Shown one piece after another: positions 1-64,000 of a stretch of DNA of 64,000 bases. The notes under the pieces are model-generated. The model saw only the letters and a list, made by a program, of their open reading frames with translations, had not been told where the DNA came from and made no database searches. A program made the translations under genes and the position numbers. The DNA is from Thermoanaerobacterium aotearoense (lineage in GTDB: Bacteria > Bacillota > Thermoanaerobacteria > Thermoanaerobacterales > Thermoanaerobacteraceae), in the NCBI RefSeq assembly GCF_009905255.1, contig NZ_CP047602.1, positions 2,467,501 through 2,531,500 of the forward strand, written 5' to 3'. How positions within the stretch are numbered: position 1 is the stretch's first letter; every line of letters starts with the position of its first letter.

Positions 1-133
1 CAATAGCAGTTTTTGACGATTCTTCAACAAGCGGCACGCCGTATATTACAGCTTTGTCACCGTACATATCCACAACAAGTTTATTCAAAAAGTAGGACAA
101 AATTGCGCTTATAAAACCACCTACGATAAACAT
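1..133 (-). CDS. Membrane protein, N-terminal fragment cut by window edge (PrsW/CPBP-like motif)
   Basis: Only the first 44 codons are inside the window. The frame starts at an ATG that overlaps the end of pth by 13 bases and reads a short hydrophobic segment (residues 1-20), then a stretch containing PLVEESSKT. A proline followed by EE and a lysine resembles the first motif of PrsW-type or CPBP-type intramembrane proteases, but that family call rests on a few residues. No clear ribosome binding site is visible, so translation may be coupled to pth. The rest of the gene lies outside the window. Confidence 0.4.
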   Translation of the reverse strand, partial: MFIVGGFISAILSYFLNKLVVDMYGDKAVIYGVPLVEESSKTAI

Positions 134-693
134 ATATTGTTGCCATTGTACAAATTCATGGCATGTTCAACTCCATTCTCTATTATATCCAAAACGGCCT
201 TTGCCGCATTATCGATAGAATTTTCAACTATATCCATATCACTTTCCTCAAATCTACCTAAAACATGCTCTATCATGTCGCCTTTTGGCTTTCCTATGCC
301 TAATCGCACTCTTAGAAAGTCCTCGCTATTTAATATATATATAATCGATTTCATTCCATTATGCCCACCTGCACTGCCTTTCTTCCTCACTCTTATTTTA
401 CCCACATCCAGGTCCTTATCATCATATACTACAATCAAATTAGAAAGTGGCAATTTGTAAAAATCAACTATATCGTAAACAGCCTCACCACTGGAATTCA
501 TAAATGTCTGAGGCTTTTGCAGCACTATTTTTTCTCCTTTATAAAGTCCTTCACCGATTAATGATTTGAACTTAATTTTCTTTACAGCTATATCTAATTT
601 TTTAGAAAGACTGTCTATCACTTCGAAACCTACATTGTGTCTCGTTTTTTCATACTCTTTCCCGGGATTCCCAAGTCCTACAACAATGTACAT
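121..693 (-). CDS. pth: Peptidyl-tRNA hydrolase
   Basis: Pth cleaves peptidyl-tRNAs released by abortive translation and recycles the tRNA in the cytoplasm. The protein opens with MYIVVGLGNPG and carries the family's catalytic histidine in KTRHNVGFE; VVYDDKDL and GSAGGHNGMKS are the other conserved blocks. At 190 residues it has the usual length. The start was placed at the ATG preceded by GGAGG eight bases upstream, six codons inside the longest frame. It lies downstream of htrA on the same strand, separated from it by a terminator, and overlaps the next gene. Confidence 0.95.
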   Translation of the reverse strand: MYIVVGLGNPGKEYEKTRHNVGFEVIDSLSKKLDIAVKKIKFKSLIGEGLYKGEKIVLQKPQTFMNSSGEAVYDIVDFYKLPLSNLIVVYDDKDLDVGKIRVRKKGSAGGHNGMKSIIYILNSEDFLRVRLGIGKPKGDMIEHVLGRFEESDMDIVENSIDNAAKAVLDIIENGVEHAMNLYNGNNICLS

Positions 694-765
694 TATAACC
701 CCTCCAGTCATGCTATTTTTTATTATATCACAAAAAACTGTGAAAAAAAGTTCAAGTTCAACAAT

Positions 766-807
766 AAAAAAAGTTCCTTACCAGCGGGAGGAGACTGGTA
801 AAGAACT
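766..807 (-). terminator. Rho-independent terminator of htrA
   Basis: A 13-base inverted repeat (772-784 with 795-807, one G-U pair) with a 10-base loop is followed on the minus strand by a run of seven T. It sits 20 bases after the htrA stop codon and separates htrA from pth. Confidence 0.85.
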
Positions 808-826
808 ATTTAGCGTTATTTACATT

Positions 827-2182
827 TTATTGTGCATTTGAACTGCTCATAAGCTTTACTTTTGTACTCATGGTTCTGCCATTTCTCCAGAATGTAACAG
901 TTATCGTGTCGCCAACTTTATGCTTAGATATTATGCTTTGCAGTGCATCAAAAGTCTGTACTTTTGTTCCATCTACTGCCGTTATCACATCTCCTGCTTG
1001 AAGTCCAGCTTCATCAGCACCGCTTCCTTGCTGTACTTGCGCTATATAGAGTCCAACCGGTATATTGTACTGCGCTGCATCTTGTTGGGTTACTTCCTGT
1101 ACGCTTACACCCATCATTGGTCTTTCTACATATCCATGTTTTATCAAGTCATCTATTATAGGTTTTGCTTCATTTATCGGAATCGCAAATCCCATTCCTT
1201 CAACAGGTGTGCTTTGGCTCTGGAACATTCCAAATGGATCTTGAGTATCTGAACCACCTGTTGATGTCAACTTCACACTTGTTATCCCAACAACTTCACC
1301 ATTGCTGTTGACCAAAGGTCCACCGCTGTTACCAGGATTTATAGCTGCATCTGTCTGAATGAGGTTAACTGGTCCGTAATCGCTTTGAAGATTTCTGTTA
1401 AGACCGCTTATTATGCCTGCTGTAACTGTACCTGCAAAGCTTTCGCCGAGAGGATTTCCTATGGCAACTGCCAGATCTCCTACTTCAAGCTTTGACGAAT
1501 CACCCAATTTTGCCGGAATCAAATTTGTAGCATTTATCTTCAATACTGCCAAGTCAGTCTTTGAATCCTTTCCTATAAGCTGTGCAGGGAACTTTCTGCC
1601 ATCAGATAAATTTACTGTTATCTTAGAAGCTCCATCCACAACATGATTGTTTGTCACTATATAGCCTTGTGAGTCGATGATTATTCCTGAACCACTGCCT
1701 TCAGGCACCAGTGCGCTGCCAAATCCATTGGAATATGATACGCTTGTATCAATTCCAACAACGGAAGGACTTACAATTTTAGCTATATTGGCAATCAAGC
1801 TGTAATTGTTGTTGTCTGATGATGAAAGTGGCAAGTACCTATTTATAACCTGTGTCTGTTGCCCCAAATTAGTGTACTTCATGATTCCTGCCACAGTTCC
1901 GCCACCTATAAGTGCTGCAATCAATGCAACAGCCACAAATGAAACCAGCATCCTTCTTCTAAATCTTTTTACCATCTTGCCTAAGCTTTTTTTGTTGCTT
2001 CTAAATTCTACCCTTGGATTCGTATAGGTTCCACTTTCTTCAGCACCATATGTTGCTTTAATTTCTTGAGTGTCATCTATATTTTCGCCTTTTATGTCAT
2101 CAGAACCTAAGGCATCGTCAGTTCTAAAATTATCTATTTCATTTTCGCCTATATTTTTGTTTTGTTCATTTTCAAAATCCAT
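827..2182 (-). CDS. htrA: HtrA-like membrane-anchored serine protease with PDZ domain
   Basis: This is an envelope quality-control protease that degrades misfolded proteins outside the membrane. The 451-residue protein has an acidic cytoplasmic N-terminus (1-70), one membrane anchor (about 78-100), a trypsin-like domain with catalytic His180 (NNHVVDG), Asp210 (KTDLAVL) and Ser286 (GNSGGPL), and a C-terminal PDZ domain (about 355-445). The longest frame starts seven codons earlier, but AGGAGG sits nine bases before the chosen ATG and inside the longer frame. It lies beside a sensor kinase/response regulator pair in the same orientation, as B. subtilis htrA genes are controlled by CssRS; its promoter carries a direct-repeat box shared with a neighbouring small-RNA promoter. 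Confidence 0.93.
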   Translation of the reverse strand: MDFENEQNKNIGENEIDNFRTDDALGSDDIKGENIDDTQEIKATYGAEESGTYTNPRVEFRSNKKSLGKMVKRFRRRMLVSFVAVALIAALIGGGTVAGIMKYTNLGQQTQVINRYLPLSSSDNNNYSLIANIAKIVSPSVVGIDTSVSYSNGFGSALVPEGSGSGIIIDSQGYIVTNNHVVDGASKITVNLSDGRKFPAQLIGKDSKTDLAVLKINATNLIPAKLGDSSKLEVGDLAVAIGNPLGESFAGTVTAGIISGLNRNLQSDYGPVNLIQTDAAINPGNSGGPLVNSNGEVVGITSVKLTSTGGSDTQDPFGMFQSQSTPVEGMGFAIPINEAKPIIDDLIKHGYVERPMMGVSVQEVTQQDAAQYNIPVGLYIAQVQQGSGADEAGLQAGDVITAVDGTKVQTFDALQSIISKHKVGDTITVTFWRNGRTMSTKVKLMSSSNAQ

Positions 2183-2216
2183 ATTCATCATCCTCCTTAT
2201 CATCTCTCATGATTAC

Positions 2217-2260
2217 ATTATAAATTAGAATTTTTAATAAACTGTGAACATATTGTAAAT
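2217..2260 (-). promoter_or_regulatory. htrA promoter with OmpR-type direct-repeat box
   Basis: Reading the minus strand, TTTACA-5-TTCACA half sites are followed 20 bases later by TATAAT (2222-2217). The 26-base stretch 2236-2260 matches the stretch before the candidate small RNA (2385-2410) with only a few differences, and the distance from box to -10 is the same in both. Hexamer repeats every 11 bases fit binding by an OmpR/PhoB-family regulator, and one is encoded next door. The poor -35 agrees with activator dependence. Binding by that regulator is inference. Confidence 0.65.
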
Positions 2261-2283
2261 TATTTTTAATAATTTTATATGAG

Positions 2284-2362
2284 AAGAAAAATAAATGCAG
2301 CCCGAGGGGTGGCTCGAGCTGCTATAATAAGGGAGGTCAAGGAGAGGCTTTTCTCTCTCTCG
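2284..2362 (-). ncRNA. Candidate small RNA of about 78 nt, co-regulated with htrA
   Basis: Between the sensor kinase stop and htrA lies a unit with its own promoter and terminator and no open frame. Predicted from the minus strand: a 5' hairpin (GAGAG/CTCTC stem), a CU-rich single-stranded stretch reading TTGACCTCCCTT, and a 10-bp GC-rich terminator hairpin (2297-2306 with 2313-2322) followed by ATTTATTTTT. The CCTCCC core could pair with Shine-Dalgarno sequences, as in C-rich Firmicute small RNAs such as FsrA or RoxS. Alternative: an attenuated upstream leader of htrA. No known RNA family was recognised. Confidence 0.55.
2297..2322 (-). terminator. Terminator after kinase gene and candidate small RNA
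   Basis: GC-rich 10-bp stem with one mismatch and a 6-base loop, followed on the minus strand by a T-rich tract (2296-2284). It would stop both the regulator/kinase transcript and the short transcript that starts near 2362. Confidence 0.8.
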
Positions 2363-2368
2363 ATTATT

Positions 2369-2412
2369 ATTATAACCTTAATTTATGAATAAAGTATGAA
2401 CAAATTGTAAAA
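2369..2412 (-). promoter_or_regulatory. Promoter of the candidate small RNA with direct-repeat box
   Basis: On the minus strand TTTACA, then TTCATA (2400-2395), then a 20-base gap and TATAAT (2374-2369). The whole arrangement repeats that of the htrA promoter, including the AATAAA.T.TGAACA core seen on the plus strand. Its presence downstream of the kinase gene, where no protein gene follows before a terminator, is what suggests a small RNA. Confidence 0.6.
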
Positions 2413-2420
2413 ATTTTATT

Positions 2421-3842
2421 TTACTGCTTAACTTTTTTCGCCCTCAATGTAAAAGTAAATGTAGTTCCGTCTGCATCACTACTGGTAGCCCATATATCCT
2501 CATTGTGAAGATTTATGATGCTTCTTACTATATAAAGCCCTAATCCGACACCAGGGCTGCCACTTCTGGCCTTGTCAACTTTGTAAAACCTGTCCCATAT
2601 ATGGTCAATTTCATCAGGCGGTATCGTCTTGCCCTTATTTTGGACTTTTACATGGACTTTTTCCTTCACCTTTTCTGTAGATATGTGTATATAACCACCA
2701 GGATTTGAAAATTTAATTGCATTATCTATCAAATTAGTAAGCACTTGTTCTATCTTGTCTTTATCTGCTTCTACAATTTCTTTGTCACTTTCAAAGTCCA
2801 CCTTAACCATGAGATCCTTATCGCTTATCCTTGCTTCCATCTTTATTATGGTCAGCCTTATAAGCTCGTTTATATCAAATTCTGATATATTTAAAGGGAA
2901 AGCCCCTGATTCCATCTTCGTTATATCCAAAAGTTCAGATATTAATCTGGACATGCGCCTCGTCTCTTTTTGAGCTATCTCAAGATAAAATTTGGATTTC
3001 TCTGCAGGTATAGTCCCATCCACGACTCCATCTATATAGCCTTGAATGGTTGACAAAGGCGAGCGAAGCTCGTGTGAGACATTAGCCACAAACTCTTTTC
3101 TGGCATTATCCATCCTTCCCAATTCACTTGACATTATGTTGAAGGACTTTGCCAAGTCTCCTATTTCGTCGTCATCTACAACGTTTATCTTTGTTGAAAA
3201 ATCTCCTTTTGCCATTTTTTCTGTTGCAATGCTCATCTCTTTTAAAGGATTAGAGATTCTCTTTGATGTATAAGAAATAAGTATAAATGCTATTATTATG
3301 GATATGGCTATGGCTAAAAGCATTATGAAAAATATGTCCATCAAGGTTTTCTGCATCTCTACAATAGGAGCGTGCATGAATATGGCACCTTGAATCTTCC
3401 CAGCCAGTACCAGCGGAAAACCAACAGTCAAAACAGGCTGCGTAAATCTGCCGCCAAAATATCCCCTTCTTACAATAGTCTCACCTTTTAAAATGCTTTT
3501 GATGTCATCTTTGCTTAATGTGACACCTGTCCAATTCTTTTCAAAGTTCTTCGACTGTATATATATGCGCCCGTCTGTGCTTACAACCCATATCGATGCA
3601 TTTATAAGCCTGTCAATGACATTCAAATCTTGATTAAGCCTGTCAATGTCTATGTCCCCTATGAGGTAATCGTTCAAAACGGTATTTATTTGCTTGCCTT
3701 CTTCTACCATTATCTTTTCTTTATCGCGAAAATAATAATTTTCAAACATGATGTAAAAAAGCACGGAAAGTATAGACATCGTAAGCAGTATTATTGCAAT
3801 GTTTGTGAAAAGCAGCCTTCTAAAGAGCCTATTTCTGCTCAA
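2421..3842 (-). CDS. Sensor histidine kinase (HAMP, HisKA, HATPase), CssS-like by context
   Basis: The 473-residue membrane kinase has a TM segment at about 10-32, an extracytoplasmic sensor domain, a second TM at about 167-190, a HAMP domain (190-243), the phospho-acceptor His257 in NVSHELR, and ATP-binding N (LIDNAIKFS) and G boxes (GVGLGLYI). The start codon is TTG, fixed by GAGGTG upstream; the TTG begins one base after the regulator's stop codon, so the pair is translationally coupled. It would phosphorylate the upstream response regulator in response to an envelope signal. The link to secretion stress comes only from its position beside htrA; the sensed signal cannot be read from sequence. 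Confidence 0.85.
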   Translation of the reverse strand: MSRNRLFRRLLFTNIAIILLTMSILSVLFYIMFENYYFRDKEKIMVEEGKQINTVLNDYLIGDIDIDRLNQDLNVIDRLINASIWVVSTDGRIYIQSKNFEKNWTGVTLSKDDIKSILKGETIVRRGYFGGRFTQPVLTVGFPLVLAGKIQGAIFMHAPIVEMQKTLMDIFFIMLLAIAISIIIAFILISYTSKRISNPLKEMSIATEKMAKGDFSTKINVVDDDEIGDLAKSFNIMSSELGRMDNARKEFVANVSHELRSPLSTIQGYIDGVVDGTIPAEKSKFYLEIAQKETRRMSRLISELLDITKMESGAFPLNISEFDINELIRLTIIKMEARISDKDLMVKVDFESDKEIVEADKDKIEQVLTNLIDNAIKFSNPGGYIHISTEKVKEKVHVKVQNKGKTIPPDEIDHIWDRFYKVDKARSGSPGVGLGLYIVRSIINLHNEDIWATSSDADGTTFTFTLRAKKVKQ

Positions 3843-3843
3843 A

Positions 3844-4527
3844 TCATTTCACCTCGAATTTATATCCCACACCCCATACAGTTGTTAGTTTCCAGTTCGG
3901 ACCATCCCCTATTTTCTCTCTCAAACGTTTTATGTGTACATCCACAGTTCGACTATCGCCCATGTACTCGTATCCCCATACGTTTTCTAACAGTTGATCT
4001 CTTGTAAAGACCTTATTGGGATGAGTGCACAAAAAGTAAAAAAGCTCCAATTCCTTCGGTGTAAGGTCTACATTTTCACCTTTGTATTTCACTTTGTACT
4101 CGCTTAAGCTTATAGAAAGATCAGGATATGTGACACTGTCGCCATCATTTTCCTCATGCTCATACCTTCTAAGCACAGCTTTGACACGAGCAACCAATTC
4201 TTTCCCATCAAAAGGCTTTACGATGTAATCGTCGGCGCCTATCTCCAGACCTAAAACTTTGTCAAATGTATCGCCTTTTGCTGTAAGCATTATAATAGGC
4301 ACATTCGTAAATTTCCTTACTTCTTTGCACAGCGTCATTCCATCAATGCCGGGAAGCATCAAATCAAGTATAATAAGCAAGGGGAGTTCTTCTTTTATTT
4401 TGTTTAATGCCGTAAGCCCGTCACTAATCTTCACTGTTGCAAAGCCTTCCTTTTCAAGATAAAGTGAAATTATCTCACATATATTTCTATCGTCGTCAAC
4501 TATATATATTTTTTTGTTTTCGCCCAT
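3844..4527 (-). CDS. OmpR/PhoB-family response regulator, CssR-like by context
   Basis: The 227-residue protein has a receiver domain (1-118) with acidic pair DDD near residue 11, phospho-acceptor Asp55 (LDLMLPG) and Lys in VKPFDGKE, followed by a winged-helix DNA-binding domain (130-227) ending RTVDVHIKRLREKIG. The start was moved 27 codons inward to the ATG preceded by AGAGGGGTG. It forms an operon with the kinase. The direct-repeat boxes before htrA and before the candidate small RNA are the natural targets for this type of regulator, which usually binds as a head-to-tail dimer. Confidence 0.9.
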   Translation of the reverse strand: MGENKKIYIVDDDRNICEIISLYLEKEGFATVKISDGLTALNKIKEELPLLIILDLMLPGIDGMTLCKEVRKFTNVPIIMLTAKGDTFDKVLGLEIGADDYIVKPFDGKELVARVKAVLRRYEHEENDGDSVTYPDLSISLSEYKVKYKGENVDLTPKELELFYFLCTHPNKVFTRDQLLENVWGYEYMGDSRTVDVHIKRLREKIGDGPNWKLTTVWGVGYKFEVK

Positions 4528-4551
4528 ATAAACACCCCTCTTTTTAAGACT

Positions 4552-4580
4552 ATTATACATAATTGATTTAAAAACCGCAA
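4552..4580 (-). promoter_or_regulatory. Promoter of the regulator/kinase operon
   Basis: Minus strand TTGCGG, 17-base spacer, TATAAT, 25 bases before the chosen start codon of the response regulator. No copy of the htrA-type box was seen here, so autoregulation through that box is not supported. Confidence 0.65.
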
Positions 4581-4593
4581 CGATAGATGTATA

Positions 4594-4618
4594 TATAAAA
4601 AAAGGCACCTTAGTGCCT
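4594..4618 (-). terminator. Terminator of glmU-prs operon
   Basis: A 6-bp perfect stem (AGGCAC/GTGCCT, loop of 4) overlaps the prs stop codon and is followed on the minus strand by seven T. Confidence 0.75.
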
Positions 4619-5567
4619 ATACAAACAATTTGCTTACAGACATGCCTTCATATATTCGCATTATGGCTTCCGCCAGCAATGGAGCTACAGTCCTTACCTT
4701 TATCTTGCTTATCTTCTTTTCTTCAGGAAGTGGAATAGTATCTGTTATAACCAATTCTTTTATCGGAGAATCCATCAACCTTTCTATCGCAGGACCTGAC
4801 AAAACACCGTGTGTAGCACACGCATACACCTCTTTTGCACCATTGTCGATAAGCGCTTGCGCTCCCTGCTGCAGCGTCCCTGCTGTATCAATAAGATCAT
4901 CTACCAATATAGCTATTTTACCTCTTACATCACCTATGAGATTCATTATCTCTGCTACATTAGCCTTTGGCCTTCTCTTATCTATTATGGCTATAGGCGC
5001 ATTAAGTTTTTCCGCAAAATTCCTTGCTCTTACTACACTTCCGTGATCTGGGGATACAACCACCACATCTCCGCCCAAATCCTTTTCCATGAAATATTTC
5101 GCCAGTATTGGACCGCCAAGAAGATGGTCAACTGGTATATTGAAATATCCTTGAATCTGTGCCGCATGAAGATCCATTGTGAGAACTCTGTCGGCACCTG
5201 CAACTGTAATAAGATCAGCAACCAGCTTTGCTGTTATCGGATCTCTCGGTTTTGACTTCCTATCTTGTCTGGCATAACCATAATAAGGTATGACAGCAGT
5301 TATCTCGCCAGCAGATGCCCTTTTAAATGCATCTATCATTATAAGAAGTTCCATAAGGTTATCATTTACTGGTGAACACGTAGACTGAACGACAAATACA
5401 TTTGCACCTCTTATGCTTTCTTTGATCCTTACGCTTATCTCACCATCGCTAAATGTACCAACTTCTGAATCACCTAATGTAAGTCCTAAGTTTTCGGCAA
5501 TCTCTCTCGCCAATTCAGGGTTTGAGTTGCCACTAAAAATCTTTATTGCTCCTCCGTGTCTTACCAC
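4617..5567 (-). CDS. prs: Ribose-phosphate pyrophosphokinase
   Basis: Prs makes PRPP from ribose 5-phosphate and ATP for purine, pyrimidine, histidine and NAD synthesis. Motifs include [10 protein letters not shown] at the N-terminus, [10 protein letters not shown] in the flexible loop, and the PRPP-binding loop [10 protein letters not shown]. The longest frame has an odd lysine-rich leader; a GTG codon 13 residues in has AAGGAGG nine bases upstream and gives a protein of 316 residues, the normal size. The GTG lies two bases after the glmU stop codon, so the two genes are an operon, the arrangement common in Firmicutes. Confidence 0.93.
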
Positions 5568-5569
5568 TC

Positions 5570-6943
5570 CTATAGTCCTCCTTTTTTTCTTCTTTCTTCT
5601 ACCCATCCTTCTTTATTCGTCTGGCGACATCTTGCTATCGCCAATGCCCCTTCCGGCACTTCGTCTGTTATGGTTGAGCCTGCAGCTATAAAAGCATTAT
5701 CGTTGACTTTAAGAGGCGATACCAAGTTTACATTGCATCCAACAAAAACATCATCGCCTATGATGGTCTTGTGCTTGTTCTTGCCATCGTAATTGACGAC
5801 TATAGAACCACAGCCCATGTTAACGCGTTTTCCGACTTCTGCATCGCCTATATAAGTCAAATGAGGCACTTTTGTCCCTTCACCTATGACAGACTTCTTT
5901 ATCTCTATGAAATTGCCAAGCTTAGCATTGTCATGTATTACGCTTTCAGGCCTTATTTGGGCAAACGGTCCTAATTTTATATTGTTGTGAAGCTTCGACT
6001 CAGTGATCATAGAAAATACTATTTTGCAGCCATTTCCTATTTCCGAATCGATGATGTAGGAATTAGGTCCTATTTCACAGTCTTCTCCAATCGTAGTCTT
6101 GCCTTCTATCATAGTGCCGGGATATATAATCGTGTCCATTCCTATCATGACATCAGGGCCAATGTAAGTGCTATCAGGATCGATTATGGTAACTCCGTCT
6201 AACATAAGCCTTTCATTTATCCTTTTTCTCATGACTTTCTCCGCATCTTTTAGCTGTACTCTCGTATTGACTCCCATTATCTCCTCATTTGAAGCTTGAT
6301 ATGCTCCGACTTTTCCGCCTAACCTTATCACTATCTCTACGGCATCCGTCAGATAATATTCCCCTTGTGCATTGTTGTTGCCTATATGTTGAAGCGATTT
6401 CCTTAAATAGTCAGAATTAAAAATGTACATTCCGGAATTTATCTCATGGATACCTTTTTCCACATCGTTGGCATCTTTGTCCTCAACAATTTTTAAAACA
6501 TTGCCATTTGAGTCCCTTACAATTCTTCCATATCCATCTGGAATATCAAAAAAAGAAGATAATATTGTGATAGAGTTTTGCTCTTTTAAATGGAAGTCAT
6601 AGAATTTCTTCAATGTCTCAGACGTTATAAGCGGTGTATCACCAGTTAAGATCATTATGTTGCCCGTATCAGGCAATAAGTCCTTCGAAACCATGACAGC
6701 ATGTCCAGTACCAAGCTGTTTTTCTTGATACGCATATTTAACGCTGTCACCCAATACATTCTTTACCTCATTAGCACCGTGTCCTAAAACAACGACTACG
6801 TCCTGTGAACCAGCTTCTTTGGCACTCTTTACAACCCATTCAACCATAGGCCTTCCACAAACTTTGTGAATCACTTTTGGATGCTTTGATTTCATCCTCT
6901 TTCCAAGTCCTGCAGCAAGTATTAGCGTAACAAAATTATCCAT
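5570..6943 (-). CDS. glmU: Bifunctional UDP-N-acetylglucosamine pyrophosphorylase / glucosamine-1-phosphate acetyltransferase
   Basis: GlmU makes UDP-GlcNAc for peptidoglycan. The N-terminal uridyltransferase domain (1-230) carries the nucleotide-binding signature [15 protein letters not shown]; the C-terminal half (about 250-445) is a left-handed beta-helix of hexapeptide repeats with the acetyltransferase signature around [15 protein letters not shown]. At 457 residues it is full length. It is first in an operon with prs and is preceded by a sigma-A-type promoter. Confidence 0.95.
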
Positions 6944-6994
6944 CGCGACACCTTCTAATACATTCTTAATATTTTAACTCTTTACTCCTATACT

Positions 6995-7023
6995 ATTTTA
7001 ACTATAAATTTGACAAAGTTCAA
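6995..7023 (-). promoter_or_regulatory. glmU promoter
   Basis: Minus strand TTGAAC, 17-base spacer, TAAAAT, about 50 bases before the glmU start codon. Confidence 0.6.
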
Positions 7024-7054
7024 CAAAAAAATAAAAAGGAGAAACCTCCTTTTT
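7024..7054 (-). terminator. Terminator of spoVG
   Basis: A 9-bp perfect stem (7033-7041 with 7046-7054, loop of 4) overlaps the spoVG stop codon and is followed on the minus strand by TATTTTTTTG. Confidence 0.8.
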
Positions 7055-7334
7055 ATTCCTGTCCTTGCGGCTTGTCCTGCTCTTTAGCTTTTTCGTATTC
7101 GCTAAGTATAGCAGATTGAATCTTTGCTCTTGTCTCTGAATTTATTGGATGTGCAATATCTTTAAACTCTCCTTCGGGTGTCTTGCGGCTAGGCATAGCT
7201 ATAAACAAACCATTCTGTCCCTCAATAACCTTTATATCATGAACAACAAATTCATTATCGAAGGTTACAGAAACCACAGCTCTCATTTTGCCTTCCTCGT
7301 TTATTTTTCTCACCCTAACGTCTGTAATTTCCAT
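7053..7334 (-). CDS. spoVG: Septation/sporulation regulator SpoVG
   Basis: SpoVG is a small RNA/DNA-binding regulator linked to sporulation and septation in Firmicutes. The protein begins [11 protein letters not shown] and carries the family blocks [21 protein letters not shown] and DIAHPINSE. Choosing the ATG after AAGGTGGTG (seven codons inside the longest frame) gives 93 residues, the usual length. It sits between purR and glmU, the gene order found in B. subtilis (purR-yabJ-spoVG-glmU), here without yabJ. A sigma-H-like promoter lies 90 bases upstream. Confidence 0.95.
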
Positions 7335-7420
7335 AAGCTCACCACCTTCCTGCAATATAAGCCAATAATTTATGACTTTAAATATAAGAAAAATTAAATA
7401 AAATTTCTTACCTTAATATT

Positions 7421-7447
7421 ATTCGCCATTAAATCAAAATTTCCTCC
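7421..7447 (-). promoter_or_regulatory. Sigma-H-like promoter of spoVG
   Basis: Minus strand AGGAAATT, 11-base gap, then GGCGAAT. This fits the sigma-H consensus (AGGAwWW, 11-12 bases, RnnGAAT). B. subtilis spoVG is the classic sigma-H target, which supports the call. Confidence 0.7.
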
Positions 7448-7535
7448 ATGAAAAATTAAAATTTAGAAAAATTTTGATAAAAAAATTCATTTTATGCCAC
7501 CACACTATTATTTCCATTATTATGCATATTATACA

Positions 7536-8354
7536 TTATTTTAACCAATCGCTTATCTCCATCTTTACAGTTTCTTTCTCCTCATTCATGTCTACAAGCG
7601 TAAATACGGAAAAATAGTTTTTCACAACCTTGTTTTCAGGCTCTTTTGTAGATATCATGACACCAGCGCCTATCACTTCTGCATCAAACTCGTTCATAAG
7701 CTCAATCATGCCTTTTATAGTGCCACCTGCTTTCATGAAGTCATCTATCAAAACCACTTTTGAATTCCTCTCTAAAGATCTCCTTGAAAGGGACATGGCT
7801 TTTATCTGCTTTTGCGAACCTGAAACGTAGTTTATTGAAACAGATGAACCTTCAGTCACTCTATTGTCTTGCCTTATAATCACCAATGGAACATTTAATG
7901 CTTTGGCACACATGATGGCAATAGGTATCCCTTTTGTCTCAACTGTGACAACTGCATCAACATCTTTGTCCTGAAATGGATATGATAGAATTTCACCTAT
8001 CTTATTGGCATATTGAGGAGAATAAATGATATCGGCAGTGTACAAAAAACCTCCCGGAATAATCCTTTTGGGATCCTGAAGCTTATTGCATATATCTATC
8101 ATAAATTCGCGATAATTATCTATATTATTTATAGGAATGTACTTTATACCGCCGCCAGCACCTGCAACAGTCTTTATCTTACCTAAGCCGAACTTTTCTA
8201 ATATACCTTGAAGTATATCCATGTCTTCTGATGCAGTGGACTTTGCGACATTAAATAGATCCATAAAATAATTCAAGTTATACAATTTATTGGGGTTTTC
8301 GGTCAATATCTTAAGTATGACACTGATCCTCTCGTACCTTTTGTATGAATTCAT
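7536..8354 (-). CDS. purR: Purine operon repressor PurR
   Basis: PurR of the Firmicute type represses purine synthesis genes and is released by PRPP. The 272-residue protein has a winged-helix N-terminus (1-75) and a phosphoribosyltransferase-like domain with the PRPP-binding motif LIDDFMKAGGT (about 200-211). GGAGG precedes the ATG by eight bases. It stands directly upstream of spoVG. No classical PurBox pair was recognised near its own promoter. Confidence 0.93.
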   Translation of the reverse strand: MNSYKRYERISVILKILTENPNKLYNLNYFMDLFNVAKSTASEDMDILQGILEKFGLGKIKTVAGAGGGIKYIPINNIDNYREFMIDICNKLQDPKRIIPGGFLYTADIIYSPQYANKIGEILSYPFQDKDVDAVVTVETKGIPIAIMCAKALNVPLVIIRQDNRVTEGSSVSINYVSGSQKQIKAMSLSRRSLERNSKVVLIDDFMKAGGTIKGMIELMNEFDAEVIGAGVMISTKEPENKVVKNYFSVFTLVDMNEEKETVKMEISDWLK

Positions 8355-8387
8355 CGAAAAACCTCCAAAGACAAACTTTTAATTAAC

Positions 8388-8416
8388 ATTATATTTTAAA
8401 GTTCATTAATTTGCAA
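8388..8416 (-). promoter_or_regulatory. purR promoter
   Basis: Minus strand TTGCAA, 17-base spacer, TATAAT, 34 bases before the purR start. A plus-strand TATAAT (8424-8429) with a weak TTCATT at -35 (8402) probably serves murC, so the divergent promoters overlap. Confidence 0.6.
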
Positions 8417-8511
8417 TATGTGATATAATCTTTTTGTATAGTATTTTATCTTCATAAAGAGACCGTTTTTTGGCAATAATAATAACAAAATTTGAAAGAG
8501 GTGCTATATTA

Positions 8512-9909
8512 ATGACAATAGACATCGAAAATTTTAAAAGAGTTCATTTTATAGGAATTGGTGGCATAAGCATGAGCGGCCTTGCACATATAATGCTAAA
8601 CTCTGGACACATTGTAACAGGGTCAGACATAAAGGATTCTCATATAATAAAAAAATTAAGAAATGAAGGTGCAATAATTAATATCCCCCATAGCGCTTCA
8701 AATGTGGACGGAGCAGACTTAGTCGTATACACAGCGGCAGTAAAGGAAGACAATCCCGAAATGATAAGATCGCGGCAGCTTAACATACCCACAATAGATA
8801 GAGCGACGCTTTTAGGCGAAATAATGAAAAAATACAAGTACGGAGTCGGAGTCGCTGGAAGTCACGGAAAAACCACCACAACGTCGCTTATATCTGTTTT
8901 GCTAGAAGAAATGAATTACGATCCGACAGTATTAGTTGGCGGAGAAGTTGACATAATCGGCGGAAATGTAAGAGTAGGCAATTCAGAATACTTTATAACA
9001 GAAGCATGTGAGTACACAGACAGTTTTTTAAAGTTTTATCCGTACATTGCAGTCATTTTAAACGTTGATTCAGACCACCTTGATTACTTTAAAAACATCG
9101 ACAACATAAAGCAGTCATTTACACAGTTTGCAAACCTCGTTCCAAATGACGGATTTGTAGTCGCATGTGGCGATGATCCTAATACAATGAGTGTGCTTAA
9201 AGATGTAAACCGCAATATCATCACGTTTGGAATCGACAGCAACTGTACATGGAACGCCAAAAACATAAAATTTGACGAAAAAGGATTTCCTTCATTTGAT
9301 GTGTACTACAATGGTACATTTGTGGAACGTTTTGAGCTGTCCATTGTAGGGAAACACAACATATTAAACGCATTGGCAACACTATCAGTATGTCACCTTT
9401 TAGGCGTGGATATAAAAAAATGTCCGGATGTCATTAAGAAGTTTAAGGGCACCCACAGAAGGTTTGAATTCAAAGGCACAATCGACGGCGCAATCGTAAT
9501 CGACGACTATGCACATCATCCGACAGAAATCAAAGCTACATTGTCTTCCGCATTAAATTACCCTCATAATAGAATAATATGCGTATTTCAACCTCATACA
9601 TATACGAGGACTTATTCGCTTTTGAATGACTTCGCTGCTTCTTTTGACGATGCCGATATTACGATAATAACAGATATATACGCTGCAAGGGAAAAAGACA
9701 CAGGTATCGTACGGGCGGAAGATCTGGTTAATCTCATAAAAAATAGAGGAAATGAGGTATACTACATAAAAGATTTCACCGACATAGTAGATTACCTCAA
9801 AAACACTATAAAAAGTGGCGATCTTGTGATAACAATAGGTGCAGGCGATGTGTACAAGGTAGGAAACATGCTTTTAAGCTTCAACAAAAAAGCAGCAATA
9901 GGCGCATAA
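8512..9909 (+). CDS. murC: UDP-N-acetylmuramate--L-alanine ligase
   Basis: MurC adds L-alanine to UDP-MurNAc in cytoplasmic peptidoglycan synthesis. The protein opens with HFIGIGGISMSGLA (UDP-binding), has the ATP-binding loop GSHGKTTTT (about 117-125), and the mid-domain block DDYAHHPTEI of Mur ligases. The start is the ATG after AGAGGTG, 14 codons inside the longest frame, giving 465 residues, the normal size. It is transcribed alone, divergent from purR. Confidence 0.95.
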   Translation: MTIDIENFKRVHFIGIGGISMSGLAHIMLNSGHIVTGSDIKDSHIIKKLRNEGAIINIPHSASNVDGADLVVYTAAVKEDNPEMIRSRQLNIPTIDRATLLGEIMKKYKYGVGVAGSHGKTTTTSLISVLLEEMNYDPTVLVGGEVDIIGGNVRVGNSEYFITEACEYTDSFLKFYPYIAVILNVDSDHLDYFKNIDNIKQSFTQFANLVPNDGFVVACGDDPNTMSVLKDVNRNIITFGIDSNCTWNAKNIKFDEKGFPSFDVYYNGTFVERFELSIVGKHNILNALATLSVCHLLGVDIKKCPDVIKKFKGTHRRFEFKGTIDGAIVIDDYAHHPTEIKATLSSALNYPHNRIICVFQPHTYTRTYSLLNDFAASFDDADITIITDIYAAREKDTGIVRAEDLVNLIKNRGNEVYYIKDFTDIVDYLKNTIKSGDLVITIGAGDVYKVGNMLLSFNKKAAIGA

Positions 9910-9945
9910 AAAGATAAATAGGCATTTAGCCTATTTATCTTTTTA
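9907..9945. terminator. Bidirectional terminator between murC and the LacI-family gene
   Basis: A 17-base perfect inverted repeat with a 5-base loop, A-rich on the left and T-rich on the right, overlapping the stop codons of both convergent genes. Confidence 0.85.
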
Positions 9946-10948
9946 TACATGACTTTCTTTCGATCAATTTTACCGGTACAATTATGTGATCTGCAACAAA
10001 GTCTTTATTCTTAATGTTTTTAAGCAGCAATTCTGCAGATTTCACGCCTAAATCAAAAGTAGAAATGTCTATCGTTGTAAGGGGCGGATTTGCATAAGCA
10101 GAAAGAGGAATATTGTTAAACCCGATAAGGGATACATCTTGCGGCACCTTCAATCCATAATCTATCGCTGCCCTTATGACACCAAAAGACATTATATCAT
10201 CCGTCACAACAACCGCGGTAGGCTTTTTCTGCTTCAATATCCTCATCATGGCATTGTAACCGCCATCTTCTGAAAATTCATCTTGTGCAACCAATTCTTT
10301 GTCAAACGGAATATTATTCTCCTCTAATGCCAACTTATAACCATCAAGTCTGTCAAGACTCACTACAAACTCCAGTGAACCACTTATAAATGCTATCTCT
10401 CTGTGGCCATGTTTTATAAGGTAATTTGTAGCAAGCCTTGATGCTCCAATATTGTCGTTATCTACCCAGCATACACCTTTCGAATCTAAAGGCTTTCCTA
10501 TTACAGTAAAAGGAAACTTCTCCTCTCTAAGCCAAGGTATTAGCTCATCTGTAGTCCTTGAGCAGAGAAGAACGATGCCATCAACTCTTCTCCCTTTCAC
10601 CATATCTATGACAGCCTGTTTTTCTTCCTCTTCATTGCCTGATGTCGATATAAGCAAATCGTACTTTTCGTTATGAGCAACCACGCTTATGCCTCTCATG
10701 ACTTCAGGAAAGAAAGGGTTGGAAAACGCATCTTCTGCAGATCGAGGCATTATAAGCCCTATAGTGTAGGTCATCTTGCTGGCTAAACTTCTAGCAATAG
10801 CATTAGGGTAATAACCCAGCTCTTCCATCGCCTTAAAAACTCTTTCTTTCGTCTCTTTGCTTATCCTTGGATTATCCGCAATAACCCTTGATACAGTCGA
10901 AGGCGCAACATGTGCTCTTTGTGCAACATCTTTTATAGTTACATTCAT
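9935..10948 (-). CDS. LacI/GalR-family transcription regulator
   Basis: The 337-residue protein has an N-terminal LacI helix-turn-helix (IKDVAQRAHVAPSTVSRV, 4-21), the hinge (YYPNAIARSLAS), and a periplasmic-binding-protein-like effector domain (60-335). The effector sugar cannot be read from context because no sugar genes adjoin it. A 14-bp operator-like palindrome sits between its promoter and start codon, which suggests autorepression. It could be CcpA-like or a dedicated sugar repressor; sequence length and hinge do not decide. Confidence 0.88.
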   Translation of the reverse strand: MNVTIKDVAQRAHVAPSTVSRVIADNPRISKETKERVFKAMEELGYYPNAIARSLASKMTYTIGLIMPRSAEDAFSNPFFPEVMRGISVVAHNEKYDLLISTSGNEEEEKQAVIDMVKGRRVDGIVLLCSRTTDELIPWLREEKFPFTVIGKPLDSKGVCWVDNDNIGASRLATNYLIKHGHREIAFISGSLEFVVSLDRLDGYKLALEENNIPFDKELVAQDEFSEDGGYNAMMRILKQKKPTAVVVTDDIMSFGVIRAAIDYGLKVPQDVSLIGFNNIPLSAYANPPLTTIDISTFDLGVKSAELLLKNIKNKDFVADHIIVPVKLIERKSCIKR

Positions 10949-10964
10949 CTTAACACCACCTTAG

Positions 10965-11016
10965 TGAAACCGATTGCAGTTACTTATATTTTATATCAAT
11001 TTATAATTATTGTCAA
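10965..11016 (-). promoter_or_regulatory. Promoter and LacI-type operator of the regulator gene
   Basis: Minus strand TTGACA (11016-11011), 17-base spacer, TAAAAT (10993-10988), then TGCAATCGGTTTCA (10978-10965) at the expected transcription start. The 14-mer fits the LacI/cre consensus TGWAANCGNTNWCA except at one position. Confidence 0.7.
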
Positions 11017-11028
11017 CTCGCAAAAGCC

Positions 11029-11976
11029 TCAATAGATGAACTTTACAATTCTTCCATAATACTGAGATCCCGAAATTCCCAATAGCTCCAAACCTATCAT
11101 GGCCAAAAAGATCAATCCAGATAATAAAAGAGGCCATTGAAGCAATATCTTTAAATCGTCTTTTAAAGTTGTAGTACTGTGAATAATGTATGGATTTGTA
11201 GTTTTTACGAGTTTTTCAAGAAGCATGTAAAGAATCGTGCCTGCCGCTATAGCGATGAATCCATACACCACCACAGATAAAAACGGAATATTCATTTTTA
11301 CCAATGTTCCTGGCTTAAATCCCGCTGTACTTGAAACTTTATTTGATGCATATTGCAATACCAGAACCATAGTATTGTTTGTAAAATGCCCCAACATCGA
11401 TGCGTAAATTGAATCAGTCCTTTGCACAAGAAACCCTAATAAACACCCTAAAAAGACTACACTTAAAAAATTCTGCACATTAAGATGCAATGCGGCAAAC
11501 ATTATGCCTGATATGACGACAGCCTTTGTAGAGCCTCTCATCTCATAGCTTCTCAAAATAAGCCCTCTCGTAAGTATCTCCTCGCATAAAGCTGCAGTCC
11601 CTGAAATTATCAATATCTGTTTTATCAATCCCACAATATCGCTGGCAGCATTTATAGGCGGTATGGGTATTTTACCGAATTTACTTAGTATGAAATTTGT
11701 CAAGATGCTAAAAAAGCTGGATACAAACATACCGCATATCATTATAGCTATTATTAAAAACACATGATTTAAGTTAAGTTTATTTAGCCTTAATACGTAT
11801 TTTACGTCGTACCTTTTAAAAATCAAAAAAAGTACAACAGGCAGTAGAACGATAACAAACTCTGTAATAACAAGCCCTAAATACAATGATTTTCTCTGAA
11901 CGTATGAACCTACAAAAACAAATAGGATCAGTATAAGCAGATAGATTTTATTAGCATCTTTTTCAGACGGCCTCAT
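11029..11976 (-). CDS. CPBP-family intramembrane metalloprotease
   Basis: Membrane protein of about 315 residues with several hydrophobic segments and the three CPBP (Abi/CAAX) motifs in order: EEILTRG (EExxxR), FAALHL (FxxxH) and HFTNN (HxxxN/B). These residues form the metal site of the family; substrates are unknown. The start was placed at the ATG after AAAAGGAG, 28 codons inside the longest frame, whose first codons are a GTG with no ribosome site. It is a single gene, divergent from hsp20. Confidence 0.85.
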   Translation of the reverse strand: MRPSEKDANKIYLLILILFVFVGSYVQRKSLYLGLVITEFVIVLLPVVLFLIFKRYDVKYVLRLNKLNLNHVFLIIAIMICGMFVSSFFSILTNFILSKFGKIPIPPINAASDIVGLIKQILIISGTAALCEEILTRGLILRSYEMRGSTKAVVISGIMFAALHLNVQNFLSVVFLGCLLGFLVQRTDSIYASMLGHFTNNTMVLVLQYASNKVSSTAGFKPGTLVKMNIPFLSVVVYGFIAIAAGTILYMLLEKLVKTTNPYIIHSTTTLKDDLKILLQWPLLLSGLIFLAMIGLELLGISGSQYYGRIVKFIY

Positions 11977-12096
11977 ACCAAAACTCCTTTTCATTTTGTC
12001 TACAATAGATTTTACCATACATATATTGAAAATGTAAGAATAAAAAACCCTATTTTTCACAAAATATTTTTGTAAAAATTATTGGAGGTGTCATTT

Positions 12097-12507
12097 ATGA
12101 GCTTGATAAAATGGCGCGGCAACGACATGTGGCCAGACTTTAATTTTGATTTTAACTTACCTGCACTATCAAATATATTTGCACGCCCCAGAATAGACAT
12201 TACAGAATCCGAAACTGAAATTACAGCGACAGCCGAATTACCCGGCGTTGACAAAAAAGACATAGAAATAAGCGTTCACGATGATGTACTTGAGATAAAG
12301 GGGCAGACGTCAAAAGAATCCGAAAGAAAAAATCAAAGCTACTATTTAAACGAAAGGTATTATGGTTCATTTGAAAGAAGAATAGGGCTTCCTGCTGAAG
12401 TAGACTCAGAAAGGACGACTGCGAAATTTGAAAACGGCATATTGACCATCATAATGCCAAAATTGCATCCAGATAAGCCAAAAGGCAGAAAAATAGATAT
12501 ACAGTAA
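12097..12507 (+). CDS. Small heat shock protein, Hsp20/alpha-crystallin family
   Basis: An ATP-independent holdase chaperone of 136 residues. The alpha-crystallin domain spans about 30-125 with AELPGVDKKDIEISV at its start and the GILTIIMPK strand near its end; the C-terminal tail is short. GGAGGTG precedes the ATG. No CIRCE element was found; the 40 bases upstream are an AT-rich imperfect palindrome of uncertain meaning. Confidence 0.93.
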   Translation: MSLIKWRGNDMWPDFNFDFNLPALSNIFARPRIDITESETEITATAELPGVDKKDIEISVHDDVLEIKGQTSKESERKNQSYYLNERYYGSFERRIGLPAEVDSERTTAKFENGILTIIMPKLHPDKPKGRKIDIQ

Positions 12508-12514
12508 AAAATAA

Positions 12515-12543
12515 AGCCAGACGCAGGACACCTGTGTTTGGCT
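12515..12543. terminator. Terminator between hsp20 and yhbF
   Basis: A 13-base inverted repeat with three non-Watson-Crick positions and a 3-base loop. On the minus strand it is followed by TTTATTTTTT, so it is strongest for the yhbDEF operon; on the plus strand the T tract is weaker. Confidence 0.75.
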
Positions 12544-13291
12544 ATAATATCATCTTTTTGCTTTCTCTGACAACAGAATCACTGTGTTGATTAAAGTTAT
12601 CCACATATTCTACAAGCTCTATATTGCATCCTTGCCCAATTGTGACATTCTTACCTCTCACAGCTTTCGCCGTCGTATACTCCAGGTATATTTCATCACC
12701 TTCGATGACATCTGTTGTAAGGTCACCTTTACACGCATCATAAATCATCGATTTGATAAGCTTAAGCCTCTTAAATATTGATTCAGAACCTCGTCTTATC
12801 ATGATTTTCTCTCCGCCAATTTCTTTGACAAAATTACTACCATAGATGTAGATTTCTATGTCATCAGCATTCAAAAGACCATTTAATTTCATGACAATGC
12901 TATTTGATGTGAAAATTTCAGAATTACAATTTCCTTCTATTGTAAAATGGCCATTTGCATCTATTTTTTCAGACGAAATATTCCCCTTAATTGTTACATT
13001 TCCGTGCGTTATTAAATTTTTAATAGACGTATCACCATCTACTGTCACGTTGCCTGCAACCTTAAATATATCGGCAGATAGGCTGCCTTTTATAGCTACA
13101 CTCCCTGCAACTACCCCAGAAACAGTTTTTAAGTCTCCATTTATTGTACAGTCTCCGGTAGCTTTGATGTATGCACAATCAACAGAGCTATTAAAAATCC
13201 CATTTCCCACTACCGAAACATTATTAAATAAGCCGCCTGCAGATGTATTATCCCCGACAATCTTTATATTTTGCCTTTTCTCTAAATCCAT
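12542..13291 (-). CDS. yhbF: Bactofilin-family (polymer-forming cytoskeletal) protein, YhbF-like
   Basis: The 249-residue protein is built of short repeating strands (GNVTVDGDTSIKNLITHG, NGHFTIEGNC and similar) characteristic of the right-handed beta-helix of bactofilins, which polymerise into filaments at the membrane. It is the third gene of an operon with a paralogue and a YhbD-like gene, the same order as yhbD-yhbE-yhbF of B. subtilis. The start is the ATG after AAAGGAG, 20 codons inside the longest frame. Assignment to F rather than E follows gene order only. Confidence 0.8.
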   Translation of the reverse strand: MDLEKRQNIKIVGDNTSAGGLFNNVSVVGNGIFNSSVDCAYIKATGDCTINGDLKTVSGVVAGSVAIKGSLSADIFKVAGNVTVDGDTSIKNLITHGNVTIKGNISSEKIDANGHFTIEGNCNSEIFTSNSIVMKLNGLLNADDIEIYIYGSNFVKEIGGEKIMIRRGSESIFKRLKLIKSMIYDACKGDLTTDVIEGDEIYLEYTTAKAVRGKNVTIGQGCNIELVEYVDNFNQHSDSVVRESKKMIL

Positions 13292-13304
13292 AAAAAGCAC
13301 TCCT

Positions 13305-13988
13305 TTAAACCTTTTTAAATTCCTTAACATTTGCATTATCATCTTTTTCAAATTTATCCTTGTATTCTACAATGTCAACATTTGAACCAGGACCAATTTT
13401 AACATTTTTGCCTCTCACAATTTTTGCATTAGTGTACTCTATATAAATATCATCACCTTCGACAGTATCTACGATCAATTTTTGTGGCATAGAAAATGTC
13501 TCAAGGATTTTTTCAAAGAATTTTATATTGTTTGTATTGTCTTTGCAAACATTAATACTTTGGCCGCCGATTTCTCTCACTTTACATTTTACAAATAGTC
13601 TTATATCTATATTTTCCGCATTTAAAAGTCCGTTTATGGTGAATCCTCCTCGTGAGACAAATATCTCTGAATTTACGTCATCATTTACTTTAAGCACACC
13701 ATATATCTGGACTTTTTCAGCATTCACACCATGAGCAACATTCAACGACCCTTCCACAGATAACTCTTTGCACTTAATATCTCCATTTACATTATTGACC
13801 CCACTTACAAGGATGCTTTCTGCTTTTATACTGCCATCTACTTTTGAAACACCACTGCATTTAAAATCTGTGCATTCTACATCGCCTTTTACTCCCATAA
13901 CACCACTTATTATGACATTTCGATACTTGCCACCAGCAGAGTCGCCTACGCCACTGCCAATTAAATCATTTAAGTTTTCACTACTCAT
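13305..13988 (-). CDS. yhbE: Bactofilin-family (polymer-forming cytoskeletal) protein, YhbE-like
   Basis: Paralogue of the next gene, 227 residues, with beta-helix repeats such as SGVSKVDGSIKAESILVSG. Both proteins end with similar blocks (VEGDDIYIEYTNAKIVRGKNV here, VEGDEIYLEYTTAKAVRGKNV there), so they arose by duplication and may co-polymerise. The ATG overlaps the yhbD stop region by eight bases, suggesting translational coupling. Confidence 0.8.
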   Translation of the reverse strand: MSSENLNDLIGSGVGDSAGGKYRNVIISGVMGVKGDVECTDFKCSGVSKVDGSIKAESILVSGVNNVNGDIKCKELSVEGSLNVAHGVNAEKVQIYGVLKVNDDVNSEIFVSRGGFTINGLLNAENIDIRLFVKCKVREIGGQSINVCKDNTNNIKFFEKILETFSMPQKLIVDTVEGDDIYIEYTNAKIVRGKNVKIGPGSNVDIVEYKDKFEKDDNANVKEFKKV

Positions 13989-14628
13989 TAAACTCGCCCC
14001 CATTTACTAATTTTATCTTTAATTCTTCAATAATTCCCGCAACACTTAGCCTTTTAATGATTTTCGCACCTGGTTCGAAATAAACCTCAGACCCACTTGA
14101 TACCAAAAAACATGTAGATACTCCAAACTTTCTCACAAATAATAGATCACAATTCTTCCCATTGAATTTATTGTAATTTTCTTTTAACGTTTCTAAAATA
14201 ATTTTTCCTTCTTCAAGATTTATATCTCCTGCAATTATCATTTCATCAACAATGTAAATATATAGAATTGAATTAAAAGAAAACTCTTTTTCTTCTCCAA
14301 ACGTCTTTATATATAGCTCCAAAGATATAAGCGAAACAATATTGCGTTTTTTTATCTCATCTAAGCTTAATACAATCTCTGAAGGATTTGGCGAAAGCAT
14401 ATTTGCAAGATCATCCAATGATAAGTCTTCTTTCATGCTTAGAATTTTATTTACTCTTTCAAGAATCTTTGCTTTTGGGAAAAATGTCTCTTGGCCTGTA
14501 AATGTAGACTTTCTTATAAACCACTCCTCAGGAATAAGATTTTTTCTTTTCCACCTGTAAAGCTGACCGTATGAAATACCAGTAATCTCAAGCAATTCTT
14601 TTTTCGATATTAAATCATTGTTATCCAC
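13981..14628 (-). CDS. yhbD: YhbD-like protein with MerR-type helix-turn-helix
   Basis: The 215-residue protein opens with a MerR-like DNA-binding segment (SKKELLEITGISYGQLYRW, then KRKNLIPEEWF, residues 8-38) and continues into a domain without a recognised motif, as in B. subtilis YhbD (DUF4004). It heads the bactofilin operon. A 19-bp near-palindrome fills its own promoter spacer, a typical place for MerR-family operators, so autoregulation is likely. Its effector is unknown. Confidence 0.78.
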   Translation of the reverse strand: MDNNDLISKKELLEITGISYGQLYRWKRKNLIPEEWFIRKSTFTGQETFFPKAKILERVNKILSMKEDLSLDDLANMLSPNPSEIVLSLDEIKKRNIVSLISLELYIKTFGEEKEFSFNSILYIYIVDEMIIAGDINLEEGKIILETLKENYNKFNGKNCDLLFVRKFGVSTCFLVSSGSEVYFEPGAKIIKRLSVAGIIEELKIKLVNGGEFNE

Positions 14629-14650
14629 TAATGTTCACCTCCACACTGAT

Positions 14651-14679
14651 AGTATAACATAACACTGTTACGTTGTAAA
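14651..14679 (-). promoter_or_regulatory. yhbDEF promoter with palindrome in the spacer
   Basis: Minus strand TTTACA (14679-14674), 17-base spacer, TATACT (14656-14651). The 19-bp near-palindrome AACGTAACA-G-TGTTATGTT (14674-14656, one mismatch) spans the spacer from -35 to -10. Confidence 0.7.
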
Positions 14680-14772
14680 TAGATTTTATAAAATTTTTAA
14701 ACAAAATGCCGATTGTAGTGTATTTCATAATATTGTATAATCAATCTAAAGAACGACACTTGGAGGCATATC

Positions 14773-15072
14773 ATGAAATTAGATTTAGATGATAGAATAA
14801 TAGATTCAATTAAATTTATAGGTGAAAAATATAATGATATTGATAAAATAGTAATATATGGTTCGAGAGCAAGAGGAGATAATAGAAAGACCAGCGATAT
14901 AGATATTGCCGTATATTGCAAGGATGATTCACATAAAGGCGCAATTTATTGCGATTTAGATGATATAAATACTCTATTGAAACTTGATATAGTCTTTATA
15001 GATGATAATACTGACAAAAAGTTATTAGATAATATTAACCGGGATGGTGTTATTGTATATGAAAAGCAATAA
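14773..15072 (+). CDS. mntA: MntA-like nucleotidyltransferase antitoxin
   Basis: Minimal nucleotidyltransferase of 99 residues with the GSX10DXD active site: Gly30-Ser31, then Asp42 and Asp44 (GSRARGDNRKTSDID). In studied MntA/HepT pairs this enzyme AMPylates a tyrosine of the toxin and neutralises it. The stop codon overlaps the start of the hepT-like gene by 14 bases, so the two are co-translated. GGAGG precedes the ATG by seven bases. Confidence 0.85.
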   Translation: MKLDLDDRIIDSIKFIGEKYNDIDKIVIYGSRARGDNRKTSDIDIAVYCKDDSHKGAIYCDLDDINTLLKLDIVFIDDNTDKKLLDNINRDGVIVYEKQ

Positions 15073-15457
15073 TAAACTTGAAAATTTTATAAAAGCGTTA
15101 GATAGATTAAAAGAAGGCTTGTTGCAATATGACGAGGAAGACGAACTTCAAAGGGATGGAATAATTCAAAGGTATGAATTTACTTTTGAACTTGCTTGGA
15201 AAACTTTAAAAGAAATCTTTGAAGATGAAGGCTTAATTGGATTAAATTCACCAAAAACCGTATTAAGAGAAGCATATTCATCAGGGTTAATTGATGATGA
15301 AAAAATATGGCTTGATATGCTTGTAGACAGAAATGCCACATCACACATATATAGTCAAAGTAATGCAATAGAAATATGTAAAAGAATAAAAGAAATATAT
15401 GTTGACAAGTTGGAAAAATTAAAATATAAAATATTTGAGAGATTAAATCAAATATAA
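15059..15457 (+). CDS. hepT: HepT-like HEPN toxin / nucleotidyltransferase substrate-binding protein
   Basis: The 132-residue all-helical protein belongs to the HI0074-like HEPN group and keeps the RX4HXY motif (Arg91, His96, Tyr98 in RNATSHIY) that in HepT toxins forms the RNase site, with the tyrosine as the AMPylation target. It overlaps the mntA-like gene. The family call is firm; toxicity is inferred from the motif and pairing. Confidence 0.82.
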   Translation: MKSNNKLENFIKALDRLKEGLLQYDEEDELQRDGIIQRYEFTFELAWKTLKEIFEDEGLIGLNSPKTVLREAYSSGLIDDEKIWLDMLVDRNATSHIYSQSNAIEICKRIKEIYVDKLEKLKYKIFERLNQI

Positions 15458-15620
15458 ATATTTTGGATTCTACCGACTTGACAACATTATTAACTTCAAA
15501 CCAGCTTTTTGGAAAACTCCAAAATTCGCATTTTTAGCGAAGTAGGCGGCAAATTAGCAAATTATTATAACATAATGATTATTTTGAACTACTTCAAGTA
15601 TTTTTCTTATTCATATCTTT

Positions 15621-15818
15621 CTAATCTTTGTCTGAAGAGCTATATGGCAACCCGGCTGCCAATCCAATGAACAAGGCTAAGTAAAATGAAGATTTTTTTG
15701 GATAAAAGAAATCTAATATGGCAGCTATAACGACAAATGATGCAAAATATTTTATATCAATATGCGTAAACTCTATCTCCCTTTTGATTTGTAATAATCT
15801 TTTAAATAATTCATCATA
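15621..15818 (-). pseudogene. Remnant of a small membrane protein, probable frameshift
   Basis: Directly after the lipoprotein stop codon, ATGATGAATTATTTAAAA starts a frame that ends after 14 codons. From an AAAAGGGAG run a second frame continues for 50 codons with a plausible membrane segment (YFASFVVIAAILDFF, then FYLALFIGLAAGLPY) and no start codon of its own. One indel in the run would join them into a 65-residue protein. No homologue was recognised. Confidence 0.4.
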
Positions 15819-16337
15819 CTATCCGCTTAATTTAACACTTATGAAAGTTATATTGCTATTTGAGGTTTTATCATATTTAGGGAATAGCGCATAGCCATTG
15901 TAAATATTAATATTTGTTATCATATATCCTTCTTTCAGCTTATTTTCATCCATTGTTTTTAAACCATTATATACAAACTGCATTGAATAATAATCTTTAC
16001 TCGACCTATCCAAAATTATATTTTCATCTTTTCCTTTTGAATTGTGGATATAATTTAAAAACTTATTAATAAATACTTTATCATCAATCATTACTGTAGA
16101 TCTAACCTCAAGCTGGGCAATTTCTTGTAATATTTTTTGTTTTTCATTATAATCCTTTGTTTCTTCATATTTTTTATTTAATTCAATAATTTCCTGTCTA
16201 TGTAAATCTCCAGTTAAATAAATTTTATCTGGAGTTTTGACATAGTTCATACTAATTCCGCTTTTAGAACAGCCAACAAATAAAATAGCCACTACGCAAA
16301 TAATTAAAATTATTCTTTTAGATACATTTGTTTTCAT
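15819..16337 (-). CDS. Putative lipoprotein
   Basis: The 172-residue protein starts with a signal sequence ending in a lipobox (ILFVGCSKSG, cysteine near residue 23), so it is probably lipid-anchored outside the membrane. The rest is lysine-rich with a helical segment (HRQEIIELNKKYEETKDYNE) and no recognised domain. The ATG follows AGGTGG; the longest frame starts 15 codons earlier without a ribosome site. The function is unknown. Confidence 0.6.
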   Translation of the reverse strand: MKTNVSKRIILIICVVAILFVGCSKSGISMNYVKTPDKIYLTGDLHRQEIIELNKKYEETKDYNEKQKILQEIAQLEVRSTVMIDDKVFINKFLNYIHNSKGKDENIILDRSSKDYYSMQFVYNGLKTMDENKLKEGYMITNINIYNGYALFPKYDKTSNSNITFISVKLSG

Positions 16338-16577
16338 ATAATACCACCTAACACTATGAACATTACTTCTCTCAATACACATAACACAATTTTTGTTTTT
16401 TGATTTGTCTAGTTTTCTGGCATCATTATATTTATCGCCATAAGCTATTTATGTGAACGAATTTCATAATTAACTTTCTTATCAAAATATATCAACATAT
16501 TGTCGTTTATTTATAGTTATAACACTATATGTTGTTCAATTGCATTCGATTTTTGAATTATACAATTTCCTCATGTA

Positions 16578-17489
16578 TTAAAAATCATAAAATTTACGCA
16601 ACTCTGACTTTATAAGTTCTTTAATGTCATCATTTATATCTACTAAGGGCAATCTTACTTTACCTCCTAAATTTAGACCTAATATATCCAATGCTGCTTT
16701 GATTGGTGCAGGATTAGGAGCTTTAAACATACTCTTTTGAAGTGTACATATGTCAAATTGAATTTTTCTTGCACCTATTATATCTCCAGCTTTATATTTA
16801 TTTATCATCTCTTTTATTTTTTTATCAACAACATGACCTGTTGCAGCAACTGCACCATTTCCTCCGAGGCATAGATTTATAAATATATTAGTATCTTCAC
16901 CTGTCAAGATAGAAAATTCTTTTTTTAATTCATTCCGACATATCCTTATCATCTCGGAAGTATTTGTAATGTCGTTAAAACAATCTTTTATACCGATTAC
17001 ATTGTCAATATTTGCTACTTTAATAATTGTATCAATACTCATATTAACTGCTGTCCTAGATGGTATATTATAAATCATGATTGGTAAATTTGTATGTTGG
17101 GCTACCGCCTTAAAAAATTGATAAATACCTTCCTGATCTGGTCTAATATAATATGGAACAACTATTAACAGACCATCGGCTCCAATATTTTCAGCATATT
17201 TAGTCAAACTTATTGTTTCATCCAAGTTTGCACCTCCAGCACCAACAAAAATAGGCACTCTTTTATTAGCTCGTTTTACTGCTCTTTCTATAACTAACTC
17301 CTTTTCAAGATGTGATAATGATGTCGATTCCCCAGTTGTTCCAATTGGAATTATTGCATCTGCGCATTGTTCTTCTATCAAGTAATCCACCAATTTATCA
17401 AACTTTTCAAAATCAACTTTACTCAAATCATCAGTAAATGGTGTAATGCATGGAATAACTAAACCTTCCAACTTATGAGTATTATTCAA
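16578..17489 (-). CDS. dapA: Dihydrodipicolinate synthase-family aldolase
   Basis: The 303-residue TIM-barrel protein of the DapA/NanA family has the pyruvate-carboxylate loop GTTGES, the tyrosine motif YNIPSRT and the Schiff-base lysine in IGIKDC. These residues fit 4-hydroxy-tetrahydrodipicolinate synthase, but sialate lyase and 2-keto-3-deoxysugar aldolases share them. The start codon is TTG preceded by AAGGGGTG. The gene stands alone in the accessory region, 35 bases from the end of a defective insertion sequence, so it may be a second copy acquired horizontally. Confidence 0.8.
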   Translation of the reverse strand: MNNTHKLEGLVIPCITPFTDDLSKVDFEKFDKLVDYLIEEQCADAIIPIGTTGESTSLSHLEKELVIERAVKRANKRVPIFVGAGGANLDETISLTKYAENIGADGLLIVVPYYIRPDQEGIYQFFKAVAQHTNLPIMIYNIPSRTAVNMSIDTIIKVANIDNVIGIKDCFNDITNTSEMIRICRNELKKEFSILTGEDTNIFINLCLGGNGAVAATGHVVDKKIKEMINKYKAGDIIGARKIQFDICTLQKSMFKAPNPAPIKAALDILGLNLGGKVRLPLVDINDDIKELIKSELRKFYDF

Positions 17490-17524
17490 TTACTACACAC
17501 CCCTTTTTAAATTTTATTTTAATA

Positions 17525-18427
17525 ACTATAGGTGAGAAAATTCACTTACATAAACTACCAAATTCCATCAATCGCATTTAAAAGGGAAACAAGTTTGGGG
17601 ACATAAGCTTCTTAACATGATGCTATCCTGCAGCAAAGTAGTATTACCTTACTGTATTGAACGCTATGAAAAAGGTGGCAAAAGCAAAATCGAAAGAATA
17701 TGCGAAATGGTATCTATGCTTCCAATATCTAAAGGAGCAGTATATGGTTTATATGATTCATGGTACATAAACAAAAAAGTAATAGAAACACATTTTGAAA
17801 GGGGATACCATCTCATAGGAGCACTAAAGACTAACAGAATTATCTATCCACAAGGCATCAGGATACAGATAAAAGACTTTGCCCAATATATTGAAAAGAA
17901 CGAAGTTTGCCTCGTTACAGTAAACGGTTCTATATACTGGGTATATCGTTATGAAGGAGCCTTAAATGGCATAGATAATGCTATAGTAGTATTGTGCTGG
18001 TCTGAAGAAAGCTTTTAAAAATGAAAATGCTCTACATGCATTTATCTGTACTGATACTGAATTAGATACCAAGACAATTCTAAATTATTACAGCCAGAGA
18101 TGGCCTATAGAAATATTCTTTAGGCAGACAAAGAATAATCTCGGACTAAATATGTATCAAGTACGTTCAATAAAATCAATAGACAGATTATTATGGCTTA
18201 TATCATTGACATACCTGTATTGTACGACTTCAGGCGATGAATATTGCAAATTTGGGCAAGGAATAAAAATGGTTCGAAAAGAGGTACAAAAGCAGCGTAT
18301 TCAATGGATATATGAACAAGCTGATAGCAATGTGTCTATTGATGAAATTTTAGAACAGCTACGGTTAGCATAGGTGTAGTGCATCTACTCTATGGTAATA
18401 TTTGTTATCAATTTTTCTCATCTATAG
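17525..18427 (+). mobile_element. Defective IS4/IS701-type insertion sequence, copy 1
   Basis: Imperfect terminal inverted repeats bound the element: CTATAGGTGAGAAAATTCAC on the left and, read on the minus strand, CTATAGATGAGAAAAATTGA on the right. At 903 bp it is shorter than intact members of these families, and the transposase N-terminus is missing right after the left repeat. No clear target duplication was seen. A further-deleted second copy lies at 20473-20971. Confidence 0.75.
17554..18373 (+). pseudogene. Transposase remnant (DDE, YREK signature), 5' deleted and frameshifted
   Basis: The open frame starts inside the protein (TTKFHQSHLKGKQVWGHKLL) and reads to an in-frame TTT-TAA at 18018. 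The sequence resumes in the +1 frame with the signature Y-2-R-3-E-6-K (YSQRWPIEIFFRQTK) of the IS4/IS701 group and ends at 18373. The first catalytic aspartate region appears to be absent. The second copy breaks at the same TTT-TAA, so the frameshift predates duplication or was once programmed. Confidence 0.75.
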
Positions 18428-18558
18428 ATTTAAATACTGACAATATACGCTCAGCAGGTATTAAGAAAGCTAAAATCTTTGCTTTATTAAACTGTATTAC
18501 ACTTGTTGCAGGTACTATTGCTGTTAATGTTAATAAATCATTGCCAAAAGTAGCTTAA
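18379..18558 (+). pseudogene. Orphan frame overlapping the IS right end
   Basis: A 59-codon frame begins with GTG inside the IS end and continues into flanking DNA, ending with IFALLNCITLVAGTIAVNVNK. The hydrophobic C-terminal part looks coding and may be the tail of a gene cut by the insertion. No family was recognised. Confidence 0.25.
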
Positions 18559-18775
18559 TAAACTGCTTATGCTTAAACAAGCATATAGAAACAGACAAAA
18601 ATTATTTTATAAACTATTTTTGTATTAAATTTTCAAAGTTCATAAGTTATCCACAAGCATTGATATGCTTAGCTTTGCTATTGCCTTTTTTTAGCTTCAA
18701 AAATTAAAGTTTAATTGTGCAATTTTCTCAATCGAGAAATAGGGGCGGCAAGAGATTATTGAGCTAAAGATATAA

Positions 18776-19147
18776 TCACATTTTTTTATCATTTACAATC
18801 TTAGATAGAATAAAGTATAAAAATCCAAAGCCGGAACATATAATAGAAATAATAATCTTAAAACCCAGAGAATACTCCAAAAAGCTAAGGGAATATAAAA
18901 ATGAACCCACAAATATAAGCGTGATTAATACTAATTGTAATGTAATATTAGGAATTATTTTAGTAACAATATAAGGCAGTATTCCTACTAGTAGGGTGAA
19001 ATAAGCTGGTATAAAAAGAAATACGGTAGTTATATCAGTGAACAAAGGAAACATATTACCTTTATAGTTTGGCCAAAAGGTAATAACGATGTATAGTGTT
19101 GAAATTAATAGAATTAATGAAATTCCCAACCATATTTTATATTTCAT
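18776..19147 (-). CDS. Small multi-pass membrane protein, unknown
   Basis: The 123-residue protein is almost wholly hydrophobic with four predicted membrane segments (about 7-25, 40-62, 68-90 and 95-115). The GGAG upstream is 13 bases from the ATG, longer than usual. No family was recognised. It follows the secreted protein at 19394-20356 on the same strand after a 246-base gap that contains an 11-bp inverted repeat (19187-19233). Confidence 0.5.
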   Translation of the reverse strand: MKYKIWLGISLILLISTLYIVITFWPNYKGNMFPLFTDITTVFLFIPAYFTLLVGILPYIVTKIIPNITLQLVLITLIFVGSFLYSLSFLEYSLGFKIIISIICSGFGFLYFILSKIVNDKKM

Positions 19148-19393
19148 CTTATAAGACGATCTCCTTTCCTGAAATTATTGTAGTGCAAAACAATCCAAGA
19201 TGCAACCCCAAAAGTCACGTCCTGGATTGTTTTCCGGTATATTTGATGAGCTATTAATCAGCAGAAATTATACATTTAACCAGCAATGAGTAAACTATAA
19301 GGCGAAAGCCTCATTAGTAACGATGGAGATTGAAAAATTATTAATAAAATAATGTTGAGAATCCGCAGCATTATCCTAATTCATTAAAAAACT

Positions 19394-20356
19394 TTAATAG
19401 GTATACCACTGGCTTTGCCATACATACTTGTACTGATAATCGCCTACAGAGCTTTCAGATAAAATTAACTCACCTTTATTTTTAGCGGTATAGAAAGCTG
19501 TTTTATAACCTGCATTTGGCATTTCTTCATAATATGCTCTACCATAGCAATTATTATGCAAATCCATAATGTTGCTTACCGTAAAGAACGACTTGAAAAA
19601 CGAATAACTGGACTTGCAAATTGTGACTAATTGATATTTTAAATCAGGAATATATGCAACTGCATCAGAAAAAGCTTTATTGGCTGCATTATAGTCGTTA
19701 TAACCTTGGCTTCTGTACGTATTATATCTATTTGTATAATAGTTGGTTACGGGTTCAAGGATTAATAGCCCCCATTCATGATTTATTGTAGCAGTCCGTG
19801 TTTTCAGGGTTCCTACACCCCCGGTAGAAATGTAATTCCAACTAAAGTGTCTAAAAGCATCTTGCAACATAACATTACTAGGGAATTCTTTTAGGGCCGC
19901 ATCTCTTGCTTGGTTAGCAAAGGTAACTCCAATTTTATATATCTCTGTACTGGTTAAGCCTTCATCTAGATCGAGAACTCCTTCCATAAAGTTAGCTGCT
20001 CTTAATTTGGCTTTATTTTGATCATAGTAAGTACCGGTAGCAGTTATTAGTTGATCACTTTTGTCGTTTTTCGATTTGGTTCCATTTAACTTATCAAGAA
20101 GCTTTATTGCTTTTTCAGTATTTTGTTGAATTTGGGCTTGATCTATTTTGGGAAGTTTGCTTTTGTTAAAATCGTCTTCAATAGCTTTAATAGTATTATC
20201 AATATCTTGTTGGGTTGTAGTTGTTTCTTCCATTACCTCAATGGGTTCCCCATATTTCACAGGGAATTTATCAACTTCAGCAAATGCAGTTGAGACCATA
20301 GAGGATACTATAAGCGCAACGGCTATTAAAATCGTAATAGATTTTTTCTTCAACAT
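19394..20356 (-). CDS. Secreted protein with a DUF6973-like histidine/aspartate domain
   Basis: The 320-residue protein has a signal peptide (1-26, ending STAFAEV), a threonine- and lysine-rich stalk (30-110) and a C-terminal domain with conserved-looking polar motifs in order: QDAFRHFSWNY, TINHEWG, and MDLHNNCYGR. This order of DAFRH, HE and DLHNN matches the DUF6973 group of secreted proteins as I remember it, where these residues could form a hydrolase or metal site. No activity can be asserted. AGGAGG precedes the ATG. It lies between two defective insertion sequences. Confidence 0.5.
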   Translation of the reverse strand: MLKKKSITILIAVALIVSSMVSTAFAEVDKFPVKYGEPIEVMEETTTTQQDIDNTIKAIEDDFNKSKLPKIDQAQIQQNTEKAIKLLDKLNGTKSKNDKSDQLITATGTYYDQNKAKLRAANFMEGVLDLDEGLTSTEIYKIGVTFANQARDAALKEFPSNVMLQDAFRHFSWNYISTGGVGTLKTRTATINHEWGLLILEPVTNYYTNRYNTYRSQGYNDYNAANKAFSDAVAYIPDLKYQLVTICKSSYSFFKSFFTVSNIMDLHNNCYGRAYYEEMPNAGYKTAFYTAKNKGELILSESSVGDYQYKYVWQSQWYTY

Positions 20357-20472
20357 CCAAATTACCTCCTAATTTTTTTGAGATTGCGTAAATTTCATAT
20401 TTTAAAAAGCTTGGTATTCCTAACTTTGTGAGAGACAAAAAAGGAAGTTCACCCCAAATGTCGAATATATAA

Positions 20473-20971
20473 CTATAGATGAGAATATTCACTGACATAA
20501 ACTACCAAATTCCATCAATCGCATTTAAAAGGGAAACAAGTTTGGGGACATAAGTTTCTTAACATGTTGCTATCCTGCAGCAAAGTAGTATTACCTTACA
20601 GTATTGAGCGCTATAAAAAAGGTGGCAAAAGCAACATCGAAAGAATATGCGAAATGGTGTCCATACTTCCAATGTCTAATTGAAAAGAACGAAGTTTGCC
20701 TCGTTACAGTAAACGGTTCTAGATACTGGGCATATCGTTATGAAGGAGCCTTAAATGGCATAGATAATGCTGTAGTAGTATTGTGCTGGTCTGAAGAAAG
20801 CTTTTAAAAACGAAAATGCTCCACATGCATTTATCTGTACTGATACTGAATTAGATACCAAGACAATTCTAAATTATTACAGCCAGAGATGGCCTATAGA
20901 AATATTCTTTAGGCAGACAAAGAATAATCTCGGACTAAATATGTATCAAGTACGTTCAATAAAATCAATAG
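20473..20971 (+). mobile_element. Defective IS4/IS701-type insertion sequence, copy 2
   Basis: Starts with the same left end (CTATAGATGAGAATATTCAC) and the same transposase 5' deletion as copy 1. It also lacks an internal segment of roughly 170 bases (junction near 20680) and everything 3' of 20971, where it breaks off in AAAATCAATAG. It keeps the same TTT-TAA frame break and the YREK-coding stretch, and has no right terminal repeat. Confidence 0.75.
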
Positions 20972-21259
20972 TACACTAGGTGTAAAAAAGTTTGTGTAAA
21001 GTAGTTGTTGTTAAATTTTCTCAAAATTTTATAACCCAACAATATTGAATTATCAAGGTACAAAACTACTTTTATAAGTGCAAAGTTTTAGTTAGTAACA
21101 CTATTTCGGTACCAAAACAGCATACTAACTACTTTTTTATTAAAAATCGAATGGCCATTCATTTGTTTGACTACATTATAACACCAAGTCCAACATTTGG
21201 GAAGTTACGAAATTCGGAACATTTTTTATGAAGTAAGTGCCGTTTTTCGGTACATCATT

Positions 21260-22078
21260 CTATAATATATTGCCATGTGTATCTATGATGCCTATATTTA
21301 TGGCTGCCATTATTATTTTTATGTCATTGTTCTCTCCAAATAGTTTACCTAATTTGTTTAGATGATTTCTCAATGCTCTGTCAGATATGCCTACCTCATC
21401 CATTACTGCTTTCCTTACTCCGTTTCGGACCAATGATGACAAAATAAGCTTATCAGTATCATCGATCTCTCCTCCTATGAAAGACATATTTTCACTTCTA
21501 CATGATATACATTTTTCAAGGTAAATTGCTATGTTTTTTAGAGTGATGCTCTGCTCTTTTATGCTGGGAATCTTTATGCGGGATATATCAAGATATGCAA
21601 CTATTTCTTTGCTATAATGATCTGTAATAGGCATTGCAGTGCAATACCAGTCCTTAAGCAAGTCGCAATAATGGTCCTTTCCGTACAACTGTGCAAGACT
21701 TTTGTATTCCATGGCTATGTTGACTGCATTTGTGCCACTGTCTTCAAGCCTTAGACTTATGCCTTCTTTAAATTGTAGCTTTTTGAAATCTTCATTTAAT
21801 TGGTCATTAGCTATAATTTCAATCACATAACCGTCTTTATCACACAGAATAAAGAAATAGCCTTCTTCAATAAGCACTTTATATCTATAGCATTGATTTA
21901 CAAAGTTGTTTAACAACAATATTAAAAAGTTGTTTTCTCTTTTCTTTTTTACCAATGCATTATCATCAATTGTTTTGTCAAAAGAGTTTTTGTCAGGATT
22001 GATATTTAAAAGCAATGATTCCCCATAAGACACAGTCAGCTTACCGTTTCCTCTTTTTATAAATATGTCATTGTTCAT
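21260..22078 (-). CDS. GAF-domain transcription regulator without AAA+ domain
   Basis: The 272-residue protein carries a GAF-like sensor domain (about 70-190) of the type found in AcoR/Fis-type activators, with LEDSGTNAVNIAM, HYCDLLKDWYCTAMPI and VAYLDIS. The sigma-54-interacting ATPase of that family is missing. The C-terminus (215-272) looks like a helix-turn-helix (RKAVMDEVGISDRALRNHL). It is probably a one-component regulator. It is 48 bases downstream of a secreted-protein gene on the same strand and may be co-transcribed with it. Confidence 0.6.
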   Translation of the reverse strand: MNNDIFIKRGNGKLTVSYGESLLLNINPDKNSFDKTIDDNALVKKKRENNFLILLLNNFVNQCYRYKVLIEEGYFFILCDKDGYVIEIIANDQLNEDFKKLQFKEGISLRLEDSGTNAVNIAMEYKSLAQLYGKDHYCDLLKDWYCTAMPITDHYSKEIVAYLDISRIKIPSIKEQSITLKNIAIYLEKCISCRSENMSFIGGEIDDTDKLILSSLVRNGVRKAVMDEVGISDRALRNHLNKLGKLFGENNDIKIIMAAINIGIIDTHGNIL

Positions 22079-22126
22079 CTATATCACTCCATCATCTTAT
22101 CTTTCTGTTAATTGCAATATCCTCTT

Positions 22127-22561
22127 TTAATACCAGTGTGCATCGCTTGTATAGTTGGCTTGCTCTAATTGAACTCCATTTCTATAGACTGTACCTTTTG
22201 TTACAAGCCTGTAATAATACCCTTCTTCCACATACCATATTTCACTTATAGAGCAGCTAATATCTGTCGATGTGTTTGACCAGCTTTTTATTGTCACCCA
22301 GTTTCCGTTCTTGTACTGTTGAAGATACGCATCAATTCTGATTTTGTCGACGCTGAAGGCATATAATACGCTGTCGACAGTCGATTTTCCCATCGATGAT
22401 ATGTCGAATGTGTTAGTAAACTGGGATATGGCTATCCAATTGGGCTTTACCGGACTTGTCACCAATTTTTTCGAAATGCCGTCATCCGCAAAATCAGTGG
22501 TTGAAAGTGATGTCATCATTATTGTTGTCAACAGAAAAATAGACAAGAATTTTTTAAACAC
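22127..22561 (-). CDS. Small secreted protein (DUF6147-like)
   Basis: The 144-residue protein has a signal peptide (1-25) and a beta-rich domain with YLQQYKNGNWVTIKSWS and GYYYRLVTKGTVYRNG, resembling small exported Firmicute proteins of DUF6147. The start codon is GTG after GAGGTG. It has its own promoter in the repeated cassette upstream and may form an operon with the GAF regulator. The function is unknown. Confidence 0.55.
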   Translation of the reverse strand: MFKKFLSIFLLTTIMMTSLSTTDFADDGISKKLVTSPVKPNWIAISQFTNTFDISSMGKSTVDSVLYAFSVDKIRIDAYLQQYKNGNWVTIKSWSNTSTDISCSISEIWYVEEGYYYRLVTKGTVYRNGVQLEQANYTSDAHWY

Positions 22562-22568
22562 ACTATCA

Positions 22569-22795
22569 CCTCACTAATTTTTCCCTTTCACAAATATAAA
22601 ACAACTTATAATGGATTTCGTTACAGTTTTTTATAAAAAATTTTTTATCAATTTCAGTATATATGATTTCATTTGAATATTGTTAGTTCAGGAACGAAAA
22701 TATCATTTTAAGGAACGAAAAAGCATTTTTAGCTTTTAGTTTTTCTTCAATTGCAAGATAAAAAATAAGGACAGAGCATTATCTGTCCTTATTTT
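22569..22795 (-). repeat. Dispersed cassette copy A: terminator, direct repeats, promoter and leader
   Basis: About 227 bases shared with copies at 26763-26956 and (leader only) 25684-25770. On the minus strand it holds a 14-bp terminator hairpin (22762-22795) for the gene at 22840, then two TCGTTCCT repeats 21 bases apart, a TATACT -10 with a poor -35, and a leader running into the ribosome site of the gene at 22127. The 21-base period (two helical turns) of short direct repeats just upstream of a weak -35 resembles LytTR-type activator sites, though the regulator is unknown. Confidence 0.7.
22762..22795. terminator. Bidirectional terminator
   Basis: A 14-bp perfect stem (AAAATAAGGACAGA with its complement) and a 6-base loop, ending in T-rich tracts both ways; it closes the gene at 22840-23397. 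The same hairpin recurs at 26927-26956. Confidence 0.8.
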
Positions 22796-22839
22796 GTAAG
22801 CTACATTTGTCAACAGCTTATTATAGATATGCACTATAT

Positions 22840-23397
22840 TTAATTGCCTTGAGCAGCATCTACTGTTATAACACCATCCTTATAATCTACTTTATATCCA
22901 AATGCTTCACTTATAACCCTTAGAGGGATATATGTGCAATTATCGACTAATCTCACCTTCACCGGAAGTTCATTGGTCTTATCATTTATTTTTGCTACCT
23001 TTGACCCTATTGTCAACTCTACAGTCGTACTGCCTTTTTCTACTGTTATCGTTTGACTGTCATTATGCCAATTCACTGTTGCACCTAATTTTTCAAAAAA
23101 TTCACGGGCCGGTACTAATGTAATGCCGTCTATTAAAGTAAATGGCTCCTCTGTAAATTTTATCTCTTGCCCGTTTAACTTGATTTTCGGGACATAAGGA
23201 AAATGTATTACAGTGCCTCCACCTGAATCTTTATAAATGATTATGCCATTGTCCATTTCTTGAGAATATCCTGCTGGAAGAACAGTTTCTTTGGTTACAG
23301 ATTTTCCATCATCTTGTATGGCATAAGCGATGGAGCCTGCACATACAACAGTAAAAATAGCAACAAACAAAATACGTTTAAGAAAAACAAATTTCAT
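22840..23397 (-). CDS. Exported protein with copper amine oxidase-like N-terminal (stalk) domain
   Basis: The 185-residue protein has a signal peptide (to about residue 26) and a C-terminal domain (75-180) with the repeating pattern LIDGITLVPAREFFEKLGATVNW and CTYIPLRVISEAFGYKV typical of the Cu_amine_oxidN1 fold, which in clostridial exported proteins is a cell-wall-associated module without oxidase activity. Two starts are possible: GTG with GGAG five bases upstream, or ATG two codons later with an 11-base spacing; the ATG is given. Confidence 0.7.
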   Translation of the reverse strand: MKFVFLKRILFVAIFTVVCAGSIAYAIQDDGKSVTKETVLPAGYSQEMDNGIIIYKDSGGGTVIHFPYVPKIKLNGQEIKFTEEPFTLIDGITLVPAREFFEKLGATVNWHNDSQTITVEKGSTTVELTIGSKVAKINDKTNELPVKVRLVDNCTYIPLRVISEAFGYKVDYKDGVITVDAAQGN

Positions 23398-23465
23398 CCT
23401 CACACCAACTCCTCTTTAATCATATTATCCAAACCAGCCCATGTAAAGGCAAATATTATATACTT

Positions 23466-23969
23466 CTAAAATTCTCTCTTAACTAAAACTTTGTGAATAT
23501 GATCCCACACTCCTTTCGCCTTTTCATTTGGCGGTATACTTTTAATATAAAGCCAAGAAAGTATACAAAATAAACAGTAACCTAATAATACACCTAAGAC
23601 ATTCAGTATTACATCGTTAATATCAACCCTTCTGGCAACATAACCAGATAAATAAAATATGTTTCTTATCACATTTCCCCATCCTTGTACTGAATTAAGA
23701 TAAGAATATGTCAATTCACGAAATGGAATAAAGTTTAAACCATTTTTCCAATCAACTCCATCTTTAATCAAGTCATTGTGTTGGAATAATCGAATCGGAA
23801 ACAAAGTATAATGAGCTACAGAAAGCAAATATATGAAAAACATCGAAAAACATAATATATATCCAATACTGCGTTGTTTCTTTCTCATCATATAAAAAAT
23901 TAGCCATCCATATATTAAAACTATCACCGGCATAATAGTTTTAACGTCTATCATTATACCTAATCCCAA
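23466..23969 (-). CDS. VanZ-like membrane protein, apparently with an internal deletion
   Basis: The protein keeps the VanZ-family blocks VAHYTLFPIR, NFIPFREL and DINDVILNVLGVLLGY. Between GNVIRNIF and RRVDINDV only seven residues remain where family members usually have roughly 35 more residues forming a membrane segment pair, so an in-frame deletion is likely. The start is uncertain: a TTG nine bases after GAGGAG is given, and an ATG five codons later is the alternative. VanZ relatives are linked to glycopeptide tolerance or surface processes, but the role here is unknown. Confidence 0.55.
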   Translation of the reverse strand: MGLGIMIDVKTIMPVIVLIYGWLIFYMMRKKQRSIGYILCFSMFFIYLLSVAHYTLFPIRLFQHNDLIKDGVDWKNGLNFIPFRELTYSYLNSVQGWGNVIRNIFYLSGYVARRVDINDVILNVLGVLLGYCLFCILSWLYIKSIPPNEKAKGVWDHIHKVLVKREF

Positions 23970-24090
23970 GCATAACAACTCCTCTCAATGCCTGCATTAA
24001 CGCCAATTTAAACCGCATAAATATGTCATTGTTCTTTGTTGGATATTTCGCTAAATTTAATGCAATTTTAAAGTATTAAAAATTATATGA

Positions 24091-24462
24091 TCATTTAGTA
24101 AACTCCGATTTATTCTTCCTGACATAATTAATAATCATATAAAAAACAACCATTACAGCAATACAGTAAAATGCCAAAAAATACTGCTGATTAATAATTA
24201 AATACGCTATAGCCATTAAATAGTAAATAATCAATATTGCATAAAGATATAATGCTAAAAAATATCCATATATCCTTTTCTTAAATAGCCCAATTGAAGA
24301 TATAATAAATATAGCTCCAAATATAATACCAATAAAATAAAAATTTGTACTTAGTATGACATTACTGCCAATTTTAAAGTTTGCTCCTTCAACCATCCTT
24401 ATAATTGAGTCTAATATATACAACGTCCCTTGCAACATAACTAATATTGCCACAAAATTCAC
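24091..24462 (-). CDS. Small multi-pass membrane protein, unknown
   Basis: 123 residues with four hydrophobic segments (about 3-20, 40-60, 66-88, 93-113) and a basic C-terminus (NYVRKNKSEFTK). The start codon is GTG after GGTGGTG. No family was recognised. Confidence 0.5.
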   Translation of the reverse strand: MNFVAILVMLQGTLYILDSIIRMVEGANFKIGSNVILSTNFYFIGIIFGAIFIISSIGLFKKRIYGYFLALYLYAILIIYYLMAIAYLIINQQYFLAFYCIAVMVVFYMIINYVRKNKSEFTK

Positions 24463-24536
24463 TATATCACCACCCCGAATTTTATTAATAAATAGAAATT
24501 TTATATTAAACTGGATATAACCAATTCTTTTTTGCT

Positions 24537-24815
24537 TTATCTTTTTGATAAACCTAAAAAACCTCTAAATTCGTTTTTTAAATCTTCTTCCTGCATTACT
24601 TTAAATTTTAAATTTTTTTCATCATATTCTAATACCATTACCTTGCCAAAAGAGCCTGAATTTATATCAGGATCTATTATCAATATGCGATTATTACCAA
24701 TATTTACTATGGCTATATTGTGACTTGCATATCCATTATTGTTGGGGACATATTGTACGCTACTTGTTCGATTGCCCAAAACTAATATCAACAATAAAAC
24801 AATTATTATTAACAT
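24537..24815 (-). CDS. Short N-anchored protein, possibly 5' frameshifted
   Basis: 92 residues with a hydrophobic N-terminus (MLIIIVLLLILVLG) and a polar domain. The ATG has no ribosome site. Just upstream, ATGGAAAGTAAAAAATTACT starts a short frame (MESKKLLILLC) that ends at TAA where the listed frame begins; one indel would fuse them into a protein with a normal N-terminus. This suggests a broken gene. No family was recognised. Confidence 0.4.
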   Translation of the reverse strand: MLIIIVLLLILVLGNRTSSVQYVPNNNGYASHNIAIVNIGNNRILIIDPDINSGSFGKVMVLEYDEKNLKFKVMQEEDLKNEFRGFLGLSKR

Positions 24816-24833
24816 AAAAGTATTAGTAATTTT

Positions 24834-25472
24834 TTACTTTCCATGGTATTTTAATACCTCCTCATTGTATTCTCTATTAATTTGATTTGTAATATCATTC
24901 AAGTTATTATCATATAATGTCCAATTCATAGATATCGAATTAGTATTCTCAATCATCTCGTTTAGCTTAAAATCTTTTAAATAAAATTTATCATCTCTAT
25001 TGATATTGACCTCATAATTTCGATTATCATATTTGCCAACAATTTCGGCTATTTTCCCTTTATAATTTATACCATATAAAACCAAATAATTCTCTTTCCC
25101 AATTTTGATAATACAATCATTATTAAGATTTGTTCCATACCCAAATGATTCGATTTTATATTTGTTGTTTATTCCTTTTTTTAAAATAGCAGCTCCAACA
25201 AATTTAAAATTAACTTTTGGCGGGCTATAAGAGAAAAGTATGAATTTAACATTATCTATTGTTATAGTCTTTTCTATATTTATTGAATTTTTCAAAACTT
25301 CTTTTGAAGAATCTAAAATTGTAACCATTTTATTTTGTAATAAAGAGACTTTCTTAATTATAGCATTTCGCTCCGATTCTCTAGTATTGTCAATGTTATA
25401 AGTAATAAAAATAGAAAAATACAAACTTATTGCTGTAACAGCAAAAGCAATGCATATTATTATTTTTTTCAT
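24834..25472 (-). CDS. Exported or membrane-anchored protein, unknown
   Basis: 212 residues with one N-terminal hydrophobic segment (3-22) and a long polar domain without recognised motif, rich in Asn and Lys. It lies 18 bases upstream of the 24537 gene on the same strand, so the two may be co-transcribed. Base composition is more AT-rich than the housekeeping genes. Confidence 0.5.
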   Translation of the reverse strand: MKKIIICIAFAVTAISLYFSIFITYNIDNTRESERNAIIKKVSLLQNKMVTILDSSKEVLKNSINIEKTITIDNVKFILFSYSPPKVNFKFVGAAILKKGINNKYKIESFGYGTNLNNDCIIKIGKENYLVLYGINYKGKIAEIVGKYDNRNYEVNINRDDKFYLKDFKLNEMIENTNSISMNWTLYDNNLNDITNQINREYNEEVLKYHGK

Positions 25473-25517
25473 AAAATCCCTCCCCTCTATACATTATTGA
25501 TGAATAAAAATACACAC

Positions 25518-25640
25518 TTAATTAAATAACTTCACATTTTCAATTTCATCATACCATACTTTATACCCATCTTTACTACTGCCAGAAAACCAATAAATAG
25601 GTTTGCTATTCATATTTTTATCTTTATTTATTTTAATCAC
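25518..25640 (-). CDS. Possible 40-aa open frame behind cassette copy C
   Basis: GTG (inside an AGAGGTG) or ATG at 25613 starts a short frame including KPIYWFSGSSKDGYKVWYDE. It lies downstream of the leader-only cassette copy, in the place where copy A has its secreted-protein gene. It may be a real small protein or the tail of a lost gene. Confidence 0.25.
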   Translation of the reverse strand: MIKINKDKNMNSKPIYWFSGSSKDGYKVWYDEIENVKLFN

Positions 25641-25683
25641 CTCTATATAACCTTAACCCCAACATTTGACCAGTTAGCTTTCC

Positions 25684-25770
25684 GCACCTCACTAATTTTT
25701 TCCCTTTCATAGATATAAAACAACTTACAATGGATTTCGTTACAGTTTTTTATAAAAATTTTTTATCAAA
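25684..25770 (-). repeat. Dispersed cassette copy C (leader part only)
   Basis: About 87 bases match the leader half of copies A and B (AACTGTAACGAAATCCATTG core). The terminator, direct repeats and -10 found in copy A are missing. Confidence 0.7.
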
Positions 25771-25896
25771 GTAAAAAATCATAAATTTAAAGGAAATTTT
25801 TATCAAATCTTGATTTTATAACTTCTAAAAAATGTATACATTTTTTTGAACTATATTGTATAATATATAAAAATACTTTTGAAGTGGGGGAAAATT

Positions 25897-26055
25897 ATGT
25901 TCAATATTATGTATATTTTACAATTCATATATGTTTTACTTTTATTTGTCATAATTATTAAGGTTTTAATGAATGCAGCAAATTATATTGGTGAAAGGTT
26001 AAGATTTGGAGAGCTATTTATGCGCTTATTACAATTACGAAAAGAGAAAAAATAG
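25897..26055 (+). CDS. 52-aa single-pass membrane peptide
   Basis: ATG preceded by GTGGGGG six bases upstream opens a 52-codon frame with one membrane helix (about 5-27, ILQFIYVLLLFVIIIKVL) and a basic tail (LRFGELFMRLLQLRKEKK). It is the only plus-strand gene between the IS remnants and ymaF. A TATAAT lies 37 bases upstream (25859). It has no cysteine, so an AgrD-type signal is unlikely; a holin-like or toxin-like peptide is possible but unsupported. Confidence 0.45.
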   Translation: MFNIMYILQFIYVLLLFVIIIKVLMNAANYIGERLRFGELFMRLLQLRKEKK

Positions 26056-26183
26056 TTTTCATAGAATTAATTGTTATACAGCAAATTATTTCAATATAAA
26101 AAGCACCATAAAAATTCTAACTTATTTTTTACTTTTTGTCTGTCTAGCTTTCTGGTATCATTATAATAAAAAAATTTGAAATT

Positions 26184-26705
26184 TTATTGCACCGATTCTC
26201 CTCTATCAATATATTTAAAAATATATAAAATTAATAGGACATGTAATATACCAATTAGATATATCACAAATATTCTATAAAATATGATATTATGATAATA
26301 TTGTATTGTGATAGTATGATATATATTAAATTTTTTATATATTTCTCCAAAGGCATCAATAAAACTATTAACATATAAAAAGAAAAAAGACATGATTATA
26401 ACATTACTGATAAAATATATACGCCCTTTTTTGTATATTTTATCAGCGAGATACTTTTTACCAAAAATTTTATCTAACGAATAAAATAGAATTATTACGT
26501 GAAATGCTCCAGCTAAATATATTATGAGAGATCTTGTGAATAAAACATCATGATATTGAGGCAACATAATAGTGTGGTATATAAATAATCTCATATATGC
26601 TTTCTCAAATGCGTTAATAAAATTGTTTATCAAAACTGTTGATGAGCATAATACTATAATGTTAAAAAACAATACATAAATGATAATTACATATCTCCTT
26701 TTCAT
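26184..26705 (-). CDS. Four-helix membrane protein made of an internal tandem duplication
   Basis: The 173-residue protein consists of two similar halves. Each has a membrane helix, the pattern FI.AF...Y..F.IYHTI, a YH pair (QYHDVLF in the first, YYHNIIF in the second), a conserved arginine, and a second helix with IYL.G..HV. Repeated histidines near the membrane could bind a metal or cofactor, but no family was recognised. The ATG follows GGGTGG; the longest frame starts four codons earlier with GTG. It is read from cassette copy B. Confidence 0.55.
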   Translation of the reverse strand: MKRRYVIIIYVLFFNIIVLCSSTVLINNFINAFEKAYMRLFIYHTIMLPQYHDVLFTRSLIIYLAGAFHVIILFYSLDKIFGKKYLADKIYKKGRIYFISNVIIMSFFFLYVNSFIDAFGEIYKKFNIYHTITIQYYHNIIFYRIFVIYLIGILHVLLILYIFKYIDRGESVQ

Positions 26706-26762
26706 GATATTTTCCACCCTTTAATAAAATCTTTTGATAAAATGAACGATAAAAATTTAAAT

Positions 26763-26956
26763 ATTTTCCCTTTCATAAATATAAAACAACTTACAATGGA
26801 TTTCGTTACAGTTTTTTATAAAAAATTTTTATCAATTTCAGTATATATGATTTCATCTGAATATTGTTAATTCAGGAACAAAAAAGAATTTTTAGCTTTT
26901 AATTTTTCTTCAATTGCAAGATAAAAAATAAGGACAGAGCATTTTCTGTCCTTATT
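26763..26956 (-). repeat. Dispersed cassette copy B: terminator, promoter and leader
   Basis: Matches copy A along nearly its whole length but has lost about 20 bases that include one of the two direct repeats; the remaining one reads TTGTTCCTG. It contains the terminator hairpin (26927-26938 with 26945-26956) of the gene at 26973, the TATACT -10, and a leader that stops about 60 bases before the gene at 26184. Confidence 0.7.
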
Positions 26957-26972
26957 AAGGAAACTTTTACTT

Positions 26973-27668
26973 TTATGGTCCTTGTCCAGGTAGATAGTCA
27001 CCTTTTCTGGAAGTTATTTTCCAAACTCCATCTTCTTTAGCTAAATTGTAGTAAAATCTCATCGTTCCTCCCGGTGTAAATGTAACTAATTTTTTTGGAG
27101 CATTCTTTATATCTTCTTGTAATTTTGCTTTCATTTCCGGCTTCATTTCTTCTTTTTTATCACTTGTTTTGTATTTGCTAATATCAATACCTTCCGGAAC
27201 TAATCCTACAGCGGTTGAATGTCCAGTCACATCAGCTATTACAGTCGCTGTATCACCGCTTACATCAACACTGATAAAATTTATTTTTTCAACTATATTA
27301 TTCTTGTCCCTATAATCTTTACTTTCTATTTCAGCTTTAACACCCATTTGTAAAATCTGAATTCTGTCAGCCAGAATTCCAGACTTTGCACTATAATATT
27401 TTTCTGCTTCTGAAACAACCCTTTGGTACATGGCATCTGCAACGTCATTTGGAACATCTATATCTGGTGAAGTTGTATACGCTTCTGGCAAAATACAAAC
27501 TGAGGCTTCCATGTTTTCTGCATCACTAATTAATTGTTTTATTTTAATTATATCTTCATTTTTATTTTTATCCTGTAAGCCTGTCAATGACATGATTGCA
27601 ATCACAGTAATCAATAATACTGCCAAGCTTATAAGAATGCTTTCTTTAGTTACTAATTTTTTATTCAT
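26973..27668 (-). CDS. Membrane-anchored extracytoplasmic protein, unknown
   Basis: The 231-residue protein has one N-terminal membrane anchor (about 11-31) and a polar domain ending GGTMRFYYNLAKEDGVWKI, a pattern seen at the end of NTF2-like folds. No catalytic motif was recognised. The ATG follows AGAGGTG. Its terminator belongs to cassette copy B. Confidence 0.5.
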   Translation of the reverse strand: MNKKLVTKESILISLAVLLITVIAIMSLTGLQDKNKNEDIIKIKQLISDAENMEASVCILPEAYTTSPDIDVPNDVADAMYQRVVSEAEKYYSAKSGILADRIQILQMGVKAEIESKDYRDKNNIVEKINFISVDVSGDTATVIADVTGHSTAVGLVPEGIDISKYKTSDKKEEMKPEMKAKLQEDIKNAPKKLVTFTPGGTMRFYYNLAKEDGVWKITSRKGDYLPGQGP

Positions 27669-27773
27669 CAATTTACACCTCTCTTAATTCGGTCTTATTA
27701 CTTATATATTATCACTATATCACCATCAAACATATAATGTAAAATACAATAATATATTTTGGAGGTATATATT

Positions 27774-28073
27774 ATGTCAGATGGAGATAAACACTACCAT
27801 GATTATTTTGGTACAACCAGCACAGTGTTAGAGCACAACCACAATTACAAAGGATGTACCAGCTATGCTATACCATATGGCACAAGCCATATACACTATT
27901 ACTCGGGCTATACGTCAGTAGACAAAGGTCACAAACATTATGTGAATGGATACACAGGACCTGCTATAAGGACTAAAGATGGTCATGTTCATAAGATGGA
28001 TGGCAGAACATCTTATGATAAAGACCACTATCATAATTACAGCAATTGCACTTCAAAGCAGATATACAATTAA
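27774..28073 (+). CDS. ymaF: YmaF-family histidine-rich protein
   Basis: 99 residues with repeated H-x-H units (HYHDYFGTTS, EHNHNYKGCTS, HIHYYSGYTS, GHKHYVNGYTG, HVHKMDGRTS, HYHNYSNCTS), about one every 15 residues, as in YmaF of Bacillus. The repeats suggest a beta structure and metal binding; the function is unknown. GGAGG precedes the ATG by eight bases. It is monocistronic with its own terminator. Confidence 0.8.
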   Translation: MSDGDKHYHDYFGTTSTVLEHNHNYKGCTSYAIPYGTSHIHYYSGYTSVDKGHKHYVNGYTGPAIRTKDGHVHKMDGRTSYDKDHYHNYSNCTSKQIYN

Positions 28074-28077
28074 TATG

Positions 28078-28100
28078 CTCCCTCTTTTGAGGGAGTTTTT
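28078..28100 (+). terminator. Terminator of ymaF
   Basis: A 7-bp perfect stem CTCCCTC/GAGGGAG with a TTTT loop followed by five T. Confidence 0.85.
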
Positions 28101-28108
28101 ATATTATT

Positions 28109-28170
28109 TGTGAGATATATCACATAAAAATTTGCGATTTTATGATAAAATTTTGTTAAATAAATAACCA
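28109..28170 (+). promoter_or_regulatory. asr control region: CRP/FNR-type palindrome and Rex-like site
   Basis: TGTGA-GATATA-TCACA (28109-28124) is a perfect CRP/FNR-family palindrome. TTGCGA (28132) and TTAAAT (28156) with an 18-base spacer form a plausible promoter. TTGTTAAATAAATAACCA (28153-28170) matches the Rex consensus TTGTTAANNNNTTAACAA at all but two fixed positions and overlaps the -10. Which regulators act here is inference. Confidence 0.5.
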
Positions 28171-28207
28171 TCATCAGTGCATAAAAACAGCAATACGAGG
28201 TGATATA

Positions 28208-29218
28208 ATGGGTATTGAATTAGATGTAAAAAGTTTTGATGATGCCCTGAAAATATTAAGCAAAGATTACAAAATATTTGCTCCTATAAGGTTAAAAGGA
28301 AAAGGAGCATTTTCTGATACTGATCTTGTGACATACGGAGAAATTTCCTCCTATCGAGATATGGAATTAAGCGAAAAATCAAGGTATTCCCCGAAAGAGG
28401 TAATTTACCCTATAACGCAGACCCTATTTTACTTTACAGAAGATGAATACAAAGAACCTGAAATTGACAATAAAGGAATCATCGTCTTTTTAAGACCTTG
28501 CGACGCTAATTCATATCTAAAATTAGACAATATTTTTCTAAAAAATGGTCCTTACGAAGATAACTACTACAAAAAACTGAGAGATAAAGTCAAATTTTTT
28601 GTTATAGAGTGCACAAAAGGCTTTTCTACTTGTTTCTGTGTGTCAACAGGTTCTAACAAGTTTTTAGATTATGATGTTTTTTTCCGGTTTGATAATGACA
28701 AAATAACATGCGATGTAAAAAACGACGAGTTTAGCTATGTTTTTTCAGGTAAAGAAGTGGAGTTCACTCCAGAATTTATAGAAAAAAATGAAATCGAAGT
28801 TAAATTGCCTGATGTAGACAAAATATCTCGAAATATAGAGTATGTATTTAATCATGAATTGTGGGACGAATACACGAAAAGATGCATAGCTTGCGGAAGA
28901 TGTACTGTATCATGTCCTACATGCAGTTGCTTTTCAATGCAAGATATATTTTACAAAGATAACCCTAAATGCGGAGAGAGAAGGCGAGTATGGGCAAGTT
29001 GCATGGTAGATGGATTTACTGATGTGGCAGGAGGTCACAGCTACAGGCAAAAATACGGTGAGAGAATGAGATTTAAGGTGATGCACAAGATATACAACTA
29101 CAAAAAACGTTTTGGCACAACAATGTGCGTTGGATGCGGAAGGTGTGACGATGTATGTCCAGAGTACATTTCATTTATAAAGATCGTATCAAAGGTCACT
29201 GATGCAGTAGAGAGGTGA
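28208..29218 (+). CDS. asrA: Anaerobic sulfite reductase subunit A
   Basis: AsrA passes electrons to the siroheme subunit through iron-sulfur clusters. The 336-residue protein has two 4Fe-4S motifs near the C-terminus (CIACGRCTVSCPTC and CVGCGRCDDVCP). GAGGTGATATA precedes the ATG. It is first in an asrABC operon that reduces sulfite to sulfide with NADH, in detoxification or assimilation. Confidence 0.93.
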   Translation: MGIELDVKSFDDALKILSKDYKIFAPIRLKGKGAFSDTDLVTYGEISSYRDMELSEKSRYSPKEVIYPITQTLFYFTEDEYKEPEIDNKGIIVFLRPCDANSYLKLDNIFLKNGPYEDNYYKKLRDKVKFFVIECTKGFSTCFCVSTGSNKFLDYDVFFRFDNDKITCDVKNDEFSYVFSGKEVEFTPEFIEKNEIEVKLPDVDKISRNIEYVFNHELWDEYTKRCIACGRCTVSCPTCSCFSMQDIFYKDNPKCGERRRVWASCMVDGFTDVAGGHSYRQKYGERMRFKVMHKIYNYKKRFGTTMCVGCGRCDDVCPEYISFIKIVSKVTDAVER

Positions 29219-29224
29219 ATCAAA

Positions 29225-30016
29225 ATGATAAATGTGTACATGCCAAAAAAAGTAGAAATATTGTCTATAATTCCTCAAACAGATATCGATTATACTTTTA
29301 GGCTAAAATCCGATATTCTGCCAAGACATGGACAATTTTTACAAGTATCTATACCTAAAATCGGTGAAGCCCCAATATCGATAAGCGATTACACTGATGA
29401 ATACATCGAACTTACCATAAGAAAAGTAGGCACTGTAACAGATGCTATACATGAATTAAAACCAGGCGATTTCTTGTTTATAAGAGGCCCATATGGCCAC
29501 GGATTTCCTGTAGAAGATTTTAAAGATAAAAATGTAGTGATCGCCGCTGGCGGTACAGGTCTAGCACCAGTCAAAAGCATAATAAACAGGTATTACAGAA
29601 ATCCTAAAGAGATAAAAAACCTCAATATTTTGATGGGTTTTAAATCTCCGAAAGACATACTTTTTGAAGATGAAATAAAAAAATGGAAAGAAAAATTTGA
29701 TGTTTTATTGACTGTTGACAATGGAGATGAAACGTGGACAGGAAATACAGGTTTAATCACAAAATTTATACCAGAATTAAAAATCGAAAACCCTAATGAT
29801 ACGATCGTAATTGTCGTAGGTCCACCTATGATGATGAAATTTACATGCCTTGAATTTTTAAAGCGAAATATACCGGATGAAAATATATGGGTATCTTTCG
29901 AAAGAAAGATGTCATGCGGCATAGGAAAATGTGGCCATTGTAAGATAAATGAAACCTACGTTTGCTTAGAAGGTCCTGTATTCAATTACACAAAATCAAA
30001 GCAACTTCTCGATTAA
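29225..30016 (+). CDS. asrB: Anaerobic sulfite reductase subunit B
   Basis: The 263-residue ferredoxin-NADP reductase-like protein has an FAD-binding barrel (1-95), an NAD(P)-binding domain with AAGGTGLAPVKS (about 105), and a C-terminal 2Fe-2S cluster site (CGIGKCGHCKINETYVC). It takes electrons from NAD(P)H for AsrC. It starts six bases after the asrA stop. Confidence 0.93.
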   Translation: MINVYMPKKVEILSIIPQTDIDYTFRLKSDILPRHGQFLQVSIPKIGEAPISISDYTDEYIELTIRKVGTVTDAIHELKPGDFLFIRGPYGHGFPVEDFKDKNVVIAAGGTGLAPVKSIINRYYRNPKEIKNLNILMGFKSPKDILFEDEIKKWKEKFDVLLTVDNGDETWTGNTGLITKFIPELKIENPNDTIVIVVGPPMMMKFTCLEFLKRNIPDENIWVSFERKMSCGIGKCGHCKINETYVCLEGPVFNYTKSKQLLD

Positions 30017-30028
30017 AGGAGTGAAATT

Positions 30029-31018
30029 ATGATTCTCGATATCGACACAAAGCTCTTAAAGAAAAATGCTTACAGAGTGACAAAGCAAAGAGGCATAACA
30101 GCTCTTAGAATAAGGGTTCCCGGCGGAGATCTAAATATAAAGTATCTGGACATAATAAAAGAAGTAGCTGAAAAGTACGGCAATGGGACTGTTCACATTA
30201 CTACACGTCAAGGCTTTGAAATACCAGGAATACCAATGGAGAAAATTGACAAGATAAATGAGCTTATATCTCCTATTATAAAAGGGCTTAAAGATGAAGG
30301 CGTCCAAATAGAAGATGAAGAAGAAGGATACCCTGCCGCAGGTACAAGAAACGTATCAGCTTGCATTGGCAATCGGGTATGCCCATTTGCCAACTATGAT
30401 ACAACAGCACTTGCATTAAAGATAGAAAAGTTAATATATCCTAATGACTATCATGTAAAAATTGCAGTCACTGGTTGCCCAAATGACTGCATAAAAGCAC
30501 ACATGCAGGACATAGGCATCATAGGTCAAGTTGAGCCAATTTACGATCCATCAAGATGTATCGGCTGCCAAGCATGTGTGAAAAATTGTAAAAGAAGAGT
30601 TACTGGCGCCCTTACTTTTGAAAACTTCAAAGTTGTAAGAGATCCCAATAGATGCATTGGTTGTGGCGAATGCATATTGAAATGCCCAACTTCTGCATGG
30701 ACAAGAGGCGAGAAATACTATAGAATCGTCATAATGGGCAGAACAGGCAAGAAAAACCCGAGACTGGCACAGACATTTATAGAGTGGGCAGACGAAGAAT
30801 CTGTGCTAAAAATAATAAAAAACATGTACGACTTTATCGATAAATACATCGACAGAACCTTAGATAAAGAGCATGTTGGATATATCGTCGATAGGGAAGG
30901 ATTTAAAAAGTTCAAAGAAGAAGCATTAAAAGACGTCAAACTGCCTAAAAAAGCTAAAGTAGCAAATCATATAGATTATATAGGTTATAGATATGAAAGA
31001 AATACAATATATGATTAA
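30029..31018 (+). CDS. asrC: Anaerobic sulfite reductase subunit C (siroheme)
   Basis: The catalytic subunit, 329 residues. It carries the siroheme/4Fe-4S ligands (CIGNRVCPFANYDT and TGCPNDCIKAH) and an inserted ferredoxin module (CIGCQACVKNCKRR and CIGCGECILKCPTS). AAAGGAG precedes the ATG. It is last in the asr operon and ends at a bidirectional terminator. Confidence 0.93.
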   Translation: MILDIDTKLLKKNAYRVTKQRGITALRIRVPGGDLNIKYLDIIKEVAEKYGNGTVHITTRQGFEIPGIPMEKIDKINELISPIIKGLKDEGVQIEDEEEGYPAAGTRNVSACIGNRVCPFANYDTTALALKIEKLIYPNDYHVKIAVTGCPNDCIKAHMQDIGIIGQVEPIYDPSRCIGCQACVKNCKRRVTGALTFENFKVVRDPNRCIGCGECILKCPTSAWTRGEKYYRIVIMGRTGKKNPRLAQTFIEWADEESVLKIIKNMYDFIDKYIDRTLDKEHVGYIVDREGFKKFKEEALKDVKLPKKAKVANHIDYIGYRYERNTIYD

Positions 31019-31045
31019 GATAAGCCATTTTCGGCTTATCTTTTT
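31017..31045. terminator. Bidirectional terminator between asrC and the radical SAM gene
   Basis: A 10-bp perfect stem (AAGATAAGCC) with a 6-base loop; overlaps the stop codons of both convergent genes and has T runs on both strands. Confidence 0.85.
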
Positions 31046-32382
31046 ATCCATTTAGTATTACTTTCGCTACTTCCTTTAAACCTTGATTTTAAATTCCCGA
31101 CTAAATTGAACACACCATGTGATAACTTGTAAATAAATCCAATAGCTTTGTCATCGAATTCATAATTGTAGTTTAAAGAATTCCCTTTATACAAACCTTT
31201 TTCTTTCATTTCTCTTTCAACTTCTGCACCTGCTAAAGGCAAAAGTCTGCTTACAGGATAATAGTCAAGCCTTTCCTTGCCTATCAATTTTACTGCATTA
31301 TTTATAAAAGAAATGTTTTCGCTAAGCTCTTTAAAATTTATATGAGGATCGAACATGATAAATCCCATAGATATATAAAGATCTAAATCATTTAAAATCT
31401 TTAAAGCATTTGCATTATCCTCAACCTTTACATCTTTTTTAAAACGGTCAAGAACTGTTTGCGACCCTGATTCGACGCCCAAAAATACTCTTCTTAGTCC
31501 AGCCTTTTTTAGAATAGAAAAAAGCTCCTGGTCTACATCGTTTACTCTGCATTGTATGCTAAAATTGATATTCATGCCGCTTCTTATGATTTCCTCGGCT
31601 AATCTATATGCCCTTTCATAACTTTTACCTTTACCGCCTACAAATTCTGCATCGTTGAAAAATAAATTTCTTACATTGTATCTTTCATATAGTATTTTTA
31701 TCTCATCAATGACATTTTCTACGCTTCTTTGTCTGTACTTTTGTCCAAACTGAGAAAAAAATGGCCCAACACTGCAAAAGCTGCATCTTCCATAGCATCC
31801 TCTTGATGTAAGTATAGAGGCAAAACCTGACTTCAAGATTACTATCGGAAGCGTATCTCTTTCAGGATATGGCATACTATCAAGGTCATCTATGAGAGGT
31901 CTTTTGTCATTTACATTTAATGTATCGCCGTCTTTATAGACTATGCCTTCTATATTCTTCCATTCTTCATCATTCAGTATCTTTTTTGCAAGCTCTGTAA
32001 AAGTAAGCTCCCCTTCACCTAAAATAACTGTGTCAATCTGAGGACACTCCATCATTATCTCATCGTATGAAAAAGTAGGGTATATGCCACCTACAGACAA
32101 ATGCCCTTTATAACCTGTCTCTTTTATTCTTTTTATGAACCTTAAAGCTTCAATCGCACTATCTTGAAATGGTATGCTTACACCTATTAATTTTGGTTTG
32201 TTTTGCTTTATATCGTAGATTACATCATCTGGAAATAAATCGTAAAGTGGCATGTCTAATATCTTTACACTGATGTTCTCTTTCCTGAGAAAAGCTGCTA
32301 TATATGCAAGTCCTAAATGTTCGTATTTATCTTTCATACTTGATGATGGAGGATTTATAAGAAAAACATCGTACTGCTCCAT
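31036..32382 (-). CDS. B12-binding domain radical SAM protein
   Basis: The 448-residue protein has an N-terminal cobalamin-binding Rossmann domain (about 1-140, LINPPSSS at its start and LGEGE near its end) and a radical SAM domain with the 4Fe-4S motif CYGRCSFC (about 197-204), followed by FNDAEFVGG and a C-terminal helical extension. Class B-type radical SAM enzymes methylate or rearrange unactivated carbons; the substrate is unknown. The start is the ATG after AAAGGA, 13 codons inside the longest frame. It stands alone. Confidence 0.85.
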   Translation of the reverse strand: MEQYDVFLINPPSSSMKDKYEHLGLAYIAAFLRKENISVKILDMPLYDLFPDDVIYDIKQNKPKLIGVSIPFQDSAIEALRFIKRIKETGYKGHLSVGGIYPTFSYDEIMMECPQIDTVILGEGELTFTELAKKILNDEEWKNIEGIVYKDGDTLNVNDKRPLIDDLDSMPYPERDTLPIVILKSGFASILTSRGCYGRCSFCSVGPFFSQFGQKYRQRSVENVIDEIKILYERYNVRNLFFNDAEFVGGKGKSYERAYRLAEEIIRSGMNINFSIQCRVNDVDQELFSILKKAGLRRVFLGVESGSQTVLDRFKKDVKVEDNANALKILNDLDLYISMGFIMFDPHINFKELSENISFINNAVKLIGKERLDYYPVSRLLPLAGAEVEREMKEKGLYKGNSLNYNYEFDDKAIGFIYKLSHGVFNLVGNLKSRFKGSSESNTKWIKR

Positions 32383-32471
32383 TATATCAATTCCTTTCAA
32401 AGTTCCAACAATACACAACAATATATATTTCTACACAAATCTTAAAAATCCTCCAAGTACATGCAATAACT

Positions 32472-33128
32472 TTATATATTTTGCAATTTTTCGTAGTTTA
32501 ATTCAGAAAATGAACGTATAACCATATCCGCCATACTTATGTCTTGATCTCCTGAATTAGGATTTATAAAGCCTATTACTTTCATTCCAGCGCTTTTTGC
32601 TGCTAAAACGCCTTTATTTGAATCCTCAACGACAAGGCATCTTTCAGGCGAAACACCAAGTTTTTCAGCAGCATAAAGAAAAATATCCGGATATGGCTTA
32701 CTTCTCTTGACAAAATCACCTGATACAAGCTCACAGAAATAATCATTGAGATGAAGCTTTTTTACAACAAGTTCAATTACATCAATAGGTGATGATGAAG
32801 CAACTGCAAGTCTCACTTCTCTTGAATACAGTTCCTTTACAAGTTCGTCTACGCCTTCTATAGGTTTTACTGCACCATCGTGTTTTGATATATAGTCAAA
32901 ATACCTTTTTCTGTCCATCTCAACAAGTTCTTCAACCGTAAACGATACATTGCACTTATTTTTTACGTATTCCCACATGTAGTGAGAAGTCGTCCCAACA
33001 AATGAAATATGCTCCTCTAAAGATATATCGGCTCCAATTTCCTTGAAAATTTCTTCTTCCAATTGTATGTGCAGCGGTTCACTGTCGATTAATACACCAT
33101 CCATGTCTAAAATAACTGCTTCAAACAC
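32472..33128 (-). CDS. HAD-superfamily phosphatase / beta-phosphoglucomutase-like
   Basis: The 218-residue protein has the HAD motifs ILDMDGVLIDSE (nucleophile Asp and acid/base Asp), VASSSP (motif II), the lysine in RSKPYPDIF (motif III) and VVEDSNKGVLAA (motif IV), with an alpha-helical cap. This is the subfamily that includes beta-phosphoglucomutase and sugar phosphatases. The start is GTG with AAGGAG eight bases upstream, three codons inside the longest frame. Confidence 0.85.
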   Translation of the reverse strand: MFEAVILDMDGVLIDSEPLHIQLEEEIFKEIGADISLEEHISFVGTTSHYMWEYVKNKCNVSFTVEELVEMDRKRYFDYISKHDGAVKPIEGVDELVKELYSREVRLAVASSSPIDVIELVVKKLHLNDYFCELVSGDFVKRSKPYPDIFLYAAEKLGVSPERCLVVEDSNKGVLAAKSAGMKVIGFINPNSGDQDISMADMVIRSFSELNYEKLQNI

Positions 33129-33234
33129 TTTAAGCACTCCTTCTCCCTTTATTCGCTACACATATAGTATATAAATTATTTAATCTCTTGTGAAGTCCTA
33201 ATATAATTACTGTGGTTTTCCTAATTATAGCAAT

Positions 33235-33345
33235 CCTCGATTTTAAGAGGAAGAAATAACCGCCCTGCTGAACCCAGAGCGGTTAAAATTTAAACCGTCT
33301 TTTGGGGCAACCGCATTTTGCGGACGGCTGCCTCTTTATTTTTAT
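33235..33345. other. Structured intergenic element, candidate ncRNA or compound terminator
   Basis: The 263-base gap between the HAD and ABC permease genes holds about 110 bases of unusually GC-rich sequence with three inverted repeats: CCTC/GAGG (33234-33249), AACCGC/GCGGTT (33258-33284) and GGGGCA..CCGCA/TGCGG..TGCCTC (33304-33334). A CCGTC/GACGG pairing (33296-33325) competes with the last. On the plus strand the last hairpin is followed by TTTATTTTTATT, a terminator form. On the minus strand a TATAAT lies just before it. Either strand could be transcribed. No Rfam family was recognised. Confidence 0.45.
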
Positions 33346-33391
33346 TATAGCATAATTTTCAAAAAAATAAACTAAAATTTTAAATTAAACC

Positions 33392-34045
33392 TTAAAATTC
33401 GCGTGAATTGTATATTTTTACTGAAACCATATATGAAAGAGCATAAATGAGAAGTGCCATTATAATCAGTTCATTTGCCACAAATGTATTTGATTGATTC
33501 TTAAAAAGCGTGATTAAAGAATTTAATACTTGAGAATTCGTTCCATACTTGTTTATTACACTTATTAATCCCGTAACACCAAAAAACAACCCAAAAAACA
33601 TGACAAAGTTTATCCATCTCGTCTTGATGTATCCGAATTTAAAATAAAAAGGCAGGTATATACCATAATAAACAGCTAATCCAAAAATCAAAACTGGTTC
33701 AATCGTCAATGTAGAAAACCTTATAGGTAACTGAAGCAAATTTCCGATACCCACTACTATTATATATTCTATTGCACCTAATACAGCAAACAGAAAAACA
33801 GATACGTATTTTTCCATTACTAAAACAGAACGCTTGATTGGGAGGCTGGCTAAAACAATTTCGGATCTGTTTTTCTCTTCATATGAAGCGGCAGTAAGCA
33901 CGAAAATGTATGGAAATACAAAAACAGTCAATACGCCGCCTAAATTATTGCTGCTGAAGGCAAATGAATAAATCGCTGCCAACAATATGCCGTATAAAAA
34001 TTGCTTTTTCTGCACTAATATATCTTTCAACAATAGACTATACAT
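33392..34045 (-). CDS. ABC-2-type transporter permease
   Basis: The 217-residue protein has about six hydrophobic segments and the sequence EEKNRSEIVLASLPIKRS typical of ABC-2 permeases of the YtrC/bacitracin type. It overlaps the ATPase gene by eight bases and is last in the gntR-ATPase-permease operon. Confidence 0.82.
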   Translation of the reverse strand: MYSLLLKDILVQKKQFLYGILLAAIYSFAFSSNNLGGVLTVFVFPYIFVLTAASYEEKNRSEIVLASLPIKRSVLVMEKYVSVFLFAVLGAIEYIIVVGIGNLLQLPIRFSTLTIEPVLIFGLAVYYGIYLPFYFKFGYIKTRWINFVMFFGLFFGVTGLISVINKYGTNSQVLNSLITLFKNQSNTFVANELIIMALLIYALSYMVSVKIYNSREF

Positions 34046-34904
34046 TAAAATCCCTCCTGGTATAATAGAGCATTACATCTTCCAACGTCGGCTTTTCAAT
34101 TAACACCTTATCGCCTAAAATTCTTTTCATTTGCTTTTTGTCGTCTACAAGACCTTCGAAGCCAAAATTATTTATCTTGACTCCAACAAATCTCTTTTTT
34201 ATCTCATCATTTAACAATTCTTTGTTGCCTTTTATCAAGCCGTAATTTTCTAAAATCTCATCTTTTGAAGATGATAGTATTATCTCACCATTGTCAATCA
34301 AAACTATATAATCAGCTATCTTATCTAAATCTGATGTTATATGTGTAGAAAAAAACACGCTTTTGTTTTCATCCTGAATAATATTCGAAAGAATATCTAA
34401 AATTTCACTGCGAACAACAGGATCAAGCCCTGACGTAGGCTCATCCATTATCAATAAATCGGCATTATGAGAAAGAGCAATCGCCAGTGAAAACTTCATC
34501 TTCATTCCTTTCGAGAGATCTTTTATTTTCTTTTTTTGCGGTATATCAAATTTTTTAATATACTTACTGAACAAATCATCATCCCATTCTTTATAAAACG
34601 ATGCAATTATTTCCTTCATTTCTAAAACAGTCAATTCTTCATAAAAATAACACTCGTCGTACACAAAACCTATCTTATTTTTCACTTCCATCTCATGTTT
34701 TATATTATCCTTTCCAAAGACCTTTATTTCACCGCCATCTCTTTTTAATAAGTTCATTATAAGCTTTATAGTAGTGCTTTTCCCGGCGCCATTTTGTCCT
34801 ATAAATCCCATTATATATCCTCTATCGAGTCTAAAACTTATATCTTTCAAGCTAAAATCTCTATAATTTTTCCTCAGATTTTTAACCTCCAATATCGGTT
34901 CCAT
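34038..34904 (-). CDS. ABC transporter ATP-binding protein (YtrB-like)
   Basis: The 288-residue ATPase has Walker A (GQNGAGKST, about 36-44), signature (LSKGMKMKF), Walker B (LLIMDEPTSGLD) and a switch histidine (FSTHIT). With a YtrA-type GntR repressor upstream and an ABC-2 permease downstream it matches the operon type induced by cell-wall-active antibiotics in Bacillus. Substrate unknown. Confidence 0.88.
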   Translation of the reverse strand: MEPILEVKNLRKNYRDFSLKDISFRLDRGYIMGFIGQNGAGKSTTIKLIMNLLKRDGGEIKVFGKDNIKHEMEVKNKIGFVYDECYFYEELTVLEMKEIIASFYKEWDDDLFSKYIKKFDIPQKKKIKDLSKGMKMKFSLAIALSHNADLLIMDEPTSGLDPVVRSEILDILSNIIQDENKSVFFSTHITSDLDKIADYIVLIDNGEIILSSSKDEILENYGLIKGNKELLNDEIKKRFVGVKINNFGFEGLVDDKKQMKRILGDKVLIEKPTLEDVMLYYTRRDFNV

Positions 34905-34955
34905 CGTACAACCTCCTAAAACTTATTGATAGATACTTAATCTGTAAGATAAATT

Positions 34956-35324
34956 TCATTCATATAAAAGTCTCAGCATCTCTTCCATTTCTTCTAACTT
35001 TAAATCAATAGCTTTTCCCGCCTCAACAGCCTCAGAAAGTTTCTCCTCTACAATTTTTAATCTCATCTCTCTCATAAATTCTTTATTTTGAGCGGCTACA
35101 TATGATCCTTTGCCAGGTTTTGTAACAATGTAACCTTCCTTCTCAAGGTCTTCATAAGCTCTTTTTGTCGTAATAACACTTATCATAAGTTCTTTTGCAA
35201 GATTTCTAATAGATGGCATCAATTCTCCTTCTTTAAGTTCACCGTTTAAGATTGAATTTTTAATCTGTCTTTTTATCTGTTCATATATTGGCTCATCAGA
35301 TGAATTCGAAATTATGATGTTCAT
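34956..35324 (-). CDS. GntR-family repressor, YtrA subfamily
   Basis: The 122-residue protein has a winged helix-turn-helix (PIYEQIKRQIKNSILNG to YIVTKPGKGSYV) and only a short C-terminal helical segment for dimerisation, the mark of the YtrA subfamily. It is first in the ABC exporter operon. A long palindrome covering its promoter region is the probable operator. Confidence 0.88.
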   Translation of the reverse strand: MNIIISNSSDEPIYEQIKRQIKNSILNGELKEGELMPSIRNLAKELMISVITTKRAYEDLEKEGYIVTKPGKGSYVAAQNKEFMREMRLKIVEEKLSEAVEAGKAIDLKLEEMEEMLRLLYE

Positions 35325-35358
35325 TTACATGCATATCTCCTTCTTTTAACTATATATA

Positions 35359-35395
35359 GTTAATACTGTATATATATATTATATACAGTATTAAC
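35359..35395 (-). promoter_or_regulatory. GntR operator palindrome over the operon promoter
   Basis: A 37-bp perfect palindrome: two 16-bp arms (GTTAATACTGTATATA and its complement) around five central bases. A TATAAT -10 lies inside it on the minus strand, 35 bases upstream of the gntR start. Confidence 0.8.
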
Positions 35396-35442
35396 ATCAA
35401 TGTCAATCCCACCTAATGTATTTTTTATAAAGTTAAACATCA

Positions 35443-35476
35443 TATAAAAAAAGGAATGCATATAAAACATTCCTTT
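35443..35476 (-). terminator. Terminator of the mannan operon after the alpha-galactosidase gene
   Basis: A 9-bp perfect stem AAAGGAATG/CATTCCTTT with a 9-base loop, followed on the minus strand by TTTTTT. Confidence 0.75.
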
Positions 35477-35516
35477 AAGGTGATAAAATTTATTTAATAT
35501 TACAAAATCACATTAT

Positions 35517-37706
35517 TTACACCCGTACAAAGTGAAACAATTTTCCTCTAAAGTCTCCTTTCAATTCTTTTATGAGGATTCCACCGTTCATAAGAGCGCT
35601 TCCTGAAAAAACTTCATCTGTCTCCTCGTTGCGATAAAAAGCATCTTTCTCAAGGCCCTTCAATCGGATTCTTCTGCTGTGGTAATTGGGCCTATTCAAG
35701 ATTTGAACGTATATAACAAGCACCTCATTCTTGTCCTTTGAAACATACTCTACGCATTCAAACTCTATATTTTCAAATGGATTTCCTATACGGTATAAAT
35801 CCCCATTGTATATCAAATTATTGTACTTTTTGTACATCTCTATTTGCTTAGGTATCATGTCCTTGTCTTCCTGAGATATCTTTGTAACATCCAATTCATA
35901 TCCAAAAGTCCCGGACAATGCTACAAGTCCTCTCGTCTCAAAAGGAGTGTTTCTTCCAACAATGTGGTTTGGACAATCGCTTATGTGGGCACCCATTGTT
36001 GATACAGGATATACGTATGAAGCCCCATGCTGGATTTTAAGCCTCTCAATCGCATCTGTATCATCTGAAAGCCATATCTGAGGGCTGAAATACAGCATTC
36101 CAGGGTCAAAGCGCCCTCCTCCTCCAGAGCAATTTTCCAAAATGATATGCGGAAATTCTGTCGTAAGCCTGTCCATAATTTCATATACGCCTAAAACATA
36201 TCTGTGCCATATTTCTCTCTGACGATCGGGTGGCAATACACAATTTCCGACATCGCTAAGCTGCCTATTCATATCCCACTTTACATATTCTATGTTTGCA
36301 CTGCGTAAAATATTGCTTACGCTTCCATAAACGTAATCTCTGACTTCCTTTCTGGACAAATCCAATACATATTGATTGCGGCACAATGTACCTTCTCTTC
36401 CATCTATGTGTATGCACCAATCCGGATGTGCCCTATAAAGATCGGAATCCGGCGAAACCATCTCAGGCTCAAACCATATCCCAAACTTCATGCCAAGTTT
36501 ATTTACTTCATCTACTAAATATTTAAGCCCTCCTTTTAACTTTTCTTCATTGACGACCCAATCACCTAAAGAACAATTATCACTGTTCCGCTTTCCAAAC
36601 CAACCATCGTCCATCACAAGCATCTCAATTCCCAGCTTTGATGCTTCTCTTGCCAATCTCAAAAGCTTATCAGTATCAAAGTCAAAATATGCAGCTTCCC
36701 AGCTATTTATAAGGACAGGTCTTCTTTTATTTTTATATTCACCTCGTATAAGATGATTGCGGTATAGATCGTGAAAAGTTCGTGACATTTTCCCAATACC
36801 TTCGTTTGAATAGACCATCACTACTTCTGGTGCCACAAATTCCTCCTGAGGTTCAAGTTTCCATCCAAAATCAAATGGATTTATACCCATAACAACGCGA
36901 GTTGTATCAAACTGACATCCTTCTACTTGTGCTAAGAAATTACCAGAATATATAAGGTTAAACCCATAAACTTCACCAAAATCTTCAGTGGCATTCCTAT
37001 CCATTAAAGCTAAAAACGGATTTGCCTGATGACTTGTCTCACCTCTATATGATGAAACAGCTTGTTTCCCAAGCTCAACTTTCCTTCTCTTTACATGAAA
37101 TTCTCTGGCCCATGAGCCATGTAAAGTTACCATATCCATGTCAATTCGGTCAAAATCAACACATACGGACAACACTCTCGTCAATATGATATCTTCATCA
37201 GAGCAATTTTTTACTTTTACACTTCTCGTTATTGCATCTAAATCTTCAAAAACCGTATAAATCAAAACAACTTCTAAATTTAAATGATTATCAACACACT
37301 TTATTTCAAGCGTAGTACAGTCATCTTCATTGCCAAACGTTGATGGCAAGCCATTTAATTTTGGCTTGCCTTTATATATTTTATGAGACTTGTAAAAAAT
37401 CCCGCACGCAGTAATTCCTGACTTTGTCATAACCTTTAAACATGGCTCTCTAAAATCCCCCAAACCACTTGTAGGGTATTCTGTAGGGAAGCTGTCTAAA
37501 AACGACATCCTGTCTCTTCCATTCTTTGAAGGAACATAAGGAGGTTCATCTAATCTTAAAAGGTAATTCACATCTTCATCAGGAATCATCTCTCCAAAGT
37601 AGACATGTCCTAAAAACTTTTCTTCATCAACGATAGCCATTATATAACTGGTATCTTTAGCATCAAGTTTAAATGATTTCGACTTCTCATAATAACGTAT
37701 CGGCAT
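35517..37706 (-). CDS. Alpha-galactosidase, GH36
   Basis: Removes alpha-1,6-galactose from galactomanno-oligosaccharides or raffinose sugars. The 729-residue cytoplasmic protein has the GH36 blocks VMDDGWFG (364-371), nucleophile Asp478 in KWDMNR, CSGGGGRFD (526-534) and acid/base Asp548 in LSDDTDA; the two catalytic positions coincide with those known in Geobacillus enzymes. The start is the ATG after GGAGG, 12 codons inside the longest frame. It is last in the mannan operon. Confidence 0.93.
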   Translation of the reverse strand: MPIRYYEKSKSFKLDAKDTSYIMAIVDEEKFLGHVYFGEMIPDEDVNYLLRLDEPPYVPSKNGRDRMSFLDSFPTEYPTSGLGDFREPCLKVMTKSGITACGIFYKSHKIYKGKPKLNGLPSTFGNEDDCTTLEIKCVDNHLNLEVVLIYTVFEDLDAITRSVKVKNCSDEDIILTRVLSVCVDFDRIDMDMVTLHGSWAREFHVKRRKVELGKQAVSSYRGETSHQANPFLALMDRNATEDFGEVYGFNLIYSGNFLAQVEGCQFDTTRVVMGINPFDFGWKLEPQEEFVAPEVVMVYSNEGIGKMSRTFHDLYRNHLIRGEYKNKRRPVLINSWEAAYFDFDTDKLLRLAREASKLGIEMLVMDDGWFGKRNSDNCSLGDWVVNEEKLKGGLKYLVDEVNKLGMKFGIWFEPEMVSPDSDLYRAHPDWCIHIDGREGTLCRNQYVLDLSRKEVRDYVYGSVSNILRSANIEYVKWDMNRQLSDVGNCVLPPDRQREIWHRYVLGVYEIMDRLTTEFPHIILENCSGGGGRFDPGMLYFSPQIWLSDDTDAIERLKIQHGASYVYPVSTMGAHISDCPNHIVGRNTPFETRGLVALSGTFGYELDVTKISQEDKDMIPKQIEMYKKYNNLIYNGDLYRIGNPFENIEFECVEYVSKDKNEVLVIYVQILNRPNYHSRRIRLKGLEKDAFYRNEETDEVFSGSALMNGGILIKELKGDFRGKLFHFVRV

Positions 37707-37822
37707 AATAAAAATCCTCCACTTATTTGAAAAATTTATCAACGCTTATTTACTTGAATATTTAATATTTATTTGCTTTTGATAAATTTTCCCACAACTT
37801 TTGCTTTGAATGTAGACTTTCA

Positions 37823-38797
37823 CTATGATTCTAATAATTCTAAGAAGAACTTAAGAATTATATCGCCCGAATACAGAAGGTATTCATGCTGGTACTCCGG
37901 AAAAAATACAATTCTTTTATTTGATGTAATATTGTTGTATGCCGCCATCTGTGAAAATGGAGGACACACGTTATCCATTAAAGCTGTCATCCAAAGTATA
38001 TCACACTTAACATCTTTTGCCCGATTCTTTATATCGATGTATGCAAGCCGCTCAAAGAAGAAATCCTCCTTTAGATGATTTGGGTCCCTCTGCCTAAAAT
38101 ACCACGTAATTTCTTCATAAGTAGGATTTTTAAAATTGTTCTGATATATACCTCTAAAATCACATAAAAATGGATAAATAGCAGCAGCCCCTTTCAAATC
38201 ATCTACTAAGGATGCACATGCGATGGTAAGTGCACCACCCTGCGATGCTCCTGTAGCGAAAATATTTTTTTCATCCACAAAATCCATCGTCTTTAAGATT
38301 TTCACACACTGTGCAGTATCTAAATAAACATTTCTATAAAAAAGATCATCAGGATTGTCGCACTCCAAGCCCCTTATAATATGACCACTCTGTGTATTTC
38401 CCTTGTATACGCCATTGTCAACACTTAACCCTCCTTGGCCTCTAACGTCCATCGCCAGCACGCAAAAGCCTTCTGCGATATATGGAAGTTTTCCGCTCCA
38501 TTCGCCGCTGTTACTCCAATATCCATGAAACATGACAACAGCAGGTATCTTCCCCTCTATCCTCTTAGGCTTTAAAAACTGACAGTGTATTCTTCCTCCA
38601 CCAACACCGGTAAAGTATAAATCGTATGCATCGCAACTTCTTGAAACAAAGTCACTTCTTTTAAGCTCATATTCTAAAGACGCATTCTCAAGATCTTTTC
38701 TTGCTCTCATCCAATATTCATCATAATCTTTTGGCGGATCTCCTATTCCTTTGTAGTCTTTTAAATGCTCTATTTGACACTTGTAAAGTTTATCCAT
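37823..38797 (-). CDS. Acetyl esterase, CE7 (AXE1) family
   Basis: The 324-residue alpha/beta hydrolase matches the CE7 acetyl xylan esterase/cephalosporin C deacetylase family: RGQGG (119-123), catalytic Ser185 in GASQG, Asp275 in LMDNVCPP and His304 in QHEY. It lacks a signal peptide and acts on short acetylated oligosaccharides in the cytoplasm. In this operon the substrate is probably acetylated manno-oligosaccharide. AGAGGTG precedes the ATG. Confidence 0.9.
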   Translation of the reverse strand: MDKLYKCQIEHLKDYKGIGDPPKDYDEYWMRARKDLENASLEYELKRSDFVSRSCDAYDLYFTGVGGGRIHCQFLKPKRIEGKIPAVVMFHGYWSNSGEWSGKLPYIAEGFCVLAMDVRGQGGLSVDNGVYKGNTQSGHIIRGLECDNPDDLFYRNVYLDTAQCVKILKTMDFVDEKNIFATGASQGGALTIACASLVDDLKGAAAIYPFLCDFRGIYQNNFKNPTYEEITWYFRQRDPNHLKEDFFFERLAYIDIKNRAKDVKCDILWMTALMDNVCPPFSQMAAYNNITSNKRIVFFPEYQHEYLLYSGDIILKFFLELLES

Positions 38798-38808
38798 CGG
38801 CTACACCT

Positions 38809-39825
38809 CTATATTTTTCCATCTGTTGCATCAAGAGGCAAAACTTCATTGTGCTCTTTTATAAAGTTTAAAGTTTCATCTAATGTCGTATAAGCAACTG
38901 CCACATAGGAATCAGCAGCACCGTAGTATATGGCTATTCTACCTGTATCAGCATCACATAAAGCAGCACATGGAAATACTACATTTGGTACAAATCCTCT
39001 TTCCTCATACCATTCTTCAGGTGTCAGCATAAAACTTCCTGCTCTGTACAACACTTTTGCAGGATTATCTTTATCTAATATGGCTGCACTCATAGAGTAA
39101 ACCAAGCCATTGCATGTGCCTGTAACACCATGATAGAAGATAAGCCATCCATCATCTAATTCAATAGGTGCAGGACCGCATCCAATTTTAACAGATTGCC
39201 ACCATCCATTGCCGCCCTTCTGCATGACAAGCCTGTGTTCTCCCCAATATTTTAAATCAGGGCTTTGGCTTAACATAATATCTCCAAATTGAGTATGTCC
39301 ATTGTCACTGGGTCGTGACAGCATTACGTATTTACCATTTATTCTCCGTGGAAACAAAACCGCATTTCTATTAAATGGCAAAAACGGATTCTCAAGTCTT
39401 GTAAATGTCTTAAAATCCGTCGTCCTGGCAAGTCCTATTGATGCTCCATCGAAGTCACCGCACCATATAATGTAATAGGCATCCTCTACTTTTACAAGTC
39501 TTGGATCGTATGCATATAACGGTTGATACGGTTTTCCATCTTCATCAAAGAATTTAATTTTTTCTTCATCAAACTCCCAGTGAAGCCCATCATCACTTCT
39601 TCCCAAATATATATGTGGTCTTCCATTTATAGTTTCACCACGAAATACTCCAATAAAAGCACCTTCATAAGGAACAACTGCACTGTTAAAGATTCTTCCC
39701 ACTCCATTCACTGGGTTGCGATTTATTATTGGATTTTCACTGTGACGCCATATTGGCCCGTTAAATCCTTTCGGCTTATCCTGCCATGGAATGTTCGTCA
39801 AACTACTTCCTATTATTTTACTCAT
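38809..39825 (-). CDS. Glycoside phosphorylase, GH130 (manno-oligosaccharide phosphorylase)
   Basis: Phosphorolyses beta-1,4-mannosides to mannose 1-phosphate. The 338-residue five-bladed propeller has the catalytic Asp107 in YAYDPRLVK and the phosphate-site blocks GNGWWQSVKIGCGPAP and FYHGV. The length fits the GH130_2 group (beta-1,4-manno-oligosaccharide phosphorylases) better than the longer GH130_1 group; exact specificity is inferred. GGAGAG precedes the ATG. Confidence 0.88.
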   Translation of the reverse strand: MSKIIGSSLTNIPWQDKPKGFNGPIWRHSENPIINRNPVNGVGRIFNSAVVPYEGAFIGVFRGETINGRPHIYLGRSDDGLHWEFDEEKIKFFDEDGKPYQPLYAYDPRLVKVEDAYYIIWCGDFDGASIGLARTTDFKTFTRLENPFLPFNRNAVLFPRRINGKYVMLSRPSDNGHTQFGDIMLSQSPDLKYWGEHRLVMQKGGNGWWQSVKIGCGPAPIELDDGWLIFYHGVTGTCNGLVYSMSAAILDKDNPAKVLYRAGSFMLTPEEWYEERGFVPNVVFPCAALCDADTGRIAIYYGAADSYVAVAYTTLDETLNFIKEHNEVLPLDATDGKI

Positions 39826-39845
39826 AAACTATCTCTCCTTTAAAA

Positions 39846-40694
39846 TTATTCTTTAACAGATCCAACAACCAATCCATTGTAGATCTGTTTTTGCAACGCC
39901 AGAAAAATAATAAGTGTAGGTATCATTATAAGAATTACACCTGCAGAAATTATTTCCCAATGAGCACCATAAGGTCCTTTAAAAGCAAATAGTGCGGTTG
40001 ATACTGTAAGTAAACTTTGATCCGGTGTGTAGAGGAAAGGAATGTAGAAGTCGTTGTATATAGCTACGCCTTTTGTAATTAACACAGTCGCAACCGCTGG
40101 TCTTATTAATGGAAAAATAATTTTAAAAAATACTTGAAAATAATTTGCACCATCTATTATTGCAGATTCGTCCAATGATACAGATATGTTTTCCATAAAT
40201 TGCAGAAAAATATATATAGATACAATATCTGTACCACAATATAAAATTATAGGAGCAAGTCTTGTATTAAACAATCCTAAAGCGTTTATAATCTGAAACG
40301 TCGCAACTTGGGTAGAAATCATGGGAATCATTGTAGCAACCAAAAATAAAGCATTTGCAGCCTTACTGATTTTAGATTTAAAGCGACTAAACACAAATGC
40401 AGACATTGAACCAGTAAGGACAGAACCTGCCAATGAAAAAATTAATATTATTATAGTATTTTCAAACCCTGTCAGCATATGTCCTTCAGTAAATGCAATG
40501 ATAAAATTCTTGATATTTAAAAAACTTGATGGTAATGTCAATACGCCTGTAGAAGCATATTCAGCACTAGTTTTAAATGCCGCAAAAAAAACTACTAACA
40601 CAGGCACTATGAACACGAAAAGTAACAATATTAGTATAGCATATTTTAATGTAATTAAAATAATATCTTTTATATTCGTTTTTCTCATAATCAT
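39846..40694 (-). CDS. Sugar ABC transporter permease, MalG type
   Basis: The 282-residue protein has six membrane segments and the EAA-loop SAIIDGANYFQVFFKIIFP that contacts the ATPase. It forms the inner-membrane channel with the MalF-type partner encoded just upstream. No ATPase gene lies in the operon, so a shared MsmK-type ATPase elsewhere must energise it. Confidence 0.9.
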   Translation of the reverse strand: MIMRKTNIKDIILITLKYAILILLLFVFIVPVLVVFFAAFKTSAEYASTGVLTLPSSFLNIKNFIIAFTEGHMLTGFENTIIILIFSLAGSVLTGSMSAFVFSRFKSKISKAANALFLVATMIPMISTQVATFQIINALGLFNTRLAPIILYCGTDIVSIYIFLQFMENISVSLDESAIIDGANYFQVFFKIIFPLIRPAVATVLITKGVAIYNDFYIPFLYTPDQSLLTVSTALFAFKGPYGAHWEIISAGVILIMIPTLIIFLALQKQIYNGLVVGSVKE

Positions 40695-40697
40695 GTT

Positions 40698-41606
40698 TTA
40701 CGCACCCCTCGATTGTAATGCAAATCTTTGAATTGCAAATATCAAAATGCTTATTATAAGCAAGATAACAGCTAAAGCGGAAGCTAATCCAACTCTGTAG
40801 TTTTGGAATGCAAAATTTACTGTTTGAATGACAAATGTCATGCTGCCATTTCCACCGCCTGTCATAATATATGGTATTTCAAATGCAGCTAATGAACCAG
40901 TTACCGAAAGAAATACCAATAACTTTAATATTGTCGATATCCCCGGTATTATAATATGAATAAATTGTTGAAATCTATTGGCACCGTCAACCTCTGCGGC
41001 TTCAATTATGTCTGTAGGAATCGACTGCATAGCTGCCGAAAACATTACAATATCATATCCTATATATCGCCACACTGAAACGAATGCCAGCGATACATTT
41101 ATGAGATGTGGATCCTGAAGCCAAAAGTGTATATATCGCCCTAATCCTAACAATTTTAAAATCGTATCAAGTGTAGAACCTGGCTGAAAGAAAAATATAA
41201 ATATAAAACTTATTGCGACACTATTGATTAAAGAAGGAAAAAAATAAACTCCTTTAAATAAATTTGCAAATCTGCATCTAAAGCTAATTAAGTATGAAAT
41301 ACATACTGCTAAAGCAATCTGTATAAAAGCAGCTACAATATAATACAAGCTGACAATAAATGGCCTGAAATAATCTGCACTGCTAAATATTAATTTATAA
41401 TTATCTAAACCAATAAAATTTTTCGTAGGGCTTATTCCATCCCAATCAGTAAAGCTGTAACCAAACATAAATATTGATGGAACATAAGTAAATAATATAA
41501 GCAACAATACAGGTACAAATAAAAATGTAATTGAAATAAGGATTTTCTGTTGTTTGTATGTGAGTGATGATATGCTAAATCTCTTTCTCTTTACATCAAC
41601 TTCCAT
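40698..41606 (-). CDS. Sugar ABC transporter permease, MalF type
   Basis: The 302-residue protein has six membrane segments and the EAA-loop EAAEVDGANRFQQFIHIIIP. GAGGGTG precedes the ATG. Its stop is three bases from the start of the MalG-type gene. It is separated from the binding-protein gene by a 124-base gap holding a strong hairpin. Confidence 0.9.
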   Translation of the reverse strand: MEVDVKRKRFSISSLTYKQQKILISITFLFVPVLLLILFTYVPSIFMFGYSFTDWDGISPTKNFIGLDNYKLIFSSADYFRPFIVSLYYIVAAFIQIALAVCISYLISFRCRFANLFKGVYFFPSLINSVAISFIFIFFFQPGSTLDTILKLLGLGRYIHFWLQDPHLINVSLAFVSVWRYIGYDIVMFSAAMQSIPTDIIEAAEVDGANRFQQFIHIIIPGISTILKLLVFLSVTGSLAAFEIPYIMTGGGNGSMTFVIQTVNFAFQNYRVGLASALAVILLIISILIFAIQRFALQSRGA

Positions 41607-41660
41607 AATTTCACCCTCTCAGTTTTAATGCACAATTGTTATTTATCGCTTAATAAATAA

Positions 41661-41722
41661 ATGGTTTAGATTATGCTTTATGCAAATGAACAAAAAGGCA
41701 TAAAGCATAATTTCTAAACCAT
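41661..41722 (-). terminator. Intra-operon hairpin after the binding-protein gene
   Basis: A long imperfect stem (about 23 bp, 41661-41683 with 41698-41722) with a 14-base loop and only a weak T tract. Such hairpins behind binding-protein genes stabilise the upstream mRNA or cause partial termination, giving excess binding protein over permease. Confidence 0.7.
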
Positions 41723-41729
41723 ATTTCAT

Positions 41730-43037
41730 TTACTTTTTGACAGCATTAACTCCTTGTGCCCATTTTGAATTTAATTCGGACATATATTGATCAAATGTCT
41801 CATTACTTACTCCTAACCCAATTTCTATAATTTTCTTTACCCATTTACCGTCATTTAAATTTATCAGTGAAACTTTCTGAACTGTATCTAAATCCTGTGC
41901 TTGTTGTGTTGTACCAGGTTTTGCTTCTACCAATTCGACATCTGTGGCACCACTCAAATAATCAGGTAATTTTGCACCGACAATAGGTGAAAACATATTA
42001 GAGTCTTGTGGGTACTTTGTTATAAAGAATTTCAAAAATTCTTTTGCTAATGGTATGTTCTTGCTATGAATATTTACACCCATACCATAATCAGGTCCAA
42101 CTTGAACTATCGCTTTGCCATCGTGTCGAACCGGAACGGGCATGTACTTTATATCTTCAGGTGTCTTTGATTTCGCTTGAATTTGCCCAATTGCCCACGT
42201 ACCTAAACACATAACCGCAATTTTCCCATCTGCCATAGCTTGTTTAGACCATTCCCAATCTGACGTCATAGGATCCTTTTCAACTAATTTATTTTTTACA
42301 GCTTCATAAAGAAGGTCTAACGAAGTATACGTTGCAGTACCTTTTGTAAATTCATTTGGATTATAGATCATCTTATTCATGTAATCTGGATCACCAGATA
42401 TGCCGATTTGTAACGCATTCGAGAAATTTGTCAAGGCCCATTCTGATGTATAATTTGTATAATATGGTATAGCATTTGTCTTTTCCTTTATTGCCTTTAG
42501 CATATTGATGTATTCATCAGGTGTCGTTGGAAGACTTGTTACACCGGCATCCTTTAAAACCTTTGCATTGTATACAAAACCTGTTGCATTAGCTCCTGTA
42601 GGAATACCATAGATCGTACCATCTACGTCAAAATTATCAAGGTAATTATAAGTTTTTGATAGCTCATCTTTAGTTCCAAGAGGAGCAAAGAAATCTTTAT
42701 ACTTGTCCTTTGTTATATTGGCAGGAATCATTAAAACATCGCCATAGTTGCCAGTAGACATTCTTGTAGAAATTGCATTTTGATAATCATTTAGGTTTTC
42801 AAACTTTATTGTAGTCCCAGGATGCAATTTTTCAAACTCATCAGCATATTTATTAAATGTATCTGTCATATCAGTCCTGTGCGTCAATACAGTGATAGTC
42901 CCTTTTAGCTCATTGCTGGAGCTGCTCGTTTTATTGCTGCTGGCATTGTTATTATTGTTTGAATTACCACACCCGGCAAGTGAAGTAGATATTACTGCAG
43001 TAGCCAGTAACAATGACAACATTTTTTTTGCTTTCAT
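41730..43037 (-). CDS. Sugar-binding lipoprotein of the ABC importer
   Basis: The 435-residue extracytoplasmic solute-binding protein has a lipoprotein signal (TSLAGCGNSN, cysteine at 23), an Asn/Ser linker and a family-1 binding fold. It would capture manno-oligosaccharides released by the mannanase and deliver them to the two permeases. GGAGG precedes the ATG. It is first in a six-gene operon, downstream of a long leader with a small open frame. Confidence 0.9.
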   Translation of the reverse strand: MKAKKMLSLLLATAVISTSLAGCGNSNNNNNASSNKTSSSSNELKGTITVLTHRTDMTDTFNKYADEFEKLHPGTTIKFENLNDYQNAISTRMSTGNYGDVLMIPANITKDKYKDFFAPLGTKDELSKTYNYLDNFDVDGTIYGIPTGANATGFVYNAKVLKDAGVTSLPTTPDEYINMLKAIKEKTNAIPYYTNYTSEWALTNFSNALQIGISGDPDYMNKMIYNPNEFTKGTATYTSLDLLYEAVKNKLVEKDPMTSDWEWSKQAMADGKIAVMCLGTWAIGQIQAKSKTPEDIKYMPVPVRHDGKAIVQVGPDYGMGVNIHSKNIPLAKEFLKFFITKYPQDSNMFSPIVGAKLPDYLSGATDVELVEAKPGTTQQAQDLDTVQKVSLINLNDGKWVKKIIEIGLGVSNETFDQYMSELNSKWAQGVNAVKK

Positions 43038-43060
43038 TACCGTTCCTCCTTAAAAACTTT

Positions 43061-43102
43061 TTAGTATAACTTTTTCAAATGCTTCAAATGTTTACAATAC
43101 AT
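43061..43102 (-). CDS. 13-codon leader peptide upstream of the binding-protein gene
   Basis: ATG with AGGAGG seven bases upstream opens the frame MYCKHLKHLKKLY and ends 24 bases before the next gene. The ribosome site is as strong as that of the main gene, so it is probably translated. It might couple or attenuate expression; nothing similar was recognised. Confidence 0.4.
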   Translation of the reverse strand: MYCKHLKHLKKLY

Positions 43103-43328
43103 TTATCAACCTCCTCTCATTGTTAAATTTTATTAAAAGGTTAATGTCACCTTTTGCACGATTATCAAAAATATAAAGAACAACACAATTGAAATAATAA
43201 TTTCAACATACATTATCCACATTATCAACTTCAAATAACTATTTATTTTTTGAATATTTTAAAGTTATTTTATGCTAATTTGTCACAATTATAAAGTATA
43301 TTGTGTTTAACTTTTTAACTTTAATTTA

Positions 43329-43387
43329 AGTATAAAATAACTATCACAAAATGTCAATACAAAATTGTTATTTTCATTTATTTACAT
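43329..43387 (-). promoter_or_regulatory. Mannan operon promoter with upstream shared element
   Basis: Minus strand ATGTAAATAAATGAAAATAA (43387-43368), 10 bases, TTGACA (43357-43352), 17 bases, TATACT (43334-43329). The 20-bp element recurs before the mannanase promoter with two differences at the same distance. Transcription from here leaves a leader of about 285 bases (43038-43322), AT-rich, with the small leader frame near its end. Further upstream (43400-43424) ATACG is repeated twice. Confidence 0.75.
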
Positions 43388-43540
43388 ATATTTATTGTAT
43401 TTAACGTATACAACACGTATCTAATGGTTATTTAACCTTTATTTTAGTTTACTTTATGGTTATATATTTACTTATATAATCTAACTTCACGCTTATTATA
43501 CTTTGATTCTTGTGTAAGCAATATTTATATAATTAAATAA

Positions 43541-43574
43541 TTTTGCAAAAAATGATGGGATTGCTCCCATCATT
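43541..43574 (-). terminator. Terminator of the mannanase gene
   Basis: A 10-bp perfect stem AATGATGGGA/TCCCATCATT with a 4-base loop, followed on the minus strand by TTTTTTGC. Confidence 0.85.
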
Positions 43575-43583
43575 CTTAAGCCC

Positions 43584-46500
43584 TTAATCTGACAACACAA
43601 CGTTGTCTAAATAAACATTGCTGTTTCCAGTTTGTCCACTATCAGGTATAATCTTTACACCAATTGACTGCACATTGTCAAGGTTACTTATCTTTGATGA
43701 ATCCAAATCAATTGATAGAATCGTAAATCCACTACTGCTAATTGGTTGCCAACCACTATCATACCAGGTCCAGCTGGACCCTGTTTTTATATAAAGCGCC
43801 GCGGTTGCAGTACCATTTGATAATTTAATATCGATACTTATTTTTTTAACTGCCGACAAATCAATTGCCTGTACCTTATCAATTTCAAAACCATCCGTCT
43901 TGCTTAAATCAAAATTAGATGTAAGTGAATGTGTGCCACTGCTTGCAGCATCAGTTGTTATACTTGTTGCTATCGCATTTGCATTATTTTGATCAACAGT
44001 CCAACCATCTGTTCCATTCTCAAAATCATACAACACACCAGGCTGAGCAGGAGTGCTGTTAGATCCAGAACTACCATTGGGTATTCCGCCGGTACCATCA
44101 TTTATAGCTCGTATGCCATCAAAGTAAAGCGTTCCACTTTTTGATCCTCCAGCATCATTAACATATATAGAAAACTCTTGAACATTTTTAAGATCTTCTT
44201 TTGTTATGACTTTACCTTGATCCTTTGTATCCCACGGCGCAACCGTAAAACTGTTAAACCCAATTTCCTCCCAATGCGGTATACTATTTGAAAGAGACGG
44301 ATATGCTTCGTAATAAATTCCATTTATTTTCATTTGAATTACTAATTTCTGATTGCTTCCATCTGGCACTAAATAAAACTTCAATTTATTATATCCCGAC
44401 CAATCAACACCACCTAAAGTCTTTGTAACTCCCGTATATCCAGAGCTACCCAACCTATAATCGACTTTCATAGCATACTTACCATCTGCTGCATTATTGT
44501 TAGTAAGCGAAACTGAAATATCATCTCCTGATGCTTTAATCCATTTTGACTGCAATGCAGCATCATTTCCCTGATATGATTCAAAATCATCAACTAAAGA
44601 TGGATCAGTAGGCGCTTCTACAAATGCATTTATCAGTTGAATATTGTCAACATATATTTCTCCTGTACCATCAAAATTCAAGCCATTTCCTACTACTGAT
44701 ATAGCAAGTCCTTTAGCCGATGCTACCTTTGAACTGTCTAAATCAATTGTAACTGGGAAATAAGCATATTGTATGCCATCAATACTTTCTGTACTCAAAT
44801 CTGTAATTTTCTTCTCCGTAGTAGTCATACCATATTTCGTATCCCAATCGTCTGGCAACATTGCAATCCCACGCACAGTTGCATCAGGATTAACATTTGC
44901 TGCTGCTACCGGAATCAAGACATCAAATTTAATACGATTCACATATGGCAATACATCATTTATATTAGTCAATTGCAATTTCAATTCTTGCCATGAATCT
45001 GCATAAGTCATCCCACTGACAGTCATTTCGAGTTTTCCATCACCATCTAATACTGCATGCCCTATATTCAAACTCATAGATTCAGGGTAAGTACCATTAT
45101 TTTGAATGCCTTCTATATTTGTATCAAAAGTATAATCTTTAATCAATATCTCAGGAATTTTTACAAAAACGTTGACAGACTGTTCAAATTCGATGCTCCC
45201 ACCATTATATGCAATGACTGTAATCTTCGTTGTTTTACCATTGTATTGATAAGAAGGAGACCAATCCTGAGAATAATATCCATCCTGATCTAATGTCATT
45301 GGTACTTCAACATTAGAATCATTAACTTTATACACAACTTTTGTTGGTGTGTCATTCAATATTCGCACTCTAATCTTTGTTGTGTTAGTTGTTATTTCTG
45401 AATTATCAGTTGGCGTAACAATATGCATAAATGGCTTACCTGGATTGACAATGACATCTTCAGTTAAATTTGTCCCTTTTATATCATTAAGAAATGCCGT
45501 ATAAGGATCTTGATAAAATTTTATAAAATCGGGCAACAATTCATGATCTCCTAAATTTGGTGCGTTCTTATATGGAACAAATAAATTACCATTCAATCCA
45601 AAATTAGCCCATGTCAGCATATACGCAATACGCCTTGCATTGCTATCAGATTTAATAGCATTTAATACGTCAGTAAACCAGCTAAGATCACCATTTCCTG
45701 TCACTTTCATTCCTTGAGGACTATAGCCAAATTCAGATAAAACAGCTATCTTCCCTTTGCTATCAGCCAATTTTGAAATCATAGATAAGTCGTTAACTAG
45801 ACCGCTTAAAAATTGTGCTGTTCCTGGGTTGTCAATGTTGTCATACTGGTCCATACCAAGAACATCTACGTAATTATCACCAGGATAAGTTGCTAAATAA
45901 TTATCTTCACTGCCATTAAAAGGGCCATTAGGTGAATATACATACAATATATTGTGAACTCCTTTTTTGTCTCGCAAATATTCTACCGTATATCTGTATA
46001 GTTCAATATATTGGCTTGGCGTCGTCGTCTTTGCTCCCCACCAGAACCAACCACCATTTTGCTCATGGAATGGTCTAAACAAAATTGGTATCAAGTTCCC
46101 ATCATCATCTTTGAGGTTATTTGCAAATAGGGCTATATTATCTAAAAATTCATTAAATTGGCTGTTGTATTCGCCACCAGGAAGTATCTTTTCTACAACA
46201 TCACCAGAAACATCATTAAAACTGCCACCTGTAACAAAATTAGGCATATGAGCACTTAAAGTGAAAATTCCACCCATCTCATGGATTTTCTTAACAGCTG
46301 CTATTAAATTTTCACGATTTTTTTCCAGATCATTCGGAACACCTGGTTTCTCTTTCCCTTCTAAGCTTAAGGTATCCCATCCAAAAACAGCTGGAAAATC
46401 TCCAACATCGTTCTTTACATCTGACTGTAATTCATTTGAACCAGAAGTTATTGTAATTCCTTCGTCAGTATCATGTTGATGGCCAAACAATACCTCTTTT

Positions 46501-47849
46501 CCACGTATATCATTTAAATAAACAAAAAGTTCTTTTGTCGCTGCAGTTGCATCAGGATCTACCAAGTTAATACTTCTTGTTGTAGATTCATTGCTACTAC
46601 TATTTGAGTTATTATTTGTATTTATATTAGTATTAGTGCTATTGTTGTTATCATTTTTAGAACTGAGATTCAACAATCCCTTCTCCAGAATTCTTCCATT
46701 CAAAGAGACATTTTCCGCTTCAATATTTGCTTTTTTTATTGTGCCATAGCCATTTATAATAGTTCCATTTGCTCCACTATTAACATTTATTTCAGAAACA
46801 CTTGCTTCTCTGCCAATATTAAGTGCAACATAGGTGTTTACTTCAATAGTACCAATATCAGATTTGTCATTTAAATCAATTAATGATTCACTATTAACCG
46901 CAATATTTCCAACCTCGTTATTCCCACTGAAAGCCACATGAACTTTCCCATCTAAACGATTTACGACAATTTTATTAATGTTGGAATTATTAATATAGAT
47001 TGAATTCTCCCCACCACCAGATATATAAACTGTTCCATCAACAGTTACATTATCAATAGCTGCTTCTCCATTTCCTATGCCTGATGCAAAAAACAAATTC
47101 CCTTTAATTACTGTATTTTTTAGCGTTACACCATCATGATTGATTATAACATTCCCATTAAAAGATTTACCTTCATAATTGCCACCTATATTAAAATAAC
47201 CTGCTATTAACCTGTCAAGCAGCGCGCAAAACTCTGCACGTGTGATAGTCTTCTCAGGTTTGAATGTACCATCATCATATCCGGATATTATTTCCCCAAG
47301 AGAATCTACGGCACCTTTTGCATAGTCGCTGATTTGTGAAGCATCTTTAAATTTATTAATATTAGAAGAATCACCTTGTCCATTCATATTAAAAACATCT
47401 GCCAATAGCGTAATTGCATCTTCACGTGTTATATTTGCATCAGCTTTTGATATGTTATTAGGAAATCCAGAGTAGTATCCAGCATATCTTGCTATAAGCA
47501 ATTGATCTAAATACCATGCACCTGATTTAACATCAGAAAATTGATGCTCGGATTTAGCAGAAAAACCGAAAATCCGATTTAAAATTGATACGACTTCTGC
47601 ACGAGTAATTTCTTTTTGAGGCTTAAATGTTCCATCAGGATATCCATTTATTATTCCATAGTTCTTTAAATTTTCTATACTATTCTTTGCCCAATTATCT
47701 CTTATGTCACTGAATGCAAAGCTATTTAAATTTGATACTACAGCCTCCGAAGTAGCAGCATATGAAGTCGAAAAGAAATTATATGGGGTAGCAGAAACTA
47801 TTAACAAAACAGATAAAATTCCAGCGATAAATTCACGAAAAAGACTCAT
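43584..47849 (-). CDS. S-layer-anchored modular beta-mannanase (SLH3, beta-solenoid, GH26, CBMs)
   Basis: A surface endo-mannanase of 1421 residues (numbering below counts from the longest frame, five residues more). Signal peptide 1-36; three SLH domains at about 50-100, 109-160 and 172-220; a beta-solenoid-like repeat region 230-395; an Asn/Ser/Thr linker 400-430; GH26 catalytic domain 435-795 with acid/base Glu601 (RPFHEQNGGWFWWG) and nucleophile Glu711 (LSEFGYSP); an Ig-like module 805-900; and three beta-sandwich modules at about 905-1085, 1090-1255 and 1275-1426 that look like CBMs (CBM27/CBM11/CBM16-like, uncertain). The ATG after GGAGGG was chosen. The protein would sit on the cell wall and feed the importer. 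Confidence 0.9.
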   Translation of the reverse strand: MSLFREFIAGILSVLLIVSATPYNFFSTSYAATSEAVVSNLNSFAFSDIRDNWAKNSIENLKNYGIINGYPDGTFKPQKEITRAEVVSILNRIFGFSAKSEHQFSDVKSGAWYLDQLLIARYAGYYSGFPNNISKADANITREDAITLLADVFNMNGQGDSSNINKFKDASQISDYAKGAVDSLGEIISGYDDGTFKPEKTITRAEFCALLDRLIAGYFNIGGNYEGKSFNGNVIINHDGVTLKNTVIKGNLFFASGIGNGEAAIDNVTVDGTVYISGGGENSIYINNSNINKIVVNRLDGKVHVAFSGNNEVGNIAVNSESLIDLNDKSDIGTIEVNTYVALNIGREASVSEINVNSGANGTIINGYGTIKKANIEAENVSLNGRILEKGLLNLSSKNDNNNSTNTNINTNNNSNSSSNESTTRSINLVDPDATAATKELFVYLNDIRGKEVLFGHQHDTDEGITITSGSNELQSDVKNDVGDFPAVFGWDTLSLEGKEKPGVPNDLEKNRENLIAAVKKIHEMGGIFTLSAHMPNFVTGGSFNDVSGDVVEKILPGGEYNSQFNEFLDNIALFANNLKDDDGNLIPILFRPFHEQNGGWFWWGAKTTTPSQYIELYRYTVEYLRDKKGVHNILYVYSPNGPFNGSEDNYLATYPGDNYVDVLGMDQYDNIDNPGTAQFLSGLVNDLSMISKLADSKGKIAVLSEFGYSPQGMKVTGNGDLSWFTDVLNAIKSDSNARRIAYMLTWANFGLNGNLFVPYKNAPNLGDHELLPDFIKFYQDPYTAFLNDIKGTNLTEDVIVNPGKPFMHIVTPTDNSEITTNTTKIRVRILNDTPTKVVYKVNDSNVEVPMTLDQDGYYSQDWSPSYQYNGKTTKITVIAYNGGSIEFEQSVNVFVKIPEILIKDYTFDTNIEGIQNNGTYPESMSLNIGHAVLDGDGKLEMTVSGMTYADSWQELKLQLTNINDVLPYVNRIKFDVLIPVAAANVNPDATVRGIAMLPDDWDTKYGMTTTEKKITDLSTESIDGIQYAYFPVTIDLDSSKVASAKGLAISVVGNGLNFDGTGEIYVDNIQLINAFVEAPTDPSLVDDFESYQGNDAALQSKWIKASGDDISVSLTNNNAADGKYAMKVDYRLGSSGYTGVTKTLGGVDWSGYNKLKFYLVPDGSNQKLVIQMKINGIYYEAYPSLSNSIPHWEEIGFNSFTVAPWDTKDQGKVITKEDLKNVQEFSIYVNDAGGSKSGTLYFDGIRAINDGTGGIPNGSSGSNSTPAQPGVLYDFENGTDGWTVDQNNANAIATSITTDAASSGTHSLTSNFDLSKTDGFEIDKVQAIDLSAVKKISIDIKLSNGTATAALYIKTGSSWTWYDSGWQPISSSGFTILSIDLDSSKISNLDNVQSIGVKIIPDSGQTGNSNVYLDNVVLSD

Positions 47850-48173
47850 CATAAATCCCTCCAAACAACAAATAGTTTTTTATTGCAAAAATAAATAATA
47901 AAAGCTTTTCTCACCTTCTTCCCAAGCTTATTCAAATCATAAAAACTTAAAATTATCTTTATTTATCAGCTCCTTTCTATGCTAATATTTATGTATTATT
48001 AATAAGTGAAATAATTTAAGCGAATTTCAAAATTTTAAATCTTAGAAATACACGATGATATATTGATAGCCCCTATTTATATTGTATTTATGTTCATAAC
48101 GTTATATTTGATTATTTATAATTACTTTTTAACTAAATAATTTGTATTGAATTCATTTATTAACTTATAGTTT

Positions 48174-48232
48174 AGTATAGAATATTTATGTACTGTTGTC
48201 AATAATATTATCTCATTTTCACTTATTTACAT
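48174..48232 (-). promoter_or_regulatory. Mannanase promoter with upstream shared element
   Basis: Minus strand ATGTAAATAAGTGAAAATGA (48232-48213), 10 bases, TTGACA (48202-48197), 17 bases, TATACT (48179-48174). Same element, spacing and core promoter as before the binding-protein gene. The leader is about 320 bases long (47850-48167), very AT-rich; near 47905-47935 it holds a weak AAGCTT inverted repeat followed by a T-rich tract. Confidence 0.75.
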
Positions 48233-48370
48233 CAATTTGGCATATTATTATGCAAAAATTATCTTAATCACTGTTATTTATAGATTAAATATAGGTTATT
48301 TTTATTGAAAAATATTATAAAAATAAATATAATTATAATTTGCATATATTTTGTGTAGAAAATTTTCTTC

Positions 48371-48399
48371 TTGACTCCCAATCGAAATAATGTTAGAGT
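48371..48399 (+). promoter_or_regulatory. Promoter of the nitronate monooxygenase-like gene
   Basis: TTGACT, 17-base spacer, TAGAGT, 34 bases before the ATA start codon. Confidence 0.6.
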
Positions 48400-48432
48400 A
48401 ACTTTATAAAATCATATGAGGAGGAATTTGCA

Positions 48433-49524
48433 ATAGATATCAATATTAAAAGTTTAAAAATAAGCGATTTAGTGGCAAAACTGCCAATAATCCAAGGTGG
48501 CATGGGTGTAGGAATATCACTAAGCAATCTCGCTTCTGCCGTCGCTAATGAAGGTGGCATTGGTGTAATATCTGCAGCAGGTATTGGCATGATAGAAAAA
48601 GATTTTGCTACAAATTACATTGAGGCAAATATAAGGGCACTTAGAAAGGAAATTAAGAAAGCCAGAGAAAAAACTAAAGGTATAATTGGCGTTAATATAA
48701 TGGTAGCGCTATCAAATTTTGCTGACATGGTTAAAACATCAATAGATGAAGGTATCGATATAATCTTTTCCGGTGCAGGGCTTCCGCTAAATCTTCCTAA
48801 CTTTTTAAATAAAACATCTAAGACTAAGTTAGTACCTATTGTTTCATCTGGAAAGGCATTCAACCTTATAGCGAAAAGATGGCTACAAAAATACGATTAT
48901 TTGCCAGATGCTGTTGTCGTTGAAGGTCCAATGGCTGGTGGTCATTTAGGCTATTCAAATGAGCAGATATCAAACCCTGACTATTCTCTTGATAAAATAG
49001 TTAAAGACGTATTGGGAGAAGCAAGACAATACGAGGAGATCTCAGGAAAGCAAATACCTGTTATTGCCGCTGGCGGAATATATACAGGTGAAGACATATA
49101 CAAATATCTAAAAATGGGTGCCGCTGGTGTACAAATGGCCACACGTTTTGTCACAACCGATGAATGCGATGCATCAGATGAGTTTAAAAAGTCATATCTA
49201 AACTGCAAGAAAGAGGATATAGCTATAATAGAGAGCCCTGTCGGTATGCCAGGTAGGGCAATCATCAATAAGTTCCTTAATGATGTAAAATCAGGTGAAA
49301 GAAAACCATATAAGTGTTTGTATCACTGCATTAAGACGTGTGACTATAAAAAAAGCCCTTACTGTATATCGCAAGCACTCATAAACGCTCAAAAGGGACT
49401 TATGGCAAATGGATTTGCATTTGCTGGAGCTAATGCTTATAGAGCAGATAAAATAATACCTGTTAAAGATTTAATTAATACTCTCTTGGATGAGTATAAT
49501 AAGGCGCTTTATTTAAGCATATAA
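48433..49524 (+). CDS. Nitronate monooxygenase / NPD-type flavoprotein, apparent ATA start
   Basis: FMN-dependent TIM-barrel enzyme of the 2-nitropropane dioxygenase/FabK family. It has IIQGGMGVGISLS at the N-terminus, VVEGPMAGGHLGY (catalytic-histidine region), IAAGGIYTG and GAAGVQMATRF (phosphate binding), and a Cys-rich C-terminal block (CLYHCIKTCDYKKSPYC) common in clostridial members. No ATG opens the frame. GAGGAGG lies eight bases before an in-frame ATA, and the 13 residues after it (IDINIKSLKISDL) match the usual N-terminus of the family; the GTG at 48472 has no ribosome site. A sequencing error or a rare ATA start are both possible. Confidence 0.8.
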   Translation: MDINIKSLKISDLVAKLPIIQGGMGVGISLSNLASAVANEGGIGVISAAGIGMIEKDFATNYIEANIRALRKEIKKAREKTKGIIGVNIMVALSNFADMVKTSIDEGIDIIFSGAGLPLNLPNFLNKTSKTKLVPIVSSGKAFNLIAKRWLQKYDYLPDAVVVEGPMAGGHLGYSNEQISNPDYSLDKIVKDVLGEARQYEEISGKQIPVIAAGGIYTGEDIYKYLKMGAAGVQMATRFVTTDECDASDEFKKSYLNCKKEDIAIIESPVGMPGRAIINKFLNDVKSGERKPYKCLYHCIKTCDYKKSPYCISQALINAQKGLMANGFAFAGANAYRADKIIPVKDLINTLLDEYNKALYLSI

Positions 49525-49530
49525 CTATTT

Positions 49531-49557
49531 AAAAGACTGCCAAAACGGCAGTCTTTT
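49531..49557. terminator. Bidirectional terminator
   Basis: An 11-bp perfect stem AAAAGACTGCC with a 5-base loop between two convergent genes. Confidence 0.85.
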
Positions 49558-49560
49558 AAA

Positions 49561-51102
49561 TTATTTTCTGGGCTTTGAAATTTCTACGCTTATTCTTTTA
49601 CCATCAATTATTTTACCAGACAATTGGTCAATTATATTTTTTGCAGCACTTCTGGCCACATTTACAAATGAAAATTTTTCAAATATGTCTATATCCTGTA
49701 TATCATTTTTTGGAATGCGGCAATCTGCAAGAAGCTTAATTGCCGTCCTCTTATTGAATTTGTCTTTTCTTCCTAAATTGATAAACAGCCTTAAATAATC
49801 CCGTTCAATGTCATTTCTATATACATCTTCTCCGTAATACATATCCATCAAAGCTGCCGCAACATCTACAAGGTTGTATTCTTCGTCAAGCTCCATTGCC
49901 AATGGCACAAACCTTTTATAATCATTTTTCTCCAATGTCTTTTTGATTTCAGCTATCATTTTATTGTACTTGACTTCCAATATGTCATCTACAGTTGGCA
50001 GTTCTTTTCGCTTTATCTTGCACCTGGTAGCTTTTTCTATCCTCTTTAACGCTGGATACTCCCTTGATGTCACTAAAGTATAAGCGACGCCGCTTCTATT
50101 TGCCCTTCCCGTCCTGCCAATTCTGTGGACGTATGATTCTACATCTTGTGGCAAATTGTAATTTATGACGTGTGTCACATTTTCAATGTCTATACCTCTT
50201 GCTGCTACATCAGTCGCTACTAAGAAATCCAAAATACCTTCTTTGAATTTCCTGAGCGTATTTATCCTTTGATTTTGGCTCATATCACCATGCATACCTT
50301 CAACATTGTATCCTCTCGACTGCATATTTTCTGTAAGCTCATCAACTTCCTTTTTTGTCTTGCAGAAAATTATCGTGCTTGACGGCTCATCAACATCTAA
50401 TATTCTGCAAAGAGATTCAAACCTTTCTTGGTTCTTTACCTCGTAATAAAAATGCTGGACTGTTGAAACAGTCATAGTCTTTTTTACGATAGAAATAAAT
50501 TTCGCATTGCTTTTCATGTATTTTTTTGCAAGATTCTTTATTTCATCCGGCATCGTAGCAGAAAACATCATGGTCTGTCTTTCTCTATTTGTATGGTTTA
50601 TGATTTCTTTGATATCATCTATAAACCCCATATCCAGCATTTCATCTGCTTCATCTATGACAAGATACCTTACACTCTTTAAGTCAAGCACATTCCTCTT
50701 TATAAGGTCCAAAACTCTCCCTGGCGTGCCTACAACGATGTCTACGCCTCTTTTTATTGCTTTAATCTGCCTATCTATTTGCACACCTCCATAGACAGGA
50801 AGCAATCTTACTTTAGAATACTTTCCTATGCGGGCCAATTCATCATTTACTTGTATTGCCAGCTCTCTTGTGGGAGTCAAAATAAGGCAAAACACTTTCC
50901 CATCATTTGAACTAAAATTGTTTATGATAGGTGCACCGTACGCCAACGTCTTGCCAGTCCCTGTCTCTGCCTGTCCTATTACATCTAACCCTTCTAACAA
51001 AACAGGTATTACTTCCGACTGTATTTTAGATGGCTCCTCAAAGCCCATATCGTCGATAGCTTTTAAAATTTTTTCATTTAAATTTAGTTCCTTAAAATCC
51101 AT
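49561..51102 (-). CDS. DEAD-box RNA helicase with DbpA-type RNA-binding domain
   Basis: The 513-residue helicase has the Q motif (FEEPSKIQ), Walker A (AETGTGKT), Ia (PTRELA), DEAD (VIDEADEML), SAT, and motif VI (HRIGRTGR). The C-terminus (435-513) is a DbpA-like RRM (YLRLFINLGRKDK). It resembles CshA/DeaD proteins acting in ribosome assembly and RNA decay at low temperature. Single gene. Confidence 0.92.
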   Translation of the reverse strand: MDFKELNLNEKILKAIDDMGFEEPSKIQSEVIPVLLEGLDVIGQAETGTGKTLAYGAPIINNFSSNDGKVFCLILTPTRELAIQVNDELARIGKYSKVRLLPVYGGVQIDRQIKAIKRGVDIVVGTPGRVLDLIKRNVLDLKSVRYLVIDEADEMLDMGFIDDIKEIINHTNRERQTMMFSATMPDEIKNLAKKYMKSNAKFISIVKKTMTVSTVQHFYYEVKNQERFESLCRILDVDEPSSTIIFCKTKKEVDELTENMQSRGYNVEGMHGDMSQNQRINTLRKFKEGILDFLVATDVAARGIDIENVTHVINYNLPQDVESYVHRIGRTGRANRSGVAYTLVTSREYPALKRIEKATRCKIKRKELPTVDDILEVKYNKMIAEIKKTLEKNDYKRFVPLAMELDEEYNLVDVAAALMDMYYGEDVYRNDIERDYLRLFINLGRKDKFNKRTAIKLLADCRIPKNDIQDIDIFEKFSFVNVARSAAKNIIDQLSGKIIDGKRISVEISKPRK

Positions 51103-51148
51103 TAATCTTTTGTCTCCTTAATATTTTTTATTCACTTGGTATTATTTT

Positions 51149-51634
51149 TTACAAAATCAACTGCAATATGTGAATATCCAAGTATCTATTAAACTTATAA
51201 CCTAATTCCTTTAATGTGCCAACAATTTTGAAGCCGTACTTTTCGTGCAAGTGAATGCTTACATCATTGCCTTCAGATATTCTGGCTACTATAGTGTGAA
51301 ATTCATTTTCCTTTGCATGATCTATAATCTTTTTGATTAATCTATCCCCAATGCCGCGCCCCTTGTACGCCTCATCAACGTAAATCGAGTCTTCCGCCAC
51401 AGCTCTATAGCCGCATTTGTCAGACCAAAGGGATAAAGACGCCCAACCTACAACAATGTCATCTTCTATTGCCACAAAAACAGCATATCTGTCATTGTGC
51501 ATCTCAAACCATTTTTTATGATACTCTAATGGCCTTGGCTCAGTATCAATTGTTGCTGTCGTATTTAACACAGCCTGATTGTATATATAATTTATCCTTT
51601 CAATATCATCTATATTAGCTTTTCGAATGATCAT
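51149..51634 (-). CDS. GNAT-family N-acetyltransferase (Pat/MddA-like)
   Basis: The 161-residue protein has the acetyl-CoA loop YKGRGIGDRL and the N-terminal IRKANIDDIERI...YNQAVLNTTATID typical of phosphinothricin/methionine sulfone-type acetyltransferases. The true substrate is unknown. The start is the ATG after AAAGGA, six codons inside the longest frame. Confidence 0.85.
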   Translation of the reverse strand: MIIRKANIDDIERINYIYNQAVLNTTATIDTEPRPLEYHKKWFEMHNDRYAVFVAIEDDIVVGWASLSLWSDKCGYRAVAEDSIYVDEAYKGRGIGDRLIKKIIDHAKENEFHTIVARISEGNDVSIHLHEKYGFKIVGTLKELGYKFNRYLDIHILQLIL

Positions 51635-51758
51635 AAAGACCGTTCCTTTCATAAAATTGGCTTTAAAAGAATTCGATATAAATACTTTAACATATAATAT
51701 TGAAATTGCATATATATAATCAAAATAATTTTTAAAAATTCTTATGGAGATGTATTAT

Positions 51759-52169
51759 ATGAATAAAAAATTGATTGATATAAAGAAACACTCATTTATA
51801 GTAAATGCTGATTACAATGACGTCTTGCTTTTAGCAAAATTAATTCAGGCAGAAGGTGAAAGCGAACCAATGATTGGAAAAGTCGCTATAGGAGCCGTTG
51901 TCGTAAACAGAGTACAAAATCCAAATTTCCCTAATACCATATCTGAAGTCATATTTGAGCCTGGACAATTTGAAAGCGTAACAAATAACCGCATATTCAA
52001 TGTAGAAAACATAGACGAGGAATGTATTATTTCAGCTTTAAAAGCATTGGAAGGAGAAGACCCGACAGACGGTTCTCTGTACTTTTACAATATGTATACA
52101 GCGACAAACGATTGGATTAAATCAAAAAAAGTAAGCGTTACCATAGGAAAGCATAATTTTATAGCATAA
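51759..52169 (+). CDS. SleB/CwlJ-type cell wall hydrolase
   Basis: The 136-residue protein is a Hydrolase_2 domain with the catalytic glutamate in AEGESEPMIGKVAIGAVVVN and the VIFEPGQFES block of spore cortex-lytic enzymes. It has no signal peptide or peptidoglycan-binding domain, like CwlJ rather than SleB. GGAGATG precedes the ATG. It probably acts on spore cortex peptidoglycan at germination, or in vegetative wall turnover. Confidence 0.85.
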   Translation: MNKKLIDIKKHSFIVNADYNDVLLLAKLIQAEGESEPMIGKVAIGAVVVNRVQNPNFPNTISEVIFEPGQFESVTNNRIFNVENIDEECIISALKALEGEDPTDGSLYFYNMYTATNDWIKSKKVSVTIGKHNFIA

Positions 52170-52196
52170 GAAAGCAGGGCAATGCCTTGCTTTCTT
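52168..52196. terminator. Bidirectional terminator between the wall hydrolase and hypE
   Basis: A 13-base inverted repeat with one G-U pair and a 3-base loop, overlapping the stop codons of both convergent genes. Confidence 0.8.
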
Positions 52197-53185
52197 CAGC
52201 ATATTCTGGGGAGAAGCTCACCAATTGGCCTATCCACGATTCTATTTGTGCCATAGATTGTTTCTATCGTCACAAGACCAGAATCATCGATTTCGCCGAT
52301 AATGGCGGCATCTTTGCCGTATTTATCATCTTTCATTATTTCCAATGCCTTATAAGCATAATCTTTATCAACTACACATACGAGTTTCCCTTCATTGGCA
52401 AGATGCAGATAATCGATGCCTAACATACTGCAAGCAGATTTTACACTTTCTTTCACAGGCAGTTTATCTTCATATATTTTGATTCCCACATTGCTCATGC
52501 TGGCGATCTCATACAGCACTTCTGCGACACCGCCTCTTGTAGGATCTCTCAAGATTTTCACAGCATCTTTAAGAGTCATAAGCTTCTCTACCATTTTATT
52601 TAGAGGCGACACATCAGAGAGGAGAGGTGGTTCAAAATCAAGCCCTTCTCTATCTCCCATCACTGCCATGCCATGATCGCCTATAGTACCTGAAATTATC
52701 ACTGCATCTCCAGGCTTTCCATTTTTAATAGATACGGAAGCTTCATCATGCAAAATGCCTATCCCTGCAGTGTTTATAAAAATGCCATCTGCGCTGTGTT
52801 TCTCTACAACCTTTGTATCACCCGTCACAATTTGTACCCCTGCCTCATTAGCAGCATCCACCATTGAGTCGACTATCCTTTTAATGTCGTCAATCGGGAA
52901 TCCTTCTTCAATTATAAATGATGCACTTAAAAAAAGAGGCTTTGCACCACGCATGGAAATGTCATTTACAGTGCCGCATATTGCTAGTCTACCGATGTCA
53001 CCGCCTGAGAAAAAGATAGGTTTCACTACAAAACTGTCTGTTGTAAAAACAGTTTTACCCGGCAGCAATGCAGCATCTTCCATCTGACTTAAATATTCAT
53101 TATTGAACTTTTCTATGAATATTTCACTTATGAAACTTTGCATCATTGAGCCACCGCCGCCATGTGACATAAGTACCTTGTCCAT
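52196..53185 (-). CDS. hypE: Hydrogenase maturation protein HypE
   Basis: HypE dehydrates the carbamoyl group on its C-terminal cysteine to the thiocyanate that becomes cyanide in the [NiFe] site. The 329-residue protein starts HGGGGSMMQSFI and ends PRIC, with the acceptor cysteine as last residue. It is last in the ech-hyp operon. Confidence 0.95.
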   Translation of the reverse strand: MDKVLMSHGGGGSMMQSFISEIFIEKFNNEYLSQMEDAALLPGKTVFTTDSFVVKPIFFSGGDIGRLAICGTVNDISMRGAKPLFLSASFIIEEGFPIDDIKRIVDSMVDAANEAGVQIVTGDTKVVEKHSADGIFINTAGIGILHDEASVSIKNGKPGDAVIISGTIGDHGMAVMGDREGLDFEPPLLSDVSPLNKMVEKLMTLKDAVKILRDPTRGGVAEVLYEIASMSNVGIKIYEDKLPVKESVKSACSMLGIDYLHLANEGKLVCVVDKDYAYKALEIMKDDKYGKDAAIIGEIDDSGLVTIETIYGTNRIVDRPIGELLPRIC

Positions 53186-53203
53186 ATAACATTCCTCCTC
53201 TGT

Positions 53204-54256
53204 TTACTCACCATACTTATAATACGCTGCACAAGATCCTTCCGATGAAACCATGCATGGTCCCACAGGATTCAAAGGTGTACAAGCTTTGCCAAATAGC
53301 GGACACTGCTTTGGCGTTATTAGTCCCTTAAGCACATCACCACAGCGACAGCCTTTTATCTCTGTTCTGCTATTAGGCTTTTTAATGTTAAATTTCTTTT
53401 CCGCATCGTATTCGCTGTACTTTTCACGTATCTTAAGCCCTGATCCTTCTATCATGCCAAGGCCTCTCCATTCAGCATCGCTTTCTTCAAAGATTTCATC
53501 CATCAATCTCTGCGCTTCAGTATTTCCTCCCTCTTTTACGACCCTTTTATACTGGATTTCTATTTTGGGATCTTTTAAGTTTTTTAAAATCATTACGACG
53601 CTCATCAATATATCTGTAGCTTCAAATCCAGATACGACACCGCCAATCTTGTATTTGTCAACCAAAAAACCATATATGCTGCTTCCCGTTATGGCACTTA
53701 CATGGCCAGGAAGCAAAAAGCCCTGAATATCTGAACCATTTACAACAAGTGCCTCCAAAGCCTTTGGCATTGTCTTATGAAGGCAATACACACTGTAATT
53801 TTTGATTTTTCTTGTGTATGCTTCTTTTATAGTCATGGCGACAGACGGAATTGTCGTCTCAAAACCTATTCCAATAAAAACTACCTCTTTACTTGGATTT
53901 GCCATAGCATAATCCAGTGCATCAAGTGGTGAATAAAACACTCTTACATCCTTGCCTTTCGCTCTTTCCTCTTGCAGCGAAGAATCATTTCCAGGAACTC
54001 TTACCAAATCTCCGAATGTGGCAATAGTCACTCCTTGACTTGCCAAAGATATTGATGCATCGATTTCATTTTGTGCTGTCACACAGACGGGACATCCCGG
54101 CCCCGAAATGAGCTTTATATTTGGCGGCAATATCTGCCTTAAACCGTACTTAGATATAGCCATAGTATGAGAACCACAGACTTCCATTATCTTGATAAAT
54201 TCTCCAGTATTGTACCTATCTATAAGCTCTTTGGCTCTATTTATGATGCCTTGCAT
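53204..54256 (-). CDS. hypD: Hydrogenase maturation protein HypD
   Basis: HypD is the iron-sulfur scaffold on which Fe(CN)2CO is built with HypC. It has the conserved blocks MEVCGSHTM, SGPGCPVCVT, GFEATD and the C-terminal cluster cysteines (GCRCGDVLKG, CPLFGKACTPLNPVGPC). 350 residues, full length. It lies between hypC and hypE. Confidence 0.95.
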   Translation of the reverse strand: MQGIINRAKELIDRYNTGEFIKIMEVCGSHTMAISKYGLRQILPPNIKLISGPGCPVCVTAQNEIDASISLASQGVTIATFGDLVRVPGNDSSLQEERAKGKDVRVFYSPLDALDYAMANPSKEVVFIGIGFETTIPSVAMTIKEAYTRKIKNYSVYCLHKTMPKALEALVVNGSDIQGFLLPGHVSAITGSSIYGFLVDKYKIGGVVSGFEATDILMSVVMILKNLKDPKIEIQYKRVVKEGGNTEAQRLMDEIFEESDAEWRGLGMIEGSGLKIREKYSEYDAEKKFNIKKPNSRTEIKGCRCGDVLKGLITPKQCPLFGKACTPLNPVGPCMVSSEGSCAAYYKYGE

Positions 54257-54274
54257 AGAAATACCTTTCCTTTC

Positions 54275-54514
54275 TTAATTTTGTTTGAAGCTTTCTCTTA
54301 AAGCTTCTTCCATTTCCTCCCAAAGCTTTAGATCTTCTTCAGCCGTTTCTTTGTCTACAATGCTTATGGCCACACCTGCATGAACCATGACATAATCTCC
54401 AATCTTGACATCAGGTACCATTGATATGGATACCCTTCTTTTTAGACCGTTTAATTCAGTCTCTGCCACATCTCCGTCGATTTTTAACACCTTTTGTGCT
54501 ACAGCAATACACAT
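54275..54514 (-). CDS. hypC: Hydrogenase maturation chaperone HypC
   Basis: The 79-residue chaperone carries the iron-binding N-terminal Cys2 (MCIAV). The start is the ATG after GGAGGTG so that the cysteine is residue 2; the longest frame would add two residues. The start is two bases from the hypF stop. Confidence 0.95.
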   Translation of the reverse strand: MCIAVAQKVLKIDGDVAETELNGLKRRVSISMVPDVKIGDYVMVHAGVAISIVDKETAEEDLKLWEEMEEALRESFKQN

Positions 54515-54516
54515 AA

Positions 54517-56763
54517 TCACACCTCCATCCTATAGTTTGCTATGACTGCTTGGCCTAAGGAAATGCCGCCGTCATTGCAAGGTATCTTGCTATTTGAATA
54601 AACAGAAAATCCTTCTTTTGATAATCTATCAATGATATTTTCCAATAAATATTTGTTCTGAAAACTTCCACCGCTTAATACTACTTTATCTATATTGTAC
54701 TTTTCGCCAAGTTTCAATGCTACATAAGCAGTAAACTCTACGATGGTATTGTGAAATCTGGCGGATATTATCCCTTTATTTACCCCTTTTTTATAGTCAG
54801 AATAAACTTGCCTTAAAATATCCGATGTATCCACCACATACTGGTCATCACTTGATACTGTGAAGTCATAATACGATTGATCCTTTTCTATGATGCTTTC
54901 AAGCTCCATAGCCGCTTGTCCTTCATATATAACAGTGTCTTTAACGCCGATCAGTGATGCAACTGCATCAAACAATCTGCCCATGCTGGACACCAATGGT
55001 GCGTTTATTTTTTTGTCTATCTGCGCTTTTATGATCTCCAATTCCTTTGCATCAAACCTTTTAAGATAGTCTTTATAAAAAATCATATCTTCATTTATAA
55101 AACCTATTGCAGTTCTGTATATCCTTTTTATGGCAAGCTCCCCGCCTGGAAGCGGATTGTATTTTATATGGCCAGCCCTTACGAAGTCTTTCAAATCAGC
55201 TATCAAAAATTCAGCGCCCCAAACATTTCCATCTAATCCGTATCCTGTACCGTCATATGAAAAACCTATGACTTTGTCTTCTATGCCATACTCCGCCATA
55301 CAGCTTACTATGTGGGCATGATGATGCTGCGTGTATATTACAGGCAAACCCAGTGTTTTTGCAAACTGCGTCGACAAGTAGCCTTGATGCATGTCACAAG
55401 CCACAAATTGCGGCTGGACTTTAAAAAGTCTCATGTACTTCTTTATTTCTTCTACATAGTACATGTACGTCTTGCTGTTATCCAGATCTCCTATGTGATG
55501 GCTTAGAAATACGTAATTGCCTTTAGTCAAGCAAAACGTGTTTTTGTAATACCCTCCAACAGCAAGTATCGGTTTAAAGTCCATTTTAAACACCATAGGC
55601 TCTGGTGCATATCCTCTTGATCGCCTTATGACTCTTTCACTTTTACCTTTCCAAGATGTAACCGTATCGTCAATCCTATTTACAATGTCTCTATCATTTA
55701 AAAGGAAACTGTCTGCTATGCCTTTAAGCCTCTTTAATGCTTCGTCGTTGTCTTTACACAAAGGTTCTTCACTGATATTGCCGCTGGTCATGACAACCGG
55801 GAAATCTATATATTTAAACAAAAGATAATGTATAGGTGCATAAGGTAGCATCACACCCACACTGTCAAGACCATCACTTACACCTTCAAACTCGTACTTC
55901 TTTTTAAGAAGAACTATAGGTCTTCTTTGACTATTTAATAGCTCTATTTCTTCAGGGCTTACATGACAATACCTTTTTACATCTTCTACGTCTTTCATCA
56001 TAAGCGCCAGTGGCTTTCCATATCTGTTTTTCCTTTCTCTAAGCCTTAATACAGCATCTTTGGATAATGCATTTACGGCCAGATGAAACCCACCTATTCC
56101 CTTTATGGCCACGATTTTCCCATTTCGTAAATCTTCAGCAATCGCCATAATAGGATCAAAATTCGTGCTTTCGCCAACATATTTAAGGGATGGTCCACAA
56201 TCGTAACATGCTACAGGCTGTGCATGAAACCTCCTATCTAACGGATTTTCATACTCGTCTTTGCACAATTTGCACATGGGAAATTTTTTCATAGACGTCT
56301 TTGGCCTGTCGTATGGTATATCCTCTATGATAGAAAATCTTGGGCCACAGTTTGTACAATTTATGAACGGGTAGTTATACCTTCTGTTTTTTTCGTCCAT
56401 CATCTCACTTACGCATTCGTCGCATACACCCATGTCAGGAGAAATCGGCACAAATCCCTCATCTGCTTTGCTTGACTTTATGCTAAAACCTTTATATCCT
56501 ACAACATCGCAATCTTCTACGAATACTTCATCGATCTTTGAAAGCTTCGGAGGATTTTCTTTTAATTCCGATAAAAACGCATCTATGTCATCCTCATAAC
56601 CCTCCACGTTAATATAAAGACCAGATGATGTGTTATAAACGATGCCTGACAAGCTGTGTTTTAATGCCAAATTGTACACAAACGGCCTAAATCCCACACC
56701 TTGGACAATCCCTTTAATGTTTATTTGCCTTGCACGTATTCGCTGTATTTCTTTTTCAGCCAT
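54517..56763 (-). CDS. hypF: Carbamoyltransferase HypF
   Basis: HypF makes the carbamoyl group and loads it on HypE. The 748-residue protein has an acylphosphatase domain (GIVQGVGFRPFVYN, about 18-31), two zinc-finger pairs (CDECVSEM..CTNCGP and CKLCKDEY..CYDCGP, about 113-190), a YrdC-like domain (205-385) and a Kae1/TobZ-like domain with HHHAH. GAGGTG precedes the ATG. It overlaps hypB by 43 bases. Confidence 0.95.
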   Translation of the reverse strand: MAEKEIQRIRARQINIKGIVQGVGFRPFVYNLALKHSLSGIVYNTSSGLYINVEGYEDDIDAFLSELKENPPKLSKIDEVFVEDCDVVGYKGFSIKSSKADEGFVPISPDMGVCDECVSEMMDEKNRRYNYPFINCTNCGPRFSIIEDIPYDRPKTSMKKFPMCKLCKDEYENPLDRRFHAQPVACYDCGPSLKYVGESTNFDPIMAIAEDLRNGKIVAIKGIGGFHLAVNALSKDAVLRLRERKNRYGKPLALMMKDVEDVKRYCHVSPEEIELLNSQRRPIVLLKKKYEFEGVSDGLDSVGVMLPYAPIHYLLFKYIDFPVVMTSGNISEEPLCKDNDEALKRLKGIADSFLLNDRDIVNRIDDTVTSWKGKSERVIRRSRGYAPEPMVFKMDFKPILAVGGYYKNTFCLTKGNYVFLSHHIGDLDNSKTYMYYVEEIKKYMRLFKVQPQFVACDMHQGYLSTQFAKTLGLPVIYTQHHHAHIVSCMAEYGIEDKVIGFSYDGTGYGLDGNVWGAEFLIADLKDFVRAGHIKYNPLPGGELAIKRIYRTAIGFINEDMIFYKDYLKRFDAKELEIIKAQIDKKINAPLVSSMGRLFDAVASLIGVKDTVIYEGQAAMELESIIEKDQSYYDFTVSSDDQYVVDTSDILRQVYSDYKKGVNKGIISARFHNTIVEFTAYVALKLGEKYNIDKVVLSGGSFQNKYLLENIIDRLSKEGFSVYSNSKIPCNDGGISLGQAVIANYRMEV

Positions 56764-57374
56764 TTTGCCAGCACCTCAAAGCCTTCTCCAGTCCTTGCCG
56801 ATACTTCAAAAATCTCAGCTTCATCATTAAGCGTCTTCACACCGTCGTAAAAATACTGCTTATTGAAGTCAAAATACGGCAGTAAATCTATCTTGTTTAT
56901 GACAACTGCTTTCGCCTTTGAGAACAAGAGAGGATATTTGTATGGCTTATCATCGCCTTCAGCCACATTTGCCATAGCCAATTTGAAATCTTCACCAAGT
57001 TCAAAATCTGAAGGGCATATTAGATTTCCTATATTCTCTATGAACAATATGCCACCCTCAAAATCAAGCGTAGACAACGCTTTGTTTATTGAATTGGCAT
57101 TCAGATGACAAGCGCCACCTGTATTTATCTGCACTACCGGTATATTTCTTTCAGCCATCTTGCGGGCATCTATATCTGACGCTACATCGCCTTCTATCAC
57201 ACCACAAGGGATATCCATGTTTTCTATAAGCTTCAATATGAAACTTGTCTTTCCTGTGCCAGGCGAACCGATTATGTTTACCATCATGATTTTTCTTTCA
57301 TCTTTTATGTTTTTGTTTTCTTCCGCAATGTTGTTATTAGCTTCAAGCACATCTTTAATAATCTTGATTTCCAT
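56721..57374 (-). CDS. hypB: Hydrogenase nickel incorporation GTPase HypB
   Basis: HypB delivers nickel to the large subunit with HypA. The 217-residue GTPase has a P-loop (GSPGTGKTS, about 36-44), the metal/switch blocks EGDVASDIDA and TGGACHLNA, and NKIDLLPYF. It lacks the long histidine-rich or N-terminal nickel-storage tail of some homologues. Confidence 0.95.
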   Translation of the reverse strand: MEIKIIKDVLEANNNIAEENKNIKDERKIMMVNIIGSPGTGKTSFILKLIENMDIPCGVIEGDVASDIDARKMAERNIPVVQINTGGACHLNANSINKALSTLDFEGGILFIENIGNLICPSDFELGEDFKLAMANVAEGDDKPYKYPLLFSKAKAVVINKIDLLPYFDFNKQYFYDGVKTLNDEAEIFEVSARTGEGFEVLAKWLKKKYSEYVQGK

Positions 57375-57388
57375 TTATAATACACTCC

Positions 57389-57730
57389 TTATTCAACATC
57401 GATACTATCTATATAAAGTTCTTTGCCTTTTTCAATCAAAACACCGCTGCTGCCGCAATATGGACACTTAAACGTGAAATTCCCCCTATTATAAATCATG
57501 CCGCAACTGCGGCATTTAAACTCTGCTTTTACTTTTTTAAAATCAAGCTTAGCACCGTATAATGGCGTTCCTTCGCTTAAAACCTCAAAATAAAACCTTA
57601 TGCTTTCTTCTTCAAACCCGGTTAATTCGCCAAGCACGATGTTTATTTTGGTGACCTTATTGACATTTCTTTTCTTAGCTTCATCAGAAACCATGTTTAC
57701 GATGCTTTCAGTTATAGACAATTCATGCAT
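57389..57730 (-). CDS. hypA: Hydrogenase nickel incorporation protein HypA
   Basis: The 113-residue nickel/zinc metallochaperone starts MHELSITESI (nickel-binding MHE) and has the zinc site CRSCG..CPYCGSS. The ATG directly follows the echF stop codon. Confidence 0.95.
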   Translation of the reverse strand: MHELSITESIVNMVSDEAKKRNVNKVTKINIVLGELTGFEEESIRFYFEVLSEGTPLYGAKLDFKKVKAEFKCRSCGMIYNRGNFTFKCPYCGSSGVLIEKGKELYIDSIDVE

Positions 57731-58087
57731 TTAAGCACCGGCTTTCTCAGAATCATCGTGTTTTTCCAAGTGAATGTTGTACTTCTTGTCTGTGCAACTT
57801 CTGTAATGTACATCAAGCTTTAAACATTTCTTAGGACACTTTTCTACGCATACGCCACACAAGACACATTCAAACGGATTGTACTCCCAAACGCCGGTCT
57901 TTCTATCCACCTTTATGCAGTTTGAGGGACACACTCTCTGGCACATGCCGCAAAAAATGCACTCATCAATGTTGTTTTCCAAATGGCCTCTGTTTATATC
58001 AAATGGCTTTCTCTCCTCAAACGGATACATTCGAGTCACTGGCTTCTTTGACAGATTAGAAAACACGCTTTTTAGCATATCCAACAT
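57731..58087 (-). CDS. echF: Ech hydrogenase subunit F (polyferredoxin, NuoI-like)
   Basis: The 118-residue subunit has two 4Fe-4S motifs (CIFCGMCQRVCP and CVLCGVCVEKCPKKC) and carries electrons from reduced ferredoxin to EchC. The start is the ATG after AGAGGTG, 17 codons inside the longest frame; a second ATG follows three codons later. It ends abutting hypA. Confidence 0.9.
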   Translation of the reverse strand: MLDMLKSVFSNLSKKPVTRMYPFEERKPFDINRGHLENNIDECIFCGMCQRVCPSNCIKVDRKTGVWEYNPFECVLCGVCVEKCPKKCLKLDVHYRSCTDKKYNIHLEKHDDSEKAGA

Positions 58088-58113
58088 CTCAATAACACCT
58101 CTTCCCTGACAGA

Positions 58114-59196
58114 TTATCTTTCCGTACAACTGATGCAAGGATCGATCGTCAGTATTAGTACAGGGACATCTTGCAGATGAGATCCAGGCAGTATTTTCAA
58201 AAGAGCCGGTATATTGGCAAAGGTAGGTGTTCTTATGCGAAGCCTATCTAAAAATTTCGTGCCATTTGATTTAATGTAATACACCACTTCTCCTCTTGAC
58301 TGCTCAAGCCTTGATATGACTTCACCGGCAGGCGGATTGCCTTTTACAGGAACACTTATTTCTCCTTCAGGCATCTTTCCTAATGCCTGTCTTATAAGGT
58401 CAATTGACTGGAATATCTCCCTCATCCTAACCAAATTCCTGGCATAACTGTCACCAGCCTTTTCCACGATCGGCTCAAAGTCAAGGTACTTATAAGCAGC
58501 ATAGCCAGTAGTCCTAAGGTCCAAATCCACGCCGCTTCCCTTAGCCATAGGTCCAGTTGCGCCAAGCTCATACGCTTCTTCTTTCGTCAAGACTCCTATG
58601 CCAACCGTTCTCTGCTTTACAGTATAGTTATTCATGACGACATCGTTGATATCTTTAAGCTGCCTTTCAACATCGTCTAATTCTTTTAAGATCCACTTAG
58701 CTTGTTCGCTATTTATGTCTTTTCTGACTCCGCCTACTATATTAACTGAAATTATGACTCTGTTGCCTGATGTAGCTTCCAGTATGTCCATTATCTTCTC
58801 GCGAATCTTCCACGTCTGCATAAAGAGGTTTTCGAAGCCAAATGCATCAGCAAAGAGTCCAAGCCATAAAAGATGGCTGTGGATCCTGTGAAGTTCTGCC
58901 CAAATAGTCCTTAAATATTCAGCTCTTACAGGAACCTGAACCCCCATCAATTCCTCTATTGCTTCACAATAATCCTGCCCATGCATACAACTGCATATAC
59001 CGCAAACCCTCTCTACGACGTAAACCATCTGGTTAAAGTCCTTTTTCTGCGCTAAAGTTTCCAAACCTCTATGGACAAAACCGAAAGCAGGATATGCCTC
59101 TACTACCTTTTCATCCTCTACAACAAGTTTTAAGTGAATAGGCTCAGGCAAAACAGGGTGCTGCGGTCCAAACGGAATCGTACTTTTATCACTCAT
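58114..59196 (-). CDS. echE: Ech hydrogenase large subunit E ([NiFe] site, NuoD-like)
   Basis: The 360-residue catalytic subunit carries the nickel ligands Cys65 and Cys68 (RVCGIC) and Cys354 and Cys357 (DPCISCTER). The protein ends three residues after the last ligand, so there is no C-terminal extension to cleave, in keeping with Ech-type enzymes, and no endopeptidase gene is found in the operon. It overlaps echD by eight bases; the start after GGGTGG is three codons inside the longest frame. Confidence 0.93.
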   Translation of the reverse strand: MSDKSTIPFGPQHPVLPEPIHLKLVVEDEKVVEAYPAFGFVHRGLETLAQKKDFNQMVYVVERVCGICSCMHGQDYCEAIEELMGVQVPVRAEYLRTIWAELHRIHSHLLWLGLFADAFGFENLFMQTWKIREKIMDILEATSGNRVIISVNIVGGVRKDINSEQAKWILKELDDVERQLKDINDVVMNNYTVKQRTVGIGVLTKEEAYELGATGPMAKGSGVDLDLRTTGYAAYKYLDFEPIVEKAGDSYARNLVRMREIFQSIDLIRQALGKMPEGEISVPVKGNPPAGEVISRLEQSRGEVVYYIKSNGTKFLDRLRIRTPTFANIPALLKILPGSHLQDVPVLILTIDPCISCTER

Positions 59197-59566
59197 TCTT
59201 ACCACCCTTTTCTCTTCTTATAATCTCTATGTCTGCTTGTGGACTTATTGGAGAGCTTTCACCCAACATAAAGTTTCCTCCAAAGTCAACTGCAAGGCCA
59301 TCAAACTCAACTCCAAAAAGCTCTTTTATCTCATTTTCTACTGCCAGCGCACATGAATAAATATCTGAAACGCTGGGAACATTTTTCCCGTCGGTTATGA
59401 TGTGGATGTTTTCTAAATCATAACCGATGGCAAATGTGTATATGATTTTAAATTTATCTTCTAAATTAAGGCACGTTTCTGTGACAAATCTATATCCACC
59501 ATCGTGGTATTTTTTTACTTCGTTTTTTAAGTTGCCAATCTCAACTTCTCTGCTATTGACGATCAT
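59189..59566 (-). CDS. echD: Ech hydrogenase subunit D (NuoC-like)
   Basis: 125 residues related to the 30-kDa subunit of complex I (ENEIKELFGVEFDGL block). It stabilises the peripheral arm of the Ech complex on the cytoplasmic face. It overlaps echE and follows echC by ten bases. Confidence 0.88.
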   Translation of the reverse strand: MIVNSREVEIGNLKNEVKKYHDGGYRFVTETCLNLEDKFKIIYTFAIGYDLENIHIITDGKNVPSVSDIYSCALAVENEIKELFGVEFDGLAVDFGGNFMLGESSPISPQADIEIIRREKGGKNE

Positions 59567-59576
59567 AAAATCACTC

Positions 59577-60050
59577 CTAACCTAAGCTTTTGGCTGAAAC
59601 TATTACTTCCCTGCGAGAGTACTTGTCCTTTAATATCTGGGCTGCCTTGTAAAGGCCGTCTATCATGGCCTCAGGCTTAGCTGGACATCCAGGAACATAT
59701 ACATCAACAGGAATCACTTTGTCTATGCCGCCTAACACGTTATAGCAGTCCCTAAATATGCCTCCGCTGCATGCACAAATTCCGGCTGCCACAACTACTT
59801 TTGGATCTGGCATCATGTCATAGACATTTTTCAGTACATCTTTATTTTTTTCATTTACAGTGCCTGTTACTATTAGGATATCAGCATGTTTTGGATTCCC
59901 CACATTTACCATTCCAAATCTTTCCATGTCGTATATAGGCGTCATACATGCCAAAACCTCTATATCACATCCATTGCAACTTCCACAATCGTAATGGACT
60001 ACCCATGGTGATTTTGAAAAGGACTTTTTTACAAATTCTTTTAAACCCAT
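59577..60050 (-). CDS. echC: Ech hydrogenase small subunit C (NuoB-like)
   Basis: The 157-residue subunit holds the proximal 4Fe-4S cluster: CGSCNGCDIEVLA (22-34), GICACSGG and VPGCPAKPE. The start is the ATG after GAGGTG, 14 codons inside the longest frame, seven bases from the echB stop. Confidence 0.93.
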   Translation of the reverse strand: MGLKEFVKKSFSKSPWVVHYDCGSCNGCDIEVLACMTPIYDMERFGMVNVGNPKHADILIVTGTVNEKNKDVLKNVYDMMPDPKVVVAAGICACSGGIFRDCYNVLGGIDKVIPVDVYVPGCPAKPEAMIDGLYKAAQILKDKYSRREVIVSAKSLG

Positions 60051-60057
60051 AAATTTA

Positions 60058-60921
60058 TCACCTCGATACATTGCTAAAGTACAGGTAAGCAATATTTAAG
60101 ACTGTAAAACTTATACCCACAATCCAGCTAAAACTAAGCATCCACTTAAGCGTCATCCTTGCAGATATATTATCTACAATTATATCTAAAAAGAATACAA
60201 AAAGCGATATCAAAGCACCAATCACAAGATTTTGCGACCAGAAAATTGCCAGCATTGCCAAAAGCAGCACTAACTCGTACCAATCAGCTATTTCAATTAA
60301 AGCCAGATACGGCCCTGCATAATCTGTAAGAATCCCTCTTACAAGCTCTTGATGAGCATGTTCGGATGTAGAAAAATCGAAAGGAGATTTCTTTATTTTT
60401 ATGTCCAATACAAGGCTTAAAACCACAAAAATAAGCGGCAAATCCAGAAGAAGCCTTCCATGTGACATTATATCGTGCAAATTGAAGCTTCCAGCTACAT
60501 AGTACATGCCAATAAGCACAAATATAAGGAGAGGTTCATAAGCAAGCATCTGCATAAGTTCCCTCTGAGCTCCTACTTGGCTGTACGGTGACCTTGTAGC
60601 CAATGCCCCTATTACATAGAAAACAAGCCCTATTGACATTATAAAAATTATCATAAGAAGGTCAGCTTTTATTGCAAAGAAGCCAACACTTAGTATAGCT
60701 GATAACAAATATATATAAGCTGCGAATATCTGAAAGTCGTTTACTATCATCTTCTCTTTAGAAAGCAATTTTACAACGTCGTAAAAAGGTTGCAATACAG
60801 GTGGACCATACCTGCCTTGAATAAGAGCTGTTACTTTTCTGTCTAATCCGGTTATGAGACCACCTATAAGCGGGGTCAAAATGACCGCCGCCAAAAAAAT
60901 CAAATAATCTGTCCACGTCAT
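60058..60921 (-). CDS. echB: Ech hydrogenase membrane subunit B (NuoH-like)
   Basis: The 287-residue protein has about eight membrane segments and the NuoH-type blocks GRYGPPVLQPFYDVVKLL and SPFDFSTSEHAHQELVRG that connect the peripheral arm to the ion channel. Its ATG overlaps the echA stop (ATGA). Confidence 0.93.
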   Translation of the reverse strand: MTWTDYLIFLAAVILTPLIGGLITGLDRKVTALIQGRYGPPVLQPFYDVVKLLSKEKMIVNDFQIFAAYIYLLSAILSVGFFAIKADLLMIIFIMSIGLVFYVIGALATRSPYSQVGAQRELMQMLAYEPLLIFVLIGMYYVAGSFNLHDIMSHGRLLLDLPLIFVVLSLVLDIKIKKSPFDFSTSEHAHQELVRGILTDYAGPYLALIEIADWYELVLLLAMLAIFWSQNLVIGALISLFVFFLDIIVDNISARMTLKWMLSFSWIVGISFTVLNIAYLYFSNVSR

Positions 60922-62801
60922 AGCAATATCCCTCCGAAAACCGCCAGTATCAAAATAAACGAGATGTAGTTCATGTACTTCGTCATCTTCTCTTCATTTA
61001 TTATACCTGGAAGATAATAATTTTTTACATCATAGCCGTTGTTTGAGTCATCGTAATTGAGTCCAGCCTCATACGGTTTTGTCTCTACTATGTCGCGTGA
61101 ATTCCTTATTGTCAAAAATGCCAAGATGACAGCTAAACCTATGGCGAAAAACACTGGATATATGGAAAATCCACCAAGATTGCTTTCAAGGTATCCTGCT
61201 GCAGCTTTTATCGAAATAGACATCTTAAGCATGTTTATTTCAGGCTTTACAATAGCATTAAAAAGCTGCGTCACAGCCAAACTCAGCACAATCGCTATCG
61301 TAACTAAGCTGTACAAGGCAAACTTTACTGTCGTCGGTTGCTTTTCTACGAAAAATTTGCTGTTATGTCCTTCTGACAATATATTGCCTATCCACCTGGT
61401 GTAGTACATGACCGTTATAGCGCTGCCTAATATCAAAAGCAGTGCCACAAGCAGATTTCTCGATGCCGCTTCTATTGCCATCCACTTGCTTAAAAGCATA
61501 CCAAATGGTGCAATCATCAACGACAAAATGCCTATAAAAGTTATGATGGTCGTAACAGGCATTTTTGTAATGAGCCCTTTCATGTCCTCGATGTCGCGGC
61601 TACCGATATTTTGTTCAATTGTGCCGACGCACAGGAACAAGAGAGCCTTTGACACTGCGTGGAATATTAAAAGCAAAATTGCCGCTGTTATAGCGCTGGA
61701 AGTATTGATTCCTATGCTGGATATCATCAATCCTAAGTTGGCAATCGTGGAATACGCCAATATCTTCTTGCCATTGCTTTGACTTAAAGCCAATATGGAT
61801 GTAGCGATAAATGTGAAAGCACCATACAGTGCTATAAACCCGCTTAATGTCGTACCTCTAAATGTAGGAGCTAATCTTAAGATAAGGTATATAGCAGCTT
61901 TCACCATCGTGCTTGAGTGCAAAAGTGCTGACACCGGTGTCGGTGCCACCATAGCACCTAAAAGCCAACTTTGGAATGGCATCTGAGCAGACTTTGTAAA
62001 TGCACCTAATACCATAAAAGCCACAGGTATCAACAAAATATACGATGTATCAGACTTCAAAACAGCATCTAATGTTATCATGCCAGTATATTTGTATAGG
62101 ATTATGATTCCAACCAACAATGAAAATCCGCCAAACATATTAATCCACAAGGCTCTTGATGCATTTTTGATTGCCACTTCTGTCTTATCGTGAGAAATAA
62201 GCAGGAAAGATGACAGAGAAGTTATCTCCCAGAAGAAATACAGCCACATCAGATTATTGGAGAATATTATGCCATTCATTGCTCCAAAGAACAAGAGTAT
62301 GACTGCAAAAAATCTTGATTGCCTTGATTTAACCAATTTTTCTTCTTTTTCATGATGATCCATGTAACCAAAAGCGTACAAAGCTATTATAGGCCCTACT
62401 ATCGAAACCACCAAATTCATTATGATTGAAAGATTGTCGATGTAAAATGCGCTTACTTCTTGTTCTTTCAGTACAAATAATTCAAAGTATGCAAGAGGCA
62501 GTATCTGCAATATTGAAAAAATCGCTATCTTAGGCTCTTTAACCTTAAATGACACATAAAGAGTATAAAGTAAAAGTACATAATCACCAACTTTTATCAA
62601 TTTATCGATGATTCCATAATACGATGTTCCAATCACCGCCGGTAAATTGGCAGTTTTAAAAATTGCCAATGAACTTAAAAATACGATAAGCAGTGTAGCC
62701 GAAACAAATACCTTTCTCGCTGAAGCCTTACCAATTGTAATTGTTATCAAGCTCATTACAATTGGAACAACAATGCTTATTAAAACCAGATCACTTGCCA
62801 T
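60918..62801 (-). CDS. echA: Ech hydrogenase membrane subunit A (NuoL-like antiporter)
   Basis: The 627-residue ion-pumping subunit has about 16 membrane segments and the antiporter core SLSSFLLISHDKTEVAIKNA and AMVAPTPVSALLHSSTMVKA with its conserved glutamate/lysine region. Coupled to H2 formation from ferredoxin it would export H+ or Na+. First gene of the 12-gene ech-hyp operon; GGAG precedes the ATG. Confidence 0.93.
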   Translation of the reverse strand: MASDLVLISIVVPIVMSLITITIGKASARKVFVSATLLIVFLSSLAIFKTANLPAVIGTSYYGIIDKLIKVGDYVLLLYTLYVSFKVKEPKIAIFSILQILPLAYFELFVLKEQEVSAFYIDNLSIIMNLVVSIVGPIIALYAFGYMDHHEKEEKLVKSRQSRFFAVILLFFGAMNGIIFSNNLMWLYFFWEITSLSSFLLISHDKTEVAIKNASRALWINMFGGFSLLVGIIILYKYTGMITLDAVLKSDTSYILLIPVAFMVLGAFTKSAQMPFQSWLLGAMVAPTPVSALLHSSTMVKAAIYLILRLAPTFRGTTLSGFIALYGAFTFIATSILALSQSNGKKILAYSTIANLGLMISSIGINTSSAITAAILLLIFHAVSKALLFLCVGTIEQNIGSRDIEDMKGLITKMPVTTIITFIGILSLMIAPFGMLLSKWMAIEAASRNLLVALLLILGSAITVMYYTRWIGNILSEGHNSKFFVEKQPTTVKFALYSLVTIAIVLSLAVTQLFNAIVKPEINMLKMSISIKAAAGYLESNLGGFSIYPVFFAIGLAVILAFLTIRNSRDIVETKPYEAGLNYDDSNNGYDVKNYYLPGIINEEKMTKYMNYISFILILAVFGGILL

Positions 62802-62870
62802 TTTTTCACTCCTTCTTTATTTCATTTAATGAATATTATATATTGTATACATTTTTAAATACCCATTTTG

Positions 62871-62899
62871 ATTATAAATCTAATTAAATGATAAGTCAA
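62871..62899 (-). promoter_or_regulatory. ech-hyp operon promoter
   Basis: Minus strand TTGACT (62899-62894), 17-base spacer, TATAAT (62876-62871), about 70 bases before the echA start. Confidence 0.7.
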
Positions 62900-62921
62900 T
62901 TGTATTTAATATTAATTAATT

Positions 62922-62939
62922 TTGTTTATTATTTAACAA
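62922..62939 (-). promoter_or_regulatory. Candidate Rex-binding site upstream of echA
   Basis: TTGTTAAATAATAAACAA on the minus strand matches TTGTTAANNNNTTAACAA at 13 of 14 fixed positions. It lies 22 bases upstream of the -35. Rex senses the NADH/NAD ratio and controls fermentation and hydrogenase genes in clostridia; binding here is inference. Confidence 0.55.
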
Positions 62940-62968
62940 TATTTCAATGAATTTTGCAGTTTTTCCCA

Positions 62969-62999
62969 CAAAAATAGCAGAGGAATAATCTCCTCTGCT
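62969..62999 (-). terminator. Terminator of the FtsH-like gene
   Basis: A 9-bp perfect stem AGCAGAGGA/TCCTCTGCT with a 7-base loop, followed on the minus strand by ATTTTTG. Confidence 0.85.
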
Positions 63000-63003
63000 G
63001 CCG

Positions 63004-64000
63004 TCAACAAGCTTTTTGTGCAGTTTCTCCATTCAGTATCCTTCTTAAATATTCACCAGATATCGTTTCTTCTTTAACTAATATGCTGGATATCTCGTTT
63101 AACACATCTATTTTGTCCTTTAAAAGTTCTTTGACCTTTTCTTCCTGTTCTTTTATTATCCTGTTTACTTCCTCGTTTACCTTATCCCCTGATATATCGT
63201 CTTTGCTGATGATGCCAAGGCTTGAAAGCCCTGTATAGACTATTTTCTTTGCAATATCCACCGCTTGCTCAAAGTCATTGGCAGAGCCAGTGCTTCTGCT
63301 GTTTAATACGAGAAGCTCCGCAGCCGTTCCACCAAGGGCCACCATTATTTCATGCTCCAACTGTTCTTTCGTGTATATAAACGTATCATCCTTCTCAGTC
63401 TGCCTCACAAAGCCTAAAGCCTTGCCCCTTGGCACTATCGTTACAGTAGCCACAGAATTGGGATTGACTATTTCTCCAACTATAGCATGTCCTGCTTCAT
63501 GTATCGATACCCTTAGTATCTCATCTTCTGTAGGCTTTTTGTCTGTCTTTTCACCAAGTATGACTTTATCAACTGCTTCCTGCAAATGCTTTTGCATTAT
63601 CTTAGGTGAACCATCCCTCATAGCCAATATGGCTGCCTCGTTGCACAAGCTTTCCAAATGAGCTCCTGAAAAGCCAAAAGTGTCTTCTGCGATCGCTTCT
63701 AAATTTACATTTTCATCTAAAGGCTTATTTCTCGTATGAATTTTCAGTATCTGCAGTCTACCACTTTTGTCAGGAAGGTCTACCGTCACCTGTCTGTCAA
63801 ACCTTCCCGGTCTTAATAGGGCAGGATCCAGCATGTCAGGCCTATTTGTAGCCGCCACTACAAGAATATTTATATCATTATCGCTTTTTATGCCATCCAT
63901 CTCAACAAGAAGCTGGTTTAGTGTCTGATCGTATTCATGATGACTTTCGTTTGTGCCTCTTTTTGCCCCAAGTATATCTATTTCGTCTATAAATATTATC
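63004..64000 (-). CDS. ftsH: FtsH-like ATP-dependent zinc metalloprotease, C-terminal part (cut by window edge)
   Basis: The frame is open to the window edge, so the N-terminus is missing; 331 codons are visible. It shows Walker B (IIFIDEID), the second region of homology (AATNRPDMLDPALLRPGRFDR), and the zinc motif HEAGH with the downstream glutamate helix. The block TGSANDFEQAVDIAKKIV replaces the usual TGAxNDL form and the tail after it is short, so this may be a smaller FtsH paralogue. It would degrade membrane proteins. Confidence 0.88.
   Translation of the reverse strand, partial: IIFIDEIDILGAKRGTNESHHEYDQTLNQLLVEMDGIKSDNDINILVVAATNRPDMLDPALLRPGRFDRQVTVDLPDKSGRLQILKIHTRNKPLDENVNLEAIAEDTFGFSGAHLESLCNEAAILAMRDGSPKIMQKHLQEAVDKVILGEKTDKKPTEDEILRVSIHEAGHAIVGEIVNPNSVATVTIVPRGKALGFVRQTEKDDTFIYTKEQLEHEIMVALGGTAAELLVLNSRSTGSANDFEQAVDIAKKIVYTGLSSLGIISKDDISGDKVNEEVNRIIKEQEEKVKELLKDKIDVLNEISSILVKEETISGEYLRRILNGETAQKAC

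Follow-up and report, generated by a model that had tools for sequence, protein, structure and literature searches.

The kinase-htrA gap

The window, i.e. the whole stretch of 64,000 nucleotides that was analysed, belongs to a genome of 2.67 Mb (G000) and carries genes for a response regulator, a sensor histidine kinase and the protease HtrA (Table 1). The listed reading frames probably begin too far upstream in two cases: position 2182, behind AAGGAGG, is a likelier start for htrA, and the true start of the response regulator is probably near 4527.

Kinase gene and htrA both lie on the minus strand, and the gap that separates them was read directly. On this strand it contains, in order, TTTACAATTTG TTCATACTTTA TTCATA, 9 bases, TATAAT, a transcript of about 77 nt, a terminator of 10 pairs and a T tail. 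A preliminary description had announced here a complete short transcription unit of about 78 transcribed bases with a CU-rich unpaired stretch, and promoter, transcribed body, terminator and unpaired CCTCCC are all present, the latter within a near-invariant core. The direct-repeat box that it had placed in the promoter exists as well, as three repeats instead of a single direct-repeat pair, and a consensus -35 is absent from this promoter. The second box and -10 of Table 1, those of htrA, are located downstream of the RNA terminator.

Table 1. Features of the htrA-kinase region, in window positions
Feature	Position	Strand	Remark
htrA (trypsin-like and PDZ), protease gene, very probably co-regulated	827..2203	-	
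htrA's own promoter, second copy of the box and TATAAT	2217..2259	-	Zero-mismatch site; kept in 20/20 genomes
T-rich tail after the terminator stem	2296-2287	-	
Small RNA, ~77 nt	2288..2364	-	Ends placed from the -10 and the terminator; kept in 20/20 family genomes
Terminator stem-loop GCAGCTCGAG CCACCC CTCGGGCTGC, 10 pairs	2297..2322	-	5/10 pairs with double-sided compensatory changes
Near-invariant core CTCTCCTTGACCTCCCTTA, two Shine-Dalgarno-complementary elements	2328..2346	-	
Unpaired CCTCCC, part of the core	2336-2331	-	
5' hairpin UCGAG-A-GAGAG/CUCUC-CUUGA	2337..2363	-	Seen in copy A; weak or missing elsewhere
-10 of the RNA promoter, TATAAT	2369..2374	-	9 bp past the last repeat
Putative regulator box of the RNA, three 11-bp direct repeats TTTACA-N5-TTCATA-N5-TTCATA	2384..2411	-	In 26/26 copies, 20 genomes
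Sensor histidine kinase (HAMP, HisKA, HATPase)	2421..3842	-	
OmpR/PhoB-type response regulator, presumed activator	3844..4608	-	

The fold energy of the small RNA is -31.5 kcal/mol, versus -15.9 +/- 3.3 kcal/mol for shuffled sequences (z -4.7). Contrary to the preliminary description, which saw no open frame, some reading frames run open through the RNA; a coding role is nevertheless argued against, since the copies described below differ by indels of 3 nt and 4 nt and their core is almost devoid of base changes. By sequence criteria, the RNA is a discrete non-coding transcription unit with an intrinsic terminator. The window has no gathering-level match in Rfam and contains no tRNA, and the gap gives no meaningful weak match in Rfam either.

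Conservation, copies and the shared regulator box

Homologues of the RNA were sought by pattern searches in a family set of 20 genomes (Thermoanaerobacterium, with nine genomes compared in this genus, Thermoanaerobacter/Caldanaerobacter and relatives) and in a class set adding 17 others. The RNA was found in 20/20 family genomes, always between orthologues of the kinase and of htrA, although these share only 59-71% protein identity between genera. The pattern search did not find it in the other 17 genomes of the class; one of them, G010, gave two weak matches with two mismatches each, within chance expectation. A 17-nt piece of the core occurs in 61 genome stretches, where promoter and terminator surround it in family members only, and the search found the core in no other family of the class.

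The core CTCTCCYTGACCTCCCTTA is nearly invariant, whereas between genera the coding DNA on either side retains only 51-66% identity. Between G000 and genomes of other genera, identity amounts to 92% for the 26-nt core, 61-66% for the 3' end of the kinase gene, 51-53% for the 5' end of htrA and 59% for the terminator sequence; altogether, the core retains 24-26 of its 26 bases where the neighbouring coding DNA is 51-79% identical. Poor conservation of promoter and hairpins relative to neutral sequence had been named beforehand as the finding that would speak against the RNA, and the conservation of promoter and RNA is instead far beyond chance, the flanks being much less conserved. Compensatory changes had been expected in both hairpins. 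They occur in the terminator stem, where half of the pairs have changed on both sides and 95.3% of cells are paired versus 26-44% with a slid register, and there are none for the 5' hairpin in the alignment of copies. Because this hairpin shows no covariation and is missing in the second copy, the conserved part of the RNA consists of the linear core and the terminator. Judged by this conservation, the small RNA is real and old within the family.

In total, the 20 genomes contain 26 copies: two in G000, G003, G004 and G008, three in G006 and one in each of the others. The second copy of G000, at 877 kb, has an identical 26-nt core with a different 5' end and a different terminator, and the genes downstream of it encode an HlyD/MacA-like protein, an ABC ATPase and a MacB/FtsX permease. 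Such a copy before macA is found in four genomes. CCUCCC is unpaired in every copy; a C-rich terminator loop is present only in some, and loop A is without a C-rich motif. At the macA locus (L044 3300-3380; about 877.3 kb in G000), a degenerate repeat box belonging to macA itself follows the second RNA copy, so that the layout of the htrA locus, box-RNA-terminator-box-gene, is repeated there. The two extra copies of G006, at 1.319 Mb (L070), are about 1 kb apart and near HicA/HicB-like genes.

We searched the genome for the pattern made of the box, 9 bases and TATAAT, with the reversed pattern as control. Only four zero-mismatch sites exist in G000, versus none for the control, and they belong to this RNA, to htrA, to an htrA paralogue at 898 kb and to the second RNA copy. 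The box of a third htrA paralogue is degenerate, with two mismatches, and another two-mismatch site precedes the gene of a probably secreted protein without Pfam family. The spacing between box and -10 is exactly 9 bp in 26/26 RNA copies, and the identical box with the same spacing is found before htrA in 20/20 genomes. For activators of the PhoB/OmpR type, a box at such a distance from the -10 stands in for the -35 element. The promoter of the RNA is a separate one and shares its regulator site with envelope-stress genes. Co-regulation with htrA, proposed at the outset, is strongly supported by these site distributions, and the RNA is almost certainly a regulatory one. The neighbouring response regulator is presumed to be the activator on account of its adjacency and of the type of box; another PhoB-type regulator could read the box instead.

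Candidate targets

The two elements of the RNA core, CUCUCCUU and CCUCCCUU, are complementary to Shine-Dalgarno sequences, and targets were looked for by pattern searches and in 400 kb of sampled stretches. The search for complements of CCTCCC, which the preliminary description had recommended, yielded one conserved candidate. GGGAGGTCA at 8 bases or less from an ATG occurs once in G000, before the gene of an ECF sigma factor, behind which lies an anti-sigma gene whose product has Sigma_reg_N/C domains (G000:310151-310666, minus). In this start region the Shine-Dalgarno site carries GGGAGGUCAG and codons 4-6 carry GAGAGGUUU; each block is complementary to one half of the core, and both are conserved in the 7/7 genomes of the genus that have the gene. 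Elsewhere in the genus the two-block pattern, which was set after the ECF site had been seen, matches only the antisense of the RNA genes, and its reversed control gives 0. In G006, whose ECF protein is 77% identical, the leader has changed and pairing is retained as AAGGGAGGUUAA. The first five codons are identical in six orthologues, those compared being 79-90% identical overall. In G003 (G003:C10:40606-41108) the ECF sigma gene is interrupted and its start region intact.

The predicted RNA-ECF duplex reaches -29 to -30 kcal/mol, versus a mean of -13.5 and a best value of -25.9 for 406 sampled start regions. By extrapolation of its tail, this distribution predicts that chance alone yields about one duplex of equal quality in each genome; a Gumbel fit gives 20-27, and as it describes the tail poorly the sampled distribution is also quoted. 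When internal structure is counted, copy A reaches -16.6 in G000 versus -16.7 for the best of the background, and only -11 to -12 in G005 and G006, while copy B is still the best of the sample. The ECF gene is missing from G001, G008 and the other genera, where the core of the RNA is kept, and it therefore cannot be the sole target. On these pairing and conservation data, the ECF sigma/anti-sigma operon is the best target candidate, a good one though unproven.

In Thermoanaerobacter/Caldanaerobacter, GGGAGGTC[A/G] is found in 7/7 genomes at the ribosome-binding site of a membrane-protein gene followed by the gene of a GntR-type regulator, and the A-to-G change preserves pairing. In a lipoprotein gene (L250/L267; G016, G020), GGGAGGT in the leader and GAGAGGT at the ribosome site are both complementary to the core. 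A single site complementary to the full core (16-mer, with wobble and 1 mismatch) was also looked for, and only the RNA genes and unconvincing matches inside or away from genes were obtained. GGGAGGTCAATG was dropped as a target in Thermoanaerobacter, as it seems to lie inside a coding frame. AAGGGAGGT precedes the start codons of pyrD, of a small membrane protein and of a toxin-like peptide, which were not taken as targets. This peptide of ~30 aa, MNTYETLSLMIMFGMFVIA..., is conserved (G000:2369073-2369092, minus; L183) and also found in G007 and G008.

Proposed function, alternatives and related RNAs

With a probability of roughly three in four, we propose that the RNA is a trans-acting small RNA, belonging to a family of 1-3 copies, controlled by an envelope-stress two-component system and pairing with ribosome-binding sites. 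This explanation is preferred because the four perfect boxes fall without exception at copies of this RNA (two) or at htrA genes (two). The phosphorylated response regulator would bind the three 11-bp repeats and activate the RNA together with the htrA genes; the CU-rich core (CUCUCCUUGACCUCCCUUA) would then pair with purine-rich ribosome-binding sites, and the RNA would probably block the translation of chosen mRNAs by this antisense pairing. On the ECF mRNA, the two halves of the core would pair with the Shine-Dalgarno site and with codons 4-6, leaving the start codon in the intervening loop. That the RNA shuts off ECF sigma/anti-sigma translation by such a bipartite clamp on both sides of the start codon is a tentative proposal, somewhat short of an even bet. 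A variant compatible with the general scheme is that the real targets are others, such as the membrane-protein/GntR operon of Thermoanaerobacter or lipoprotein mRNAs, and that the ECF match is coincidental. The lack of an ECF gene in part of the carriers of the core, the chance expectation of one duplex of this grade per genome and the pairing-preserving change at the membrane-protein site all favour this variant. Against it stands the ECF site, which fits the core in both halves and has been retained in all seven orthologues, a diverged one included; we give this variant a chance somewhat under one half.

An RNA that adjoins htrA on its upstream side, shares its strand and ends in a terminator could also be a cis-acting leader or attenuator, in which case it would form the beginning of a long htrA transcript whose termination at 2297 is regulated. 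However, past this terminator htrA has a box and a -10 of its own in 20/20 genomes, the copies before macA and the two extra ones of G006 lie away from htrA, no conserved antiterminator pairing was seen and hairpin 1 is not conserved, which makes this reading quite improbable. It is likewise scarcely credible that the unit, located just after the kinase stop codon, does no more than terminate the kinase operon, with a spacer that resembles a promoter but is silent: in such an element one would not expect the 26-nt core, the triple-repeat box and the constant 9-bp spacing to persist across genera, or further copies to exist at other sites behind the same promoter. A protein-binding decoy, whose CU-rich core and C-rich terminator loop would titrate an RNA-binding protein without any mRNA pairing, could account for a core that is invariant as sequence and not as structure, and for C-rich loops that recur, htrA terminators included. 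But CCUCCC is exactly anti-Shine-Dalgarno, a U-to-C change in the G006 core still pairs with G, the ECF start site carries a conserved two-block complement and the C-rich terminator loops are mostly not retained in other genera; we thus find a decoy unlikely.

Among known systems, the closest analogue of the trans-acting RNA proposed here is LhrC1-5 of Listeria monocytogenes, a multicopy, envelope-stress-induced RNA that requires LisRK and blocks a Shine-Dalgarno site with redundant CU-rich UCCC motifs (PMC4132741). Like LhrC, our RNA is short and has a single-stranded CU-rich stretch and C-rich motifs complementary to Shine-Dalgarno sites, with two stem-loops predicted in copy A and more than one copy in some genomes, and the shared box suggests that its expression depends on an equivalent of the LisRK two-component system. 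Unlike LhrC, it measures 77 nt instead of 111-114, occurs in 1-3 copies, has a single bipartite core in place of the three UCCC motifs, adjoins htrA with a common box and has a different predicted target. LhrC has no sequence or Rfam match to the RNA, being absent even among the weak Rfam matches. The C-rich small RNAs RsaE, FsrA and SprD of low-GC Gram-positives, cited in PMC4132741, resemble it by a UCCC-type motif blocking ribosome-binding sites and differ in control and context. None of them gave a significant Rfam match, FsrA reaching 13.6 bits versus a cut-off of 80.

The RNA is a new family of a known kind, sharing with LhrC a common logic and not the sequence or the motif layout; a limited literature search gave no description of such a small RNA in the Thermoanaerobacterium family. 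From sequence alone, this adds to industrial thermophiles a new regulatory RNA family with a promoter box, a small regulon and one specific testable target. Along with the C-rich envelope-stress RNA of Listeria, unrelated in sequence, it would represent a design that recurs among Gram-positive bacteria. Should the ECF target be right, one envelope-stress pathway would silence another via RNA, and a Gram-positive thermophile would rank one of its stress responses above another. RNA silencing between envelope-stress pathways is known mainly in enterobacteria. The Cpx system of Escherichia coli, a two-component envelope-stress response, makes an HtrA-type protease and CpxR-controlled small RNAs, among them the 3'UTR-derived CpxQ. 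A similar association of an HtrA-type protease with small RNAs under such a response is suggested here, with unrelated RNAs and organisms and, unlike CpxQ, an RNA that has its own promoter.

The terminator of htrA (772-807, minus) has a loop with TCTCCTCCC. The 18-nt CCAGTCTCCTCCCGCTGG recurs unchanged in G005 and, in G000, at the 3' end of an htrA paralogue (G000:45202-45219); the G006 version is almost identical. This C-rich sequence at the htrA 3' end is possibly a second, 3'UTR-derived regulatory element.
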